Part shown: positions 1 through 64,000 of the stretch, one piece after another | How positions within the stretch are numbered: position 1 is the stretch's first letter | Layout of the letters: each line of letters opens with the position of its first letter | Source of the DNA: Paracoccus lichenicola | Lineage (GTDB): Bacteria; Pseudomonadota; Alphaproteobacteria; Rhodobacterales; Rhodobacteraceae | Direction of reading: 5' to 3' | NCBI RefSeq assembly: GCF_009708075.1 | Contig: NZ_WMBT01000006.1 | Location: 62,001 to 126,000, forward strand | DNA length: 64,000 bases | The notes under the pieces: generated by a model | Databases searched by the model: none | Seen by the model: the letters and a program-made list of their open reading frames with translations, nothing else | Told to the model about the DNA's origin: nothing | Program-made: the position numbers and the translations under genes

Positions 1-1284
1 GGTCTGGTCGAACAGCGCAACGCCCGCCTTGCCCGGCAGGCGGCCGAGCGCCAGGCCGCGGCAGAGGCCGCGCGCGCTGCCGAAGAAGCAGCGGCTGCGG
101 CTGCGGAAGAAGCAGAGGAGCGCCGCCTGACGGCCGAGCGCGCGGCAGCCGAGGAAGCCCGCCGGGCCGAACGGGCCGCGGCGGAAGAAGCCGAACGGCA
201 GGCGGAGGCGGAGCAACAGGCCGAGGCGGAACGGGAGGAAGCTGCCGAGCGGCGAGAGGCTGCGGCACGCCGCGAAGCCGCCGAACGCGAGGCCGAGGAG
301 CGTCGGGAAGCCGAGGCCCAGGCCGAGGAAGAACGACGCGCGGCAGAGACCGAACGCGAGGCCGAGGAAGAACGCCGGGCAGCCGAAGCCCGCGCTGCCG
401 AAGAAGCAGCGGAACGCGAGCGGGCCGAGGCCGAACGCCGTGAGGCCGAAGCGCAGGCGGCCGAGCGCCGCGCCGAAGAAGAACGGCAGGCGGAAGCCGA
501 ACGCGAGGCCGAGGAAGAACGCCAGGCAGCGGAAGCCCGCCAGGCCGAGGAGGAGCGCCGCGCCGCCGCCGAGGCGGCTGAACGGGAGGCCGAGGAACGC
601 CGCGCCGCTGCCGAACGCGAAGCTGCCGAACGCGAGGCCGCAGCCGAAGCGGCGCGCCAGCAGGCCCTGGCGGATGCGCTGCGCGAGGCGCAGGACGGCA
701 GCGCCGGGGCCGAGGGCACGGACACCGCCTCGACGGGTGACGCGGTGGGCGGCGACAGCCAGATGATCGACGGCGGGTCGGGGGCCTCGGCCGCGCAGGA
801 TCCGCTGGCGGCGGCGCTTGCGGGCGCGATGTCGGGCGGTGCGGCAACGAACGACGCGGGGACCGACGCGGGCGGGTTCGTGGAACCGATGCAGCTTGCG
901 CCGTCACCCATCCGCCCGACGCCGCTGGAGGGCATCGACATGTCCAGCCTGTCCGAGGCGCAGCCCTTGTCGCTGGCCGAAAAGGACGCCTTCCGCACGG
1001 CCCTGCGCCAGTGCTGGAACGAAGGCGCGCTGTCGGTCGAGGCTTCGCGGATGTCGGTCTCGGTCGGCTTCAGCATGACCGCCGATGGCAGGCCCATCGA
1101 GACCAGCCTGCGGATCGCCGATTACCGCGGCGGATCGGAAGGCGGCGCCCGGCACGCCTTCGAGGTCGCGCGGCGGGCGATCATGATGTGCGGCGGCGCG
1201 GGCTTTCCCCTGCCCATGGACAAATACGGCCGTTGGCGCGATGTGGTGGTCGAGTTTCGCCCCGACGGGATCGGATTTGACTGA
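1..1284 (+). CDS. tolA: Cell envelope protein TolA, 5' end outside the window
   Basis: The reading frame is open from the first base, so the N-terminal membrane anchor lies outside the window; 427 codons plus a stop are present. TolA links inner-membrane TolQR to TolB and Pal and helps invaginate the outer membrane at division. Residues 1 to about 230 of the visible part are a long Ala/Glu/Arg-rich helix (recurring EREAEEER-like heptads). A Gly/Ser/Asp linker follows, and the last 110 residues form the TolA C-terminal domain, with two cysteines (QCWNEG and MMCGG) typical of that fold. tolB starts 45 bp downstream, so the two are probably cotranscribed. The identification rests on the coiled coil, the C-terminal domain and the neighbours. 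Confidence 0.93.
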   Translation, partial: GLVEQRNARLARQAAERQAAAEAARAAEEAAAAAAEEAEERRLTAERAAAEEARRAERAAAEEAERQAEAEQQAEAEREEAAERREAAARREAAEREAEERREAEAQAEEERRAAETEREAEEERRAAEARAAEEAAERERAEAERREAEAQAAERRAEEERQAEAEREAEEERQAAEARQAEEERRAAAEAAEREAEERRAAAEREAAEREAAAEAARQQALADALREAQDGSAGAEGTDTASTGDAVGGDSQMIDGGSGASAAQDPLAAALAGAMSGGAATNDAGTDAGGFVEPMQLAPSPIRPTPLEGIDMSSLSEAQPLSLAEKDAFRTALRQCWNEGALSVEASRMSVSVGFSMTADGRPIETSLRIADYRGGSEGGARHAFEVARRAIMMCGGAGFPLPMDKYGRWRDVVVEFRPDGIGFD

Positions 1285-1329
1285 CGCCGGGCCAAGGCCC
1301 GGCCCGGTCGCAAGGATGATGAGGACCTG

Positions 1330-2643
1330 ATGCTTCGGACGTTGACTTTGACCCTGTCGATGGCGCTTGCCGCCGCAATGGTGCCCGCCCTGCCCGCCCT
1401 GGCGCAGGACGGTCCCCTGAAGATCGAGATCACCGACGGCGTGACCGAGCCGATGGCCATCGCCATCCCGGCCTTTCACGGCGATGCCGCCGTCGCCCAG
1501 CAGATCCGCGACGTGGTGGCCGCCGACCTGACCGGCACCGGCCTGTTCCGGGAAATCGGGGCGCAGGTCGCGGGCGCCGGCAGCTTTGGCGAGGCCATCG
1601 CCTATGAGGATTGGCGTGCGGTCAGCGCGCAGGCGCTGGTGTCTGCCGAGGTGACGCAGGCGGGTGACGCGATCAGCGTCAAGTTCCGGCTGTATGACGT
1701 TTACGCGGGCCAGGCGCAGGGCGACGGGATGCAGTTCGACGCCCGCGCCAGCGACTGGCGGCGGGCCGCGCACAAGATCGCCGACCAGATCTATGCCCGC
1801 CTGACCGGGGAACAGCCCTATTTCGACAGCCGCGTGGCCTTTGTCCAGGAAACCGGGCCGAAGGACGCGCGGATCAAGCGCATCGGCGTGATGGATTACG
1901 ACGGCCAGAACATCCTGTGGATGACCGACAGTTCGTCGCTGGTGCTGGCGCCGCAGTTTTCCCGCGACGGGCGGCGGCTGGTTTACACCAGCTTCGACAG
2001 CGGCTTCCCGCAGATCCGGGTGATGGAGGTGGCGACCGTCACGTCCCGCGCGCTGACGCAGGACGGAAACAGCATGGCGTTCTCGCCGCGCTTCAGCCCG
2101 GACGGGCGCTGGATCGCCTATTCCCGCGAACAGGGCGGCAACACCGACATCTGGCTGATGGACGCGGCATCGGGCGCGCAGCGTCCGCTGGTGCAGTCGC
2201 CCGCCATCGACACCGCGCCCAGCTTCAGCCCCGACGGGCAGCGGATCGTGTTCGAATCCGACCGCTCGGGCAGTCCGCAGCTGTATATCGTGGGCGTGAA
2301 CGGGGGCGAGCCGACCCGGATCAGCTTTGGCGAGGGGCGCTATGGTTCGCCCGCCTGGTCGCCCAAGGGCGACCTGATCGCCTTCGCCAAGCAGGTGGGC
2401 GAGCGGTTCCACATCGCCACCATGCGCACCGACGGTTCGGCCGAAAAGACCCTGACCGAATCTTTTCTTGACGAGTCCCCCACCTGGGCACCCAATGGCC
2501 GCGTGGTGATGTTCACGCGGGTGGCGCCGGGCGGCAACGGCCAGCCGCGCCTGCATTCGGTGGACATCACCGGGCGCAACATGCGACCGCTGAGCCTTGA
2601 CTTTGCCGCCTCGGATCCCTCTTGGGGTCCCTTGATGCCCTGA
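1330..2643 (+). CDS. tolB: Tol-Pal system protein TolB
   Basis: Periplasmic beta-propeller protein that binds Pal and the TolA/TolQR motor to keep the outer membrane tethered. The 437-residue product has a Sec signal peptide of about 25 residues ending in ALAQ. It continues with an N-terminal alpha/beta domain (to about residue 160) and a propeller with repeated blades of the type FSPDGRWIAYSR and FSPDGQRIVFESD. Length matches the family. It sits between tolA and pal, the usual order. No promoter is obvious in the short gap after tolA. Confidence 0.97.
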   Translation: MLRTLTLTLSMALAAAMVPALPALAQDGPLKIEITDGVTEPMAIAIPAFHGDAAVAQQIRDVVAADLTGTGLFREIGAQVAGAGSFGEAIAYEDWRAVSAQALVSAEVTQAGDAISVKFRLYDVYAGQAQGDGMQFDARASDWRRAAHKIADQIYARLTGEQPYFDSRVAFVQETGPKDARIKRIGVMDYDGQNILWMTDSSSLVLAPQFSRDGRRLVYTSFDSGFPQIRVMEVATVTSRALTQDGNSMAFSPRFSPDGRWIAYSREQGGNTDIWLMDAASGAQRPLVQSPAIDTAPSFSPDGQRIVFESDRSGSPQLYIVGVNGGEPTRISFGEGRYGSPAWSPKGDLIAFAKQVGERFHIATMRTDGSAEKTLTESFLDESPTWAPNGRVVMFTRVAPGGNGQPRLHSVDITGRNMRPLSLDFAASDPSWGPLMP

Positions 2644-2667
2644 AGCCCGCGCCGGAAGGATAACCCG

Positions 2668-3207
2668 ATGATCGTCTGGAAGAAACCCGTTGCCGCCGCC
2701 CTGCTGCTGACCCTGGCCGCCTGCGCGCAGCCCGCGCCGCCGGTCACCCAGGCGGCGGTCGTGGACCCTTATGCCGCGGCGGGGGGCGGGGCGCTGTATC
2801 AGGGCGATCTGGCCGGCGGCACCCTGGGGGCCGAGGCGACGGCGCAGTACTTCAACGACACCGTTGGCAACACCGTCCTGTTCGCGGCGAACCAGACCGC
2901 CCTGACCGCCGAGGCGCGCGGCATCCTGGCGCGGCAGGCGCAATGGCTGAACACGCATACGAACTTCAACGCCGTGGTCCAGGGCCATGCCGAGGAAACG
3001 GGGACCCGCGAATACAACCTGGCGCTTGGCGCGCGGCGTGCCAGCGCGGTGCAGGAATACCTGATCGCCCAGGGCGTCGGAACGGACCGGATCCGCACGC
3101 TGAGCTTCGGCAAGGAACGCCCGCGCGCCGTTTGTTCGGACGAGGGCTGCTATGCCCAGAACCGCCGCGTCGTGACCGTGGTCAGCGCCACGGGGGCCGG
3201 ATCGTGA
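2668..3207 (+). CDS. pal: Peptidoglycan-associated lipoprotein Pal
   Basis: Outer-membrane lipoprotein that binds peptidoglycan through an OmpA-like domain and partners TolB. The N terminus has a lipobox LAAC with Cys19 as the lipidated residue. Residues about 60-175 are the OmpA_C domain, with the conserved stretch NLALGARRASAVQEYL and the terminal NRRV motif. The 179-residue length is normal. The stop codon overlaps the GTG start of cpoB by three bases, showing a translationally coupled operon. Confidence 0.97.
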   Translation: MIVWKKPVAAALLLTLAACAQPAPPVTQAAVVDPYAAAGGGALYQGDLAGGTLGAEATAQYFNDTVGNTVLFAANQTALTAEARGILARQAQWLNTHTNFNAVVQGHAEETGTREYNLALGARRASAVQEYLIAQGVGTDRIRTLSFGKERPRAVCSDEGCYAQNRRVVTVVSATGAGS

Positions 3208-4109
3208 TCGCCCGGGCCATCGCCGCTGCCGCCCTGGCCGTGGCGGTGGCATTGCCCGCCTTTGCCGAGGAACCGACGCTGGCCGACCTGCGGGCGGACC
3301 TGACGGATCTGCGCGGCCAGTTGCAGACGCTGCGGTCGGAACTTGTCGCCTCGGGCGCGGCGGGCTTCCAGGCGGCGGGCGGGGATACGGCCATCGACCG
3401 CATGAACGCCATGGAACAGCGGCTGGCCCGGCTGACCGACCGGACCGAGCAGCTGGGCAACCGCATCGACCGGATCGTGGCCGACGGCAGCCGCCGCATC
3501 GCCGATCTGGAATTCCGCCTGTGCGAGATGGACGAAGGCTGCGACCTGGCGGCCTTGACCATGCAGGATCTGGGCCGCAGCGGCAGTCCCGTCCCGAACC
3601 TCGGTCCGGCCACCCCGCAGGCCGGCGGCAGCGCAAAGCCGGTGGCCGCAGGCGAACAGGCCGGTTTCGACGCGGCCCAGCAGGTCATGGCCGGCGGAGA
3701 CTTCCGCCGCGCCGCCGCCATGTTCGGGGCGCTGGCCGAAACCTATGCGGGCGGCGCGCTGACCGCCGAGGCGCTGTTCCTGCGCGGCGCGGCGCTGGAC
3801 AGCGCGGGCGACACCAAGGGCGCGGCGGCGGCCTGGCTGGAGGGGTTCGCCGCCGCTCCCGATGGGCCGCGCGCCGCCGAAAGCCTGCTGGGCCTTGCCC
3901 GCGTCATCGCGGATGACGGGGACCCGACCGCGGCCTGCCTGTATCTGGCCGAGATCCCCGCGCGCTTTCCGGGCACCCCCCCTGCCGCCGAGGCCGAGAC
4001 GCGGCTGAGCCGCCTTGCCTGCAGCAGCAACGATCTGGGGCTGGCCGCCGAAGGCGCGGCGGATCCCGAGGCCCTCGAACCCGAGGCCGATCTGGCCGAA
4101 CCCCGATAA
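3204..4109 (+). CDS. cpoB: Cell division coordinator CpoB (YbgF)
   Basis: Periplasmic protein that links the Tol machine with peptidoglycan synthesis at the septum. I take the GTG at 3204, which overlaps the pal stop (GTGA) and leads straight into a 21-residue signal peptide ending AFA. This start gives 301 residues. Residues about 25-95 are a heptad-rich coiled coil (LADLRADLTDLRGQLQTL), the YbgF trimerisation domain. From about 150 there are TPR-like helical repeats (DFRRAAAMFGALAETY and following). Fourth gene of the Tol-Pal operon. Confidence 0.93.
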   Translation: MIARAIAAAALAVAVALPAFAEEPTLADLRADLTDLRGQLQTLRSELVASGAAGFQAAGGDTAIDRMNAMEQRLARLTDRTEQLGNRIDRIVADGSRRIADLEFRLCEMDEGCDLAALTMQDLGRSGSPVPNLGPATPQAGGSAKPVAAGEQAGFDAAQQVMAGGDFRRAAAMFGALAETYAGGALTAEALFLRGAALDSAGDTKGAAAAWLEGFAAAPDGPRAAESLLGLARVIADDGDPTAACLYLAEIPARFPGTPPAAEAETRLSRLACSSNDLGLAAEGAADPEALEPEADLAEPR

Positions 4110-4113
4110 GCCC

Positions 4114-5349
4114 ATGACCCTGCCTGCCGCCGATCCCGCCTTTTGCATCCATGCCGCGCTGGACCGGCTGGCCGCCGACATGCCCGCGCTTGGCGTCGCC
4201 GTGTCGGGGGGCGGCGATTCGGTGGCGCTGATGCACATGGCGGCGGACTGGTCACGCGGGCGCAGGATCATGGTGGCGACCGTCGATCACGGGTTGCGTC
4301 CCGAAAGCGCGGCCGAGGCGCGGCAGGTCGCCCGCGCCGCCCGAGCGCTTGGCCTGCCCCATGCCACCCTGCTGTGGCAGCGCGGGACCGAGACCGGGAA
4401 CCTGATGGCCAACGCGCGCGACGCGCGGTTGCGACTGCTGGCCGGATGGGCGCAGCGCAACGGCTTGCCCGCCGTCCTGCTGGGCCACACGGCCGATGAC
4501 CAGGCGGAAACGCTGCTGATGCGGCTGGCGCGCGGATCGGGGATCGACGGGCTGGCCTCGATGGCGGAATGGCGCGACCGCTTCGGCATCCGCTGGCTGC
4601 GCCCCATGCTGGGCGCCGGGCGCCAGGATCTGCGCGACTGGCTGGCCGCGCGCGGCATCGCCTGGGCCGACGACCCCAGCAACGAGAACGAGGATTTCGA
4701 CCGCATCCGCATCCGCAAGGCCATTGCCTCGGTCGGCCTGGACATTTCCGCGCTGGCGCGTGCGGCCAATCACATCGGGGAAGCGCGCGACGCATTGTCG
4801 CACTATGCCGCCCATGCGGCGCGCGACGTGGCCATCCACGACGGCAGCCTGACCCTGCTGCGCCGCGCCTATGGGGACGCCCCGCCCGAGATTCGCCGGC
4901 GGCTGATCGTCGCGGCCTGCCGCTGGATCACCGGCGCCGACTATCCGCCGCGCCGCAATACCGTGCTGCACGCGCTGAATTCGATCGCGACCGGCCACCG
5001 CGTCACCCTGGACGGCACCCTGATCGAACCCGCAGGCGACCGGATCCGCCTGTTTCGAGAGGCTGCCGCGGCCTTGCGCGCCCCCCACAGCCAGGGCGAG
5101 ATCTGGGACAATCGCTGGAAGATCAGCGGCTTGAAGCCCGGCCAGCATGTCGCGGCCCTTGGCATGGGGGAAGTGGCGCGCGTCAAGTGGCGCTTGTCGG
5201 GCCTTGGCCGGGACGAGGCCGCCGCCTCGCCCGCCGTGTGGGAAGGGGACCGGCTGGTCGCCGCGCCGCTGGTCGCGCGGGCAGCCCCCTACGAGGTGCG
5301 GCCCCTGCGCAGTGCCGCAGATTTCCACAGGCTGGTAATGGCGCATTGA
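4114..5349 (+). CDS. tilS: tRNA(Ile)-lysidine synthetase TilS
   Basis: Converts the wobble cytidine of the CAU-anticodon tRNA-Ile to lysidine, so that it reads AUA. The ATP pyrophosphatase P-loop SGGGDS is at residues 31-36, and HTADDQAETLLMRLARGSG, the usual second family motif, lies near residue 128. The start at 4114 is 4 bp after the cpoB stop. 411 residues is within the family range. The linkage Tol-Pal-cpoB-tilS-ftsH is common in alphaproteobacteria. Confidence 0.95.
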   Translation: MTLPAADPAFCIHAALDRLAADMPALGVAVSGGGDSVALMHMAADWSRGRRIMVATVDHGLRPESAAEARQVARAARALGLPHATLLWQRGTETGNLMANARDARLRLLAGWAQRNGLPAVLLGHTADDQAETLLMRLARGSGIDGLASMAEWRDRFGIRWLRPMLGAGRQDLRDWLAARGIAWADDPSNENEDFDRIRIRKAIASVGLDISALARAANHIGEARDALSHYAAHAARDVAIHDGSLTLLRRAYGDAPPEIRRRLIVAACRWITGADYPPRRNTVLHALNSIATGHRVTLDGTLIEPAGDRIRLFREAAAALRAPHSQGEIWDNRWKISGLKPGQHVAALGMGEVARVKWRLSGLGRDEAAASPAVWEGDRLVAAPLVARAAPYEVRPLRSAADFHRLVMAH

Positions 5350-5406
5350 ACACGCGCCGATAATCCCTATTTTCAGTTCAAACCGCTTTTCGCCGGAGGT
5401 CCCGCT

Positions 5407-7296
5407 TTGGGCAACGCACGAAACCTCGCCTTCTGGGTCGTCCTGTTCCTGATGATCCTGGCGCTGTTCAATCTGTTCAGCGACGGCGCGACGACCATGA
5501 ACAGCCGGCAGATCAGCTATTCGGATTTCATCCAACGCGTCGATAATGACCAGGTTTCCGCCGTCACCATCGACGGCGAGGAACTGGCGATCACCGGCAC
5601 CGACGGCAACCAGTATGCCACCATCCGCCCGCAGGGCGAGGACATCTCGGACCGCCTGATTGCCAAGAACGTCGATGTGAAGGTCGTCCGCCAGCAGCAG
5701 TCGGGCTTCATGTCCCTGCTGGGCGTCTGGCTGCCCTTCATCCTGCTGATCGGCGTCTGGATCTTCTTCATGAACCGGATGCAGGGCGGCGGCAAAGGCG
5801 GGGCCATGGGCTTTGGCAAGTCGCGCGCCAAATTGCTGACCGAAAAGCATGGTCGGGTGACATTCGACGACGTGGCGGGCATCGACGAGGCCAAGGAAGA
5901 ACTGGAAGAAATCGTCGAATTCCTGCGCAATCCGCAGAAATTCAGCCGCCTGGGCGGCAAGATTCCGAAAGGCGCGCTGCTGGTCGGCCCTCCGGGCACG
6001 GGCAAGACCCTGCTGGCCCGCGCCATCGCGGGCGAGGCGGGCGTGCCCTTCTTCACCATCTCGGGTTCGGACTTCGTGGAAATGTTCGTGGGCGTCGGTG
6101 CGTCCCGTGTCCGCGACATGTTCGAGCAGGCCAAGAAATCCGCCCCCTGCATCGTCTTCATCGACGAGATCGACGCCGTGGGCCGCGCCCGTGGCGTGGG
6201 CATCGGCGGCGGCAACGACGAACGCGAACAGACCCTGAACCAGTTGCTGGTGGAAATGGACGGGTTCGAGGCCAACGAGGGCATCATCATCGTCGCCGCC
6301 ACCAACCGCCGCGACGTTCTGGACCCTGCCCTGCTGCGTCCCGGCCGCTTCGACCGCCAGATCCATGTCCCGAACCCCGACATCAAGGGACGCGAGAAGA
6401 TTCTGTCTGTCCATGCCCGCAAGGTGCCGGTCGGTCCCGACGTGGACCTGCGAATCATCGCGCGCGGCACGCCCGGTTTCTCTGGCGCGGACCTGATGAA
6501 CCTGGTGAACGAGGCCGCCCTGACGGCCGCCCGCATCGGCCGGCGCTTCGTCAGCATGGAAGACTTCGAGAATGCCAAGGACAAGGTCATGCTGGGCGTC
6601 GAACGCCGCAGCATGGTCCTGACGCCCGAGCAGAAGGAAAAGACCGCCTATCACGAGGCGGGCCACGCGGTCGTGGGCCTGTCGCTGCCCAAGTGCGACC
6701 CCGTGTACAAGGCCACGATCATCCCGCGCGGCGGCGCGTTGGGGATGGTGGTGTCCCTGCCCGAGATGGACCGCCTGAACTTTCACAAGGACGAGGCCAA
6801 GCAGAAGCTGACCATGACCATGGCCGGCAAGGCCGCCGAGATCATCAAGTATGGCGAGGAAGGCGTGTCGAACGGCCCCGCCGGCGACATCCAGCAGGCC
6901 AGCGCCCTGGCCCGCGCGATGGTGATGCGGTGGGGCATGTCCGACAAGGTCGGCAACATCGACTATGCCGAGGCGCACGAGGGTTACAACGGCTCGACCG
7001 GCGGCTTCTCGATCTCGGCCGCGACCAAGGAGCTGATCGAACAGGAAGTCCGCGACCTGATCGAGGAAGCCTATCAGGAAGCCCGCCGCATCCTTCTGGA
7101 AAAGTCCGAGGAATTCGAGCGGATGGCCAAGGGCCTTCTGGAATACGAAACCCTGACGGGAGAGGAGATCGGCAAGATCCTTCGGGGCGAGGCCCTTGGC
7201 GGGGACGACGACACGCCGGGCAGCCTGATCCCCTCGGTCACGGCGATCCCCAAGGCGGGCAAGCCCGCCCCCGGCGGCGACCCCGCCCCGGCATGA
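5407..7296 (+). CDS. ftsH: ATP-dependent zinc metalloprotease FtsH
   Basis: Membrane-anchored AAA+ protease that degrades unneeded membrane and regulatory proteins. It starts with TTG at 5407 behind a GGAGG Shine-Dalgarno about 8 bp upstream. Two membrane segments lie at about residues 7-24 and 100-121, with a periplasmic loop between. Walker A GPPGTGKT is near residue 194, Walker [13 protein letters not shown] follows, and the second region of homology contains [10 protein letters not shown]. The zinc site HEAGH is near residue 416. Length of 629 is normal. A rho-independent terminator follows directly. Confidence 0.98.
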
Positions 7297-7305
7297 CACG
7301 GAACG

Positions 7306-7334
7306 ACCCCGGCCCTCGCGCCGGGGTTTCTCTT
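7306..7334 (+). terminator. Rho-independent terminator after ftsH
   Basis: Perfect 8-bp stem ACCCCGGC/GCCGGGGT with a 6-nt loop, followed by the T-rich run TTCTCTTT. It begins 10 bp after the ftsH stop. Confidence 0.8.
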
Positions 7335-7390
7335 TGGTCTTGCACCGCCGTGCCGCCCGGTGCATCCCCCTGCCAGCAATGGAGGGTCCG

Positions 7391-7690
7391 ATGCAGATCG
7401 ACGACATCCCGGACATGGCGACGCTGCGCGCCCATATTGATGCGCTGGACGAACGGCTGGTGGGCCTTCTGGCGCAGCGCCACGCCCTGATCGCCCAGGC
7501 GGCCCGCATCAAGAAACGCATCGGCCTGCCCGCCCGGATCGACGACCGGGTCGAGGAAGTGGTCGCAAATGCGGGCCGTCACGCCGCATCGCGCGGGCTG
7601 GACCGGGCGCTGATCGAGAATATCTGGCGGCAACTGGTCGAAGCCGCCATTGCGCAGGAAGACCGCTATCTGAACGGAGACCGCCCGTGA
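7391..7690 (+). CDS. Chorismate mutase, AroQ class
   Basis: Small all-helical enzyme that rearranges chorismate to prephenate for phenylalanine and tyrosine synthesis. I chose the ATG at 7391, which has GGAGG 6 bp upstream; longer in-frame starts have no support. The 99-residue product shows the AroQ pattern: [19 protein letters not shown] in helix 1, a basic AARIKKRIG segment and a C-terminal helix [13 protein letters not shown] with the expected Gln/Glu position. An isochorismate pyruvate lyase (PchB-like) activity cannot be excluded from sequence. The stop overlaps the folD start (GTGA), so the two genes are coupled. Confidence 0.85.
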
Positions 7691-8580
7691 CCGCATCCCT
7701 GCCCATCACCGCGAAACTGATCGACGGCAAGGCCTTTGCCGCCCACCTGCGCGCCCGCATTGGGACGGAAGTGGCGGCGATGAAGGCCCAGGGCATCACC
7801 CCCGGCCTGGCCGTGGTGCTGGTGGGCGAGGATCCCGCCAGCCAGGTCTATGTCCGGTCCAAGGGCCGCATGACGCGCGAAGTCGGCATGAATTCCCTTG
7901 AACACCGCTTGCCCGCCGACACGCCGCAAGCCGACCTGCTGGCGCTGATCGACCGGCTGAACGCCGACCCCGCGGTCAACGGCATCCTGGTGCAACTGCC
8001 CCTGCCCCGGCACATGGACGAAGCGGCCGTGATCAACGCCATCGACCCCGCCAAGGACGTGGACGGGTTCCACATCCTGAATGTCGGACGGCTGGCGACA
8101 GGCCAGAAGGCGATGGTGCCCTGCACGCCCCTGGGCTGCCTGATGCTGCTGCGCGCCCATCTGGGAGACCTGTCGGGCAAGAACGCCCTGGTGATCGGGC
8201 GCAGCAATATCGTGGGCAAGCCCATGGCCCAGCTTCTGCTGCGCGACAGCGCGACGGTAACGGTGGCCCATTCCCGGACCGCGAACCTGCCCGCGTTGTG
8301 CCGCCAAGCCGACATCGTGGTGGCCGCCGTGGGACGCGCGCGCTTCGTGCAGGGCGACTGGATCAAGCCGGGCGCAGTGGTGATCGACGTGGGCATCAAC
8401 CGCACCGACGACGGGCTTGTGGGCGATGTCGATTTCGATTCTGCTGCCCCTGTCGCGGGCGCGATCACCCCGGTGCCGGGCGGCGTCGGCCCGATGACCA
8501 TCGCCTGCCTGCTGGCGAACACCTTGACCGCGACAGCGCGTGCCAATGGCCTGCCCGATCCCAAAGGGCTGACGCCTTGA
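7687..8580 (+). CDS. folD: Methylenetetrahydrofolate dehydrogenase/cyclohydrolase FolD
   Basis: Bifunctional cytosolic enzyme interconverting 5,10-methylene-, methenyl- and 10-formyl-tetrahydrofolate. It starts with GTG at 7687, overlapping the chorismate mutase stop. [14 protein letters not shown] carries the catalytic Tyr and Lys. The Rossmann part has [13 protein letters not shown], and the C-terminal signature [10 protein letters not shown] is intact. 297 residues is the normal length. It supplies one-carbon units to the purine enzymes found elsewhere in the window (purU, purQ). Confidence 0.97.
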
Positions 8581-8640
8581 GGCCAAAGCCGGGGGTTTTG
8601 CACCCCCAGCCTGCCGCAAGGCGGCAGGCGTTCGCCGCTG

Positions 8641-8663
8641 AAAAAGGTCCACTGGACCTTTTT
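8641..8663 (-). repeat. REP-like palindrome, copy 1
   Basis: 23-nt perfect inverted repeat: 11-nt arms AAAAAGGTCCA and TGGACCTTTTT around one central base, read on the minus strand. It is embedded in a longer conserved unit (AAATATCC, GGGGTGAG, GCGCCCGG, palindrome, CAGCGGCGAACG) that also occurs at about 20428-20490, 58932-58983 and 63197-63260. Confidence 0.85.
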
Positions 8664-8711
8664 CCGGGCGCGGCTCACCCCGCGGGATATTTGTTGTCCA
8701 AAGCAGGACAC

Positions 8712-8817
8712 TTTACCATTTCTCAACCATTTGGCGGCATTCTGATCTTACGGTACAGGCGGGGACGCCGATGACCGTGTCCGAAGCGGGCGCCCCATCC
8801 TCTCGCAGGATGGGGCG
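8712..8817 (+). ncRNA. Candidate small RNA gene, copy A
   Basis: A degenerate CtrA-like box (TTTACCATTTCTCAACC, 8712-8728) is followed after exactly 21 bp by a 28-nt block (8750-8777) identical to one at 20344-20371 on the other strand. The block leads into a perfect 10-bp stem CGCCCCATCC/GGATGGGGCG (8791-8817) and a TTCCTCGTT tract. Identical spacing, identity of the block and a terminator at the end point to a short transcript, probably starting near 8750. No match to a known RNA family is recognised. It could instead be a short leader peptide (ATG at 8771). Confidence 0.45.
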
Positions 8818-8894
8818 TTCCTCGTTCCTGCATTGGACCCCAAATATCCCGGGGGAGTCGCGCATGGCGCGACGGGGGCAGCGCCCCCTGCCCG

Positions 8895-9926
8895 CTAGCC
8901 GTCGAACAAGGTCGCCTGGATTGGCACGGTGGGCGCCGCCAGCCCCAGATGCCGCCAGGCGCCCGCCGTCAACTGCCGCCCGCGCGGGGTCCGCGCGATC
9001 AGGCCTTGTTGCAGCAGGTAAGGCTCGATCACTTCCTCGATCGCGTCGCGGCTTTCGGACAGGGCCGCTGACAGGGTTTCCACCCCCACCGGCCCGCCGC
9101 CGTAATGCTCGGCCATCTGCATGAGATAACGCCGATCGGCCCCGTCCAGGCCCAGGTCGTCCACGCCAAGCCGAGTCAGCGCGGTATCCGCGATTTCCCG
9201 CGTCAACCGCCCGTCGCCCTCGACCAGGGCGAAATCCACGACGCGGCGCAGCAAGCGCCCCGCGATCCGGGGCGTGCCGCGCGCGCGGCGGGCGATCTCG
9301 CGCGTGCCTTCGGGTTCGGCCTGGATCCCCATCAGCCGCGCGCCGCGCTGCACGATCAGGTCCAGTTCGGGGATGGTATAGAACTCCAGCCGCGTCGGGA
9401 TGCCGAAGCGATCACGCAGGGGCGTGGTCAGCAGGCCGAGGCGCGTCGTCGCACCCACAAGGGTGAAGGGCTGCAATTCGATCCGCACGGTTCGCGCCGC
9501 CGGGCCTTCGCCGATCACCAGATCCAGCTCGAAATCCTCCAGCGCGGGATAGAGGATCTCCTCGACCGCGGGGTTCATGCGGTGGATCTCGTCGATGAAC
9601 AGCACGTCGCGGGCTTCCAGGTTGGTCAGGATCGCCGCCAGATCGCCTGCCCGCGCCAGCACCGGGCCGGATGTCATCCGAAAGTTCACGCCCAGTTCGC
9701 GCGCCATGATCTGCGCCAGCGTGGTCTTGCCCAGGCCGGGGGGGCCGAAGAACAGCGTGTGGTCCATCGCCTTGCCGCGCATCTTGGCGCTTTCGATAAA
9801 GACGCGCAGGTTGGCGCGCGCCTCGGCTTGGCCCACGAATTCGGACAGCATCTGCGGGCGCAGGGCGCGGTCCTCGGATTCGCCGTCCATGGGTTCCGGG
9901 CGCAGGGTCGGGTCTGGCTGGATCAT
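8895..9926 (-). CDS. ruvB: Holliday junction branch migration helicase RuvB
   Basis: AAA+ motor that with RuvA drives branch migration of Holliday junctions. Walker [10 protein letters not shown] is at residues 61-69 and Walker [12 protein letters not shown] follows. The winged-helix C terminus contains TPRGRQLT. Length of 343 is typical. The ATG overlaps the htpX stop (ATGA), so it is the last gene of the ruvC-ruvA-htpX-ruvB run. Confidence 0.98.
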
Positions 9927-10816
9927 CCGCGCCCCCAGGGTCCGCCGCGCCCGCTGCGCGGGATGGGCGAGGGGCGTTCGCGGGCGCCGCCACCCATCGC
10001 TATCAGCCGGGCGATCCGATCCTCGGTCGCGGGATGGGTGGCGAACAGGCGGTCCATGCGCAGCCCGTTCAGCGGGTTGACGATGAACATCGACGCCGCC
10101 GCAGGATTGCGTTCCGCGGGAATGTTCAGGGTCCGCCCCGCCATCTGCGAAATCTTCGCCAGCGCCGAGGCCAGCGCCTGCGGCTGGCCGCAGATCTGCG
10201 CACCCGTTGCATCCGCCTCGAATTCGCGGGCGCGGGAAATCGCCATCTGCACCATCATCGCGGCCAGGGGCGCGAAGATCATCGCCAGGATCGCGCCGAG
10301 GCCGCCGCCCCGGTCGTCGCGCCCGCCGGTGAACAGCATCATGTTGCCCATCATGGCAATGGCCCCCGCCATGGTCGCGGTAACGGTCATGGTCAGCGTG
10401 TCGCGGTGCTTGATATGGGCCAGTTCATGGGCGATCACCCCCGCGATCTCGTCGCGCGACAGGGTGCGGACGAGGCCCTGCGTCACCGCAACCGCGGAAT
10501 TTTCGGGATTGCGACCGGTGGCGAAGGCATTGGGCTGTTCGGTCGGCAGCAGATACAGTTTCGGCATCGGCAGGTCGGCCCGCCGTGCCAGCTCGGCAGT
10601 CAGCGCATAGAGATCGCCGCCCTGGCTGGGCGACAGTTCCACCGCGCCCTGCTGGCGCAGCACCATCTTATCGCTGTTCCACCAGGAAAAGACGTTCATG
10701 CCGCCCGCCAGCAGCAGCGCGATCACCGCGCCGCCCTGCCCGCCCAGCATCCAGCCCAACGCCATAACCAGGGCGGTCATGGCGGCCATCAGGATGAAGA
10801 CCTTCGCGTTGCCCAT
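9923..10816 (-). CDS. htpX: Membrane zinc protease HtpX
   Basis: M48-family inner-membrane metalloprotease involved in quality control of membrane proteins, functionally overlapping FtsH. Residues 8-55 hold two membrane segments. The zinc site [11 protein letters not shown] is intact, and a second pair of hydrophobic segments follows it. 297 residues fits the family. It overlaps ruvB by 4 bp and starts 10 bp after ruvA, an unusual insertion into a recombination operon. Confidence 0.95.
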
Positions 10817-10826
10817 CGCTATCCCC

Positions 10827-11513
10827 TTACTCTTTCGGCGCCAGCAGTCGCAGCGCCGCGCGGATCAACGCGGGGGTTTGGGCGGTCGGTTCCCGCGCCT
10901 GCGCCTCGGCCACGGCCTGCGCGGCCTCAGAGGCAGCATAGCCGAGATTCGACAGCGCGGACAGCGCGTCGGACGTGGCGCGGGCGGCCAGCATGGCATC
11001 CGACGGCGCGGCGGGCCGGGCGGCGGGGACATCGGCGGTGTCGATGACGGCATCGGTTTCGACCAGCGGGACGCCCATGTCCACGCTCAGCGTCGCGCCA
11101 AGCGCCATGATCGAGGGCGCCTTGTCCTTCAATTCCAGCACCACGCGCTGCGCCAGCTTCGGTCCCACCCCGTTGGCCTTGCGGACGGATGCCCAATCGC
11201 CAAGCGCGATGGCGCGGCCCAACCCTTCTGGCCCCAGGGTGCCCAGGATCGCCAGCGAGACCTTGGCCCCCACCCCCTGCACGCCCGTCAGCAGCCGGTG
11301 CCATTCCTTTTCCAGCATCGACGGAAAGCCGAACAGTTGCAGCAGATCCTCGCGCACCATCAGGTCGGTGTAAAGCGCGACGGCCTGGCCTACCGGCGGC
11401 AGGCCGGCGGCGGTGCGGTCGCTGACATGGACGACATAGCCCACGCCGCGCACGTCGATCAGCACGTGGTCCCGCGCCCGGTGCAGGATGATTCCGGCGA
11501 TGCGCCCGATCAT
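10827..11513 (-). CDS. ruvA: Holliday junction DNA-binding protein RuvA
   Basis: Tetrameric junction-binding partner of RuvB. The start at 11513 overlaps the ruvC stop by 4 bp and gives MIGRIAG, the standard RuvA beginning, and 228 residues. Domain I (OB fold) is residues 1-65; helix-hairpin-helix motifs follow ([28 protein letters not shown]). An Ala/Pro-rich linker leads to domain III ([17 protein letters not shown]), which contacts RuvB. The linker is somewhat long, as is usual in Rhodobacterales. Confidence 0.97.
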
Positions 11514-12007
11514 GCCGACCGTTCCACGACGCGCAAGGCACGGCCTTGCAGGTGGCGGGCATGGCAGATGGCGATGGCCAGCGCGTCCGCCGCGTCGGCG
11601 CTGTCGAAGGTGACGCCGGGAAGCTGGACCTTGACCATGTGCTGGACCTGTTCCTTGCCCGCGTGTCCTACGCCCACCACGGTCTTCTTGACCGCGTTCG
11701 GGGCGTATTCGCCGACCGTCAGCCCGGCCTCGGCCGGGGCCAGCAGGGCGATGCCGCGCGCCTGGCCCAGCTTCAGCGTGCCGACCGCGTCCTTGTTGAC
11801 GAAGGTCTGCTCCACCGCCGCCGCGTCGGGCGAATGCGCCGCGATCACGGCGCAGAGGCCGCGATACAGTTGCGACAGCCGCGCGGCCAGGTCGCCCTCG
11901 GTCGTCTGGATCACGCCGTTCGCCACATGGCGCAGGCGCGACCCTTCGACCAGGATCACGCCCCAACCCATGTTCCTCAATCCGGGGTCGATGCCCAGAA
12001 CCTTCAT
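11510..12007 (-). CDS. ruvC: Crossover junction endodeoxyribonuclease RuvC
   Basis: Resolves Holliday junctions by paired nicks. The catalytic carboxylates are visible: Asp in [12 protein letters not shown], Glu in AVEQTF and the Asp pair in [15 protein letters not shown]. 165 residues is normal. First gene of the ruv cluster, 65 bp from the dnaE stop on the same strand. Confidence 0.97.
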
Positions 12008-12072
12008 GCCCGCCTCTTTTCCGTTTTCAAAGGACTAGCACGAAAGGCGAACATCTGCCTAGGGGACAATCC

Positions 12073-15000
12073 TTATTCCTCGACCACGTCCAGCACGCCC
12101 GGAACCGCGCGCAAGGCCTGGCGCGCCGGGGTGGTCAGGGGGGCGTCGTTTGCGACCTCGATCTCGATCACCTGATCGCCTTCGCGGATGCGCAGCAGGA
12201 CCGGGCCGCGCGAGCGCGCGGGGACGGTGATCTCGGTGCGGATGCGGGCTAGGGTTTCGGCCAGGCGGGGGATGGTGTCGCTGCCCTGCATTTCCACCGC
12301 CAGGCAGCCCGCGCCCGCGTCGGCCACCACCTCGTCCATGGTGGCGACCGAGTTCGCCAGCATCTTCACCCCGTCGCTCGAAGGTTCGACCTTGACCTGC
12401 AGCACGACGTTCTGCCCCGGTTCCAGCCGGTCGCGGAATGCGGTCAGCAGGTCGGAAAACACCGTGACCTCGTACAGCCCGGTTGGGTCGGACAGGCTGA
12501 CGAAGGCGTAAGGCGTGCCCTTGGCGGACTTGCGTTCCATCCGCGCGGCGACCGTGCCTGCGATGCTGGCGACCAAGGGACCGCCCAGGGCCTCCTGGCT
12601 AATCTCGGCCAGGGTCTGGACCTTCTTGCGCTTGAGCGCGGGCAGGTAGTCGTCCAGCGGATGCCCGGACAGGTAGAAGCCCACGGCCTTGTGCTCCTCG
12701 GCCAGCTTTTCGGTGGGCAGCCAGATGCCGGTGATGGGCGGGCGGGGCGGCGGCAGATCCTCGCCCCCGCCAAACAGCGATGTCTGGCTGGACGCCGCCT
12801 GTTCCTGCACCGCCGCCGACCAGGCGCACAGCGCGTCCAGCCCCTTGACCACGCGGGCGCGGTTGTCGTCCAGAACGTCGAAGGCGCCCGCGCGGGCCAG
12901 CATCTCCAACGGGCGCTTGCCCACGCGCTTCATGTCCACGCGGCGGGCAAGGTCGTGGATGTCGCGGAAGGGCCGGTCGCCGCGCGCATCGTGGATCAGC
13001 TTCATCGCCTCGATACCGACGCCCTTGAGCGCGCCCAAGGCGTAGTGGATGCGGCCCTCGCCCACGCTGAAGGTGGGGGCGGACCGGTTGACGCAGGGCG
13101 GCACGATGGCGATCCCCATGCGGTCGCATTCGCGCTTGTAGATCGCCAGCTTGTCGGTCAGGTGGATGTCGCAGTTCATCACCGCGGCCATGAATTCGAC
13201 CGGATGGTTCGCCTTGAGCCAGGCCGTCTGATAGCTGACCACGGCATAGGCCGCCGCGTGGGACTTGTTGAAGCCGTAGTTGGCGAACTTTTCCAGCAGG
13301 TCGAAGACCTCGCCCGCCTTCTTGGGGTCCACGCCGTTGGCTACCGCGCCATCGACGAACTTCGGGCGTTCCTTGGCCATCTCGCTGGCGATCTTCTTGC
13401 CCATCGCGCGCCGCAGCAGGTCGGCGCCGCCAAGGCTGTATCCCGCCATGACCTGGGCGATCTGCATCACCTGTTCCTGATAAACGATGATGCCCTGGGT
13501 TTCGGCCAGGATGTGGTCGATCGACGGGTGGATGGATTCCAGCTTGCGCAGCCCGTTCTTGACCTCGCAATAGGTCGGGATGTTCTCCATCGGGCCAGGG
13601 CGATACAGCGCCACAAGCGCCACGATATCCTCGATGCAGGTGGGGCGCATCCGGCGCAGGGCGTCCATCATGCCGCTGGATTCCACCTGGAACACCGCGA
13701 CCGTGCGGGCCGAGGCGAACAGGTCGTATGTGGCCTTGTCGTCCAGCGGGATCAGGTTGATCTGGTTTTCCGTGCCGGGCGTCGGATCGTAAAGCTTGCG
13801 TCCGTCGGCGGCGACATGCAGCGGGCGGCCCTGCCCGTTGATCAGCTCGACCGCGTTCTGGATCACCGTCAGGGTCTTGAGGCCCAGGAAGTCGAACTTG
13901 ACCAGGCCGGCCACTTCGACCCATTTCATGTTGAACTGCGTGGCCGGCATGTCCGAGGCCGGATCGCGATACAGCGGCACCAGCCGGTCCAGAGGCCGGT
14001 CCCCGATCACCACGCCCGCCGCATGGGTGGAGGCGTTGCGGTAAAGGCCCTCAAGCTGCTCCGCATAGTCCAGCAGGCGCTTGACGACCTCCTCCTTGGC
14101 GGCTTCGCGCAGGCGCGGCTCGTCGGCGCGGGCCTTGGCGATGCTGACGGGCTTGACGCCTTCCAGCGGGATCATCTTGGACAGGCGGTCCACCTGCCCG
14201 AAGGGCATCTGCAAGACGCGGCCCACGTCGCGCACGGCGGCCTTGGACAGCAGCGCGCCGAAGGTGATGATCTGGCCCACCTTTTCCGCGCCGTAGCGGC
14301 CCTGGACGTAACGGATCACCTCCTCGCGCCGGTCCATGCAGAAGTCGATGTCGAAGTCGGGCATGGACACGCGTTCCGGGTTCAGGAAACGCTCGAACAG
14401 CAGGTTGTAGCGCAGGGGATCCAGATCCGTGATGGTCAGCGCATAGGCCACCAGCGACCCCGCGCCCGACCCCCGCCCCGGTCCCACGGGGATGCCGTGG
14501 TCCTTGGCCCATTTGATGAAATCGGCCACGATCAGGAAGTAACCCGGAAAGCCCATCTGCTCGATGATGCCCAGCTCGAAGTCCAGGCGGGCGTGGTATT
14601 CCTCGACGGAAACGGCATGGGGGATGACGCGCAGCCGCGCCTCAAGTCCCGCGCGGGCCTGGCGGCGCAGTTCCTCGACCTCGTCATCGGCGAATTTGGG
14701 CAGGATCGGGGCGTGCTTCTTGACCGCGAAGGCGCAACGGCGGGCGATCTCGACGGTGTTGTCCAGCGCCTCGGGCAGGTCGGCGAACAGGACGGCCATT
14801 TCCTCGGCCGACTTGAAGTAATGCTGCGGCGTCAGGCGGCGGCGGGGTTGGGACTGGTCCACATAGGCCTTTTCCGCGATGCAGATCAGGGCGTCATGGG
14901 CCTCGAACATCGACGCCTTGGGGAAATAGACATCGTTCGTGGCGACCAGCGGCAGGGATTTCGCATAGGCCAGGTCGATCAGCCCCCCTTCGGACGCGGC

Positions 15001-15543
15001 TTCGGCAGGCATCAAGGCGCCGTTCTCGCCCGGATGGCGCTGCAATTCGACGTAAAGCCGCTGGGGAAAGGCGGCAGCCAGCCGGTCGGCCAGGGCGTCG
15101 GCCTTGTCGCGCTGGCCTTGGGCGATCAGGCAGCCCAAGGGGCCGGTCGCCCCGCCGGTCAGGCAGATCAACCCCTCGGCATGGGCGAGGAGTTCGTCCA
15201 CCGTGACATGCAACGGCGCGCCGCCGTCGCGCAGGTAAAGGCAGGTGGACAGCGCCATCAGGTTCAGCCAGCCTGCCTGATTCTGCGCCAGCAGGACCAC
15301 CGGTCCCGTGGCGCCGTCCTGCAGCGTCATCTGGCAGCCGATGATCGGCTGGACGCCCTTGTCCATGGCCTTGACGCTGAATTCCAGGGCCGCGAACATC
15401 GCGTTGGTGTCGGTCAGCGCCACGGCGGGCATCCCGGCATCCGCCGCAAGACCGGGCAGCTTGCCCACGGGAATGGCGCCTTCCAGCAACGAATGCTCGG
15501 AATGTGTGCGAAGATGGATGAATCGGGGGGTTTTTGCAGCCAT
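12073..15543 (-). CDS. dnaE: DNA polymerase III subunit alpha
   Basis: Replicative polymerase catalytic subunit. I chose the ATG at 15543 (MAAKTPRFIHLRTHSEHSLL), because FIHLRTHSEHSLLEGA is the standard start of the PHP domain; a longer frame upstream lacks conservation. The product has 1156 residues. The order is PHP domain (about 1-260), polymerase core with PDFDIDFCMDRR carrying two active-site aspartates, helix-hairpin-helix repeats and an OB fold near the C terminus. There is no recognisable Shine-Dalgarno upstream. It is divergent from the ABC gene at 15641 with a 97-bp shared region. Confidence 0.97.
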   Translation of the reverse strand: MAAKTPRFIHLRTHSEHSLLEGAIPVGKLPGLAADAGMPAVALTDTNAMFAALEFSVKAMDKGVQPIIGCQMTLQDGATGPVVLLAQNQAGWLNLMALSTCLYLRDGGAPLHVTVDELLAHAEGLICLTGGATGPLGCLIAQGQRDKADALADRLAAAFPQRLYVELQRHPGENGALMPAEAASEGGLIDLAYAKSLPLVATNDVYFPKASMFEAHDALICIAEKAYVDQSQPRRRLTPQHYFKSAEEMAVLFADLPEALDNTVEIARRCAFAVKKHAPILPKFADDEVEELRRQARAGLEARLRVIPHAVSVEEYHARLDFELGIIEQMGFPGYFLIVADFIKWAKDHGIPVGPGRGSGAGSLVAYALTITDLDPLRYNLLFERFLNPERVSMPDFDIDFCMDRREEVIRYVQGRYGAEKVGQIITFGALLSKAAVRDVGRVLQMPFGQVDRLSKMIPLEGVKPVSIAKARADEPRLREAAKEEVVKRLLDYAEQLEGLYRNASTHAAGVVIGDRPLDRLVPLYRDPASDMPATQFNMKWVEVAGLVKFDFLGLKTLTVIQNAVELINGQGRPLHVAADGRKLYDPTPGTENQINLIPLDDKATYDLFASARTVAVFQVESSGMMDALRRMRPTCIEDIVALVALYRPGPMENIPTYCEVKNGLRKLESIHPSIDHILAETQGIIVYQEQVMQIAQVMAGYSLGGADLLRRAMGKKIASEMAKERPKFVDGAVANGVDPKKAGEVFDLLEKFANYGFNKSHAAAYAVVSYQTAWLKANHPVEFMAAVMNCDIHLTDKLAIYKRECDRMGIAIVPPCVNRSAPTFSVGEGRIHYALGALKGVGIEAMKLIHDARGDRPFRDIHDLARRVDMKRVGKRPLEMLARAGAFDVLDDNRARVVKGLDALCAWSAAVQEQAASSQTSLFGGGEDLPPPRPPITGIWLPTEKLAEEHKAVGFYLSGHPLDDYLPALKRKKVQTLAEISQEALGGPLVASIAGTVAARMERKSAKGTPYAFVSLSDPTGLYEVTVFSDLLTAFRDRLEPGQNVVLQVKVEPSSDGVKMLANSVATMDEVVADAGAGCLAVEMQGSDTIPRLAETLARIRTEITVPARSRGPVLLRIREGDQVIEIEVANDAPLTTPARQALRAVPGVLDVVEE

Positions 15544-15640
15544 GATCAGACATCTATCGCAACCTGCCGAAACAGCGCAATTGCCCCCGGCGTCACTTGC
15601 GCGATAAGCAGGCGGAAGGATTTGACCAAGGGGACAAGGT

Positions 15641-17161
15641 TTGACCGACGCGGCAGTTTTCCGGGCCAGGGGGATCGGCAAATCCTATCCCGGCGTCCGC
15701 GCCAACGACGACGTGTCCTTTGCCGTGGACCCGGGCGAGATCCACGCACTGCTGGGCGAGAACGGCGCGGGCAAATCGACGCTGGTCAAGATGATCTATG
15801 GCCTGGTTCGCCCCGACGACGGGCACATGGAACTGAACGGCCAGCCGCACCAGCCAACCGACCCCCGCGCCGCGCGGGCGGCGGGCGTGGCGATGGTGTT
15901 CCAGCATTTTTCGCTGTTCGACGCGCTGACGGTCGCGGAAAACATCGCGCTCGGGATGGAGAACCCGCCGCCGCAGCGCGCCTTGTCCGCCCGTATCGCG
16001 CAGGTCAGCCAGGACTTCGGCCTGCCGCTGAACCCCGCGCGCCGGGTCGTCACCCTGTCCGCGGGCGAACGCCAGCGGGTCGAGATCATCCGCTGCCTGT
16101 TGCAGAACCCGCGCCTGCTGATCATGGACGAACCCACCAGCGTCCTGACCCCGCAAGAGGCCGAACTGCTGTTCGCCACCCTGCGCAAGCTGGCGGATGG
16201 GGGGACCGCGATCCTCTATATCAGCCACAAGCTGGAAGAAATCCGCACCCATTGCGACCGCGCCACGATCCTGCGCGGCGGCCGCGTGGTGGACAGTTGC
16301 GACCCGCGCGCCCATTCCGCCCGGACGCTCGCCGCGATGATGGTGGGCGGGGAAATGCGCGCCATCGACCGCAGCGGACGCCAGGCGGGCGAGGTCCTGT
16401 TGCAGGTCCGCGCCCTGACGCAAGCGGCACCCACGGCCGAGGGCACGGCGCTGAAAGGCGTCACCCTGACCCTGCGCGCGGGCGAGATCCTGGGCATCGG
16501 CGGCGTCGCCGGGAACGGGCAGGACGAATTGCTGGCCGCGCTTTCGGGCGAGATCCGCGGCGCGTCCGGCACGATCCTGCTGGAAGGCGCGGACCTGTCC
16601 CGCCTTGGCCCCGAGGCGCGCCGCGCAGCCGGGCTGCTGGCCGCGCCCGAGGATCGGCTGGGCCATGCCGCCGTCCCGGATTTCAGCCTGGCCGACAACA
16701 CGCTGCTGACGGCGGGCGCGCGCAAGGGCCTGGTTCGCAAGGGCCTGATCGACCACCCCGCCGCTCGCGCCTTTGCCGCCGACATCATCCGCGCCTTCGA
16801 CGTGCGCACCCCCGGTTCCGGCACCGCCGCAAAGGCGCTGTCGGGCGGCAACCTGCAGAAATTCGTCATCGGGCGCGAGGTGATGCAGGCCCCCCGCGTG
16901 CTGGTGGTGAACCAGCCGACTTGGGGCGTCGATGCGGGCGCGGCCTCTGCCGTGCGCCAGTCGCTGCTGGATCTGGCGCGGCAGGGCGCGGGCGTCATCG
17001 TGATTTCTCAGGACCTGGACGAACTCTTGGAACTCTCCGACCGCTTTTGCGCGCTGAACGAAGGCCGCCTGTCCGATCCCGTCCCGACCGCAGGCTTGAG
17101 CCTGGACCAGATCGGCCTGATGCTGGGCGGCGCGCACGGGATGGAGGTGGCCCACCTATGA
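15641..17161 (+). CDS. Nucleoside-type ABC importer, double ATPase subunit
   Basis: Energises the importer encoded by the next three genes. It begins with TTG at 15641 behind AGGGGAC. Two ABC domains lie in one 506-residue chain. The first is canonical: LLGENGAGKSTLVKMI, LSAGERQRVEI and LLIMDEPTSVL. The second has a changed P-loop (GGVAGNGQDELLAAL) and NQPTWGVDAG in place of Walker B, the usual state in the RbsA/NupO/YufO group. The next gene overlaps by 4 bp. Binding-protein type (BMP) suggests purine nucleosides as substrate, by inference. Confidence 0.9.
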   Translation: MTDAAVFRARGIGKSYPGVRANDDVSFAVDPGEIHALLGENGAGKSTLVKMIYGLVRPDDGHMELNGQPHQPTDPRAARAAGVAMVFQHFSLFDALTVAENIALGMENPPPQRALSARIAQVSQDFGLPLNPARRVVTLSAGERQRVEIIRCLLQNPRLLIMDEPTSVLTPQEAELLFATLRKLADGGTAILYISHKLEEIRTHCDRATILRGGRVVDSCDPRAHSARTLAAMMVGGEMRAIDRSGRQAGEVLLQVRALTQAAPTAEGTALKGVTLTLRAGEILGIGGVAGNGQDELLAALSGEIRGASGTILLEGADLSRLGPEARRAAGLLAAPEDRLGHAAVPDFSLADNTLLTAGARKGLVRKGLIDHPAARAFAADIIRAFDVRTPGSGTAAKALSGGNLQKFVIGREVMQAPRVLVVNQPTWGVDAGAASAVRQSLLDLARQGAGVIVISQDLDELLELSDRFCALNEGRLSDPVPTAGLSLDQIGLMLGGAHGMEVAHL

Positions 17162-18234
17162 TCCGCCTTGTCCCCCGCTCTGAGGCTGCCCCCCTGTTGC
17201 AGATCGCCACGCCCGTCCTGGCGGTGCTGGCGACGATGATCGCGGGCGGCATCCTGTTCGCCATCATGGGCTATGACCCCGTGGCGGCGATCCGCACGAT
17301 CTTCTGGGATCCGCTGTTCGGCCCCGCTGCCGGTTATTCCCGCCCGCAACTGCTGGTCAAGGCCGCGCCCCTGATCCTGATTGCCTCGGGCCTTGCCGTG
17401 GGCTTTCGCGCGGGCATCTGGAACATCGGGGCCGAGGGGCAATACATCATCGGCGCGATCTGCGGCGCGGCCGTGGCGCTGGCCGCCTATCCCGCGCCCG
17501 AAATGTGGATCTTTCCCGCCATGGTGGTCGCGGGCGCGGCGGGCGGTTGGGCTTGGGGCATGATCCCGGCGCTGCTGCGCAACCGGTTCGGCGCGTCCGA
17601 GATCCTCGTGTCGCTGATGCTGGTCTATGTCGCGCAGCGCATTGCCGCCTGGATGGCCTTCGGCCCGATGCGCAACCCCGAAGGATTCGGGATGCCCGGA
17701 TCGCGCAACCTGCAACAATACCCGGCGGCCGCGAACCCCGAGCTGATCCCCGGCACCGGCGCGCATTGGGGCGTGGTCGCCGCCGCCCTGGCCGTGCTGG
17801 CGACCTGGTTCCTGATGTCGCGCCATATCCGCGGCTTTCACATCCGCGCGGCTGGCCTTGCCCCCCGCGCGGCTCGTTTCGCAGGCGTAAAGCCGGAAAC
17901 CCTGGTGGCCTTCTGCCTGGGCCTGTCGAGCGCGCTGGCGGGCATGGCGGGCCTGTTCGAGGTCGCAGGCCCTGCAGGCCAGATCACCGACACCGTGGGC
18001 GTGGGCTATGGCTTCACCGCGATCATCGTGGCCTTCCTGGGCCGGCTGCATCCCGTGGGCATCCTGCTGGCAGGCCTCTTGCTGGCGCTGACCTATATCG
18101 GGGGCGAACTGGCGCAACTGACGCTGAACCTGCCCGCCGCGACCGTGCAGGTGTTCCAGGGGATGCTGCTGTTCTTCCTGCTGGGCTTCGACCTGCTGAC
18201 CCGGTTCCGCATCGCCCGAAGGATCACGGCATGA
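17158..18234 (+). CDS. Nucleoside-type ABC importer, permease 1
   Basis: Integral membrane subunit of the BMP-type importer. It starts at the ATG overlapping the ATPase stop (ATGA) and gives 358 residues with about eight to ten hydrophobic segments. It belongs to the BPD_transp_2 family (conserved GFRAGIWNIGAEGQYIIGA and GFTAIIVAFLGRLHPVGIL). Both permeases of such importers are encoded side by side, as here. Confidence 0.9.
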   Translation: MIRLVPRSEAAPLLQIATPVLAVLATMIAGGILFAIMGYDPVAAIRTIFWDPLFGPAAGYSRPQLLVKAAPLILIASGLAVGFRAGIWNIGAEGQYIIGAICGAAVALAAYPAPEMWIFPAMVVAGAAGGWAWGMIPALLRNRFGASEILVSLMLVYVAQRIAAWMAFGPMRNPEGFGMPGSRNLQQYPAAANPELIPGTGAHWGVVAAALAVLATWFLMSRHIRGFHIRAAGLAPRAARFAGVKPETLVAFCLGLSSALAGMAGLFEVAGPAGQITDTVGVGYGFTAIIVAFLGRLHPVGILLAGLLLALTYIGGELAQLTLNLPAATVQVFQGMLLFFLLGFDLLTRFRIARRITA

Positions 18235-19118
18235 TCGACCTCTTCGCCCTGTTCCTGATGCTGCTGTCGGCATCGACCCCCATCCTGTTCGCCGCCCTGG
18301 GCGAGCTGGTCACTGAGCGCGCAGGCGTCCTGAACCTGGGGGTCGAGGGGATGATGATCGTGGGCGCCCTGGCCGGTTTCGCCGCCGCCCATCACACGGG
18401 CAATCCGTTCCTGGGCTTTGCCGCTGCTGCCCTGGCGGGTGCGCTGATCGCCCTGCCTTTCGCGGCCCTGACGCAGTTCCTGCTGGCGAACCAGGTCGCG
18501 TCGGGCCTGGCGCTGACGCTGTTCGGCCTGGGCCTCGCCGCGCTGTTCGGCAAGCCCATGGAGGGCGTCAAAGCCCCCGCCATGTCGCCCGGACCCCTGG
18601 GCCTCAACTGGATCGTCTGGCTGGGGCTGCTGATGGTCCCCACGATCTGGTGGTTCCTGAACCGGTCCCGCGCGGGCCTGATCCTGCGCGGCGTGGGAGA
18701 GAACCACGACGCGGCCCATGCCCTTGGCTACGACGTGCGCCGCGTGCGCATCGCGGCCATCGCCTTTGGCGGGGCCATGGCGGGCGTGGGCGGGGCCTTC
18801 ATCTCGATCGCCACGGTGCTGCAATGGACCGAGGGCATGACGGCGGGCGCGGGCTGGATCGCCCTGGCCATCGTGGTCTTCTCGAACTGGACCGCGCCGG
18901 GGGTTCTGGCGGGGGCGTGGCTGTTCGGCGGCGTCACCGTGCTGCAACTCCGCCTGCAGGCGGCGGGCGTGCGGGTGCCGGTGCAGCTTCTGTCCATGGC
19001 GCCCTATCTGGCGACGATCATCGTGCTGGTGGCGATCTCCGCCCGGCAGAAATACAGCCGCCGCGCGGGCGGCACCGCGCCCGGATCGCTGGGCCAGGAT
19101 TTTCATGCCCTGCGCTGA
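18231..19118 (+). CDS. Nucleoside-type ABC importer, permease 2
   Basis: Second integral membrane subunit, 295 residues, overlapping permease 1 by 4 bp. The family motif VLNLGVEGMMIVGALAGF lies near residue 30, with GVGENHDAAHALGYDVRRVR, a cytoplasmic coupling segment, further on. Same BPD_transp_2 family as the preceding gene. Confidence 0.9.
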   Translation: MIDLFALFLMLLSASTPILFAALGELVTERAGVLNLGVEGMMIVGALAGFAAAHHTGNPFLGFAAAALAGALIALPFAALTQFLLANQVASGLALTLFGLGLAALFGKPMEGVKAPAMSPGPLGLNWIVWLGLLMVPTIWWFLNRSRAGLILRGVGENHDAAHALGYDVRRVRIAAIAFGGAMAGVGGAFISIATVLQWTEGMTAGAGWIALAIVVFSNWTAPGVLAGAWLFGGVTVLQLRLQAAGVRVPVQLLSMAPYLATIIVLVAISARQKYSRRAGGTAPGSLGQDFHALR

Positions 19119-19145
19119 CGCGCGGGGCCAATCAGAGAGGACCGA

Positions 19146-20225
19146 ATGAACCGCAGACAGCTTATCGCCAGCGTCGCCGCCCTGACGACGATCAGCCTTG
19201 CCGCGCCTACTTGGGCGCAGGACGAGCCGCTGAAGGTCGGCTTCATCTATGTCGGCCCCGTGGGCGACGGCGGCTGGACCTATCAGCACGACCTGGCCCG
19301 CAAGGCGGTCGAGGCCGAGTTCGGCGACCGCGTCGAAACCACCTTCATCGAAAGCGTGCCCGAGGGGGCGGATGCCGAACGTGCCATCACCCAGCTGGCG
19401 CTGGCCGGCAACAAGCTGATCTTCACGACCAGCTTCGGCTTCATGGACGCCACGGTCAACGTCGCGAAGAAATTCCCCAACGTGAAGTTCGAGCACGCCA
19501 CCGGCTACAAGCGCGCCGATAACGTCGCCACCTATGACGCGCGCTTCTATGAAGGCCGCGCGGTGATCGGCACCATCGCGGGCCGGATGACCAAGTCGAA
19601 CAAGATCGGCTATATCGGGTCCTTCCCCATCCCCGAGGTGATCCAGGGCATCAACAGCAGCTTCATCCACGCCCGCAAGGTGAACCCGGACGTGGAAATG
19701 CGCGTCGTCTGGGCCTATAGCTGGTTCGACCCCGCGAAAGAGGCCGACGCGGCCGCCGCCCTGCTGGCCGAAGGCGTGGACGTGATCCTGCAACACACCG
19801 ATTCGACCGCCCCTCTGGCCAAGGCGCAGGAAGCCGGCGCCATCGGCTTTGGCCAGGCCAGCGACATGGCGGCCTTCGCGCCTTCGCCGCGTGTGTCCTC
19901 GATCATCGACAACTGGGCGCCCTATTACATCAAGCGGGTGGGCCAGGTTCTGGACGGCAGCTGGACCTCCGAGGCCACCTGGGCCGGCATCGGCGACGGC
20001 GAGGTCGTGATCGGAGAGATCACCGAGGCCGTTCCTGCCGAGGTGAAGGCCGAGGCCGAGGCGCTCCGCGACAAGATCGGCGCGGGCGAATACCACCCCT
20101 TCACCGGCCCGCTGAACAAGGCCGATGGCTCGGTCTGGCTGGCCGAGGGGCAGGTGGCGACCGACAAGGAACTGTCGGGCATGAACTTCTTTGTCGAGGG
20201 CATCACGGCCACGATTCCGAAGTAG
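19146..20225 (+). CDS. BMP-family substrate-binding protein
   Basis: Periplasmic binding protein of the importer, 359 residues. It has a Sec signal of about 24 residues ending TWAQ, with no lipobox Cys. The BMP/Med/PnrA family is recognised by VGFIYVGPVGDGGWTYQHD and GRMTKSNKIGYIGSFPIPEV. Characterised relatives bind purine nucleosides; some Rhodobacterales copies sit with purine-catabolic genes. Here the neighbour purU is convergent, so the link is only suggestive. Starts 27 bp after the permease stop. Confidence 0.88.
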   Translation: MNRRQLIASVAALTTISLAAPTWAQDEPLKVGFIYVGPVGDGGWTYQHDLARKAVEAEFGDRVETTFIESVPEGADAERAITQLALAGNKLIFTTSFGFMDATVNVAKKFPNVKFEHATGYKRADNVATYDARFYEGRAVIGTIAGRMTKSNKIGYIGSFPIPEVIQGINSSFIHARKVNPDVEMRVVWAYSWFDPAKEADAAAALLAEGVDVILQHTDSTAPLAKAQEAGAIGFGQASDMAAFAPSPRVSSIIDNWAPYYIKRVGQVLDGSWTSEATWAGIGDGEVVIGEITEAVPAEVKAEAEALRDKIGAGEYHPFTGPLNKADGSVWLAEGQVATDKELSGMNFFVEGITATIPK

Positions 20226-20286
20226 AAATCAAGAAGGGGGGCGCTGCCCCCCGTCCCCGATGGGGACTCCCCCCGGGATATTTAGG

Positions 20287-20409
20287 CCAAGGCAAAACCA
20301 TGACACCCCGCTTCCGCAAGGAAACGGGGCGCTTTGCCTTGGACGGTCATCGGCGTCCCCGCCTGTACCGTGAGCCTGTCTTGCCAGGTGAAAGTTAAGA
20401 AAAGGTTTC
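20287..20409 (-). ncRNA. Candidate small RNA gene, copy B
   Basis: Reads on the minus strand: box GAAACCTTTTCTTAACT (20409-20393), 21 bp, the 28-nt block identical to 8750-8777 (20371-20344), then a strong hairpin. The hairpin has an outer stem CCAAGGCAAA/TTTGCCTTGG and an inner stem of ten pairs with one mismatch-type G-U. A 22-codon frame starts in the block (MTVQGKAPRFLAEAG...) and ends at TAA inside the hairpin arm, so a tiny peptide is an alternative. The hairpin also serves as a likely terminator for bmp. Confidence 0.45.
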
Positions 20410-20456
20410 GGCCTTTGCCTTGGCGTCAAATATCCTGCGGGGTGAGGAGCGCCCGG

Positions 20457-20479
20457 AAGAAGGTCCAGTGGACCTTTTC
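20457..20479 (+). repeat. REP-like palindrome, copy 2
   Basis: The same 23-nt palindrome as at 8641, slightly decayed: AAGAAGGTCCA and TGGACCTTTTC around a central G. Flanked by the same conserved GGGGTGAGGAGCGCCCGG and CAGCGACGAACG segments. Confidence 0.85.
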
Positions 20480-20530
20480 CAGCGACGAACGCGCGTCAGC
20501 GCGGCAGGGGGCGCAAAGCCCCCCTTTTCG

Positions 20531-21415
20531 TCAGCCCATCCGCTCGCTGGCATAGCTGCCGGGCGAGGGCGGGAAGACCACGGTCTTGTCGCCGTTCAGG
20601 AACACCCGGCCATGGATATGGGCATGGACGGCGCGAGCCAGCACCTGCGCCTCGACATCGCGGCCAAGGGATACATAGTCGCCGGGCGATTGCGCATGGG
20701 TCACGCGCACGGTGTCCTGTTCGATGATCGGGCCTTCGTCCAGGTCGGCGGTGACGTAATGGCTGGTCGCGCCGATCAGCTTGACCCCGCGCTCGTATGC
20801 CTGCTTGTAGGGGTTGGCGCCCTTGAAGGACGGCAGGAAGGAATGGTGGATGTTGATGATCCGGCCCGACATGGCTTGGCACATCTCGTCCGACAGGACC
20901 TGCATGTAGCGCGCCAGCACGATCAGTTCCGCGCCGCTGTCGCGGACGATGCGCATCTGTTCGGCCTCGGCCTGCGCCTTGTTTTCCTTGGTCACGTTGA
21001 CGCAGTAATAAGGCAGGTCGTGGTTCACGACGACCTTCTGGTAATCCATGTGGTTGGAAATCACCGCCACGATGTCGATGGGCAGCGCGCCGATCCGCCA
21101 GCGGTACAGCAAATCGTTCAGGCAATGCCCGAACCGGCTGACCATGATGACGACCTTCTTTTTCACCGCGTCGTCGCTGAAATCCGCCTCCATCCCGAAA
21201 CGCTCGGCGATGGGGGCGATGCCCCCCTGCAACGTCTCCAGCGTCGCCCCGCCTTCGGACCGGAAGCTGACGCGCATGAAGAAGCGGCCGGTTTCCGTGT
21301 CGTCGAACTGCGCGCTGTCGGTGATGTTGCAGTCGTGCCCCGCCAGATAGCCCGAGATCGCGGCCACGATCCCGCGGGTCGAGGCACAGGTGACGCGCAG
21401 CGTATAGCTTTTCAT
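20531..21415 (-). CDS. purU: Formyltetrahydrofolate deformylase PurU
   Basis: Hydrolyses 10-formyl-THF to formate and THF, balancing one-carbon pools. The start at 21415 gives MKSYTLRVTCASTRGIVAA, the normal beginning of the N-terminal ACT domain, and 294 residues. The catalytic triad is visible: Asn in VISNHMD, His in IHHSFLPSFKGANPYKQA and Asp in ADLDEGPIIEQD. It lies 116 bp downstream of the M20 amidohydrolase on the same strand. Some Rhodobacterales use such enzymes in demethylation pathways, which cannot be decided here. Confidence 0.96.
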   Translation of the reverse strand: MKSYTLRVTCASTRGIVAAISGYLAGHDCNITDSAQFDDTETGRFFMRVSFRSEGGATLETLQGGIAPIAERFGMEADFSDDAVKKKVVIMVSRFGHCLNDLLYRWRIGALPIDIVAVISNHMDYQKVVVNHDLPYYCVNVTKENKAQAEAEQMRIVRDSGAELIVLARYMQVLSDEMCQAMSGRIINIHHSFLPSFKGANPYKQAYERGVKLIGATSHYVTADLDEGPIIEQDTVRVTHAQSPGDYVSLGRDVEAQVLARAVHAHIHGRVFLNGDKTVVFPPSPGSYASERMG

Positions 21416-21531
21416 GGGGGGTCCGCTTCCTTGGCTGTCCGGTGACGGCATTTCGGACGATTGCGGCGCAATGGCAATCGCATTTCCGACACCGCCGGGG
21501 GCTGGCGCGACATCCCCCGGCGGCAAGAGGG

Positions 21532-22698
21532 TCAGGCGGCGGGCATCCGTGCCTCGACCATGCCGGCATACCAGCTGGACCCCGCCGGGATCGCGTCGTC
21601 GTTGAAGTTGTAGGCCGGGTGGTGGACCATCGCCGTGTCGCCGTTGCCCACGAAGATATATGCACCGGGACGTTCGTTCAGCATGTAGCTGAAATCCTCG
21701 CCCCCCATCATCGGCTGCATGTCCAGGTTCACCTCGCCCGCGATGTCGCGCGCCACGTCCGCCGCCCAGACGGTCGCCTGGTCGTCGTTCATCGTGACCG
21801 GATAGCCGCGCTGGTAATCGACCTGGGCCGTGGCGCCCATGGCGGCGGCGATGTTGGTGGCGACGCGGGTGATGCCGTCCTGCAGCTGGTCGCGCACGCC
21901 CGCGTCCAGGCTGCGGGCGGTGCCCTTCAGCTTCACGACCTGGGGGATCACGTTGTGCGCGGTCGAATCGGTGGACACGACGCAGACGGACACCACCGCG
22001 TTCTTCAGCGGGTCGATGTTGCGCGACACGACCGATTGCAGCGCGACGATGATCTGGGCGGCGGTCAGCGTGGTGTCGATGCATTCGTGGGGCTTGGCCG
22101 CGTGCCCGCCCTTGCCGGTCACGATGATGTCGAACTGGTCGGCCGCCGCCATCATCGGGCCGGGCTTGATCGAGAAGCTGCCCACCGGCATCCCCGGCAT
22201 GTTGTGCATCCCGTAGAATTCCTGGATGTTCCAGCGGCTGACCAGCCCGTCGCGGACCATGGCGTCGCCGCCGCCGCCGCCTTCTTCGGCCGGCTGGAAG
22301 ATCACCACGGCGGTGCCATCAAAGTTGCGCGTCTCGGCCAGGTATCTGGCCGCGCCCAGCAGCATCGCGGTATGGCCGTCATGGCCGCAGGCGTGCATCT
22401 TGCCCGGGGTCTTGGAGGCATAGTCCAGGCCCGTCTGCTCGATGATCGGCAGGGCGTCCATGTCGGCGCGCAGCCCGATCACGCGGCCCTGGGTGTCGGA
22501 CTTGCCCTTGATGACGCCGACCACGCCGGTCTGGCCCACGCCTTCCACCACCTCGTCGCAGCCGAAACCGCGCAGCAATTCGGCCACCCGGCCTGCCGTG
22601 CGGTGGACATCGTACAGCAGTTCGGGATGTTCGTGGAAATCGCGGCGCCAAGCGGTGATTTCGGGCAGAAGTTCGGCAAAGCGGTTCTTGACGGGCAT
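21532..22698 (-). CDS. M20 family amidohydrolase (hippurate hydrolase-like)
   Basis: Zinc-dependent aminoacylase/carboxypeptidase that removes acyl groups from N-acyl amino acids or short peptides. 388 residues, with a good Shine-Dalgarno AAGGAGAT before the ATG. Family motifs: FHEHPEL, GLRADMDALPI, HACGHDGHTAML, PAEEGGGGGDAMV and GGEDFSYML, so the metal ligands are all present. A central dimerisation domain is seen. It is 64 bp after the FAD oxidoreductase and in line with the peptide ABC ATPase, suggesting it acts on an imported compound. Exact substrate unknown. Confidence 0.9.
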   Translation of the reverse strand: MPVKNRFAELLPEITAWRRDFHEHPELLYDVHRTAGRVAELLRGFGCDEVVEGVGQTGVVGVIKGKSDTQGRVIGLRADMDALPIIEQTGLDYASKTPGKMHACGHDGHTAMLLGAARYLAETRNFDGTAVVIFQPAEEGGGGGDAMVRDGLVSRWNIQEFYGMHNMPGMPVGSFSIKPGPMMAAADQFDIIVTGKGGHAAKPHECIDTTLTAAQIIVALQSVVSRNIDPLKNAVVSVCVVSTDSTAHNVIPQVVKLKGTARSLDAGVRDQLQDGITRVATNIAAAMGATAQVDYQRGYPVTMNDDQATVWAADVARDIAGEVNLDMQPMMGGEDFSYMLNERPGAYIFVGNGDTAMVHHPAYNFNDDAIPAGSSWYAGMVEARMPAA

Positions 22699-22762
22699 GG
22701 TTCATCTCCTTCGCGGCGACAGGGTGAACCCTTTGTGCAGGCTGTGCAAGCACCCGCTGCGG

Positions 22763-24102
22763 TCAAAGATCGGGTCCAAGCGTGACCGGCGATCCGTCCG
22801 AGAACCGGCCATACCGGAAGCGCGTCAGGTCGTGCCCGGGATCGCGGCCCTGGATCAGGCACGACATGACATGGCCCACGCCCGGCCCGATGCCGAAGCC
22901 GTGGCCCGACAGGCCCGTGGCGATGAAGAAACCGGGGATCGCGCTTTCGTCCAGCACCGGCACCTGGTCGGGCGTGGTGTCGATCATCCCCGCCCAGGCG
23001 GCGCGCAGCGGGGGCGCGCCGATCTGCGGAAAGGCCGTGGCGAAATCGGCTTGCAGCTTTTTCAGGCGGCGGGGGTTCGGGGACGGGTTCAGGACGCGCA
23101 TCGCCTCGAAGGGCGTGGGCCTGTCCGCGCGCCAGCGGCGCGGGGTGCGCCAGCCGTCGGGATAGCCTGCGGGGGCGGTGCCTTGCAGGCGGGTTTGCGA
23201 CAGGTCGCGGCGGATCATCGGCAGATAGGCGCGCAGGTGACGCAAGGCCGACGGGCCGATCCAGAAGTCGTGGCCGGTGCCGGGCGCCAGCGTATAGCCG
23301 CCATCCGCGCGGCGGCGGAAGGCAAAGTCGGGGTCGGTGGCGGCGCCTGGCCAGATCTCCGGCAGGGGTTCCGTCGCGGCCACCGTGGCGCGGACGGAAA
23401 GCTGCGGCAGATGCAGCCCGGCATTGGCGGCGAAAAGGCCGGACCAGGCGCCGCCCGCCAGCAGCACGCGGTCGGCACGGACCGGGCCGTCCTCGGTCAC
23501 GACGCTGCTGACGCGGCCCCCTTGCGTCTCGATGGCGCGGACGGCGCAATGTTCGCGGATCACCACGCCTTCGCTGGCCGCCAGCCGGGCAATGGCGGGG
23601 ACGGCTGTTGCGGGTTCGGCGCGCATGTCCGATGGGGTCTGCAAGGCCCCCGCCCAACCCGCCTTGTGCGGCAGCGCCCGCGCCAGGGCCTCGCGCCCCA
23701 GGATGCGGCTGTCGAGGCCATGCCTTTGCGCGACCGCCAGCCAGTTTTCGTATCGTGCCAGTGTCGCCTCGTCGCGCGCCAGATAGCTGACGCCGCAGGT
23801 GGCCAAGCCCAGCACGTCGCCCAGGTCCTGCACCAGGCCCTGCCACAACCGGCGGGCGGTCAGCATCACGGGGATCTCGGCCTCGTCCCGGCCCTGGGCG
23901 CGGACCCAACCCCAGTTGCGGCTGGATTGCTCGGCGGCGACCAACCCTTTCTCGCACAGCACGACCGACAACCCGTCGCGGGCGAGGTAAAGCGCCGTCG
24001 TGACACCGGCGATGCCGCCGCCGATCACCACGGCGTCGGCGGCGTCGGGCAAGGGGGCGCGGAATTGCGGGGCGGCACCGGCCGCGATGGGCGGGCCTTG
24101 CA

Positions 24103-24103
<1 letters not shown>
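22763..24103 (-). CDS. FAD-dependent oxidoreductase (DadA/PuuB-like)
   Basis: Glycine/D-amino-acid-oxidase-type flavoprotein, 446 residues, expected to oxidise an amine or amino acid. The N-terminal FAD site AVVIGGGIAGVTTALYLARDG is intact. The segment SSRNWGWVRAQGRDE matches the group annotated as gamma-glutamylputrescine or similar oxidases, but the substrate cannot be read from sequence. The ATG overlaps the upstream ATPase stop (TGATG), so it is translationally coupled to the transporter. The M20 hydrolase follows. Confidence 0.85.
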
Positions 24104-25935
<1,832 letters not shown>

Positions 25936-26092
25936 CACGCGGCCCCCGGCATTGCCTTTCGCGAAGGCTAGCGGTCATGCCCGAAATGTCAAAGCCGAAA
26001 GAACCGGCAGGACGTTGCGTGATAAGGCTTGCTTTCCAAAGGGGCTTCGATTGAAACTGACCCCATTCCGCGGATCGGCGGGACCGGCACGC

Positions 26093-26111
26093 CACCCGGA
26101 GGAACCGGGTG
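26093..26111 (+). other. Small hairpin in the divergent ABC regulatory region
   Basis: Perfect 7-bp stem CACCCGG/CCGGGTG with loop AGGAA, inside the 258-bp region between the divergent ATPase (25935) and binding-protein (26194) genes. No clear promoter was recognised around it, so its role is open. Confidence 0.35.
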
Positions 26112-26193
26112 AATCAAGGACATAAGCCTGCAAAGGGCACCAAGCCGTTCCGGATCGCCGCTTGCGGTCTGACACTTCCGACAGGAGAGATCG

Positions 26194-27894
26194 ATGAAGC
26201 TGAAGACACTGCTGATGAGCGCGGCCGCCACCCTGGCCCTGGCGCCCGCCGCGATGGCCGAACGGGGCAGCGACGGCGCGCTGAACATCATCATGTGGCA
26301 AGCGCCCTCCACGATGAACCCCTATCTTTCGGGCGGCACCAAGGAACTGATCGCCTCCTCCATGGTGCTGGAGCCGCTGGCCAGCATGACCCCCGAGGGC
26401 GAGCATGTCCCGCGCCTGGCCGCCGAAATCCCGACGCTGGAAAACGGCGGCATCGCCGAGGATCTGAAATCGGTCACCTGGAAGCTGCAGGACGGGCTGA
26501 AATGGTCGGACGGCACGCCCGTCACGGCGGCCGACGTGGTGTTTTCCGGCCAGTACTGCATGGACCCCGAGGGCGGCTGCTCGCAGCTGGCCAAGTTCGA
26601 GGGCATCGACAGGATCGAGGCGGTCGATGACCTGACCGTCAGGATCACCTTCAAGGAGGCGATGCCCGATCCCTATTCGGCCTTTGTCGGCTCGAACACG
26701 CCGATCATCCAGAAGGCGCAGTTCGAAAACTGCCTGGGCGCCAATGCGCCGACCTGCACGGACCAGAACTTCAACCCGATCGGCACCGGTCCCTTCCGCG
26801 TCACGCGGTTCCTGACCAACGACGTGATCACCTTCGAGGCGAACCCGGAATACCGCGATCCGATGAAGCCCGCCTTCGCGACCGCGACCATCAAGGGCGG
26901 CGGCGACGCGGCGGCGGCGGCCCGCGCGGTGCTGGAAACCGGCGAATACGATTACGCCTGGAACACCCAGCTTGCCCCCGACGTGATCGCCGGGATGGAG
27001 GCCATGGGCAAGGGCAAGGTCAGCGCCGCCTTCGGCAGCCTGGTCGAGCGGATCCACGTCAACCTGACCGACCCGTCCCCGTCCCATCCCGAGGGCGAGC
27101 GTTCGACCAGGGCACACCCGCATCCGTTCCTGTCCGACCCGGCGGTGCGCCAGGCGCTGTCGATGGCCATCGACCGCACGCTGCTGGCGGAAATCGGCTA
27201 TGGTGCGGCGGGCCAGCCCACCTGCAACTATGTCCCCGCGCCGGAAGCCTGGGCCTCGCCCAACACGGACTGCCTGACCCAGGACATCGAGGGCGCCAAG
27301 GCGCTGCTGGACGGGGCCGGCTGGACCGTCGGCGGCAGCGGCGTGCGCGAAAAGGACGGGGTGCCGTTGAAGATGGTCTTCCAGACCTCGGTCAACGCGG
27401 TGCGCCAGGACTTCCAGGCGCTGATCAAGCAGTGGTGGTCGGAAATCGGGATCGAGACGGAACTGAAGACCGTCGATGCCTCGGTCTTCTTCGGGTCGGA
27501 TCCCGGTTCGCCCGACACGCTGCAGAAATTCTATGCCGACGTGCAGATGTATGCCGACAACTTCGAGGGCGGCAACCCCGCGCCCTATCTGGCGAAATGG
27601 ACCTGCGACAAGGCGCCCGGTCCCGACAACCAGTGGCAGGGCGAAAACATCAGCCGCTATTGCGACCCGGCCTTTGACGCGATGATGGTGGAACTGTCCA
27701 GGACCGTCGATCCGGCGGAACGCGGCAAGATCGGCCAGAAGCTGAACGAGATGCTGACCCGCGAAAGCAACGCGATCATCCCGCTGATCTATCGCGGCAC
27801 GGCCTCGGCCCATTCCAACACCCTGGGCGGCGTCCAGATCAACGCCTGGGATTCCGAACTGTGGAACGTGGCCGACTGGACCCGCGTCCAGTGA
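26194..27894 (+). CDS. Peptide ABC importer, substrate-binding protein
   Basis: Periplasmic SBP_bac_5 protein of 566 residues that delivers peptides or related compounds to the permeases. Signal peptide of about 22 residues ending AAMA. Family features: MNPYLSGGTKELIASSMVLEPL, KWSDGTPVTAADVVF and FLSDPAVRQALSMAIDRT. Shine-Dalgarno AGGAGAG lies upstream of the ATG. Four cysteines in a YCMDPEGGC and NCLGANAPTC arrangement could form disulfides. A strong hairpin separates it from the permease genes. Confidence 0.92.
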   Translation: MKLKTLLMSAAATLALAPAAMAERGSDGALNIIMWQAPSTMNPYLSGGTKELIASSMVLEPLASMTPEGEHVPRLAAEIPTLENGGIAEDLKSVTWKLQDGLKWSDGTPVTAADVVFSGQYCMDPEGGCSQLAKFEGIDRIEAVDDLTVRITFKEAMPDPYSAFVGSNTPIIQKAQFENCLGANAPTCTDQNFNPIGTGPFRVTRFLTNDVITFEANPEYRDPMKPAFATATIKGGGDAAAAARAVLETGEYDYAWNTQLAPDVIAGMEAMGKGKVSAAFGSLVERIHVNLTDPSPSHPEGERSTRAHPHPFLSDPAVRQALSMAIDRTLLAEIGYGAAGQPTCNYVPAPEAWASPNTDCLTQDIEGAKALLDGAGWTVGGSGVREKDGVPLKMVFQTSVNAVRQDFQALIKQWWSEIGIETELKTVDASVFFGSDPGSPDTLQKFYADVQMYADNFEGGNPAPYLAKWTCDKAPGPDNQWQGENISRYCDPAFDAMMVELSRTVDPAERGKIGQKLNEMLTRESNAIIPLIYRGTASAHSNTLGGVQINAWDSELWNVADWTRVQ

Positions 27895-27900
27895 TCCCGC

Positions 27901-27928
27901 CCGGCCCCGCGATCCGTCGCGGGGCCGG
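27901..27928 (+). other. Intercistronic hairpin between binding protein and permease
   Basis: Perfect 12-bp stem (CCGGCCCCGCGA / TCGCGGGGCCGG) with a TCCG loop, 6 bp after the SBP stop and without a T-tract. Such hairpins usually protect the upstream message from 3' decay or attenuate transcription, so more binding protein is made than permease. Confidence 0.7.
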
Positions 27929-27991
27929 CACCCTGCCGGTTCATCGACACGTGGTGCCGCGCCGAACGAAGCGCCCTGACCGAGGCTTGCG

Positions 27992-28999
27992 ATGCTGACA
28001 TTCACCATCCGGCGCCTGCTGCTGGCGATCCCGACGCTGCTGTTCATATCCCTGGTGATCTTCCTGCTGCTGGAGGCCTCGCCCGGCGACCCCCTGGGCG
28101 ACGTGCCCCTGACCGTCCCGCCCGAGGTCAAGGAACGGATGCGCGAGGCGCTTGGCCTGGGTCAGGCCTGGTACATCCGCTATGTCCTGTGGCTGAAGCA
28201 GTTCTTCTGGGTGGAGCCGCTGTATTGGTTCGACGGCGTCTTCGGCACGCAGTTCAGTTCGGGCATGCAGCGCATCATCAGCTTCCAGTCGCGCAGCCCG
28301 GTTTTCGACGTGATCGCGCAGCGGGTGCCGCAGACGCTGACGGTGGTGGGGTTCAGCTATCTGCTGGGCGTGCTGATCGCGCTGCCCATCGGCATCCTGT
28401 CGGCCTACAAGCAGTATTCCTGGTTCGACCAGCTGGGCACCTTCGTGTCGATGATCGGCTTTTCGATGCCGACGTTCTTTACCGGGGTCGTGCTGATCAT
28501 CATCTTCGGGGTGAAGCTGCAATGGTTCCCGTCCGTCTATGACACCACGCTGGAGGTGCGGGACTGGAACAGCTTCTGGGCGCAGGTGCGGCAGATGGTC
28601 ATGCCGGTGACGGTGCTGGCCTTGTACAACGCCGCCCAGATCAGCCGCTTCATGCGCGCCTCCATGCTGGACAACCTGGGCCAGGATTACGTCCGCACCG
28701 CGCGGGCCAAGGGGCTGTCGGAACGGACCGTGGTGCTGAAGCACGTCTTGCGCAACAGCCTGATCCCGGTCATCACGGTCATCGCGCTTGGCCTGCCTGC
28801 CGTCTTCGGCGGCGCGATCATCACGGAACAGGTGTTCAAGGTGAACGGCTTGGGCCAGTTGCTGATCACCGCCATCCACGGCAACGACATCCCCATGGTG
28901 CTGACGCTGACCTTCATCTTCGCGATCCTGATCGTGCTGTTCACCCTGATTGCCGACATCCTCTACGGCATCCTTGACCCGAGGATCCGCTATGACTGA
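27992..28999 (+). CDS. Peptide ABC importer, permease DppB-like
   Basis: Inner-membrane subunit, 335 residues, with six main membrane segments. It begins MLTFTIRRLLLAIPTLLFIS, typical of the DppB/OppB family. The coupling EAA loop reads DYVRTARAKGLSERTVVLKH, and the C terminus ILDPRIRYD is the usual end. The next gene starts within its last codons (8-bp overlap). Confidence 0.93.
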   Translation: MLTFTIRRLLLAIPTLLFISLVIFLLLEASPGDPLGDVPLTVPPEVKERMREALGLGQAWYIRYVLWLKQFFWVEPLYWFDGVFGTQFSSGMQRIISFQSRSPVFDVIAQRVPQTLTVVGFSYLLGVLIALPIGILSAYKQYSWFDQLGTFVSMIGFSMPTFFTGVVLIIIFGVKLQWFPSVYDTTLEVRDWNSFWAQVRQMVMPVTVLALYNAAQISRFMRASMLDNLGQDYVRTARAKGLSERTVVLKHVLRNSLIPVITVIALGLPAVFGGAIITEQVFKVNGLGQLLITAIHGNDIPMVLTLTFIFAILIVLFTLIADILYGILDPRIRYD

Positions 29000-29984
29000 C
29001 CCCGACCGCCAGCAAGATTTGTCCGTGGCCGAAAGGGTGGACGCCACGGCGGCCCAGGCCGGAGCGGTCGCGGGCCTGCCGCCCGACGATCCCCACCACG
29101 CGGGCGAGACGCGCAGCCAATGGCGCGACATCTGGCGCCAGTTCCGCAGCCACAAGGGCGCCATGGTGGCCCTGGTGCTGTTCGTGGGCACCATCCTGTT
29201 CGTGACCGTCGGGCCTTACATCTGGACCATCGACCCGACCTATGTGGACATCCGCGCCCGCAATTCCGGCTTTTCCGCTACCCATCCGCTGGGCACCGAC
29301 CAGTTGGGCCGCGACATGCTGGCCCGGCTGATGGCGGGGGGCCGGGTGTCCATCGCCGTGGGCCTGACCGCCATGATCATCGCGATCACCCTGGGCAGCC
29401 TGATCGGCCTCGTGTCGGGCTATTTCCGGCGGATGGACGCGCCCTTGATGCGGCTGACCGAACTGTTCCTGGCCCTGCCGCTCCTGCCCCTGCTGCTGCT
29501 GATGGTGACGCTGTTCCGCGAGCCGCTGTCGCAATCCTTCGGCCCGGCCATGGGCACCTTCATCCTGATCGTGTCGGCCATCGGCGCGACAAGCTGGATG
29601 CAGGCCGCCCGCATCGTGCGCGGCGACGTGCTGGGCCTGAAGGAGCGGGAGTTCATCCTGGCCGCCCGATCCATTGGCACGCCCGCGCACCGGATGATCC
29701 TGCGCCACGTGCTGCCCAACGTCCTGTCGCCCATCATGGTCGCGGCCACCCTGGGCATCGCCACGGCGATCATCACGGAAAGCGCGCTCAGCTTCCTGGG
29801 GCTTGGCTTTCCGCCCGATTTCCCGACCTGGGGGCGGCTGCTTTACGACGCGGTGGACCAGATGATCATGTATCCGTGGCGGGTGATCCTGCCGGGGCTG
29901 TTCATCTCGCTGACGGTGCTGTGCGTCAACTACATCGGCGACGGGCTGCGCGACGCGATGGATCCGCGGATCCGGGGGCGGTAA
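28992..29984 (+). CDS. Peptide ABC importer, permease DppC-like
   Basis: Second inner-membrane subunit, 330 residues. I chose the ATG at 28992, which overlaps the previous stop by 8 bp. The N terminus is a soluble stretch of about 55 residues, then membrane segments and an OppC N-terminal domain. Conserved features: HPLGTDQLGRDMLARLM, the coupling EFILAARSIGTPAHRMILRH and LGLGFPPDFPTWGRLL. End NYIGDGLRDAMDPRIRGR is normal. Confidence 0.93.
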   Translation: MTDPDRQQDLSVAERVDATAAQAGAVAGLPPDDPHHAGETRSQWRDIWRQFRSHKGAMVALVLFVGTILFVTVGPYIWTIDPTYVDIRARNSGFSATHPLGTDQLGRDMLARLMAGGRVSIAVGLTAMIIAITLGSLIGLVSGYFRRMDAPLMRLTELFLALPLLPLLLLMVTLFREPLSQSFGPAMGTFILIVSAIGATSWMQAARIVRGDVLGLKEREFILAARSIGTPAHRMILRHVLPNVLSPIMVAATLGIATAIITESALSFLGLGFPPDFPTWGRLLYDAVDQMIMYPWRVILPGLFISLTVLCVNYIGDGLRDAMDPRIRGR

Positions 29985-30044
29985 GGACGAACGAAGCCGG
30001 AACACGGGCTTTCCATGGCCCGCGCTTGCGCCTATGTTGGGCGG

Positions 30045-32429
30045 ATGGAGCTTCTTGACGATTCCGATAACGGCGATGCCGTGCCGCTGTCCCGCCGCGC
30101 GATGGCCGCGCGGCCCGCGCCTTCTGCCGCCTATCTGGACGGGCTGAACCCGGCGCAGCGGGCGGCGGTGGAAACGCTGGACGGCCCGGTGCTGATGCTG
30201 GCCGGGGCGGGCACGGGCAAGACGCGGGCGCTGACCACGCGGATCGCGCATCTGCTGATGCTGGGCAAGGCCCGGCCGGGGCAAATCCTCGCCGTGACCT
30301 TCACCAACAAGGCCGCCCGCGAGATGAAGAACCGCATCGCCCGCCTGTTGGGCGAAACGGTCGAAGGGATGCCCTGGCTGGGCACGTTCCACAGCATCAG
30401 CGTCAAGATCCTGCGCCGCCACGCCGAACTGGTCGGCAATGGCGACGTGCACCTGAAACCCAGCTTCACCATCCTGGACACCGACGACCAGATCCGGCTG
30501 CTGAAGCAGTTGATCCAGGCCGAGAACCTGGACGAGAAACGCTGGCCCGCCCGCCAGCTGGCGGGCCTGATCGACGGCTGGAAGAACCGCTGCCTGACGC
30601 CTGCCAAGCTGCCAAAGGGGGAAATGACCACCTTCGACGGCTGGGGCGGCAAGCTTTACAAGGCGTATCAGGACCGGCTGCTGACGCTGAACGCGGTCGA
30701 TTTCGGCGACCTGCTGATGCATTGCGTGACGCTGTTCCAGGCGCACCCTGACGTGCTGCGCGGCTGGCAGGATCGGTTCCGCTATATCCTGGTGGACGAA
30801 TACCAGGACACCAACGTAGCCCAATACATGTGGCTGCGGCTGCTGGCGCAGGGGCATCGCAACATCTGCTGCGTGGGCGACGACGACCAGTCGATCTATG
30901 GCTGGCGCGGGGCCGAGGTCGGCAACATCCTGCGGTTCGAGACTGACTTCCCCGGCGCGCAGGTGATCCGGCTGGAACAGAACTACCGCTCGACCCCGCA
31001 GATCCTGGCCGCCGCGTCCGGCCTGATCGCAGCCAACCAGGGCCGGCTGGGCAAGACCCTGTGGACCGACGCCGAGGCGGGAGAACCCGTGCGCCTGATC
31101 GGCCATTGGGACAGCGAGGCCGAAGCCCGCTGGATCGGAGAGGAGATCGAGGCCTTCCATGGCGGCCACCGCGCCAGCGTCGGCCGCACCAGCCTGAACG
31201 ACATCGCCATCCTGGTCCGCGCGTCCCACCAGATGCGCGCGTTCGAGGATCGCTTCATGTCGATCGGCCTGCCTTACCGCGTGATCGGCGGCCCGCGCTT
31301 TTATGAACGGCAGGAAATCCGCGACGCGATGGCCTATTTCCGGCTGGCCGTCAGCCCCGCCGACGACCTGGCCTTCGAGCGCATCGCCAACACCCCCAAG
31401 CGCGGCTTGGGCGAGAAGGGCTTGCAGGCCATTCAATCCATGGCGCGGGCGCGGGGCATCTCGCTGCTGGAGGGCACGGTGGCGGCGCTGACCGCGGGCG
31501 ACCTGTCGGGCAAGGCCGCGGCCAACATGCGCCAGTTCGCGGAAAGCATGGGCCGGTGGCACGCCGACGCCCTGGACGACCGCGTCAACCATGTCGAACT
31601 GGCCGAGCGGATCCTGGACGAATCCGGCTATACCGCCATGTGGCAGGCCGACAAGTCGCCCGACGCGCCGGGGCGGCTGGACAACCTCAAGGAACTGGTC
31701 AAGGCGCTGGAGGAGTTCGAGAACCTTCAGGGCTTCCTGGAGCATGTGGCCCTGGTCATGGACCGCGACGACGGGGACGCCGCCGAGCAGGTCAGCATCA
31801 TGACGCTGCACGCCGCCAAGGGCCTGGAATTCCCGGTGGTCTTCCTGCCGGGGTGGGAGGATGGATTGTTCCCCAGCCAGCGCGCCATGGACGAGAACGG
31901 CACCAAGGGGTTGGAGGAGGAACGCCGCCTGGCCTATGTCGGCATCACCCGCGCCGAACGGCTGGCGACGATCAGCTTCGCGGGCAACCGGCGGCTTTAC
32001 GGGCAATGGCAAAGTTCGATGCCCTCGCGCTTCGTGGACGAGCTGCCGCCCGAGCATGTCGAGGTTCTGACCCCGCCCGGCCTTTACGGCGGCGGCTATG
32101 GCGCCGCGATGGCCTTCGCGGCGGGCGGGCCGGTCAACGCGCTGCACGAACGCGCGGCCAAGGCGGATGTCTATAACTCGCCCGGCTGGAAGCGGATGCA
32201 GTCGCGGGCCAGCGAACGCAAGGCGCCGGTCCATCGCGCGCCGATCATCATCGACGCCGAACCCGCGGCCAAGTTCACCGTGGGCGACCGCGTGAGCCAC
32301 GCCAAGTTCGGCGAAGGCACGATCATGGGCATCGCCGACGATACGCTGACTGTCCAGTTCGCGGCGGGCTTCAAGAACATCAAGGCGGCCTATGTGCAGC
32401 CCCTGGGCGGGGATGACGTGCCGTTCTAA
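30045..32429 (+). CDS. uvrD: ATP-dependent DNA helicase UvrD/PcrA
   Basis: Superfamily 1A helicase for nucleotide excision and mismatch repair. All motifs are present: Walker A LAGAGTGKTRAL, DEYQDTN, GDDDQSIYGWRGAEV, LEQNYRS, TLHAAKGLEFPVVFLPGWEDG and RRLAYVGITRAERL. A Tudor-like C-terminal domain (FTVGDRVSHAKFGEGTI) binds RNA polymerase in relatives. I prefer the ATG at 30045 (MELLDDSDNGD, 794 residues); another in-frame ATG lies at 30015. Neither has a clear Shine-Dalgarno. It is not overlapped by the ABC operon (60-bp gap). Confidence 0.95.
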   Translation: MELLDDSDNGDAVPLSRRAMAARPAPSAAYLDGLNPAQRAAVETLDGPVLMLAGAGTGKTRALTTRIAHLLMLGKARPGQILAVTFTNKAAREMKNRIARLLGETVEGMPWLGTFHSISVKILRRHAELVGNGDVHLKPSFTILDTDDQIRLLKQLIQAENLDEKRWPARQLAGLIDGWKNRCLTPAKLPKGEMTTFDGWGGKLYKAYQDRLLTLNAVDFGDLLMHCVTLFQAHPDVLRGWQDRFRYILVDEYQDTNVAQYMWLRLLAQGHRNICCVGDDDQSIYGWRGAEVGNILRFETDFPGAQVIRLEQNYRSTPQILAAASGLIAANQGRLGKTLWTDAEAGEPVRLIGHWDSEAEARWIGEEIEAFHGGHRASVGRTSLNDIAILVRASHQMRAFEDRFMSIGLPYRVIGGPRFYERQEIRDAMAYFRLAVSPADDLAFERIANTPKRGLGEKGLQAIQSMARARGISLLEGTVAALTAGDLSGKAAANMRQFAESMGRWHADALDDRVNHVELAERILDESGYTAMWQADKSPDAPGRLDNLKELVKALEEFENLQGFLEHVALVMDRDDGDAAEQVSIMTLHAAKGLEFPVVFLPGWEDGLFPSQRAMDENGTKGLEEERRLAYVGITRAERLATISFAGNRRLYGQWQSSMPSRFVDELPPEHVEVLTPPGLYGGGYGAAMAFAAGGPVNALHERAAKADVYNSPGWKRMQSRASERKAPVHRAPIIIDAEPAAKFTVGDRVSHAKFGEGTIMGIADDTLTVQFAAGFKNIKAAYVQPLGGDDVPF

Positions 32430-32442
32430 GAGGGCCGCTCCA

Positions 32443-32456
32443 AGAACGGCCGTTCT
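32443..32456. other. 14-bp perfect palindrome after uvrD
   Basis: AGAACGGCCGTTCT, 14 bp after the uvrD stop. It may be a weak hairpin or a protein-binding site for the downstream operon. No T-tract is attached. Confidence 0.35.
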
Positions 32457-32515
32457 GACCGCTGGTCCCCTGCCCGGCACGGTGCTAGCTTGCGGGCAAA
32501 CCATCGGGACCGTCT

Positions 32516-32797
32516 GTGGCCGCCTTCATCCGCCTGATCCTGTTCCTGCTGATCGCCGAGACGCTGTTCTACCTGCTGCTGCGGGTCTATCTGCGATCCC
32601 TGCGGACCGAGCGGCTGGAGGAGATCTGGGACACCCGCCATCCCGCCCAGGCCGGGAACACCCCCGCCCGGCGCGCGTTCGTCCGCAGGTCCATGACCGG
32701 GTTCGACAAGACGCTGCGGTCGCGGCTGTTGCTTCTGGTCTTCGTTCTGCCCAATCTGGCGGTCATGGGCATCATTTACTGGATCAACTGGCAATAA
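32516..32797 (+). CDS. Small membrane protein, unknown function
   Basis: 93 residues from a GTG start, the only plausible start before the hydrophobic segment. The sequence shows a membrane helix at about residues 4-24, a basic cytoplasmic linker (RSLRTERLEEIWDTRHPAQ) and a second helix at about 70-90. I do not recognise a named family; similar small proteins occur next to DUF1523 genes in Rhodobacterales. DUF1523 starts 12 bp downstream, so the two are probably cotranscribed. Confidence 0.7.
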   Translation: MAAFIRLILFLLIAETLFYLLLRVYLRSLRTERLEEIWDTRHPAQAGNTPARRAFVRRSMTGFDKTLRSRLLLLVFVLPNLAVMGIIYWINWQ

Positions 32798-32809
32798 GGA
32801 CCGCTTTCC

Positions 32810-33370
32810 ATGCATTATCTCAAGGTCGCGGTCGGCGTGCTGTTCGGCGTGGCATTGTTCCTGTTCCTGGACTACGCGCTGCCGTCCAAGAACACGGTGC
32901 GGATCACCAACACCTATAACCGCCTGACCTCGGTCACGGCGTCCAACGCGATCTTCTATGCGTCCGACAACACCGGCACGGTGGAAAACGCGGCCGGCCA
33001 GCGCGACGTGCGCTTCATCGAAGCGGTGCGCCCGAACGGCAAGGTCTTCGTTTACCGCAACGAGGACACCGGCTGGATCTGGCCGCCCTATTTCAAATAC
33101 GACAGCGCCAACCTGCAGGCCGAGGCGACGAACCTGCGGTCGGACCGCAACAACCCGCAATGGGTCAGCGTCACCGCCTATGGCTGGCGTCTGCCCTGGC
33201 TGTCCACCTATCCCAACGCCGTCAGCATCGACACCTTGGCCAGCCCGGACGAACGGCCGCGCAACTGGGCGGCAAGCATCGTCTGCATCGTGCTGTTGGC
33301 GCTGCTGGCGCTGTTCTGGCGGATGTGGGCGCAGTTCCGCGAACGCGGCTTCGGGCGGCGCAAGGCATGA
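32810..33370 (+). CDS. DUF1523 family membrane protein
   Basis: 186 residues with an N-terminal membrane helix (about 4-22), a periplasmic-type central domain containing NTYNRLTSVTASN and WPPYFKYDSANLQAEA, and a C-terminal helix (about 158-176) followed by a basic tail. This matches DUF1523, a Rhodobacterales-enriched family without known function. Its stop overlaps the deoC start (ATGA), placing it in the same operon as deoxyribose catabolism. Confidence 0.82.
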   Translation: MHYLKVAVGVLFGVALFLFLDYALPSKNTVRITNTYNRLTSVTASNAIFYASDNTGTVENAAGQRDVRFIEAVRPNGKVFVYRNEDTGWIWPPYFKYDSANLQAEATNLRSDRNNPQWVSVTAYGWRLPWLSTYPNAVSIDTLASPDERPRNWAASIVCIVLLALLALFWRMWAQFRERGFGRRKA

Positions 33371-34308
33371 CCCGCAATCCCGGCACCGCCCTGCGCACCG
33401 ATTGGTTCGCGGACATCCGCATCAACACCCCCGCCGTCGAACGCCGGGCGGCCACCCTGCCCGCCCGGCGCAGCCTGAAGAAGGATCACCAGGCGGCATG
33501 GCTGCTGAACGCGGTGCGCTGCATCGACCTGACCACGCTTGCGGGCGATGACACGCCCGACCGCGTGGCGCGGCTGTGCGCCAAGGCCCGCCAGCCTATT
33601 GCCGCCGACCTGCTGGAGGCGATGGGCGTCACCGGCCTGACCACCGGCGCGGTCTGCGTTTATCCGACCATGGTGGCGCCCGCCAAGCGCGCGCTCGGCA
33701 ATTCCGGCATCCCCGTCGCCAGCGTCGCCACTGGGTTTCCGGCCGGGTTGATGCCCCTGAACCTGCGCCTGGCCGAGATCCTTTACGCCGTCGAGCATGG
33801 CGCGGACGAGATCGACATCGTCATCACCCGCGCCCATGTGCTGCGGGGGGAATGGTCGGCGCTTTACGACGAGTTGCGCGCCATGCGCGAGGCCTGCGGG
33901 GACGCCAAGATGAAGGCGATCCTGGCGACGGGTGACCTGAAATCCTTGGAGAACGTGGCGAAGGCCAGCCATGTCGCCATGCAGGCGGGGGCGGACTGGA
34001 TCAAGACCTCGACCGGGAAGGAAGGTGTCAACGCCACCCTGCCCGTGTCGCTGGTCATGTGCCGGGCGATCCGCGATTATCGCGACCGGACGGGCCATGC
34101 CGTGGGCTTCAAGCCCGCCGGGGGCCTGCGCACCGCCAAGGACGCGCTGGCTTGGCAGGTGCTGATGGCCGAGGAGTTGGGCCGCGACTGGCTGCGCCCG
34201 GACCTGTTCCGCATTGGCGCCTCCAGCCTGCTGGGCGACATCGAGCGCCAGATCAGCCACCACGTGACGGGCCGCTATGCCGCCGGTTACCGCCAAGCGA
34301 TTGCCTGA
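33367..34308 (+). CDS. deoC: Deoxyribose-phosphate aldolase
   Basis: Cleaves 2-deoxyribose-5-phosphate to glyceraldehyde-3-phosphate and acetaldehyde. 313 residues from the ATG overlapping the DUF1523 stop. Schiff-base Lys lies in DWIKTSTGKEGVNATL, the second essential Lys in GFKPAGGLRT and the acidic residue in MKAILATGDL. The aldehyde dehydrogenase that follows 7 bp later is a natural sink for the acetaldehyde. Confidence 0.95.
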   Translation: MTRNPGTALRTDWFADIRINTPAVERRAATLPARRSLKKDHQAAWLLNAVRCIDLTTLAGDDTPDRVARLCAKARQPIAADLLEAMGVTGLTTGAVCVYPTMVAPAKRALGNSGIPVASVATGFPAGLMPLNLRLAEILYAVEHGADEIDIVITRAHVLRGEWSALYDELRAMREACGDAKMKAILATGDLKSLENVAKASHVAMQAGADWIKTSTGKEGVNATLPVSLVMCRAIRDYRDRTGHAVGFKPAGGLRTAKDALAWQVLMAEELGRDWLRPDLFRIGASSLLGDIERQISHHVTGRYAAGYRQAIA

Positions 34309-34315
34309 GGACCGC

Positions 34316-36643
34316 ATGACCAGCGTGAGCGAATTGATGGAAACGATGGAATACGGCCCCTCGGTCGAGGACAGCGCAGCCGCACGCGACTGGCTGGCGC
34401 GGCGCGGGGCCTTCGGGCATTTCATCGGCGGGGTCTTCACCGAACCCGGCGCGCTGTTCGACACGCGCGATCCGGCGACGGGCGAGGTTCTGGCGCAAGT
34501 GACGCAGGGCACGGCGGAGGACGTGGCGGCGGCGGTCGCGGCGGCGCGTCAGGCGCAGCCCGGATGGGCGGCGCTGTCAGGGACGCAGCGGGCGCGGTAT
34601 CTTTATGCCCTCGCCCGCCATGTGCAGAAACGCGAACGCTTCCTGTCGGTGCTGGAAACGCTGGACAACGGCAAGCCGATCCGGGAATCGCGCGACATCG
34701 ACGTGCCGCTGGTCGCGCGGCATTTTTATCATCATGCAGGCTGGGCGGAACTGCGCGACAGCACGCTGCCGGGGCATCAGCCGATTGGCGTCTGCGGCCA
34801 GATCATCCCATGGAACTTTCCGCTGCTGATGCTGGCCTGGAAGATCGCCCCTGCCTTGGCGGCGGGGAATACGGTGGTGCTGAAGCCCGCCGAATACACG
34901 CCACTGACAGCCTTGGCCTTCGCCGAAATCTGTCAGGAAATCGGCCTGCCTGCGGGCGTGGTCAACATCGTCACCGGCGACGGCAATACCGGCGCAGCCC
35001 TGGTTGCGGCCGAGGTGGACAAGATCGCCTTCACCGGCTCGACCGAAGTCGGTCGCGCCATTGCGGGCCAACTTGCCGGGAGAGGCAAGCGCCTGACGCT
35101 GGAACTGGGCGGCAAGTCGCCCTTCGTCGTCATGCCGGATGCCGATCTGGACGCGGCGGTCGAGGGCGTGGTGGATTCGATCTGGTTCAACGGCGGCCAG
35201 GTCTGCTGCGCCGGATCGCGGATCCTGGTGGCCGAGGCTGTGGCGGATCGGTTCGAGACGCTGCTGAACGCGCGCATGGCGCGGCTGCGGGTCGGCCCGC
35301 CCCTGGACAAGTCCACCGACGTGGGCGCCATCGTCGATCCTGTCCAGAAGGACCGCATCCTGTCGATCTGCAAGGCGGCGACCGATGCCGGGGCGGAACT
35401 GGTCGGTGGCGCGCCGGGGGACGGCTGCTTCATCGCGCCGGGCTATCTGCGCAATATCACCCCCGCCAATCCAGGGTTCGAGCAGGAAATCTTCGGTCCC
35501 ATCGCCACCCTGTCCACCTTCCGCACGGCGGACGAGGCGGTCGAATTGGCGAACAACACGCGCTATGGCCTTGCCGCCTCGGTCTGGTCGGAAAGCGCGG
35601 CGGTGGCGACCGATATTGCCGCCCGGATCAAGGCGGGCGTCGTCTGGATCAACTGCGCCAATGTCTTTGACGCTGCTGCGCCCTTCGGCGGCTATCGCGA
35701 AAGCGGCTTTGGCCGCGAAGGCGGGCGCACGGGAATGCTGGACTATCTGGCGGAAGCGCCGGTCGATGCGGCGGAAGAACCCGCCCCTGCCGCGCCGGTT
35801 TCCGCGACCACCGGCGCAGGCCAACCGGCGGATCTGGACCGCACCGCCAAGCTTTACATCGGCGGCGTGCAGAAGCGGCCCGATGGCGGGGCCAGCTATG
35901 CCGTGCCGGGGGGCCTGGCCCCCCTGGGCAGCCGCAAGGATATCCGCAACGCGGTCGAGGCCGCCGCCAAGGCGGGCAAATGGGCGGCCATGGGCGGCCA
36001 TGCTCGCGCGCAGGTGCTGTATTACATCGCGGAAAACCTGTCCGCCCGCGCCGCCGAGTTCGCCGCCCGCACCAGCGGGGCCGAGGTCGAGGCCGCCATC
36101 GCCCGCGCCTTCCACTATGCCGCCTGGGCCGACAAGTTCGACGGCGCGAATGTCCAGGCCAAGCCCGGCCATCTGCTGAACGTGGTGAACGAACCCTATG
36201 GCGTCATGGGCATCAGTTGCCCGAACGCGCAGCCCCTGGCCGCGTTCATGTCGCTGGTGATGCCCGCCATCGCCATGGGCAACCGGGTCGTCGTCATCGC
36301 CGCGCAGGACGATCCTCTAACGGTCACGGATCTGTATCAGGTCTTCGACACGTCCGACCTGCCCGGCGGCGTGGTCAACATCGTGACCGGCCCGCGCGAC
36401 GATCTGGCCAAGACACTGGCCGCGCATGACGAGGTCGCGGCGATGTGGATGGTCGGGGGCGACCTGGCGGCGGTGGAACGGGCGGCGGGCGGCAACCTCA
36501 AGCCCGTCTGGGCGCCCGCGCATCGCGACTGGACGGGCCGTCCGGCGCAGGGCGAAACCTTCCTGCGCCACGCCACGCAGACCAAGACGATCTGGCTGCC
36601 CTATGGCGCGCTGCCCGAGGGAACCGGCAGCGCGGCTTACTGA
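34316..36643 (+). CDS. Bipartite aldehyde dehydrogenase (catalytic plus degenerate domain)
   Basis: 775 residues, about 1.6 times a normal ALDH. Residues about 10-480 form a complete NAD-dependent aldehyde dehydrogenase: IPWNFPLLMLAWKIAPALAA, FTGSTEVGRAI, LELGGKSPFVV with the general-base Glu, and GGQVCCAGSRI with the catalytic Cys. A Pro/Ala linker follows, then residues about 515-775 form a second ALDH-like N-terminal/NAD-binding fold (PYGVMGISCPNAQPLAAFMS) that ends before a catalytic Cys. Coupled with deoC, so probably oxidises acetaldehyde. Such deoC-linked double ALDHs are known in alphaproteobacteria but poorly characterised. Confidence 0.88.
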   Translation: MTSVSELMETMEYGPSVEDSAAARDWLARRGAFGHFIGGVFTEPGALFDTRDPATGEVLAQVTQGTAEDVAAAVAAARQAQPGWAALSGTQRARYLYALARHVQKRERFLSVLETLDNGKPIRESRDIDVPLVARHFYHHAGWAELRDSTLPGHQPIGVCGQIIPWNFPLLMLAWKIAPALAAGNTVVLKPAEYTPLTALAFAEICQEIGLPAGVVNIVTGDGNTGAALVAAEVDKIAFTGSTEVGRAIAGQLAGRGKRLTLELGGKSPFVVMPDADLDAAVEGVVDSIWFNGGQVCCAGSRILVAEAVADRFETLLNARMARLRVGPPLDKSTDVGAIVDPVQKDRILSICKAATDAGAELVGGAPGDGCFIAPGYLRNITPANPGFEQEIFGPIATLSTFRTADEAVELANNTRYGLAASVWSESAAVATDIAARIKAGVVWINCANVFDAAAPFGGYRESGFGREGGRTGMLDYLAEAPVDAAEEPAPAAPVSATTGAGQPADLDRTAKLYIGGVQKRPDGGASYAVPGGLAPLGSRKDIRNAVEAAAKAGKWAAMGGHARAQVLYYIAENLSARAAEFAARTSGAEVEAAIARAFHYAAWADKFDGANVQAKPGHLLNVVNEPYGVMGISCPNAQPLAAFMSLVMPAIAMGNRVVVIAAQDDPLTVTDLYQVFDTSDLPGGVVNIVTGPRDDLAKTLAAHDEVAAMWMVGGDLAAVERAAGGNLKPVWAPAHRDWTGRPAQGETFLRHATQTKTIWLPYGALPEGTGSAAY

Positions 36644-36688
36644 CCGTCAGCAAGGGGGGCTGTCTGCCCCCCACGCGCGTGCCGCGCT

Positions 36689-36752
36689 CCCCCCGAGGAT
36701 ATTTGAGTGAAGAAGATGGCCGCTTCTTCTTCACTCAAATATCCTCGGGGGG
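36689..36752. terminator. 27-bp perfect inverted repeat between ALDH and folE2
   Basis: Arms 36689-36715 and 36726-36752 are exact reverse complements around a 10-nt loop. Each arm contains GAGGATATTTGAGTGAAG. It sits between convergent genes, so it most likely ends transcription from both sides. It is the most perfect member of the AAATATCC-type intergenic family in this window; a GGGGGGCGAAGCGCCCCC hairpin follows. Confidence 0.75.
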
Positions 36753-36789
36753 TCCGGGGGGCGAAGCGCCCCCGGCGGCGCTGGACAAT

Positions 36790-37752
36790 CTAGGCGCGCA
36801 AGCCCGCGAAGGTCATCGGGTCGAGCGAGGCCTGCGCGAAGGTCGGGCCGCTGGTCATCAGGCTGACGGCATCATGCGAATGCAGCGATTCCTGGTGGCT
36901 GGCCACCACCCGGAAATCGCCGAAGCGCGGATCGGTCAGCAGTTCCCCGGTGAAGGCGCGCACCGCATCCTCGACAAAGATCGGGTTGGCGGCGTTGAGT
37001 TCGGCAAAGGCCTGCTCGTCCTCTCGCTTGACCATCACCTGCGTCTCGGTCGGCACGGCACGGCGGCAGAGTTCGACCATGTCCTCGAACCAGATCTTGT
37101 CCGGCCCCAGCATCACCGCCGAGATCCGGGCGATGGACCGTTGCGAATGAGGGGTTGCCAGGCGCGACCGGGTTTCGCGGGCATGTTCCGACAGCTCCAG
37201 CGAACAGGGGCAGGTCGAGGAATAGACGTAATCGAAATGCATGATCCGCAGGCGCTGGCCGTGGAAATCCAGGACCTCCATCGCGATGTCGTAATACTGC
37301 CAGCCGGACAGGCCGGACCGCAGCGAATCGACGCGGATCGGATAGGAGAACTTCATCTGGATGCGCGCGTCATAGGCATCCAGATCGGCCTGGTAATCGT
37401 CCAGGGCGGCCTCCAGCACCTTGAGGCTGAAGGCGTGTTCGGAATGGGCATAGAAGGACCGCATGATCCGGGACATGTTGATGCCCTTGCGGTCGGCCTC
37501 CAGGCTGACGGTGCCGGTGACGCTGGTTTCCAACGTCAGTTCCCCGCCGTCGCGGGTCTGGTAGCGGATCGGCAGGCGGAAGTTCGAGATCCCCACATGC
37601 TGGATCGGCGCGCGCGCGCCCACGATCAGGCTGGCCGGGCCGTTCTGCAAGTCGGGAAGCCCGGCCTTGTAGGCGTCGTCCACCCGGAAGCCCGCGTCGT
37701 ATTTGCGCACGAGGGCCGGATAGGCGGGGATCATCGGGCGGGCTTCGGTCAT
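36790..37752 (-). CDS. folE2: GTP cyclohydrolase FolE2 (type IB)
   Basis: Zinc-independent alternative to FolE, making dihydroneopterin triphosphate for folate and queuosine. I chose the ATG at 37752 (MTEARPMIPAYP), giving 320 residues. The catalytic motif YVYSSTCPCSLELSEHARE carries the metal-binding Cys, with HSQRSIARISAVM following, as in the family. Convergent with the ALDH gene. No riboswitch or zinc box is evident upstream. Confidence 0.93.
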   Translation of the reverse strand: MTEARPMIPAYPALVRKYDAGFRVDDAYKAGLPDLQNGPASLIVGARAPIQHVGISNFRLPIRYQTRDGGELTLETSVTGTVSLEADRKGINMSRIMRSFYAHSEHAFSLKVLEAALDDYQADLDAYDARIQMKFSYPIRVDSLRSGLSGWQYYDIAMEVLDFHGQRLRIMHFDYVYSSTCPCSLELSEHARETRSRLATPHSQRSIARISAVMLGPDKIWFEDMVELCRRAVPTETQVMVKREDEQAFAELNAANPIFVEDAVRAFTGELLTDPRFGDFRVVASHQESLHSHDAVSLMTSGPTFAQASLDPMTFAGLRA

Positions 37753-37844
37753 CGGGGCATCCCTTGTCGGATCGCGGCACAATATGGGGGCCACGGGCAG
37801 AAATCCAAAGAACAAATCCGGCAGGCCGGGCCGCTTTCGCGACC

Positions 37845-39032
37845 TCAGGCGGACAGGGCCTGCATCAGGTCGTTTATCAGATCGCCCGCATCCTCCAGCC
37901 CGATCGACAGGCGCAACAGGCCGGGCGTGATGCCCAGATAGGCGCGGTCCCCATCCGACAGGCGCTGGTGCGTGGTCGTGGCGGGATGGGTGACGATGGA
38001 TTTCGCGTCGCCCAGGTTGTTCGAGATGCGGATGATTTCCAGCCGGTTCAGGGCGGCAAAGGCGGCCTCCTTGCCGCCCGTCACCTCGAAGGCGATCATC
38101 GTCCCGCCCGACCCCATGGACCGCATCGCCAGGGCGTGCTGGGGATGATCGGCAAGGCCCGGATAGATCACGCGCGACAGCGCCGGATGGCCCTGCAGCG
38201 CCTGCGCGACCGTCAGCGCGGTGTCGGCCTGGGCGCGGACGCGCAGGTCCATCGTGGTCAGGCCGTTCAGCATGATCCAGCTGTGAAACGGGCTGATCGC
38301 GCCGCCGGTGTGCTTGAGGTAAGGCTCGGCCACTTCGCGGACGAACTGGCGGGTGCCGCAGATCACGCCCGCCAGCGCACGGCCGCCGCCGTCGATATGC
38401 TTGGTCGCGGAATAGACCACCACGTCGGCGCCCAGATCCACGGCGCGGGAAAAGACCGGCGTGGCAAAGACGTTGTCCACCACCACCAACGCGCCGACCT
38501 CGTGCGCCAGGCGCGCGACGCCCTCGATGTCGATCACTTCCAGCGTGGGGTTCGACAGGCTTTCAAAGAACACCGCCTTGGTGCCGGGGCGCAGCGCCGC
38601 GCGCCACTGGTCCAGGTCGGTGCCATCGACATAGCTGACCTCGACCCCGAATTTCGCCAGCAGGTCCAGCACGTACAGGCAGGATCCGAACAGCGCGCGG
38701 GCCGCGACGACGTGGTCGCCGGGCTTGCACATGGAAAACAGCGCGCCGTTCACGGCGGCCATGCCGCTGGCGGTGGCGAAGGCGTCCTCGGTTCCTTCCA
38801 GCGCGGCGATGCGGTCCTCGAACATGCGGCTGGTGGGGTTGCCGTAGCGGGCATAGATGAACTCGTCGGGACCGGTGCCCTTGAAGCGGGCCTCGGCCTG
38901 TTCGGCGCTGTCGTACACGAAGCCCTGCGTCAGGAAGATCGCCTCGGCCATCTCTCCGTACTGGCTGCGGCGGATGCCGTGGTGGACGGCTTGCGTGCGC
39001 GGGTGAAGCCCCTTGGCCGAACTGTCGCTCAT
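37845..39032 (-). CDS. metZ: O-succinylhomoserine sulfhydrylase MetZ
   Basis: PLP enzyme making homocysteine from O-succinylhomoserine and sulfide for methionine synthesis. 395 residues from the ATG at 39032. The Cys/Met-metabolism PLP family is clear: YGNPTSRMFEDRIAALEG, PLP Lys in VYSATKHIDGGGRAL and LGDAKSIVTHPATTTHQRL. The starting segment (TQAVHHGIRRSQYGEMAEAI) is of the MetZ rather than cystathionine-lyase group. A SAM-II riboswitch, often found before metZ in related genera, was not seen upstream. Confidence 0.92.
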   Translation of the reverse strand: MSDSSAKGLHPRTQAVHHGIRRSQYGEMAEAIFLTQGFVYDSAEQAEARFKGTGPDEFIYARYGNPTSRMFEDRIAALEGTEDAFATASGMAAVNGALFSMCKPGDHVVAARALFGSCLYVLDLLAKFGVEVSYVDGTDLDQWRAALRPGTKAVFFESLSNPTLEVIDIEGVARLAHEVGALVVVDNVFATPVFSRAVDLGADVVVYSATKHIDGGGRALAGVICGTRQFVREVAEPYLKHTGGAISPFHSWIMLNGLTTMDLRVRAQADTALTVAQALQGHPALSRVIYPGLADHPQHALAMRSMGSGGTMIAFEVTGGKEAAFAALNRLEIIRISNNLGDAKSIVTHPATTTHQRLSDGDRAYLGITPGLLRLSIGLEDAGDLINDLMQALSA

Positions 39033-39637
39033 GTCCTGATGCCCTCTGCTGTCGCCGTGGGTTAGCGCCCCCGGCATCCTGGCGCAAGGGACAAGGGCAG
39101 CGCCGGACGCCCCGGGACAGGCCGGCGCATTTCGCGTTTCGGTTGAAGTCCCTGCAACGCGCGCCCGCCAGCATCTTCGTGATCTTACTGTTTGTCGTTC
39201 GCAATCAGCACGTTGCCATCAGGATCACGGTTATTGTCCAAATGGACAGGTTGAGCCGGACTGGCCGCGCCAGTAGGTTGACTGGGCGGTCAAGAAGATC
39301 GGATCGCGCAGGATAGGTCGGCCCCCTGGCTGGAATGCGGACATGACGCTGGACTATGCGAACGAATATCCTGATGTCCTGTCCCGGCAATCCGAAAGGG
39401 ATCATCCTTCCAGCCGCGCCCGTTTCAGGGGGGCGGCTTCGACTGAACGGGACGGCAAGTCCGTTTTTGGTTTGGGCCGCGCATCCTCGGCCGATCCGGT
39501 GAACGACCGGCGGACGGATGAGGCGGTCGCGTGTTTGTGCGAGGATTTGCCGGTCTGACCGATCAATTGTTCCGGTCGGTTCCCTTGTGGGCCAAGTCAC
39601 CAGTTTCGTTTCATGTAACGGCCCGAACAGAAGCATC
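39033..39637. other. Long gap between metZ and the dctD terminator
   Basis: About 600 bp without a supported gene. G+C is visibly lower than in the flanks in places. A 71-codon frame starts at 39343 (MTLDYANEYPDVLSRQSE) but lacks a Shine-Dalgarno and has poor third-position GC. A dyad TGTCC-AAAT-GGACA lies near 39236-39250. It may hold the metZ promoter or a decayed gene. Confidence 0.5.
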
Positions 39638-39659
39638 GGGGGCGGAGAAATCCGCCCCC
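39638..39659 (-). terminator. Terminator hairpin downstream of the dctD-like gene
   Basis: 9-bp perfect stem (GGGGGCGGA/TCCGCCCCC) with a GAAA loop, starting 8 bp past the regulator stop on the minus strand. The following T-tract is weak (GATGCTTCTGTT). Confidence 0.65.
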
Positions 39660-39667
39660 TGTTGCGT

Positions 39668-40993
39668 TCACAGGTAATCGCCGCGCTGCAACCCGTACTT
39701 GGCCATCTTCTCGTTCAGCGTCCGGCGGGGCAGGCACAATTCCTCCATCACGCTGGCGATGCTGCCCTTGTGGCGGCGCATGGTGTTGTCGATCAGCATC
39801 TTCTCGAAGCTTTCGACATATTCCTTCAGCGGCTTGCCCTCGGTCGTGGTGGCCTGCTGGTTGTCCTCGCCATCCGCCATCAGCAGGGACGCGATGGACC
39901 CCGACCCGCGCCGGTTCTGCAGCACGGCGCGTTCGGCCACGTTGATCAGCTGGCGGATATTGCCGGGCCAGGGGGCCTGCAACAGTTGGGCTGCTTCCTG
40001 GGCCGAAACCTGCGGCGGCTCGCAGCCGTATTCCTCGGAAAACTGCTCGGTCATGCGGGTGAACAGCGACAGGATATCCTCGCCCCGGGCGCGCAGCGGC
40101 GGCAGGGTGATCTTCAGCGCGGACAGGCGATAGAACAGGTCGGGGCGCAGCGAATCCTCGGCCCGGCGGCCTTCGCCCCGCGCGTTGGAAATGGCGATGA
40201 TCCGGGTTTCGGCCGGCGTTCCCTGGTCGCTGATGAAGGCCAGCAGGCGGGCTTGCAAGGGTTCGGACAGCGCCTCGATGTCCTCCAGGCACAGGGTGCC
40301 GCCGCGCGCCTCCTCGACCGCCGGGATGCCGTCTTCCACGGGGCCGAACAGGCGGGCCGACAGCGCGTCGTCGCTGTAGGCCGCGCAGGACACCGGCACG
40401 AATTTCCGGGACGCGCGGGGACCGACGGCGTGCAGGGCATGGGCCACCAGCGTCTTGCCGGTGCCGGTTTCGCCGTCGATCAGGACGTGCCCGTCGGCCT
40501 GGCCCAGATCCAGGATGTCCTCGCGCAGGCGTTCCATGACGGGGCTTGTGCCGATCAGCTTGGACATGACCTGCTGGCCTTCGGAGAGATCCCGGCGCAG
40601 GGCGCGGTTGTCCAGCGTCATCCGCCGCATCTGCGTGGCCTTCTTGGCCAACGCCGTCATCTTGTCGGGGTTGAAGGGCTTTTCCATGAAGTCCATGGCG
40701 CCGATCCGCATCGCCTCGACCGCCATCGGCACGTCGCCGTGCCCGGTGATCAGGATCACGGGCAGGCCCGAATCCAGCCCCATCAGGCGTTTCAGAAAGG
40801 CGATGCCGTCCATGCCGGGCATTCGGATGTCGGACACGACGATCCCCGGCCAGTCGGAACCGATGACCTTCAGCGCATCCTCGGCACTGGGATAGGTCTC
40901 GGTCTCGAACCCCGACAGGACAAGCCACTGGCTGATGGATTCCCGCATGTCCGGTTCATCATCCACAATCGCAATCTTCAGTTTGCGGGACAT
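39668..40993 (-). CDS. dctD: DctD-like response regulator lacking the GAFTGA loop
   Basis: NtrC-family regulator partnered with the kinase immediately upstream; relatives control C4-dicarboxylate uptake. I prefer the ATG at 40993 (AAGGAAG 8 bp upstream); an ATG at 41020 overlaps the kinase stop. Receiver domain: Asp55 in VSDIRMPG is the phosphoacceptor. AAA+ domain: Walker [15 protein letters not shown] is intact. The stretch [19 protein letters not shown] replaces the normal FGHEKGAFTGA region, and Walker B is GGTLCLEDI instead of GGTLFLDEI. A Fis-type HTH ([10 protein letters not shown]) ends the 441 residues. It is unlikely to activate sigma-54 polymerase. Confidence 0.85.
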
Positions 40994-41016
40994 CGAAGTC
41001 TTCCTTTCTGGAACAT

Positions 41017-42810
41017 TCATTCGGCGGCAAGCGCCTGCGCGGTCTGCCCCGGCCTGTGCAGCGGCAGTTCCACCGCGAAGACGGCTCCGCCCCCGTCTTC
41101 GTTATGGGCGGTCAGGCGACCGCCGAAATCGGCCATGATGCTGGACGAGATGGCCAGGCCAAGGCCCGTCCCCTCGCCCGGTTTCTTTGTCGTCCAGAAC
41201 GGCTCGAACAGCTTTTCCAGATCGGAAATGCCCGGTCCGTTGTCGCGCACCAGCACATGGGCATGGGCGCCGGTTTCCACCGTGATCTCGATGCGCGCGT
41301 CGCGGCGGTCACGCACGGCATCGACGGCGTTGCGCAGCAGGTTGATGACGACCTGCTCCAGCCGGATGCGGTCGGCCATCACCATCACCGGGCGGCGCGG
41401 CAGGTTGCGGGTCACGCGGATGGTGCGGCCCCGCAGCTGCGGCTCCATCATGGTCAGGGCGCTGCTGACAGCGGCGCGCAGGTCCACGGGTTCCACCGCC
41501 TCGCCGCCCTTGCGGGCATAGGATTTCAGCTGCCGGGTGATCGCGCCCATGCGTTCGATCAGGTCGTCGATGCGCTGGAAACTGGACAACGCCTCCTCGG
41601 CCCGGCCGCGCTGCAACAACAGCCGCGCCCCCGCCAGATAGGTCTTCATCGCGGCCAAGGGCTGGTTCAACTCGTGGCTGACGCCCGCCGACATCTCGCC
41701 CAGGGCGGCCAGCTTGCTGCTTTGCTGCACGGTCTGTTCGGCGACACGCAGTTCCTTCTGCATCCGCTCGCGTTCGGCGATCTCGCGCGTCAGGCGCATG
41801 TTCAGGGCGCGCAGGTCGGCCGATTCGCGCATATAGGCGACTGACTGGCTGCGCGCGCGGCGCGACAGGACATAGAAGGTCCCGGCCAGCAGGATGGCGA
41901 ATCCCATGATCTCCAGCGCCAGGACCGCGTTCACCTGTTCGCGGACGGACGCATAGGTGGTGAAGCTGATCATCCGCCAGCCGCGAAAGGGGATCCGCGC
42001 CTCGGCCTGCATCACGGCGCGGCCCTGCACATAGCCGTCGATCGGAAGCGAGGTCCAGTCGGCGGTGACCTGGAAGGCGCGCTGGATGGCCGAGGGGGCG
42101 TCGCGGACCGCCAGGGCCTCGGGCATGGTCAGGCCGCGCCAGCGCGGTTCGGTCGCCAGGATGATGATGCCCTCGCTGTCGGTGACGGCCACGGCATCGG
42201 AAATGCCCGCCCAGGACCGTTCCAGGCGCGACAGGTCGGCGCCGACGACGATGACCCCCAGGGTCCTGCCATCCGCGACCACGGCGCGGGAATAGGTGAA
42301 CTCATGCGTGCCGCTGCCCCGGTTGGCCACGGTGAAGACCGTCTCGCTGGAGCGCAGCGCCTCGACATAGAACGGCGCCAGGACGTTGTTCGTGCCAAGC
42401 TGGTAACGGTCGGTCGATCCCACCGTCCGCCCCGAGGCATCCAGAAGCCGGATCGAGGCCGCGCCGATTTCCTTCTGGGCGGCGATCAGGCGGGCCGAGG
42501 TGGTGGAAAACTCGTTGCTGTTCAGCGACCCGATCAGCGCCGGATCGCGCGCCAGCAGCAAGGGCACCACCGCCGTGCGCTGCAATTCCGACAAGAGGTT
42601 GCCGGTGTAAAGCGCCAGCCGCAGTTCCGACCGGACGCGGGTGTTTTCCGAAAACCGCGTGGTCAGCCAGGCATTCGTCATCCAGATCGAGACAATCGCC
42701 AATCCGAAGATCAACGCGATGGCGATGCGCAGCCACCACGGATTGCCGGGCTGCGCCAGCCGCGGTCGGATACGCTCTCCCTCGCTGGCGCTGTCCTTGT
42801 CCTCGATCAC
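41017..42810 (-). CDS. dctB: DctB-like sensor histidine kinase
   Basis: Membrane kinase of 597 residues from a GTG start. One membrane helix lies at about residues 26-46, followed by a tandem-PAS-type periplasmic sensor domain, a second helix at about 290-310 and a cytoplasmic coiled coil. H-box [20 protein letters not shown] has the phosphorylated His; N-box [14 protein letters not shown]1 VRDNGPGI and G2 GTGLGLAI complete the ATPase. This layout matches DctB, the C4-dicarboxylate sensor, but no TRAP or DctA transporter is adjacent. The regulator gene overlaps or abuts its stop. Confidence 0.88.
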
Positions 42811-42873
42811 TTATGAAGCCCGGTCCTGTGGCACAACTGCCGCACTCTAGGCCCAGAAGCGCCGACGCTCAAG

Positions 42874-43542
42874 TCAGGCGTTGACAACGCCGCTTACGAG
42901 CGAGCGGAACAGCGCCGCCCCATCGGTGCCGCCAAGGGCCGGATCGGCCGCGCGTTCGGGATGCGGCATCATGCCCAGCACCCGGCGGTTTTCCGACAGC
43001 ACGCCCGCGATGTCGCCCACCGAGCCGTTGAGGCCCGGGGCATAGGTGAAGGCGATGCGGTCCCCGTCCTGCAACTGCGCCAGCCCCTGGGGCGTGATCT
43101 GGTAGTTGCCGTCGTGATGGGCGACCGGAATGGTGATCCGCTGGCCCTTGGCGTAGCCGGCGGTGAAGTCGCTGTCGGCGGTGACGACATTCAGGACGGC
43201 GGGCTTGCACAGGAAGGTCAGCCCGGTGTTGCGCATCAAGGCGCCGGGCAGCAGGCCCAGTTCCGTCAGCACCTGGAAGCCGTTGCAGACGCCCAGCACA
43301 TGGCCGCCCCGTTCCGCGTGGCGGCGCAGGGCGCCGGCGATGGGCGACTGCGCGGCAATCGCGCCGCAGCGCAGGTAGTCGCCAAAGGAAAAGCCGCCCG
43401 GCACGCCCACCAGGTCGGTGCCGTCCGGCAGGGCATCGTCCTTGTGCCAGACGCGCGTGACCTGCGCGCCGGCCTGTTCCAGCGCCACGGCCAGGTCGCG
43501 GTCGCAGTTCGATCCGGGAAAGGTGATGACGGCGGCTTTCAT
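42874..43542 (-). CDS. purQ: Phosphoribosylformylglycinamidine synthase subunit PurQ
   Basis: Glutaminase subunit of FGAM synthase, the fourth step of purine synthesis. The ATG at 43542 gives [16 protein letters not shown], the conserved start, and 222 residues. Nucleophile Cys86 lies in GVCNGFQVL; the His-Glu pair is in [11 protein letters not shown]. purS and purL are usually neighbours but neither is next to it here; purQ stands 63 bp before the dctB start. Confidence 0.95.
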
Positions 43543-43599
43543 CGGCGCAGGCTCCATGTCGCGGGACAGGCAGGCCATAGCGCAAAGCGGCCCCTGTTG

Positions 43600-43705
43600 A
43601 AAGAGGGGGCTTCGCGCCCCCGCCCCCCTGACGGGGGACTCCCCCGCGGAATACTTGGACCAAGGCAAAGCGGCTTTTGCCTTGGCCCAAATATCCCCGC
43701 CGGAG
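43600..43705. repeat. Intergenic AAATATCC-type palindrome cluster
   Basis: Between purQ and icd. A GGGGGCTTCGCGCCCCC hairpin and a CCCCCCTGACGGGGG hairpin are followed by CCAAGGCAAA(GCGGC)TTTTGCCTTGG, a perfect 10-bp stem, and then AAATATCCCC. The CCAAGGCAAA arms recur in the candidate sRNA hairpin at 20287-20342. Confidence 0.65.
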
Positions 43706-43708
43706 GCA

Positions 43709-43736
43709 AGAAAAGGGCCGGGCGAAGGCCCGGCCC
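43709..43736 (-). terminator. Rho-independent terminator after icd
   Basis: On the minus strand a 9-bp stem GGGCCGGGC/GCCCGGCCC with a CTTC loop ends in TTTTCTTG, 12 bp after the icd stop. Confidence 0.8.
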
Positions 43737-43748
43737 GCTTTCCCTGGA

Positions 43749-44960
43749 TCAGTTCAGCGCCTTGTTCAGGTATTCGTCCACCTTTTCCAGATAGCCCATG
43801 GTGGTCAGCCATTTCTGGTCCGGTCCCACCAGCAGCGCCAGGTCCTTGGTCATGTGGCCGTCCTCGACCGCCTGGACCGTCACCTTTTCCAGCGTCTGCG
43901 CGAAGTTCAGCAGCGCCTGGTTGTCGTCCAACTTGGCGCGGTGCTTCAGCCCGCCCGTCCAGGCAAAGATCGACGCGATCGAGTTGGTCGAGGTCTGGTT
44001 GCCCTTCTGGTGTTCGCGGTAATGGCGGGTGACGGTGCCGTGGGCCGCCTCGGCCTCGACCGTCTTGCCGTCGGGCGTCATCAGGACGGAGGTCATCAGG
44101 CCCAGCGAGCCGAACCCTTGGGCCACGGTGTCGGACTGCACGTCGCCGTCATAGTTCTTGCAGGCCCAGACATAGCCGCCCGACCATTTCAGGTTCGAGG
44201 CTACCATGTCGTCGATCAGCCGGTGTTCATAGGTGATCCCGGCCTTCTTGAACTGGTCGGCGAATTCCGTGTCGAACACCTCCTGGAACACGTCCTTGAA
44301 GCGGCCGTCATAGGCTTTCAGGATGGTGTTCTTGGTGGACAGGTACACCGGATAGCCGCGCTGCAGGCCATAGTTCATGGAGGCGCGGGCAAAATCGCGG
44401 ATCGACTCGTCCAGGTTGTACATGGCCATCGCCACGCCGGACGACGGGGCCTGGAACACCTCGTGCTCGATCGTCTCGCCGTCATCGCCCACGAACTTGA
44501 TGGTCAGGCGGCCCTTGCCCGGGAAGCGGAAATCGGTGGCCTTGTACTGGTCGCCGAAGGCGTGGCGGCCGACGATCACGGGCTTGGTCCAGTGCGGCAC
44601 CAGGCGCGGGACGTTCTGGCAGATGATCGGCTCGCGGAAGATCACGCCGCCCAGGATGTTGCGGATGGTGCCGTTGGGCGACTTCCACATCTTCTTCAGG
44701 CCGAATTCCTCGACCCGCTGCTCGTCGGGGGTGATGGTCGCGCATTTGACGCCCACGCCGTATCGCTTGATGGCATTGGCCGCGTCGATGGTGACCTGAT
44801 CCTCGGTGCGGTCGCGCTCCTCGATGCCCAGGTCGTAATACTTCAGATCCACGTCCAGGTAGGGCAGGATCAGCTTTTGCTTGATGAAGTCCCAGATGAT
44901 CCGGGTCATCTCGTCGCCGTCGAGTTCGACGACGGGGTTATCGACCTTGATCTTCGACAT
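43749..44960 (-). CDS. icd: NADP-dependent isocitrate dehydrogenase
   Basis: TCA-cycle enzyme converting isocitrate to 2-oxoglutarate with NADPH formation. 403 residues of the eukaryote-like homodimeric type, recognised by [20 protein letters not shown] and [19 protein letters not shown]. The metal- and substrate-binding residues ([11 protein letters not shown]) are intact. The gene is divergent from the Hint-domain gene; the shared 215-bp region holds a dyad and a perfect palindrome. Its own terminator follows. Confidence 0.97.
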
Positions 44961-45023
44961 GGGCAGTCCCTTTCGGCGGTGATGTTCGTGTGCCGCTATA
45001 GCCGGGAAAGGCCGGGAAGGAAA

Positions 45024-45047
45024 GATTGTATGCAGAGGTATGCAATC
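45024..45047. promoter_or_regulatory. Dyad/direct-repeat site upstream of icd
   Basis: The sequence GATTGTATGC-AGAG-GTATGCAATC is a near-perfect dyad and also contains two TATGCA copies one helical turn apart. It lies 64-87 bp upstream of the icd start codon and may be an operator for a dimeric regulator. No known regulator motif is assigned. Confidence 0.4.
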
Positions 45048-45081
45048 GCGCAGGGACTGGGTTCTGCTGGCAACAGGTGCC

Positions 45082-45095
45082 GTTTTTATAAAAAC
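45082..45095. promoter_or_regulatory. AT-rich perfect palindrome in the icd/Hint gap
   Basis: GTTTTTATAAAAAC is a perfect 14-bp palindrome, strikingly AT-rich for this genome, 80 bp upstream of the Hint-domain gene. It could be an operator or an AT-rich promoter part. Confidence 0.4.
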
Positions 45096-45175
45096 TGTAC
45101 AAAAGTGCCACGTGCATTCCGATCATGCCTCGGCTATGCAGGAAGTAGTGATGTAACGATTATTCTGGTGCTGAA

Positions 45176-46324
45176 ATGACGACTACGGTCGATTGGATGT
45201 GGTTTGGCAATCAAGCCTCGATCAACAAAACCATTGAAACTCCCTCCACCGATGCCGAAGCGGACAGGCTTGCAGGATACACTGCCGTCGGCACCACGCA
45301 GATGAAGGCGGTGTCGGTCTGCGGGGACACGCGCACGATCACCGTGGATGGCCATCGCACCCAGGCCTTCGCGACCACCTACAACACCGGCGATCATGGC
45401 CGTGATGTCCCGGATTCGCAGATGACCTATGTCTCGCCGCACACGGGCACGACGGTCAAGACCACGATCACCGGCTTTCTGTCGGTGCGCTATGAGCTGA
45501 CCTTCCCGGATGGCAGCACCACGGAACAGAACGGCGTGCTGATCCAGATGAAGAACGGCGACATCTTCTTCCGCCCGTCCAAGGACTGCCTGCAGGCCTG
45601 GGACGACATCGACGAGTTGCGCGGGGTCAAGATCCTGTCGGCCGACCCGCTCGACTGCAACACGTATGTCGCCACCATCTCGTTCAAGCCGACGATCCAC
45701 GACCTGCCGATCGTCTGCTTTGCCAGCGGCACGCTGATCGCCACCTCCACCGGGGAACGCCTGGTCGAGGATCTGCGGATCGGCGACCTGGTCGTGACCC
45801 GCGACAACGGGTTGCAGCCCGTCCGCTGGGCGGGCCGCCGCCATGTCACCGCCGCCGAGATCGCGGCGAACCCTGCCCTGGCCCCGGTGCGCATCGCCGC
45901 GGGGGCGCTTGGTCCCAACACGCCCGCCCGGGACTTGCTGGTCTCGCAGCAGCATCGCGTTCTGGTCCGGTCGGCCATCGCCGCGCGGATGTTCGATGCC
46001 CAGGAACTGCTGGTCGCCGCCAAGCACCTGACCGAGGTCGAGGGGATCGACATCCTGGCCGATGCCGATGGCGTCACCTATGTCCACCTGATGTTCGCCG
46101 CGCACGAGGTCGTCGTGTCGAACGGGGCGGAAACCGAATCGCTTTATCCCGGCTCGCAGGCTCTTCTGGCGCTTGGCGATGCGGCCGAGGAAATCTTCAC
46201 CCTGTTCCCGCATCTGCGCGACTCGGTCGAGGAGTTTCCCGGCGCACGGCCTTTCGTCGCGGGCAGGAAGGCCCGGCAAATGGCGGCACGGCACGCGGCG
46301 AACGGCAAGCCCCTGGCAAGCTGA
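45176..46324 (+). CDS. Hint (hedgehog/intein) domain protein, unknown role
   Basis: 382 residues with no signal peptide. Residues about 1-180 are an unrecognised region with many Thr/Ser. From Cys181 (VCFASGTLIATSTGERLVED) the Hint_2 domain begins: block A has the nucleophile Cys, and LLVSQQHRVLVRS resembles block B His-containing motifs. Such proteins are frequent in Rhodobacteraceae, often near secretion or surface genes, but their autoprocessing has rarely been shown. No secretion system is nearby. The gene is divergent from icd. Confidence 0.85.
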   Translation: MTTTVDWMWFGNQASINKTIETPSTDAEADRLAGYTAVGTTQMKAVSVCGDTRTITVDGHRTQAFATTYNTGDHGRDVPDSQMTYVSPHTGTTVKTTITGFLSVRYELTFPDGSTTEQNGVLIQMKNGDIFFRPSKDCLQAWDDIDELRGVKILSADPLDCNTYVATISFKPTIHDLPIVCFASGTLIATSTGERLVEDLRIGDLVVTRDNGLQPVRWAGRRHVTAAEIAANPALAPVRIAAGALGPNTPARDLLVSQQHRVLVRSAIAARMFDAQELLVAAKHLTEVEGIDILADADGVTYVHLMFAAHEVVVSNGAETESLYPGSQALLALGDAAEEIFTLFPHLRDSVEEFPGARPFVAGRKARQMAARHAANGKPLAS

Positions 46325-47452
46325 TCACGCGAAGAAGGCCTGAACCTCGCGGCGCAACCAGTGCCACAGTGCTGGCGCGCCCAAGGCGATCTTGCGGCCG
46401 ACGCGGGTCTCGATATCGGCAAAGGTGACGCCATAGTCGACCCAGCCGATCCCGCCCGACCGCAGGTTCTGGATCACGGGCTGGCAGCGGTCCAGGGCCT
46501 TGGCAAAGACGGCATCCGGGGTGGCGGCAGCCTCGAACTCCTGCCACAACGACAGGAATTCGGTTGCCTGCGCCTCGGGCAGCAGCCCGAAGATGCGCCG
46601 GGCGGCCGCAGCCTCGGCCGCCTGGACCTCGGGTGAGCCATGGGCCTGACCGGCTGCGGAATGCAGCGGGACATCGCCCACGTCGATCTCGACCAGGTCA
46701 TGGATCAGCACCATGCGGATGACGCGGTCGGGATCCACGCCCGGCCCCGCCAGATCGGCAAGGACCAAGGCATAGAGCGCCAGGTGCCAGCTATGCTCGG
46801 CGCTGTTCTCGCGCCGCGATCCGTCGATCAGCAGGTTGGCGCGGATCACCGACTTCAGCGCATCGGCTACGGCCAGGAACCGCAGGCGGCGGGCAAGGTC
46901 GCCGGCGGGCGGGACCGTGCCTGCCAGCACGGCGCGCGCCCAGTCCATCGCCTCGGGCCATTCGGCGTCCAGGCGCGCCGCCCGTCCGCCGGTCATGTTG
47001 TCCCGGACGATGGCGATGTGGTCCGCCCGCGGCTGCGGGGCCAGCAGCACCTGGAACAGCGGCTGGCTGTGGTCCATCCGCTTTGCCATGACGGCATCAG
47101 GCGATGCGCCGGCCTCGAACTCCTGCCACAGGGCCATCAGGCCGTTCCCATCGGGCGACAGGCCGAAGATGCGGGCGGCGGCCTGCGCCTCGGCCCGGGC
47201 CAGGTCCGCCGCATCATGGGCCAGGTGGATCGGCTGGTCGCCCGTGTCGATTTCCACCAGGTCATGGACCAGCAGCATCCGGATCGCCCGGGCGGACGCG
47301 CCGAACACCATCGCCTGCAGGGCGACGTGCCAGCTGTGTTCGGCGCTGTTTTCCGGCCGGGACAGATCCAGCAGCACGTTCGCCCGGCTGACCGATTTCA
47401 GCCGGTCGGCCTCGGCCAGAAAGGCGAAATGGCGCGCGATGCGGTCCGGCAT
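46325..47452 (-). CDS. Tandem HD-domain hydrolase (YfbR/HDDC2-like duplication)
   Basis: 375 residues made of two homologous halves. The first has RPENSAEHSWHVALQAM, LLVHDLVEIDTGD and MDHSQPLFQVLL. The second has RRENSAEHSWHLALYAL, VLIHDLVEIDVGD and LDRCQPVIQNL. Each keeps the His, His-Asp and Asp metal ligands of the HD_3 family, whose YfbR members dephosphorylate deoxynucleoside monophosphates. A single-chain pair is unusual because YfbR normally works as a homodimer. The start lies 6 bp after the upstream hydrolase stop, so the two genes form an operon. Confidence 0.85.
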   Translation of the reverse strand: MPDRIARHFAFLAEADRLKSVSRANVLLDLSRPENSAEHSWHVALQAMVFGASARAIRMLLVHDLVEIDTGDQPIHLAHDAADLARAEAQAAARIFGLSPDGNGLMALWQEFEAGASPDAVMAKRMDHSQPLFQVLLAPQPRADHIAIVRDNMTGGRAARLDAEWPEAMDWARAVLAGTVPPAGDLARRLRFLAVADALKSVIRANLLIDGSRRENSAEHSWHLALYALVLADLAGPGVDPDRVIRMVLIHDLVEIDVGDVPLHSAAGQAHGSPEVQAAEAAAARRIFGLLPEAQATEFLSLWQEFEAAATPDAVFAKALDRCQPVIQNLRSGGIGWVDYGVTFADIETRVGRKIALGAPALWHWLRREVQAFFA

Positions 47453-47458
47453 CCCGCC

Positions 47459-48121
47459 CTAGCGCGTGGTTTCGGTCAGGCGCTGACGCACATAGCTTTG
47501 GACCAGCTCGATCATCGGCTTCATGTGCAGTTCGTCGTCGCGGAAGAAGTGGTCGGCGCCCTCGATCTCCTTGTGGGTGATGGTGATGCCCTTCTGTTCG
47601 CGCAGCTTGCTGACCAGGGTATTCGTGTCCTTGGGCGGCGCGACCCGGTCGGCCGTGCCGTTCACGATCAGGCCGGACGACGGACAGGGCGCCAGGAAGC
47701 TGAAGTCGTACATGTTCGCGGGGGGCGCCACGCTGATGAAGCCGGTGATTTCCGGGCGGCGCATCAGCAGCTGCATCCCGATCCAGGCGCCGAAGCTGAA
47801 GCCCGCCACCCAGCAATGCTTGCTGTTGGGGTTCATCGCCTGCAGGTAATCCAGCGCGGATGCCGCGTCCGACAATTCGCCGATGCCCTGGTCGAATTCG
47901 CCCTGGCTGCGCCCCACGCCGCGGAAGTTGAACCGCATCACGGTGAAGCCCATCTTGTGAAAGGCGTAATGCAGGTTATAGACGACGCGGTTGTTCATCG
48001 TCCCGCCATATTGCGGGTGCGGATGCAGGACGATCGCAAGGGGGGCGTCGGGCTTGCCCGGCTGGGGGTGATAGCGGCCCTCGAGCCGCCCTTCGGGGCC
48101 GGGGAAAATCAGTTCTGGCAT
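47459..48121 (-). CDS. Alpha/beta hydrolase
   Basis: 220 residues from the ATG at 48121 (MPELIFPGPEGRLEG). Nucleophile Ser in GFSFGAWIGMQ, Asp in NGTADRVAPP and His in EGADHFF form the triad. The family (COG2945) has HPHPQYGGTMNNRVV near the start. Substrate unknown. It is divergent from iscR; in related genomes a hydrolase of this kind sits beside the iscR-suf cluster. Confidence 0.85.
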   Translation of the reverse strand: MPELIFPGPEGRLEGRYHPQPGKPDAPLAIVLHPHPQYGGTMNNRVVYNLHYAFHKMGFTVMRFNFRGVGRSQGEFDQGIGELSDAASALDYLQAMNPNSKHCWVAGFSFGAWIGMQLLMRRPEITGFISVAPPANMYDFSFLAPCPSSGLIVNGTADRVAPPKDTNTLVSKLREQKGITITHKEIEGADHFFRDDELHMKPMIELVQSYVRQRLTETTR

Positions 48122-48149
48122 CGTCTTCCTTCGCGAAGCTACGGGTTTC

Positions 48150-48178
48150 TTGACGCATCTGCGCGGTGCTTCTAGACC
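48150..48178 (+). promoter_or_regulatory. Predicted sigma-70 promoter for iscR
   Basis: TTGACG (48150-48155) and TAGACC (48173-48178) with an exact 17-bp spacer, about 110 bp upstream of the iscR start. It also lies just 29 bp outside the divergent hydrolase start. Confidence 0.5.
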
Positions 48179-48286
48179 GCTATCTGGGATGCCCGCGGGG
48201 ATTGCGCAAGAAACGAACCTGGGCGGGCATAGCGCGGCAGTGCGCGCGTCGTCAATCCGACCCGACGGCAACAGGGGAGCCAACCG

Positions 48287-48745
48287 ATGAAACTGTCCAC
48301 CAAGGGGCGCTATGCCATCATCGCCCTTGTCGATCTGGCCACCGCCAAGGGCGAGGACCTGACCTCTCTGGCCGAGATTTCGGGCCGCCAGGACATCTCG
48401 CTGCCCTATCTGGAACAGCTGTTCGTCCGCCTGCGCCGCGCCGGGCTGGTCGCCTCGGTCCGCGGCCCCGGCGGCGGCTATCGCCTGGCGCGCGCCCCCG
48501 AGACGATCCGCATCGCCGAAATCCTGGAGGCCGTGGACGAAACCGTCAGCGCCATGCATGTCGGCGCGGGGGCCTCGGGCGGGGTGTCGGGATCGCGGGC
48601 GCAAACGCTGTCGAACCGGCTGTGGGAAAGCCTGTCGGCGCATGTCTACGTGTTCCTGCACAACCATTCGCTGGCCGACGTGGCGCGCAACCAGCTGCTG
48701 CCCTGCCCTGCCCTGCCGCAGATCCTCAGCGTCGTGGACGATTGA
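48287..48745 (+). CDS. iscR: Rrf2-family regulator IscR, cysteine-poor
   Basis: 152-residue regulator of iron-sulfur cluster genes. The N-terminal winged helix is clear (MKLSTKGRYAIIALVDLA; VASVRGPGGGYRLARAPE). The normal cluster-binding Cys trio of IscR is absent: the loop region reads HVGAGASGGVSGSRAQTL and the only cysteine is Cys140 (LLPCPALP). A comparable single-Cys IscR is described from Rhodobacter sphaeroides. A terminator follows directly and no suf genes are downstream. Confidence 0.88.
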   Translation: MKLSTKGRYAIIALVDLATAKGEDLTSLAEISGRQDISLPYLEQLFVRLRRAGLVASVRGPGGGYRLARAPETIRIAEILEAVDETVSAMHVGAGASGGVSGSRAQTLSNRLWESLSAHVYVFLHNHSLADVARNQLLPCPALPQILSVVDD

Positions 48746-48748
48746 AGG

Positions 48749-48774
48749 AACGCGGCACGAAGGGGCCGCGTTTT
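48749..48774 (+). terminator. Rho-independent terminator after iscR
   Basis: 8-bp stem AACGCGGC/GCCGCGTT with a loop of 8, then TTTTCC. It begins 3 bp past the iscR stop, so iscR is transcribed alone. Confidence 0.8.
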
Positions 48775-48793
48775 CCGATCACGTGCAAGAAAG

Positions 48794-49351
48794 TCAGAAC
48801 CGCAGGCCTGCCAGAACCTGCGTGCTTTCGCCCGTCGCGCGGACGCCAAGTGTCAGGCGGTCGAACGAGACGGTCAGCACGGCCCCGAAGTTTCCCTTGT
48901 AATCGGTTTCAGGGTCGCTGTCGGCGTAGCACTGGAATCCAAGATAGGAACGCGGGCAGTCCTTGGTATCTTCTCGCACGCCAAGAAGAAGGGCAACATC
49001 CGTGCGGAAGCGACCATTGTCCACCACATTCGCACCGGCCAGAAGGTTGTAGGACGTTGCTTGCTCGACCGCCTGATCCTGGCCCCAGGTGGAATCCAGC
49101 ATTGTTCCTTCCTGGCCGAGATCACCTCCGAGAATCAGCTTCCGCCCAGCCAGCTGGTGCATGAACCCCAGTGAAAAAGGAGTATCGTCATTGTCGAACG
49201 CATCATCGGTGCGGGCCTTCCCGCCACCGATGTAAAAGGTGTTCTGAAATGCAGGCGCATCACCCGCCATTGCCCCGACATCCTGAGCCAGGATCGGGCT
49301 GGCGCAGATGGCGACGGGCAAAAGAAAGGACAGAAATCTAACAAGGTTCAT
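48794..49351 (-). CDS. Small secreted or outer-membrane beta-barrel-like protein
   Basis: 185 residues with a Sec signal of about 22 residues (ending SPILAQ). The mature part alternates polar and hydrophobic residues (FYIGGGKARTDDAF; VALLLGVRED; FGAVLTVSFDRLTLGVRATG) and ends in Phe, as in outer-membrane barrels. Two cysteines (DCPRSYLGFQC) may form a disulfide. Its codon use is less GC-rich than its neighbours. I do not recognise a family. Convergent with iscR. Confidence 0.6.
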   Translation of the reverse strand: MNLVRFLSFLLPVAICASPILAQDVGAMAGDAPAFQNTFYIGGGKARTDDAFDNDDTPFSLGFMHQLAGRKLILGGDLGQEGTMLDSTWGQDQAVEQATSYNLLAGANVVDNGRFRTDVALLLGVREDTKDCPRSYLGFQCYADSDPETDYKGNFGAVLTVSFDRLTLGVRATGESTQVLAGLRF

Positions 49352-49527
49352 CGCTTATGGTCCTGTGCATACGGAAAGGCCCGTATAAACAGCGTCCTGC
49401 AACGTTCAACAAGAAGATGGATCAAAATGTCCCTTTGCCGGCAGGGGCTTGAGGGAAATCACACCTGCTCTCTGCCCCATGGCAGCATTCGGCATTCTTG
49501 CGCCGATCCTGGAAAATTCGGGGAAAA

Positions 49528-49604
49528 TGGTAGCGGAGGAGGGATTTGAACCCCCGACACGCGGATTATGATTCCGCTGCTCTAACCAGCTGAGCTACTC
49601 CGCC
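49528..49604 (-). tRNA. tRNA-Met (anticodon CAT, elongator type)
   Basis: 77-nt cloverleaf with encoded CCA. Acceptor stem GGCGGAG pairs with CTCCGCT (one G-U), the D arm reads GCTCAGCTGGTTAGAGC, and the anticodon stem GCGGA/TCCGC holds loop ATCATAA. CAT could also be Ile2 after lysidine modification, but the stem-loop and D arm match alphaproteobacterial elongator Met. Confidence 0.9.
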
Positions 49605-49682
49605 ACAGGTGGGGGCGATTTACGGGCTGGCGCGGGGGGCGTCAAGCGGTTTCGTGACGGTTTTTCGCATTGTGCCGCAGGT

Positions 49683-50240
49683 TCAGCCGCGCGTTTCCAG
49701 CCGCCGCAATGCCTCGGCCAGAAGGTCAAGCTGCATCTGCTGCTGGGCCATGACCTGGCGCAGCTGGTCGTTGCGCATCCGGTCCAGCTTTTCGTGCAGG
49801 GCCATGATCTCCAGCTCGGCCTTGAGGTTCACCTCATAGTCGTGGGCGGCCGCCAGCCGGTCCTTTTCGCCCTGCCGGTTCTGGCTCATCATGATGATGG
49901 GCGCCTGGATCGCGGCCAGCATCGACAGCACGAGATTGAGGAAAATGAACGGATAATGATCGAAGGCCCCCCGGCCCAGCACCAGGTTCAGGATGCACCA
50001 CGCCGTCAGAAACGCCAGAAAGGCCCCGATGAACGGCCAGGAGCCGCCAAAGGCCGCCACCCGATCCGCCATGCGGCCGCCAAGGCCCCCGGTCTGGTCG
50101 AACGCGGCATTGGTGTCGCGGCTGATCGCCTGCCGGCCGGTCAGGCGGTCGATCACGCGGCGTTCGGACAGGCCCAGCGTGTCAAGCTCTTGGCCCAGCC
50201 ATTGCCGGGCTGCGGCGGCGCTGTTGTTGTTGTCGGTCAT
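49683..50240 (-). CDS. DUF1003 family membrane protein
   Basis: 185 residues from the ATG at 50240. An N-terminal soluble part is followed by two membrane helices at about 70-90 and 100-118 (WPFIGAFLAFLTAWCILNLV; YPFIFLNLVLSMLAAIQAP). After the conserved PIIMMSQNRQGEKDR there is a long coiled coil (LHEKLDRMRNDQLRQVMAQQ). This is DUF1003, whose function is not known. It stands alone between tRNA-Met and gltX. Confidence 0.85.
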   Translation of the reverse strand: MTDNNNSAAAARQWLGQELDTLGLSERRVIDRLTGRQAISRDTNAAFDQTGGLGGRMADRVAAFGGSWPFIGAFLAFLTAWCILNLVLGRGAFDHYPFIFLNLVLSMLAAIQAPIIMMSQNRQGEKDRLAAAHDYEVNLKAELEIMALHEKLDRMRNDQLRQVMAQQQMQLDLLAEALRRLETRG

Positions 50241-50305
50241 CGCGTCTCTCCTGCGCGGAACGGGGACGCCGCAGGAAAGACCCGGACGCCCTGCCTGCGC
50301 AAGGG

Positions 50306-51631
50306 TCAGCCGCGCGCCTTGACGACCTGCAGCAGCGGCATCACCTGGGACATGTCCGGGCCGTGGGCCTGGCCGGTGACGGCCTTGCGCAGGGGCATGA
50401 ACAGGCCCTTGCCCTTGCGGCCAGTGGCGTCCTTGACCGCTGCCGTCCATTCGCCCCAGGTCGCGTCCGTATAGGGAGGGGGCGGCAGCAGGGGCATGGC
50501 CTGGGCGATGAAATCGGCGTCCTCGGGGTCGATCTGCGGCTCGGCGCCTTGGGAAAAGATCGTCCACCATTGGGCCAGATCGTCCAGCGTCGTGATGTTC
50601 TGCGAGGCCACGGCCCAGAACCGTTCGGCCAAAGCGTCCGGCACGCCAAGCGCCGCGATGCGGCCCTGCACGGCGTCAAAAGGCAGCGCCTGGTTCCGTT
50701 CGCGCGTCAGCGGCCACAGATCGGCGGCGTCGAATTTCGTGGGCGAGGCGCCGAATTGCGACAGGTCGAACCCAAGGGCCAACTCGTCCAGCGTCATCTT
50801 CAGCTCGACCGGCTGGCTGGAGCCAAGGCGCGCCATCATCGACAGCAGCGCCTCGGGCGCGACGCCCGCCTCGCGCAGGTCGCGGATGGACAGGGCGCCG
50901 ATCCGCTTGGACAGTTCCTCGCCCTGCGCGCCGGTCAGCAGGCTGTGATGGGCAAAGGACGGCGGCGTGCCGCCCAAGGCGCGGATGATCTGGATTTGCG
51001 TGGCGGTGTTCGTCACGTGATCCGCGCCGCGCACGATATGCGTGACGGCCATGTCGGTGTCATCGACCGAGGAGGCAAAGGTGTACAGCACCTGCCCGTC
51101 ATGGCGGATCAGCACGGGGTCGCTGACCGAGGCCGCGTCGATGGAGATGTCGCCCAGGATGCCGTCGGTCCACTCGATCCGCTCCTGGTCCAGGCGAAAG
51201 CGCCAATACCCCTCGCGCCCCTCGGCCCGCAGGCGGTTGCGGTCGGCCTCCGACAGGTTCAGCCCGGCGCGGTCATAGACCGGCGGTTTGCCCATGTTCA
51301 GCTGCTTCTTACGCTTCAGGTCCAGCTCGGTCGGCGTCTCGAACACCTCGTAGAGCCGCCCTGCCCCGCGCAGCTGGTCGGCGGCCTCGGCATAACGGTC
51401 AAGGCGCAGCGACTGGCGTTCCACGCGGTCCCAGTGCAGGCCCAGCCAGTCCAGGTCGCGCTTGATGCCGTCGGCGTATTCCTCTTTCGACCGTTCCTGG
51501 TCGGTGTCGTCCAGCCGCAGGATGAAGGTGCCGCCGGCCTTTCGCGCGATCAGATAGTTGAACAGCGCGGTCCGCAGGTTGCCGACATGGATATGCCCGG
51601 TGGGCGAGGGGGCGAAGCGGGTGGTGGTCAT
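50306..51631 (-). CDS. gltX: Glutamyl-tRNA synthetase
   Basis: Class I synthetase charging tRNA-Glu (and possibly tRNA-Gln in organisms using the amidotransferase route). 441 residues from the ATG at 51631. HIGH-type motif PTGHIHVG is at residues 10-17, and the KMSKS-type loop appears as EELSKRIG. The C-terminal anticodon-binding domain ends GKGLFMPLRKAVTGQAHGP. The ATG is divergent from the zincin gene at 51714. Confidence 0.95.
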   Translation of the reverse strand: MTTTRFAPSPTGHIHVGNLRTALFNYLIARKAGGTFILRLDDTDQERSKEEYADGIKRDLDWLGLHWDRVERQSLRLDRYAEAADQLRGAGRLYEVFETPTELDLKRKKQLNMGKPPVYDRAGLNLSEADRNRLRAEGREGYWRFRLDQERIEWTDGILGDISIDAASVSDPVLIRHDGQVLYTFASSVDDTDMAVTHIVRGADHVTNTATQIQIIRALGGTPPSFAHHSLLTGAQGEELSKRIGALSIRDLREAGVAPEALLSMMARLGSSQPVELKMTLDELALGFDLSQFGASPTKFDAADLWPLTRERNQALPFDAVQGRIAALGVPDALAERFWAVASQNITTLDDLAQWWTIFSQGAEPQIDPEDADFIAQAMPLLPPPPYTDATWGEWTAAVKDATGRKGKGLFMPLRKAVTGQAHGPDMSQVMPLLQVVKARG

Positions 51632-51713
51632 GGCACGTCTTCCTCTGGTTGCCCTTGCTCTTTCACACGGGGCGATTCTTGTCCATATCAGGGCGGACAT
51701 GCAGGAGAAGCGG

Positions 51714-52121
51714 ATGACCGACTGGACCACCCTGACCGCCCCCGACGCGGCCCGGATCGAGGCGATGGCGCGCGACGCCATGGCCGCCCTGCCCCCGGAA
51801 TTCGCGACCCACGCCCGGGACATCACGATCCACGTGGCAGAATTCGCCCCCGAGGACGTGCTGGACGAGCTGCAGATCGACGATCCGTTCGAGCTGACCG
51901 GCATCTATGACGGCGTGCCGCTGACCGAAAAGTCGGTGTCCGACCAGCTGGGCCAGCCCGACATCATCTGGCTGTACCGCCGCCCGCTGCTGGACGAATG
52001 GGCCGCGCGCGGCAACGTGACCCTGGCGGAACTGGTCACCCATGTCGTCACGCACGAGATGGCGCATCACTTCGGCTGGTCCGACGACGACATCGCCAGC
52101 ATCGACCGGTGGTGGGAATGA
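51714..52121 (+). CDS. Metallopeptidase family protein (zincin-like)
   Basis: 135 residues from an ATG at 51714 with AGGAGA upstream. The HExxH site HEMAHHFGWSDDDI is near the C terminus, matching the Zincin_1 (DUF1025) family of small predicted metalloproteases. Upstream features include ELTGIYDGVPLT and a conserved IWLYRRPLLDEWA segment. Substrate unknown. The PfkB kinase gene overlaps its stop (ATGA). Confidence 0.85.
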   Translation: MTDWTTLTAPDAARIEAMARDAMAALPPEFATHARDITIHVAEFAPEDVLDELQIDDPFELTGIYDGVPLTEKSVSDQLGQPDIIWLYRRPLLDEWAARGNVTLAELVTHVVTHEMAHHFGWSDDDIASIDRWWE

Positions 52122-53071
52122 GTGCGCAGGCCCCCATCCTGACGGTGACGCTGAACCCGGCCCTGGATCTGTCCACGGCGGCGGACGAGGTGCGCCCGGA
52201 ACTGAAGCTGCGCTGCGACAAGCCGGTGGCCGATCCCGGCGGCGGCGGCATCAATGTTAGCCGCGCGATCAAGCACATGGGCGGGCAATCCACCGCCATG
52301 GTGGCGCTTGGCGGGGCCACGGGGATGCGCATTGCCGAGATGCTGAAATCCGACGGGCTGTCGCTGGTCCGCCTGACCGCGCCGGGCGAGACGCGGCAAT
52401 CGCTGGCCGTGACCGACCGGTCCACCGGCGGGCAATACCGCTTCGTCCTGCCCGGTCCCGAATGGCACAAGGCCCATGTGGCCGACATGACCCAAGCCAT
52501 TGCCGAAGGCGCGCCGTCGGGTGGCTGGGTGGTCGTGTCGGGGTCGAACCCGCCCGGCGTGCCCGCGGGGTTCGAGCAGATGCTGACCGTGCGGCTGAAG
52601 AACAGCGGCGCGAAACTGCTGGTCGATACCTCGGGCGAGGCGCTGCGGGTGCTGGCCGGGTCCTCGACCCCCGTGGACGTGCTGCGCATGGACAGCCACG
52701 AGGCCGAGGATCTGGCGGGCCGCGCCCTGCCCACGCGGGAAGACAGCGCGGGCTTCGCGGCGGGGCTGGTCAAGGACGGGGCGGCGCGGTCGGTGATCGT
52801 GGCGCGCGGGGCCGACGGGTCGGTGATCGCCGGACCGGACGGGGCCTGGCACGCGGCGGCAGCGCGCGTCAAGGTGGTCAGCGCGGTCGGCGCGGGCGAC
52901 AGCTTCGTCGCGGGCTTCGTGCTGGCCATGGCGCGGGACTGGCCGGTCCCCGAGGCGCTGGCCCTTGGCGCGGCTGCGGCGTCCGCTGCCGTGATGACGC
53001 CCGCGACCGATCTGTGCCGGGCCGAGGACGTGGACCGCTTCTATGCCGAACGGATCATCTCGAAGCTGTAG
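52118..53071 (+). CDS. PfkB-family hexose-phosphate kinase (1-phosphofructokinase-like)
   Basis: 317 residues, 4-bp overlap with the zincin. PfkB features: TLNPALDLS, VADPGGGGINVSRAI near the N terminus and VSAVGAGDSFVAGFV with the catalytic Asp near the C terminus. The group comprises FruK, LacC and PfkB; DPGGGGINVS is typical, but the phosphorylated sugar cannot be fixed. No PTS or lactose gene is adjacent. A bidirectional terminator follows. Confidence 0.87.
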   Translation: MSAQAPILTVTLNPALDLSTAADEVRPELKLRCDKPVADPGGGGINVSRAIKHMGGQSTAMVALGGATGMRIAEMLKSDGLSLVRLTAPGETRQSLAVTDRSTGGQYRFVLPGPEWHKAHVADMTQAIAEGAPSGGWVVVSGSNPPGVPAGFEQMLTVRLKNSGAKLLVDTSGEALRVLAGSSTPVDVLRMDSHEAEDLAGRALPTREDSAGFAAGLVKDGAARSVIVARGADGSVIAGPDGAWHAAAARVKVVSAVGAGDSFVAGFVLAMARDWPVPEALALGAAAASAAVMTPATDLCRAEDVDRFYAERIISKL

Positions 53072-53080
53072 GTCCATGAA

Positions 53081-53105
53081 AAAGCCGCCCGGACGGGCGG
53101 CTTTC
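53081..53105. terminator. Bidirectional terminator
   Basis: AAAGCCGCCC-GGAC-GGGCGGCTTT forms a 10-bp perfect stem between convergent genes, with A and T tracts on either side, so it can end transcription in both directions. Confidence 0.75.
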
Positions 53106-53126
53106 CGAATAACGGGACAGCCGCGA

Positions 53127-53453
53127 TCAGGCGGCTTCGGCTTCCTCGGCCTCGGCGGCCATGCGGCGTTCGCTTTCCTCGCGCGACAGCGCGACCGAGG
53201 TGCGCACGCCCTTGGACACGAATTCCATCAATCCCTTGACCACGCGTTCGTTCGGGTCGATGCCCGCACAGGACAGCACCTCGCGCCCGTCGCGCGACCG
53301 TGCCCAGCGGGCGATCTGTTCGGGGCCGTTGCCGTATTTCTTGTCATCTGCAATCGCATCGTCCAGCGCGGCCAGGACCACGGCGGCAAAAAGCTTGCGG
53401 GCACGCTGGCCCTGTTCGAAATTGAAAGCCGATCCATCGACAAAATCGCGCAT
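53127..53453 (-). CDS. Small conserved protein (DUF6280-like), unknown function
   Basis: 108 residues, soluble, without signal peptide. Residues 1-80 are helical with the segment GQRARKLFAAVVLAALDDAIADD and VLSCAGIDPNERVVKGLMEF. The tail is a run of Glu/Ala (EERRMAAEAEEAEAA-type). I think this is the small Rhodobacterales family DUF6280, though that name is from memory of similar sequences. It is convergent with the PfkB gene. Confidence 0.7.
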   Translation of the reverse strand: MRDFVDGSAFNFEQGQRARKLFAAVVLAALDDAIADDKKYGNGPEQIARWARSRDGREVLSCAGIDPNERVVKGLMEFVSKGVRTSVALSREESERRMAAEAEEAEAA

Positions 53454-53815
53454 ACCATTCGTCCATCTTCTTGGGCCGCAAGGTCAAGGCAGCCGTGTGG
53501 GCGGCATCATGCCAACCCATCGTTATCGTTTCCGTTTCTTTGACGGTCCTGCTGCTTAGCCCAGATGCCCGCCGATTCGTTATTCCCCAGACTGCATATC
53601 ACCCATGCAGCTTGCGCATGTCGTGTAAAAAACAGGTGAAATCTTCAATTACACCTTGCTTTTCATGTCGCCCGGCGCCGGCCTGCGCCTTGACAACACG
53701 GCAAAAGCCTTTTGGTTGCCTCGGACACAAGGCCTCGATATAGGGGCGCCACAGCGCCGTTCAACGACGAACAGCAGTTATTCCCAGAACCCGAAGAACC
53801 CCAAAAGGTTTCCCC
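53454..53815. other. Gap upstream of efp with a dyad and promoter-like elements
   Basis: 362 bp between divergent genes. Features: a 23-bp dyad AGGTGAAAT-CTTCA-ATTACACCT (53634-53656, one mismatch) and a sigma-70-like promoter just before efp. The composition is AT-richer than elsewhere. An open frame (53471-53743) has no Shine-Dalgarno or family similarity, so no gene is called. Confidence 0.5.
53716..53744 (+). promoter_or_regulatory. Possible sigma-70 promoter for efp
   Basis: TTGCCT (53716-53721) and TATAGG (53739-53744) with a 17-bp spacer, leaving a leader of about 65 nt before the efp start. Confidence 0.45.
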
Positions 53816-54379
53816 ATGCCCAAGATCAACGGCAACGAAATCCGCCCCGGCAACGTGCTGGAGCATGACGGAGGCCTGTGGGCCGCCGTGAAGGTCAGCC
53901 ATGTCAAGCCCGGCAAGGGCGGCGCCTTCGCCCAGGTCGAACTGAAGAACCTGCGCGACGGCCGCAAGCTGAACGAACGCTTCCGCAGCGAGGACAAGGT
54001 CGAACAGGTCCGCCTGGAACAGAAGGACCAGCAGTTCCTGTACGAATCCGACGGCAAGCTGGTCTTCATGGACAGCGAGACGTTCGAGCAGACCGAGCTT
54101 GACTCGGACCTTCTGGGCGACCGCCGCCCCTTCCTGCAGGACGGCATGACCGCCACCATCGAATACTACGGCGAGGAGGCGCTGTCGGTCTCGATCCCGC
54201 AGAAGGTCACCTGCACCGTGTCGGAAACCGAACCCGTGGTGAAGGGCCAGACCGCCGCCAACAGCTACAAGCCCGCGATCCTGGACAACGGCGTGCGCAT
54301 CATGATCCCGCCCTTCGTCGGCGAGGGCGAGAAGATCATCGTGAACACCGAGATGTTCGAATACAGCGAACGGGCCTGA
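53816..54379 (+). CDS. efp: Elongation factor P
   Basis: Rescues ribosomes stalled at polyproline. 187 residues in three OB-like domains. The tip residue is Lys34 in [12 protein letters not shown], the position modified by EpmA/EpmB where these exist. The end [20 protein letters not shown] is the normal EF-P C-terminal domain. A terminator follows immediately. Confidence 0.98.
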
Positions 54380-54391
54380 CCCCGCCGTCTG

Positions 54392-54417
54392 CGCCCCGGT
54401 TTCGTCCGGGGCGTTTT
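54392..54417 (+). terminator. Rho-independent terminator after efp
   Basis: 8-bp stem CGCCCCGG/CCGGGGCG, 6-nt loop and TTTT run, 12 bp beyond the stop of efp. Confidence 0.85.
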
Positions 54418-54440
54418 CCTGTCCGAACCCGGGTTTCCCC

Positions 54441-54995
54441 ATGCCATCCCAAGCCACGCCCGCCGATCTGGCCCGCGCCCTGCCCCATGTCCTGGCCGCG
54501 CCCCGGGACAACGCGCCGGTGGAATGGCTGTGCTTCCGCCCCGGCTTCAACCAGCGGACCTTTCCCGACCGCCTGGCCCTGACCCGCGACCGGGGCATCC
54601 CGGGCGAACGCTGGACCGTCGCGCCCTGGCTGAGGCTGGCCGATGGCGCGCCCGACCCGCGGATCCAGGTCTCGATCCTGCCGCGCCGGGTGATGGACGC
54701 CGTCTGGCTGGACCGCGAGAACACGCCCCATCCCGGCGACACCATCGTCTGCGACCTGGACACCAGCCACGCGAACCTGCCCGTGGGCACGCTGCTGCAG
54801 GCGGGAACGGCGGTGCTGCGCGTGTCGGACGTGTTCAACGACGGCTGCGTGAAATGGAAGGTCCGCTATGGCCAACCCGCCAAGGACTGGATCACCGCGC
54901 CCGGCCACCCGGACCTGCGCCTGCGCGGCATCCTGTGTTCGGTCGAGCAGGACGGAGAGGTCGCCCTGGGCGATCCGATCCGCAAGCTGGGCTAG
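54441..54995 (+). CDS. MOSC-domain-like protein, hypothetical
   Basis: 184 residues, soluble, no signal. Segments LTRDRGIPGERWTVAPW and LLQAGTAVLRVSDVFNDGCVKW resemble the MOSC fold, whose conserved Cys (NDGCVKW) binds molybdopterin sulfur in relatives. I did not find a partner domain, so this is a guess at fold rather than a firm function. Its stop is convergent with ygfZ and shares a CTAG. Confidence 0.55.
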   Translation: MPSQATPADLARALPHVLAAPRDNAPVEWLCFRPGFNQRTFPDRLALTRDRGIPGERWTVAPWLRLADGAPDPRIQVSILPRRVMDAVWLDRENTPHPGDTIVCDLDTSHANLPVGTLLQAGTAVLRVSDVFNDGCVKWKVRYGQPAKDWITAPGHPDLRLRGILCSVEQDGEVALGDPIRKLG

Positions 54996-55711
54996 TCCGA
55001 CGACAACCGCGCCGCGCCCGCCTGCATGTCCGGGCCGATGCGGTCGAACCGCACATGCGCCAGGGCATGGCCGCCCGATTGGGTGAACAGCGTCCCCACC
55101 TCTTTTCCATCCGCCATGATCGGCGTGCCCACCGGGGCCTCGCCCTCGATCCGCAGCCGGGTCAGGCCCTTGCGCAGCTCGGTCTTGTGCTTCATGCGCG
55201 CCGTCACCTCCTGGCCCACATAGCAGCCCTTGCGGAAATCGACGCCATGCAGGCGCTCGAACCCGGCTTCCAGGATGAAGGTCTCGTTCGGGATCAGCTC
55301 GACCAGGGTTTCGGGGATGACGTTCTGCACCCGGATCGCGTCGAAATCGGTGTCGTCATCGCCCGCCCCGCCATAAAGCCGCCAGCCGAGCGCCGGGTGC
55401 CGGGGATCGGCCACCGCCCCGTCCGGCGCGGGGCCGGTGCCGCGGGCGACGGTCATGTCCACGGCTTCGATTGCCACATGCGACCGCAGCTTGTACATCG
55501 TCAGGCGGCGGACCAGATCGCCCGCCAGCCGCGCGTCCACATCCAGCAGCAGCGCATCGCCGTCCGGCACGATCAGGAAATCGGCCAGGTATTTGCCCTG
55601 CGGCGTCAGCAGCGCCGCCCAGCAGGGCGCGCGCGTCACGTCGTTGCTGACCAGGCCCTGCAGGAACGTCACGCGATCCTCTCCGGTGATGCGGATGATC
55701 TGGCGGGTCAT
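54992..55711 (-). CDS. ygfZ: Folate-binding protein YgfZ
   Basis: GcvT-fold protein assisting repair or assembly of iron-sulfur enzymes with folate. 239 residues. The signature KGCYVGQEVTARM is intact. The N terminus (ITGEDRVTFLQGLVSNDV) and the RKGLTRLRIEG region fit. The start overlaps the ABC exporter stop by 4 bp on the same strand. Confidence 0.93.
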   Translation of the reverse strand: MTRQIIRITGEDRVTFLQGLVSNDVTRAPCWAALLTPQGKYLADFLIVPDGDALLLDVDARLAGDLVRRLTMYKLRSHVAIEAVDMTVARGTGPAPDGAVADPRHPALGWRLYGGAGDDDTDFDAIRVQNVIPETLVELIPNETFILEAGFERLHGVDFRKGCYVGQEVTARMKHKTELRKGLTRLRIEGEAPVGTPIMADGKEVGTLFTQSGGHALAHVRFDRIGPDMQAGAARLSSD

Positions 55712-57456
55712 GGGCTTTCTCCGAATTGCAGGGCGACAAGGCGGGCATAGGCGCCGTTCCGTGCCATCAGTTGTGCATGGCTGCCTTCCTCGACAACCCG
55801 GCCCCCTTCGATCACCACGATCTTGTCGGCGTTGCGGATGGTGGACAGGCGGTGCGCGATCACCAGCGTGGTGCGCCCCTGCGACAGCGTTTCCAGCGCC
55901 GCCTGGACCAGCCGCTCGCTGGCGGTGTCCAATGCGCTCGTCGCCTCGTCCAGCAGCAGGACGGGCGCGTCGCGCAGCACCGCGCGGGCGATGCCGATGC
56001 GCTGGCGCTGGCCGCCCGACAGGGCCGATCCGCGCGGACCGGCCGCGCTGTCGAGGCCGCGTGGCATGGACGCCACGAAGTCGCTGACATGGGCCGCCTC
56101 CATCGCGCGCTGCAAGGCGGCCTCGTCCGCGCCGGGCCGCCCCATCAGGATGTTGTCGCGCAGGGTTTCGTCGAACAGAGCCGAATCCTGCGCCACGGTG
56201 GAAAACTGGTCGCGCAGCACCCCCAGGTCGAAGTCCTGCACGGGCACGCCCCCCAGCGTGACGCGGCCCCGGTCGGGATCGACCAGGCGCGTCAGCAGGT
56301 TGAAGACCGTGGACTTGCCCGCCCCCGACGGTCCCACCAGGGCGGTGGTCCGGCCCGCCTCGGCGGAAAAGGTCAGCCCCTGCAGGACCGGCTTGCCGTC
56401 ATAGGACAGCCACACGTCCTCCAGCCGGATGTCCGTGCTTCCGGGGGGCTGGATGCGCGGGCCGGAAACGATGCCCGGCTTGGTGTCGATCACCTGATAG
56501 ATCCGCTCCAGGCTGGCCGCCGCCGTCTGCCAGGTGCCCGCCAGCCCGCCAAGCCGCCGCATCGGCTGGAAGGCCAGCGCGAGCGCCGTGAAGAAGGACA
56601 TGAAGTCGCCGATGCTGCGCGTGCCTTCCATCACCTCGCGCCCGCCAAGCGCCAGAACGGCGACGAAGCCGACGCCGGTCACGATGTCGGTCAGCGCGGG
56701 GACAAGGCTGCCCATGGCGGCGACCTTGACCTCGGACTGGCGGATGCGGGCCACGATGTCGGCGAAGCGGCGGGTCTGGCCCTCCTCGGCCCGGTTCAGC
56801 TTGATCGAGGCGATGCCGTGCATCACCTCGTCCAGGCGGGTGGCGCGGGCGCTGGCGTTGGCGCGGTTCTGGCGCACCTTGCGGCGGATATAACGTTGCA
56901 CGAAGGCGGCGGGCAGGATCAGGACCGGCGCGCCGATCAGCGCGGCCACCGTCCATTGCGGGTCGATGCTGACCGCCACCGCGAACAGCATCACCAGCGA
57001 AATCGCGTCCCGCGTGGCGCTGGTGATCAGGTTGGCCCAGACCCCCTGCACGGCGATGGTGTCGCCCTGGATCCGCTCGATCATCGCGCCGGGGGGGTTT
57101 GCCTGGAAGAACCGCCCGTCCAGCGTCATGATATGGGCCAAGAGGTCGCGCTGCATCGCGGTCGAGATGCCCAGCGAGATGCGCGACAAAAGCGAGCGGC
57201 TGGCCACCAGCGTGACCGCGCGCAACAGGAAGATCGCCATGATCGCGCCGCCGACCCACCAGATCGCGCCGGCCTCTTTTCCCACGAAGACGCGGTCGAA
57301 CAGCGGCTTCAGCATCCACGAGATCAGCGCCAGCGTCGAACCCTCGGCCGTCATCAGCAGGAAGGCCCCGGCCATGGGACCGCGATGGATGCGCAGGTAA
57401 TCCGTCCAGAACCGGCGCAGCAGGGTCGAGGCCGAGGGATGGGTGCTGTCTGTCAC
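55708..57456 (-). CDS. MsbA-like ABC exporter (fused membrane and ATPase domains)
   Basis: Type IV exporter with six membrane helices then an ATPase, 582 residues from a GTG at 57456. A longer frame to 57558 exists but its extra N terminus looks unconserved. Walker A LVGPSGAGKSTVF, signature LSGGQRQRIGIARA, Walker B VLLLDEATSALD and switch IAHRLSTI are complete. Resembles MsbA or lipid/multidrug exporters; substrate is not determinable. Confidence 0.88.
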   Translation of the reverse strand: MTDSTHPSASTLLRRFWTDYLRIHRGPMAGAFLLMTAEGSTLALISWMLKPLFDRVFVGKEAGAIWWVGGAIMAIFLLRAVTLVASRSLLSRISLGISTAMQRDLLAHIMTLDGRFFQANPPGAMIERIQGDTIAVQGVWANLITSATRDAISLVMLFAVAVSIDPQWTVAALIGAPVLILPAAFVQRYIRRKVRQNRANASARATRLDEVMHGIASIKLNRAEEGQTRRFADIVARIRQSEVKVAAMGSLVPALTDIVTGVGFVAVLALGGREVMEGTRSIGDFMSFFTALALAFQPMRRLGGLAGTWQTAAASLERIYQVIDTKPGIVSGPRIQPPGSTDIRLEDVWLSYDGKPVLQGLTFSAEAGRTTALVGPSGAGKSTVFNLLTRLVDPDRGRVTLGGVPVQDFDLGVLRDQFSTVAQDSALFDETLRDNILMGRPGADEAALQRAMEAAHVSDFVASMPRGLDSAAGPRGSALSGGQRQRIGIARAVLRDAPVLLLDEATSALDTASERLVQAALETLSQGRTTLVIAHRLSTIRNADKIVVIEGGRVVEEGSHAQLMARNGAYARLVALQFGESP

Positions 57457-57596
57457 GGGCGGCTGCGTCTTTCGTGTGGTCGCGCTTGCCAAAGCCTTAG
57501 CCTGACGCGACCGGCAACGGCAAGGCGGGGGACCGTTGACCTTGTCCTGCGCGGGCACTAGCGATCCTTGCAGGATGTGAAGGATAAGAACACGCC

Positions 57597-58769
57597 ATGA
57601 GCCTTGCCGCAGGTCGCCCCGTCATCGCCATTCCCGGACCCTCGCCCGTGCCGGACCGGGTGCTTGCCGCAGCCCACCGCGCCTCGCCCGACATCTATGG
57701 CGAGGATCTGGCGGATCTGAACGGGACCGTGATGGCGCAACTGAAGCGGCTGGCGGGCACGCAGGCGCATCTGGCGCCCTATATCGGCAACGGCCATGCC
57801 GCATGGGAGGCCGCGGGCGCCAACATCTTCAACAGGGGCGACCGGGCGCTGGCCCTGACCTCGGGCCATTTCGGGCGGTCCTGGGCGCAGCAGATGGAAC
57901 AGATGGGCGTCGCCGTCGAGTTGCTGGACTTCGGCAACCTGCCCGCCGATCCCGACATGCTGGCCCGAAGGTTGGCCGAGGACAAGGCCGGCGCGATCAA
58001 GGCGGTGATGGTCTGCCAGATCGACACGGCGACGGGGATCATGGCCGACATCCCGGCGCTGCGGGACGCCATGGGCGATCACCCGGCACTGCTGGTGGTG
58101 GACGCCATCGCGTCCCTGGGCTGCGCGCCGATGATGATGGACGACTGGGGCGTCGATGTGCTGGTCGCGGCCAGCCAGAAGGGCATGATGTGCCCGCCCG
58201 GCACCTGCTTCGTCTGGTTTTCGGACAAGGCCGCCGCGCGCGGGCGCACGCAACTGACCACGCCCTATTGGGACTGGCACGTCCGTTCGGGGGCCGAGGT
58301 CTTGTGGCGCTTCTGGGGCGGCACGCCGCCGGTCCAGCAGATCTTCGCGCTGGACGAGGCGCTGCGCATGATCCTGGACGAGGAAGGCCTGTTCGCCGTC
58401 TGGGCGCGTCACGCGGCCCTGGCGCGTGCCGTCTGGGCGGCGGCGGATGCCTGGGGCGAGGGCGATACGGGGATCCGCCTGTCGGTCGCCGATCCGATGG
58501 CGCGCGCGTCCTCGGTCACGGCGATGGCGCTGCCGGGGGCGGATGCGCTGCGGGCCTGGACGGTGGCGCATTGCGGCGTGACCCTGGGGGTTGGCCTGGG
58601 GGCCGAACAGCCGGAACACGCGCTGCGGGTGGCGCATATGGGCCATGCCAACGCGGCCATGATCCTGGCGGCGCTTGGGGCGATGCAGGCGGGCATGACG
58701 GCGCTTGGGATTGCGCACGGGCCGGGCGGGCTGGATGCGGCGGCACGGGTGCTGGCGGAGCCGGTGTGA
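57597..58769 (+). CDS. Class V aminotransferase (alanine/serine-glyoxylate type)
   Basis: PLP-dependent enzyme of 390 residues. PLP Lys lies in LVAASQKGMMCPPG, preceded by VDAIASLGCAPMMMDDWGVDVL; PGPSPVPDRVLAAAHR is the family start. This group transfers amino groups from serine or alanine to glyoxylate; related Rhodobacterales copies are called alanine-glyoxylate aminotransferases. Substrate assignment is uncertain. No glyoxylate-cycle gene is adjacent. Confidence 0.85.
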   Translation: MSLAAGRPVIAIPGPSPVPDRVLAAAHRASPDIYGEDLADLNGTVMAQLKRLAGTQAHLAPYIGNGHAAWEAAGANIFNRGDRALALTSGHFGRSWAQQMEQMGVAVELLDFGNLPADPDMLARRLAEDKAGAIKAVMVCQIDTATGIMADIPALRDAMGDHPALLVVDAIASLGCAPMMMDDWGVDVLVAASQKGMMCPPGTCFVWFSDKAAARGRTQLTTPYWDWHVRSGAEVLWRFWGGTPPVQQIFALDEALRMILDEEGLFAVWARHAALARAVWAAADAWGEGDTGIRLSVADPMARASSVTAMALPGADALRAWTVAHCGVTLGVGLGAEQPEHALRVAHMGHANAAMILAALGAMQAGMTALGIAHGPGGLDAAARVLAEPV

Positions 58770-58804
58770 GGGGGATCGGTTCGAGCGGGTCTTGATCGTT
58801 TGCA

Positions 58805-58842
58805 GGGCGGGATCAGGAAATGCGACGAGCATTTCCCCGCCC
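58805..58842. terminator. Terminator-like hairpin after the aminotransferase
   Basis: A 14-pair interrupted stem with a GACGA loop (upper stem GGAAATGC/GCATTTCC), 35 bp past the aminotransferase stop. Confidence 0.6.
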
Positions 58843-58947
58843 TTCGTGTGACGGCGCAATCAGAGACGGTGCAGCCCCGCGACCACGAGAGGCCAGCGCC
58901 CGACCCGGTGGGCGTGAAGCGCCCGCCTGGGGGTGAGGAGCGCCCGG

Positions 58948-58970
58948 AAAAAGGTCCAGTGGACCTTTTT
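58948..58970 (+). repeat. REP-like palindrome, copy 3
   Basis: Arms AAAAAGGTCCA and TGGACCTTTTT around a central G, the perfect form. Preceded by GGGGGTGAGGAGCGCCCGG and followed by CAGCGACGAACG. It lacks the AAATATCC box of the other copies. Confidence 0.85.
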
Positions 58971-59119
58971 CAGCGACGAACGGGCAAAGCCCCGGGAAGG
59001 CGGGCGCTGGCCAGGCCTTTGAGGCCCGGCGGTTCCAATCGAAAGGGCATCGCGTGGCAAAGGCGATGGCCTTCGCCAGACAGACGGCAATGCGGCCGTC
59101 GCCTTATGCGAAGCGATCC

Positions 59120-59482
59120 CTATTCCGCCTGCCCATGGGCCTTCAGCCAGTCGCGCATCATCGTGATCTCGGCTTCCTGCGCCGCGATGACCTCCTCGGC
59201 CAGCTTGCGGATCTCGGGGTCGTCGCCGTGCTCCAGCGCAACCTTGGCCATGTCGATGGCGCCCTGGTGATGGGGGATCATGCCGCGCACGAAATCCACA
59301 TCCGCATCGCCGGTGGACTCCATCGGCATGTCGGCGTGCATCTTTTCCATCGCCGCCTGATAGGCCGAGGCGGCATCGCTGGGCGTGCCGTGGCCTGCAT
59401 GATCCTCTTGGGCAGAGGCCCCGAAGGCCAGGGCGAACAGGATCGGGGAAAGGCCAAGGCCCCGGCGGATGGATGCGGTCAT
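59120..59482 (-). CDS. DUF305 family protein, secreted
   Basis: 120 residues from the ATG at 59482 (AAGGAG upstream), with a Sec signal of about 23 residues ending ASAQ. The DUF305 core reads [23 protein letters not shown] with the paired-His motif, and [14 protein letters not shown] follows. His and Met residues suggest metal (possibly copper) binding, known for some relatives. Neighbour rsmD starts 645 bp higher on the same strand. Confidence 0.88.
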
Positions 59483-59561
59483 CGGTTTCTCCTTTGCGTC
59501 TGCCGGATCAGGCTGGCGCAATCCGGCGGCGAGGAAAAGCGGCTGCGGGATCACATCCGCG

Positions 59562-60128
59562 CTACGCCTCGGGCAGGCGCGCCAGCGTCACCAGCGTGTC
59601 GCCATAGCGCCGCTGGTCGAGGGGAACCAGGGGCGCGGGAACCAGCGGCGGGCGGCTTTCCTCCCACACCACGACCGCGCCGGGGGCGATCCAGCCGCCT
59701 TGCAGGGCCGCCGCGATGGCCCGTTCGCCCAGGCCAAGCGCATAGGGCGGGTCGAGGAACACCAGATCGAACGGCGCAACGCGGTTGGCCGCCAGCCGCA
59801 CCGCATCCTGGCGCAGCAGCGCAGTCCTGTCCCCTGCCCGCGCCTTGGCGATGTTGCTGCGGATCAGCGCCTGCGCCTTGGCGCCGTCATCGACGAAGGT
59901 CGCGTGGCCCGCGCCGCGCGACAGCGCCTCGATCCCCAGGGCGCCGGTGCCCGCGAACAGGTCCAGCACCCGCGCGCCGGGCAGGGGGTTGCCGTGGGTG
60001 CCGTTGACCAGCAGGTTGAAGATCGCCTCTCGGACCCGGTCAGTGGTGGGGCGCAGGTGGGCGGCCGCGTCGCCCGCGCCGACCTCGGCCAGCTTCAACC
60101 CGCGCAGGGTGCCGCCGACGATCCTCAT
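59562..60128 (-). CDS. rsmD: 16S rRNA (guanine-N2)-methyltransferase RsmD
   Basis: Methylates G966 of 16S rRNA using SAM. 188 residues. The N terminus is [13 protein letters not shown], the SAM site is [16 protein letters not shown] and the catalytic motif is VFLDPPYAL. Length and order fit RsmD well. Confidence 0.95.
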
Positions 60129-60139
60129 GCTGGCGTCCC

Positions 60140-60195
60140 GCGGTGGCTGGGGGCGCTTCGCCCCCCAGACCCCCAGAGGATATTTGCGTGAAGAA
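60140..60195. repeat. AAATATCC-type repeat, half element
   Basis: Between the reductase and rsmD. GGGGGCGCTTCGCCCCC hairpin, then AGAGGATATTTGCGTGAAGAAG, matching one arm of the 36689-36752 palindrome. It lies just downstream of the reductase stop and could help end its message. Confidence 0.6.
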
Positions 60196-60201
60196 GAACC
60201 A

Positions 60202-61401
60202 TCAAAGCAGCGCCTTGAGATCAGCGGTGGTGGCGATGGCTTGGGGGTCGGGGCTGCGGCCCGCCTCGATCAGGCGCTTGCCGATCATAAAGGCGCGAGC
60301 GTCGTTCAGCGCATCCACGGCGATCAGGCGGCTGTTGCGGAAATACCAGACGGACCCGCCATGCTGGCTGTCGCCCGGGCGCGTCACGATCCGGTCATGG
60401 CCGGTCCCCAGGCCCGCGATCTGCAACTTGGCGTCGAACTGGTCCGACCAGAACCAGGGCTTCGGGCGATAGGGCTTGTCCGCCCCCAGGATGTTGTCGG
60501 CGACCGCCTCGGCCATGTCGATGGCGTTGCCCACGCTTTCCAGGCGCAGGCGCCCGTCGGCCCAAGGAAAGCTGGCGCAGTCCCCCGCAGCCCAGATCGC
60601 CGGGTCCGAGGTCCGGCCCAAGGCGTCGGTGGCGATGCCGTTGTCCAGGGTCAGCCCGGCGGTTTGCGCCAGGGCGGTTTCCGGCAGCACGCCGATGCCG
60701 GTGACGATCAGGTCGGCAGGAAGCTCTCGCCCATCGTTCAGGGCCACGCCGGTCGCGCGGTCGGTGCCGGTGATGTGGGATATGCCGGTGCTTTCCAGGA
60801 TTTCCACCCCATGCGCGCGGTGCAGGGCGCGGATCATGTCCGCCGTTTCGACTGCGGCCACCCGGCCCAGGATGCGCGGCGCGGCCTCGATCACCGTCAC
60901 CGTCAGGTCCAGCTTGCGGGCAACCGCCGCGGCCTCAAGCCCGATATAGCCGCCGCCGATCACGATCAGGCGGCGGCCGGGCTGCATCTGCGGGGCAAGC
61001 CTATCCACATCGGCCAGGGCGCGGATCACATGCACGCCCGGCAGATCGCCCCCCATAGCGGCGGGCAGGCGGCGGGCATGGGCACCCAGGGTCAGGGCCA
61101 GGGCGTCATAGGCGACCTGCCCCTTGTCGGTGATGACCACGCGGCGGACCGGGTCGATGGCCTGCGCCGTTTCCCCAAGCCGCAGGATGATGCGCTGGTC
61201 GGCCCACCAGTCCGTTCCCCGCAGCACCAGGCGGTCCAGGCCCATCTGCCCCAGCAGATAGGCCTTGGACAAAGGCGGGCGCTGATACGGCGCAACGGGT
61301 TCCGCGCCGATCAGCACGATCTCGCCCCCGTGGCCCTTGGCGCGCAGCCGCGCCGCCAGGGACGCCGCCGCCTGTCCCGCCCCCACGATCACGATCTTCA
61401 T
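60202..61401 (-). CDS. FAD/NAD-dependent ferredoxin-type reductase
   Basis: 399 residues from the ATG at 61401. Two Rossmann sites: IVIVGAGQAAASLAARLR for FAD and LIVIGGGYIGLEAAAVARKL for NAD(P)H; FAD-binding end DPAIWAAGDCASF is intact. A C-terminal reductase domain is present (FDAKLQIAGLG, WYFRNSRLIAVDALND). It resembles ferredoxin or rubredoxin reductases that feed P450 or dioxygenase systems. No such partner is next to it. Confidence 0.87.
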   Translation of the reverse strand: MKIVIVGAGQAAASLAARLRAKGHGGEIVLIGAEPVAPYQRPPLSKAYLLGQMGLDRLVLRGTDWWADQRIILRLGETAQAIDPVRRVVITDKGQVAYDALALTLGAHARRLPAAMGGDLPGVHVIRALADVDRLAPQMQPGRRLIVIGGGYIGLEAAAVARKLDLTVTVIEAAPRILGRVAAVETADMIRALHRAHGVEILESTGISHITGTDRATGVALNDGRELPADLIVTGIGVLPETALAQTAGLTLDNGIATDALGRTSDPAIWAAGDCASFPWADGRLRLESVGNAIDMAEAVADNILGADKPYRPKPWFWSDQFDAKLQIAGLGTGHDRIVTRPGDSQHGGSVWYFRNSRLIAVDALNDARAFMIGKRLIEAGRSPDPQAIATTADLKALL

Positions 61402-61481
61402 GCCGGTCCCCGCCCGCTGGCCTGTCACCGGGCCGCACCCTATAGTCGCCACGAATCCGTTGCAATTCCAAGGAGGACAGG

Positions 61482-61967
61482 ATGACCATCACCGTCGGAG
61501 ACAAGCTGCCCCAGGCCCAGCTGCTGCGCGTGGGAGCGAATGGCCCCGAGGCCGTCGATACCGCCGACCTGGCCCGGGGCCGCGTCGCCCTGTTCGGCGT
61601 GCCCGGCGCCTTCACCGGCACCTGCACCAACGCGCACATGCCCAGCTTCGTGCGCAACGCCGACGCCTTCCGCGCCAAGGGCGTGGACCGGATCGTCTGC
61701 ATCACCGTGAACGATCCCTTCGTGGCCGATGCCTGGGCCAAGGCGACCGGCGCCGACACAGCGGGGATCGAGGTTCTGGCCGATGCCGACGGCAGCCTGA
61801 CCCGCGCGCTTGGCCTGGACTTCGACGCCCCGCCCGCCGGGCTGCATGGCCGCTGCAAGCGGTTCGCGGCGCTGCTGAAGGACGGCGCGTTCACCGCGTT
61901 CGAGGTCGAGGACAGCCCCGGCCAGTGCAGCGTCAGCGCGGGCGAGGCGCTTCTGGAAAAGGTGTGA
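61482..61967 (+). CDS. Peroxiredoxin, Prx5 (AhpC/TSA) type
   Basis: 161 residues behind AAGGAGGA. Peroxidatic Cys48 lies in PGAFTGTCT, the Prx5/redoxin motif. A second cysteine pair, GRCKRF and GQCSVSAG, is available for resolving. It is divergent from the reductase with 80 bp between. Expected role: reduction of hydrogen peroxide and organic peroxides. Confidence 0.92.
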   Translation: MTITVGDKLPQAQLLRVGANGPEAVDTADLARGRVALFGVPGAFTGTCTNAHMPSFVRNADAFRAKGVDRIVCITVNDPFVADAWAKATGADTAGIEVLADADGSLTRALGLDFDAPPAGLHGRCKRFAALLKDGAFTAFEVEDSPGQCSVSAGEALLEKV

Positions 61968-61994
61968 CCCCGGCGACCGGCGGGCGACCGCCGG

Positions 61995-63125
61995 TCAGCC
62001 TTCCTTGCGGAAGGGGGTGAAGTCGGCCAGGGCCTCGATCTCCTCGCCCATGGCCTCGCGTTCGCGGTCCAGGTAATCGGCCAGGGCGCGGCCAAACCCC
62101 TCGTCCGCGACCCAGTGCAGGGAATGGGTGGCGACGGGTTCGTATCCCCGCGCCAGCTTGTGTTCGCCCTGCGCCCCCGCCTCGACCCGGGACAGGCCGC
62201 GCGCAATGGCCACGTCGATGGCCTGGTGATAGCACAGCTCGAAATGCAAAAAGGGGTGGTCCTCGACGCAGCCCCAATAGCGGCCATAGATCGCGTCCGG
62301 CCCGATGAAGTTCAGCGCGCCTGCCACGGGCCGCCCGTCGCGTTCGGCCAGGACCAGCAGGATGTCGTCGCGCATCGTCTGGTGCAGGTGGTCGAAGAAG
62401 GCCCGCGTCAGATAGGGCCGCCCCCATTTGCGGCTGCCGGTGTCCTGGTAAAAGGCCCAGAAGGCGTCCCAATGGTGCGGCTTCAGGTCGTCGCCCGTCA
62501 GGTGCCGGATCGTGCCGCCGAAGGCCTGCGCCCGGGCGCGTTCCTTGCGCAGATCCTTGCGCTTGCGCGAGGACAGCGCCCCCAGGAAATCGTCGAAGCT
62601 GCCATAGCCCCGGTTCAACCAGTGGAACTGCTGGGTTACGCGGGGCAGGAAGCCGATCCCGGCCCCGGCCTGCGCCTCCTCTTCCGTGCAGAAGGTGACA
62701 TGCACACCCGACGCCCCGACGCGTTCGGCGACCCGAGTCAACCCGGCCAGCAGGGATTGCCGCATGGCGGGATCATAGGCCAGCAGCCGCGCGCCGGTCA
62801 CGGGGGTGAAGGGCACGGCGGCCTGCAATTTCGGATAATAACGCCCGCCTGCGCGTGTGTAAGCCTCGGCCCAGGCATGGTCGAAGATGTATTCGCCCTG
62901 GCTGTGGGATTTCGCGTAAAGCGGCGCGGCGGCGACCACGCGGCCACCCTCCTCCAGCGTCACATGCAGCGGTTGCCACCCCGTGCCGCGCCCGACCGAG
63001 CCGGACTCCTCCAATGCCAGCAGAAAGCGATGCGTGGTGAAGGGATTGCCGTCGCCAAGCGCGTCCCAGGTCTCGGCGGGGATCGCGGCGATGCCGGGAT
63101 GGGTGGACAGGGTCAGCGCGTTCAT
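61995..63125 (-). CDS. DUF482/GNAT-like acyltransferase
   Basis: 376 residues, COG3146 (PF04339, FemAB-like fold). Features: TTHRFLLALEESGSVGRGTGWQPLH at the start, SSRKRKDLRKERARA, and YWGCVEDHPFLHFELCYHQAID before the C terminus. The family is predicted to transfer acyl groups or amino acids, without a proven substrate. It is convergent with the peroxiredoxin. Confidence 0.85.
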   Translation of the reverse strand: MNALTLSTHPGIAAIPAETWDALGDGNPFTTHRFLLALEESGSVGRGTGWQPLHVTLEEGGRVVAAAPLYAKSHSQGEYIFDHAWAEAYTRAGGRYYPKLQAAVPFTPVTGARLLAYDPAMRQSLLAGLTRVAERVGASGVHVTFCTEEEAQAGAGIGFLPRVTQQFHWLNRGYGSFDDFLGALSSRKRKDLRKERARAQAFGGTIRHLTGDDLKPHHWDAFWAFYQDTGSRKWGRPYLTRAFFDHLHQTMRDDILLVLAERDGRPVAGALNFIGPDAIYGRYWGCVEDHPFLHFELCYHQAIDVAIARGLSRVEAGAQGEHKLARGYEPVATHSLHWVADEGFGRALADYLDREREAMGEEIEALADFTPFRKEG

Positions 63126-63304
63126 GGGGCCAAGCTAGGCATTGGCAACGGCTTTGTCAGCCGCCCAAGCGCACAATCACGCTTTTGCCTTGGCTTAAAT
63201 ATCCCACGGGGTGAGACGCGCCCGGAAAAAGGTCCAGTGGACCTTTTTCAGCGGCGAACGCCTGCCGCCTTGCGGCAGGCAGGGGGACGTGAAGTCCCCC
63301 GGCT
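63126..63304. repeat. REP-like unit and AAATATCC box, copy 4
   Basis: The spacer between two minus-strand genes holds GCTTTTGCCTTGG, TAAATATCC, GGGGTGAG, GCGCCCGG, the perfect palindrome (63226-63248) and the hairpin CCTGCCGCCTTGCGGCAGG. The order matches copy 1. This is the only copy between tandem rather than convergent genes. Confidence 0.8.
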
Positions 63305-64000
63305 TCAGAACGCCGCCCGATAGCCCTCGAAGGTGATGTTGTCCGCCACGCGGCGGGCCAAGGCTTCCTCTCCGGCGCTGCGGATGGTCCAGCACAGGAT
63401 TGGCACGCCCTGCGCCTTCAGCGCGTCCAGGCGCGGATTGGCCAGGTCGGTCTTGTCATGGGACACGAAGCAGGCGCCGGTTTCATTGAAATCGTTGATC
63501 CCGGCCAGGTGGCTGCGGGTTTCCTCGGGCAGGCCGGGCCAGTCTTGTTCCGCATAGCCGCAGGTGGTCAAGCCGACCGGGATTTCCGGGGCCAGCTTGT
63601 GAAAACCCGCGACCACGTGGGGGTTGAAGGACATGACGGCAACCGGGCCGTCATAGCCCTGCAAGGCCGCAGCCACCGCCTTGTGCAGAAGGCCGACATT
63701 CGGACCCAGCGACATGTCCTGATCCTTGATCTCGACCAGCAGGGGGACGCGGCCCGCGACCAGATCCAGGAACTGGCGCAGCGTGGGGATGGGGTTGTCC
63801 GTGCCCAGCAGGCGGCGGGCCGCCAAGGCGTCGGGGGCGAAATCCGTCACAAGCCCCGGCGCGCCCGTCAGCCGCGCCAGGTCGTAATCGTGAAACACCA
63901 TGGGCGTGCCGTCACGGGCAGGCTGGATGTCCAGCTCGATCCCGTAGCCCGCGTCCATGGCGGCCTGCGCGGCGGCCAGGCTGTTTTCGGGGACGCCGGG
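63305..64000 (-). CDS. Glycerophosphodiester phosphodiesterase, N-terminal part missing
   Basis: The frame continues to the window edge; the upstream codons read PGVPENSLAAAQAA before Met, the standard GDPD start region, so the true start lies beyond 64000. Visible: GYGIELDIQPARDGTPMVFHDYDL with catalytic Glu/Asp and His, VEIKDQ, and VLCWTIRS near the end. The enzyme splits glycerophosphodiesters to glycerol-3-phosphate. Confidence 0.92.
   Translation of the reverse strand, partial: PGVPENSLAAAQAAMDAGYGIELDIQPARDGTPMVFHDYDLARLTGAPGLVTDFAPDALAARRLLGTDNPIPTLRQFLDLVAGRVPLLVEIKDQDMSLGPNVGLLHKAVAAALQGYDGPVAVMSFNPHVVAGFHKLAPEIPVGLTTCGYAEQDWPGLPEETRSHLAGINDFNETGACFVSHDKTDLANPRLDALKAQGVPILCWTIRSAGEEALARRVADNITFEGYRAAF

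Follow-up and report, generated by a model that had tools for sequence, protein, structure and literature searches.

The window analysed here, a stretch of 64,000 nucleotides from Paracoccus lichenicola, holds two copies of a 29-nt block that are identical to each other, one on the forward strand (8750-8778) and one on the reverse strand (20371-20343). The original prediction had described an exact match of 28 nt and a gene of two copies; the identity between the copies stands, but the true length is 29 nt, and two copies are indeed found in the window, but the genome has four. One of the two copies outside the window, GCGGTACAGGCTGGGAAGCCGATGACCGC, is a variant whose changed pairs are compensatory. 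A search of the window with the inner 25 nt, allowing up to 3 mismatches, returned 2 matches, both of them block copies, against 0 in 100 shuffles. The succession of box, block and hairpin was confirmed at the predicted positions on both strands, with a spacing of 21 bp between box and block in each copy; 11 of the 17 bases of the upstream box agree between the copies (counted by eye), and the predicted folds place a GC-rich, terminator-like hairpin 3' of each block, at 8788-8824 (core 8790-8818) and at 20332-20303. What the prediction overlooked were the copy number, the sites in trans and the loop/seed code. Copy 1 is flanked by a folD-type gene for THF dehydrogenase/cyclohydrolase and by ruvB, which is convergent; copy 2 is flanked by a formyl-transferase/ACT-domain gene and by a Bmp-type gene, also convergent. 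The genes 5' of the two copies (7687-8580 and 20531-22084) both match folate one-carbon Pfam families, THF dehydrogenase/cyclohydrolase for copy 1 and formyl transferase with ACT for copy 2; this shared neighbourhood is probably due to chance, since the neighbour clusters of other loci show no such trend by eye.

The same series of features surrounds each block. On the forward strand, copy 1 is preceded by the flank motif GGA-TATTT (8685-8692; the triplet, here GGA, is called xyz below), an A box GTCCAAAGCAGG (8696-8707) that is an inverted copy of a family-F2 site, a CtrA-type box TTTAC-N6-TCAAC (8712-8728), which is a degenerate form of TTAA-N7-TTAA, and a -10-like CATTCT (8738-8743) with A and T at the conserved places. 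The block itself would form the hairpin at the 5' end of the predicted RNA, with tetraloop GGGA at 8762-8765 (xyz at 8763-8765), and is followed by a B box, or seed, TGTCCGAAGCGGG (8778-8790), by the GC-rich hairpin and by a C box CCTGCATTGGAC-CCC-AAATATCC (8827-8849) of site family F2. On the reverse strand, copy 2 has the flank motif GGA-TATTT (20428-20435), A box CCAAGGCAAAGG (20412-20423), a CtrA-type box GAAAC-N6-TTAAC with one good half-site (20393-20409), the block with its predicted 5'-end hairpin and tetraloop GGGA (20343-20371), B box TCCAAGGCAAAG (20332-20343), the terminator-like hairpin (20303-20332) and a C box TTTTGCCTTGG-CCT-AAATATCC of family F3 (20276-20297). In the predicted folds of both RNAs the first hairpin is followed by the B box, partly open in copy 1 and mostly open in copy 2, and then by the GC-rich hairpin. 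Sites also occur in the window away from the block: an inverted pair of family F4 (GGATATTT...AAATATCC) without a block at 36697-36744, a family-F3 site (TTTTGCCTTGG-CCC-AAATATCC) at 43675-43696 (+), immediately preceded by a left arm of its own, a family-F4 site (TTCTTCTTCACGCAAATATCC) at 60178-60198 (-), and a family-F3 site (TTTTGCCTTGGCTTAAATATCC) at 63183-63204 (+).

The block belongs to a large family. A pattern scan found it in 62 of 120 genomes of the bacterial family, with 0 in the reversed control, and a covariance model (E <= 1e-6) matched 92 of the 120, leaving 28 without a match; among the 108 good genomes 83 were matched, with one to four matches each. In a class-wide scan (385 genomes, E <= 0.001) 26 genomes were matched, several of them weakly, and scores above 40 bits outside the family were obtained for G350, G252, G132, G267, G265, G333 and G364. 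At least 118 stretches of the named collection carry the block, the 80 listed by title being mostly Rhodobacterales, while viral contigs gave 0 exact matches. Of 191 copies, one chance match (L168) was dropped and then those more than 80% identical, leaving 186 non-redundant copies; the statistics on the A, B and C boxes refer to 179 copies with enough flank. No family of Rfam 15 reaches its gathering score in the window except one tRNA, a single tRNA-Met (cat) gene at 49528-49604 (-), and the window stretch and 20 relatives give only scattered matches below gathering. One of these, a weak covariance match to Spot 42 (RF00021) over block and hairpin, resembles that RNA at 21.6 bits, but the score is far from the gathering score of 80 and the match is absent from the 20 relatives; it is most likely a chance match. 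The literature covered (supplements and subscription papers lay outside its scope) contained no description of the RNA or of its code; the RNA may be an unnamed entry in a published list of sRNAs, for example among the 167 of PMC5107571.

A structural alignment of 60 diverse copies (52 columns) describes a two-step hairpin, RCGGU-ACA-GGCN-loop-N'GCC-GAUG-ACCGY. In this alignment 98.9% of the cells are paired and 50 cells are changed on both sides, values that were each reached by 0 of 500 shuffles; the pairs with a two-sided change are 2 (reached by 59 of 500 shuffles) and the further pair types 8 (reached by 8 of 500). Covariation is beyond every shuffle in three of the five measures, and the predicted RNA has a conserved secondary structure, as would be expected of a trans-acting antisense sRNA. 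Two pairs vary, the outermost (G-C, A-U, G-U) and the one that closes the loop (G-C, U-A, A-U), while the internal loop ACA/GAUG is nearly invariant; the block, predicted to be invariant, is so in the two window copies, but in the family its outer pair, loop-closing pair and tetraloop vary coordinately.

Upstream of the 186 copies (numbered so that block base 1 is 1 and the preceding base 0) there is an A at -35 (84%) and an A at -24 (88%) within TTAA-like halves 11 bp apart, then an A at -10 (70%) and a T at -6 (78%) in the position of a -10 element, and a purine at block base 1. From the fixed distance of these promoter-like elements, block base 1 is the predicted start of transcription. Both TTAA-like halves are matched in at least 3 of 4 positions in 51 of 184 copies, as compared with 0 at six shifted positions, and in a second class of copies a TTAACC can be seen by eye farther upstream. 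In Rhodobacterales the CtrA consensus is TTAA-N7-TTAAC (PMC4046655). The boxes at the RNA gene are similar to the promoter boxes of the CtrA regulon of this order, a resemblance the original prediction had noted, but their half-sites are degenerate, in both window copies too; at the level of the family the TTAA-N7-TTAA layout at a fixed distance appears to be of CtrA type, and perhaps CtrA drives the promoter. The predicted small-RNA family is well supported at the sequence level by its presence in 92 of 120 genomes, by the hairpin covariation, by this layout, by the hairpin 3' of both window copies and by the lack of protein conservation past some six codons, and block and promoter-like elements do recur with fixed spacing across the family.

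The tetraloop is related to both flanks of the element: its last three bases (xyz) are the three bases before the upstream TATTT, and the three bases after the downstream AAATA are their complement. Allowing any TATTT upstream or AAATA downstream motif in the stretch, loop xyz equals the upstream flank in 147 of 158 copies (shuffled loops: mean 66.6, maximum 81) and complements the downstream flank in 126 of 138 (shuffled: mean 53.9, maximum 66), the mismatches being 11 and 12, respectively. For loops other than GGA alone, the corresponding values are 51 of 56 and 50 of 53, against 15.3 and 13.7 for shuffled loops. The codes that match a flank include GGA, GAG, AGG, GGG, GCG, CGG, AGA and GTG, and L223 violates the rule. 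Outside the family the code is kept in L218 and L219, on the downstream side in L242, and also in a Rhizobium megaplasmid and in Legionella anisa.

A second relationship involves the B box, the 10-12 bases after the hairpin, which repeats the upstream A box and complements the downstream C box. A match of at least 9 of 11 bases is found between B and A in 129 of the 179 copies and between B and the complement of C in 135; when B is exchanged between copies these numbers fall to 8 and 21. Among the copies with a match of at least 9/11, B and A differ in 171 letters, 35 of them by transversion, and B and the complement of C in 198 letters, 65 by transversion. The transitions are one-sided: between B and A, those with G in B and A in the copy, which keep a G.U pair, number 126 vs 5 for the reverse (A.C), and between B and C those keeping G.U number 124 vs 4 that break it. 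RNA position 35 holds 94 differences in each set. The 59 dispersed sites of the P. lichenicola genome behave in the same way, with 41 G.U-keeping and 0 breaking transitions among 54 differences. One-sided transitions of this kind argue for base pairing with the C strand, because DNA copying would favour neither direction. Loop xyz and B box together constitute a bipartite complement of sites of the form C-nnn-AAATA-x'y'z', and the RNA therefore likely base-pairs with the dispersed sites as a bipartite guide.

In the genome of the window itself, a search for AAATATCC with a pyrimidine at -19 gave 73 rows, 58 of which fall within families that fit the four RNAs of that genome; 15 rows remain unclassified, and the reversed control gave 6. 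Copy 1 of the window fits CCTGCTTTGGAC (6 rows, element flanks included) and copy 2 fits TTTGCCTTGG (12 rows, element flanks included). A general terminator feature was also considered as the origin of these rows and was rejected because 58 of the 73 sit in families cognate to an RNA. By duplex energy 56 of the 59 sites, among which we kept L243, L252 and L283 although they may be chance coding matches, pair best with the RNA expected of them; as the assignment of family F5 (18 of the 59 sites) was made from the B box of its RNA and is therefore circular, the value without F5, 39 of 41, is also given. The sites occur singly or in inverted pairs without the block, and in a script test 53 of the 59 lack an arm of the GGATATTT type in the 110 nt upstream.

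We have also studied whether sites in other genomes carry the code of the element of the same genome. In a search that fixed only CTTCTT and AAATAYYYC, in which some rows overlap on a single site or come from element flanks, the expected code was found in 15 of 17 rows for G105 (CCT), 8 of 8 for G035 and 15 of 15 for G039 (both CTC), and 31 of 33 for G082 and 16 of 17 for the genome of the window (both TCC). With this search G119 showed two codes, G097 gave one row and G067 two, G018 and G022 gave 0 rows, and the reversed control produced a single hit in G035 and another in G039; G035 and G082 each have a second element with a different loop, for which these two motifs found no sites. The RNA of Jannaschia pagri predicts the C box CATCACGGGTC and the code CTC: with CATCAC and AAATANNC fixed, 16 rows were obtained, 11 of which have both C box and code, against 0 in the reversed control, and of these 11 predicted sites 2 lie just upstream of the RNA gene and nine elsewhere. 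The same search returned near-matches only for G563 and no clear set for eight other genomes. Separately, G563 contains five identical sites TTCACCTTTTTCCAAATATCC, which point to a further RNA in that genome. A third search, with TTCACC and AAATANNC, covered 14 genomes, for 13 of which the prediction was of matching type; 25 rows, which may include the element's own flanks, have the exact predicted C box, and 24 carry the predicted code. The exception is G572, whose only exact C box has CTC although CGC would be expected from the loop, and which also has the sole hit of the reversed control; in G022 there are eight TCC sites whose C box deviates by one base; and G574, G020, G066, G082 and G575 gave no predicted site in this search. 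Overall the complementarity to sites in trans, as expected of an sRNA, goes beyond chance, with failures in these five genomes. A dialect could not be read from raw counts in 8-kb loci, which are too sparse, and a loose pattern applied to plasmids and distant genomes gave reversed controls of the same order as the hits and is uninformative. Near sites in G561 and G105 TTAAGGTTAA or TTAACCTTAA recurs upstream of the C box (L405, L408, L410, L413, L417, L419, L423).

The location of the sites with respect to genes was studied for 102 sites in four genomes (59 in P. lichenicola, and 22, 11 and 10), with genes called by an ORF plus GC3 heuristic. The orientations of the left and right genes are (+,-) in 49 cases, (-,-) in 20, (+,+) in 6 and (-,+) in 1, the rest being incomplete. 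The right-hand gene is convergent at 81 of 88 sites and the left gene is in sense orientation at 66 of 89; in 27 of these 66 sense cases the C box begins 0-10 nt past the stop codon of the left gene. At 146 loci of the RNA gene the counts are (-,-) 49, (+,-) 42, (+,+) 22 and (-,+) 16, with the rest incomplete, and thus the RNA genes are not confined to convergent pairs. By Pfam the target genes examined are functionally mixed, and include phosphoribosylglycinamide synthetase, dihydrouridine synthase, B12-dependent methionine synthase and glycosyltransferase family 20.

Site positions turn over. Among same-genus relatives (best 29 of 60), 9 have a site close after the stop codon of pheT; these include the seven closest relatives, the C boxes belong to different families, and in three relatives the AAATA is altered. 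At the same spot after the pheT stop, L303, L363-L369 and L372 have different site families and GC-hairpin tails. It thus appears that pheT 3' cassettes have been swapped wholesale between close relatives. No counterpart of the pheT and nucleoside-phosphorylase-gene sites of P. lichenicola was found at the corresponding position in other genera; at pheT, L318, L319 and L321 have motifs in the opposite orientation. The RNA gene, on the other hand, lies beside one gene, which we take from its sequence to be acyl-CoA-dehydrogenase-like, at 30 of 146 loci, in one orientation at 22 and in the other at 8; these loci have four codes and many B boxes. The RNA gene is steadier than its sites, and address and sites appear to change together.

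These results can be interpreted as follows. The 29-nt blocks would encode the two-step hairpin of a multi-copy RNA that starts at the block, and tetraloop xyz and B box would pair jointly with the C strand of the site, more likely as RNA than as DNA. As the right-hand gene is convergent at 81 of 88 sites, a transcript of the C strand would run into the 3' end of that gene as antisense. The convergent right-hand genes, together with the C box just after the left stop codon, lead us to propose that transcripts reading into the opposing gene are stopped, or marked for decay, by the paired guide; the guide would act in trans as the left arm, which in an ordinary terminator hairpin is present in cis. 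That a bipartite antisense guide RNA pairs with dispersed sites and in this way stops transcripts from entering opposing genes is a reading to which we assign an even chance. We infer the pairing from covariation and polarity, and also the production of the RNA and its control by CtrA; the insulation effect, drawn from site orientation alone, is the most speculative element. Several observations fit poorly. The (-,-) sites exceed the (+,+) sites by 20 to 6, a misfit with a simple targeting of the mRNA of the upstream gene; B and its matches differ also by transversions (35 of 171 and 65 of 198); the target genes are mixed; some hint of a mobile origin comes from the plasmid copies close to repA and mob genes; and the turnover of sites between genera, with the C-box swap at pheT, is more easily explained by a mobile or recombining repeat than by host regulation.

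A broader form of the guide-RNA reading, which we consider tentative and somewhat less probable, is that of an RNA addressing system, with up to four paralogous guides per genome, orthogonal dialects and a loop-plus-seed code, in which a terminator arm supplied in trans, or the direction of a protein, would insulate opposing genes; equally tentative is its corollary that code and sites change together between genera and have travelled on plasmids as far as Legionella. Should the pairing prove real, the partners of small RNAs can be families of dispersed addresses and not particular genes, with several independent families per cell that are rewritten in step between genera. It would explain why a class of intergenic repeats exists and offer a testable mode of action for RNA at the ends of genes, and natural variation has already marked the key letters: loop xyz, the B box and x'y'z'.

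The strongest counter-reading, which we regard as unlikely although it is the main rival, is that of an RNA-guided repeat element: the RNA would guide a trans-encoded enzyme to DNA, the sites would be ends or solo copies of a REP-like element, and the code would serve for end recognition, as in IS110 bridge RNAs or the guide/cleavage pairs of IS200/IS605. In REP/BIME systems with RAYT, short intergenic repeats occur together with a central transposase gene that is enclosed by an inverted pair. The present sites are likewise dispersed, partly palindromic short repeats at gene 3' ends, single or in inverted pairs without the block and with lineage-specific dialects, and most copies are enclosed by an inverted pair (116 of 179, both arms at least 9/11), but the central gene is here an RNA and not a transposase. 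The loops of the IS110/IS1111 bridge RNA (seekRNA) co-vary with the element ends, as the loops do in our family, in which, however, a single 29-nt hairpin plus seed is found with a host-type promoter layout. Those RNAs are the subject of PMC11208160 and PMC11187229. The turnover of sites, the swap at pheT, the plasmid copies near repA and mob genes and the fact that the RNA stands beside one gene family in both orientations (22 vs 8 of 30) are all in keeping with an element. Against it, inspection by eye identified none of the 14 recurrent neighbour clusters (nearest ORFs, at least 3 members) as a transposase, the promoter layout is conserved, and the RNA stays beside one gene family at 30 of 146 loci, unlike a freely mobile gene.

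A conventional trans-acting sRNA, linked to CtrA, that pairs with the 3'UTRs of dozens of genes just past the sense stop codon and alters mRNA stability or termination appears improbable to us. Trans-acting antisense sRNAs have a hairpin, a seed and a terminator, and the RNA studied here has the same predicted layout, a seed pairing of 10-12 nt and the G.U-tolerant polarity; the sense orientation of 66 of 89 left genes, with the C box immediately after the stop in 27 of the 66, also agrees with such a role. The excess of (-,-) over (+,+) sites does not, nor do the functional mixture of the targets and the turnover of the gene that carries a site. Unlike those sRNAs, moreover, the match has two parts, loop plus seed, the targets form families of dispersed, nearly identical sites between genes, with a dialect that changes along with the RNA, and there are several paralogues, each with its own sites. 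A purely cis structure, a bidirectional terminator with a 3'-tail pseudoknot to which the dispersed sites would be unrelated terminators, is very improbable: a single transcript allows pairing of B with C and of the loop with x'y'z', and copy L004 of P. lichenicola, folded with its C box, does pair B with C, but the dispersed sites have the same C box and code as an element of their genome and 53 of 59 lack the upstream arm, so that the trans predictions disfavour this reading, with which the five genomes without a predicted site remain compatible. We give next to no credence to a conserved short leader peptide, for which the loop would be a Shine-Dalgarno sequence and GATG would hold the start codon: an ATG stands at block positions 22-24 in 186 of 186 copies, a few bases after the purine-rich loop, and codons 2-3 are largely T and V/A, but the frames span 3-81 codons, 48 of 186 are open past 250 nt, conservation is little after codon 6 (as predicted, there is no conserved ORF), and the loops, GGCG and GCGG among them, vary with the flank code and not with the ribosome.

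Copies of the block are found also on plasmids, with 72 records of PLSDB matched at E <= 10, weak matches included; the best rows include Legionella, Phaeobacter, Paracoccus, Cereibacter, Shinella and Rhizobium replicons. A replication initiator gene lies 0.3-1.1 kb from the block in L425, L427, L428, L429, L433 and L435; none is annotated near it in L426, L430, L431 and L432, and L434 is without annotation. The plasmids of Legionella anisa (L424/L430) and L. longbeachae (L431) carry gammaproteobacterial copies with matching sites adjoining, which suggests that the system has been transferred on conjugative plasmids. The distant and plasmid copies L215, L425, L429 and L435 have flanks of one type, GGGGGnCTCATnnCCGnCCCCC...CCCCGCTAGGAT, which makes up a distinct tail of the site element.
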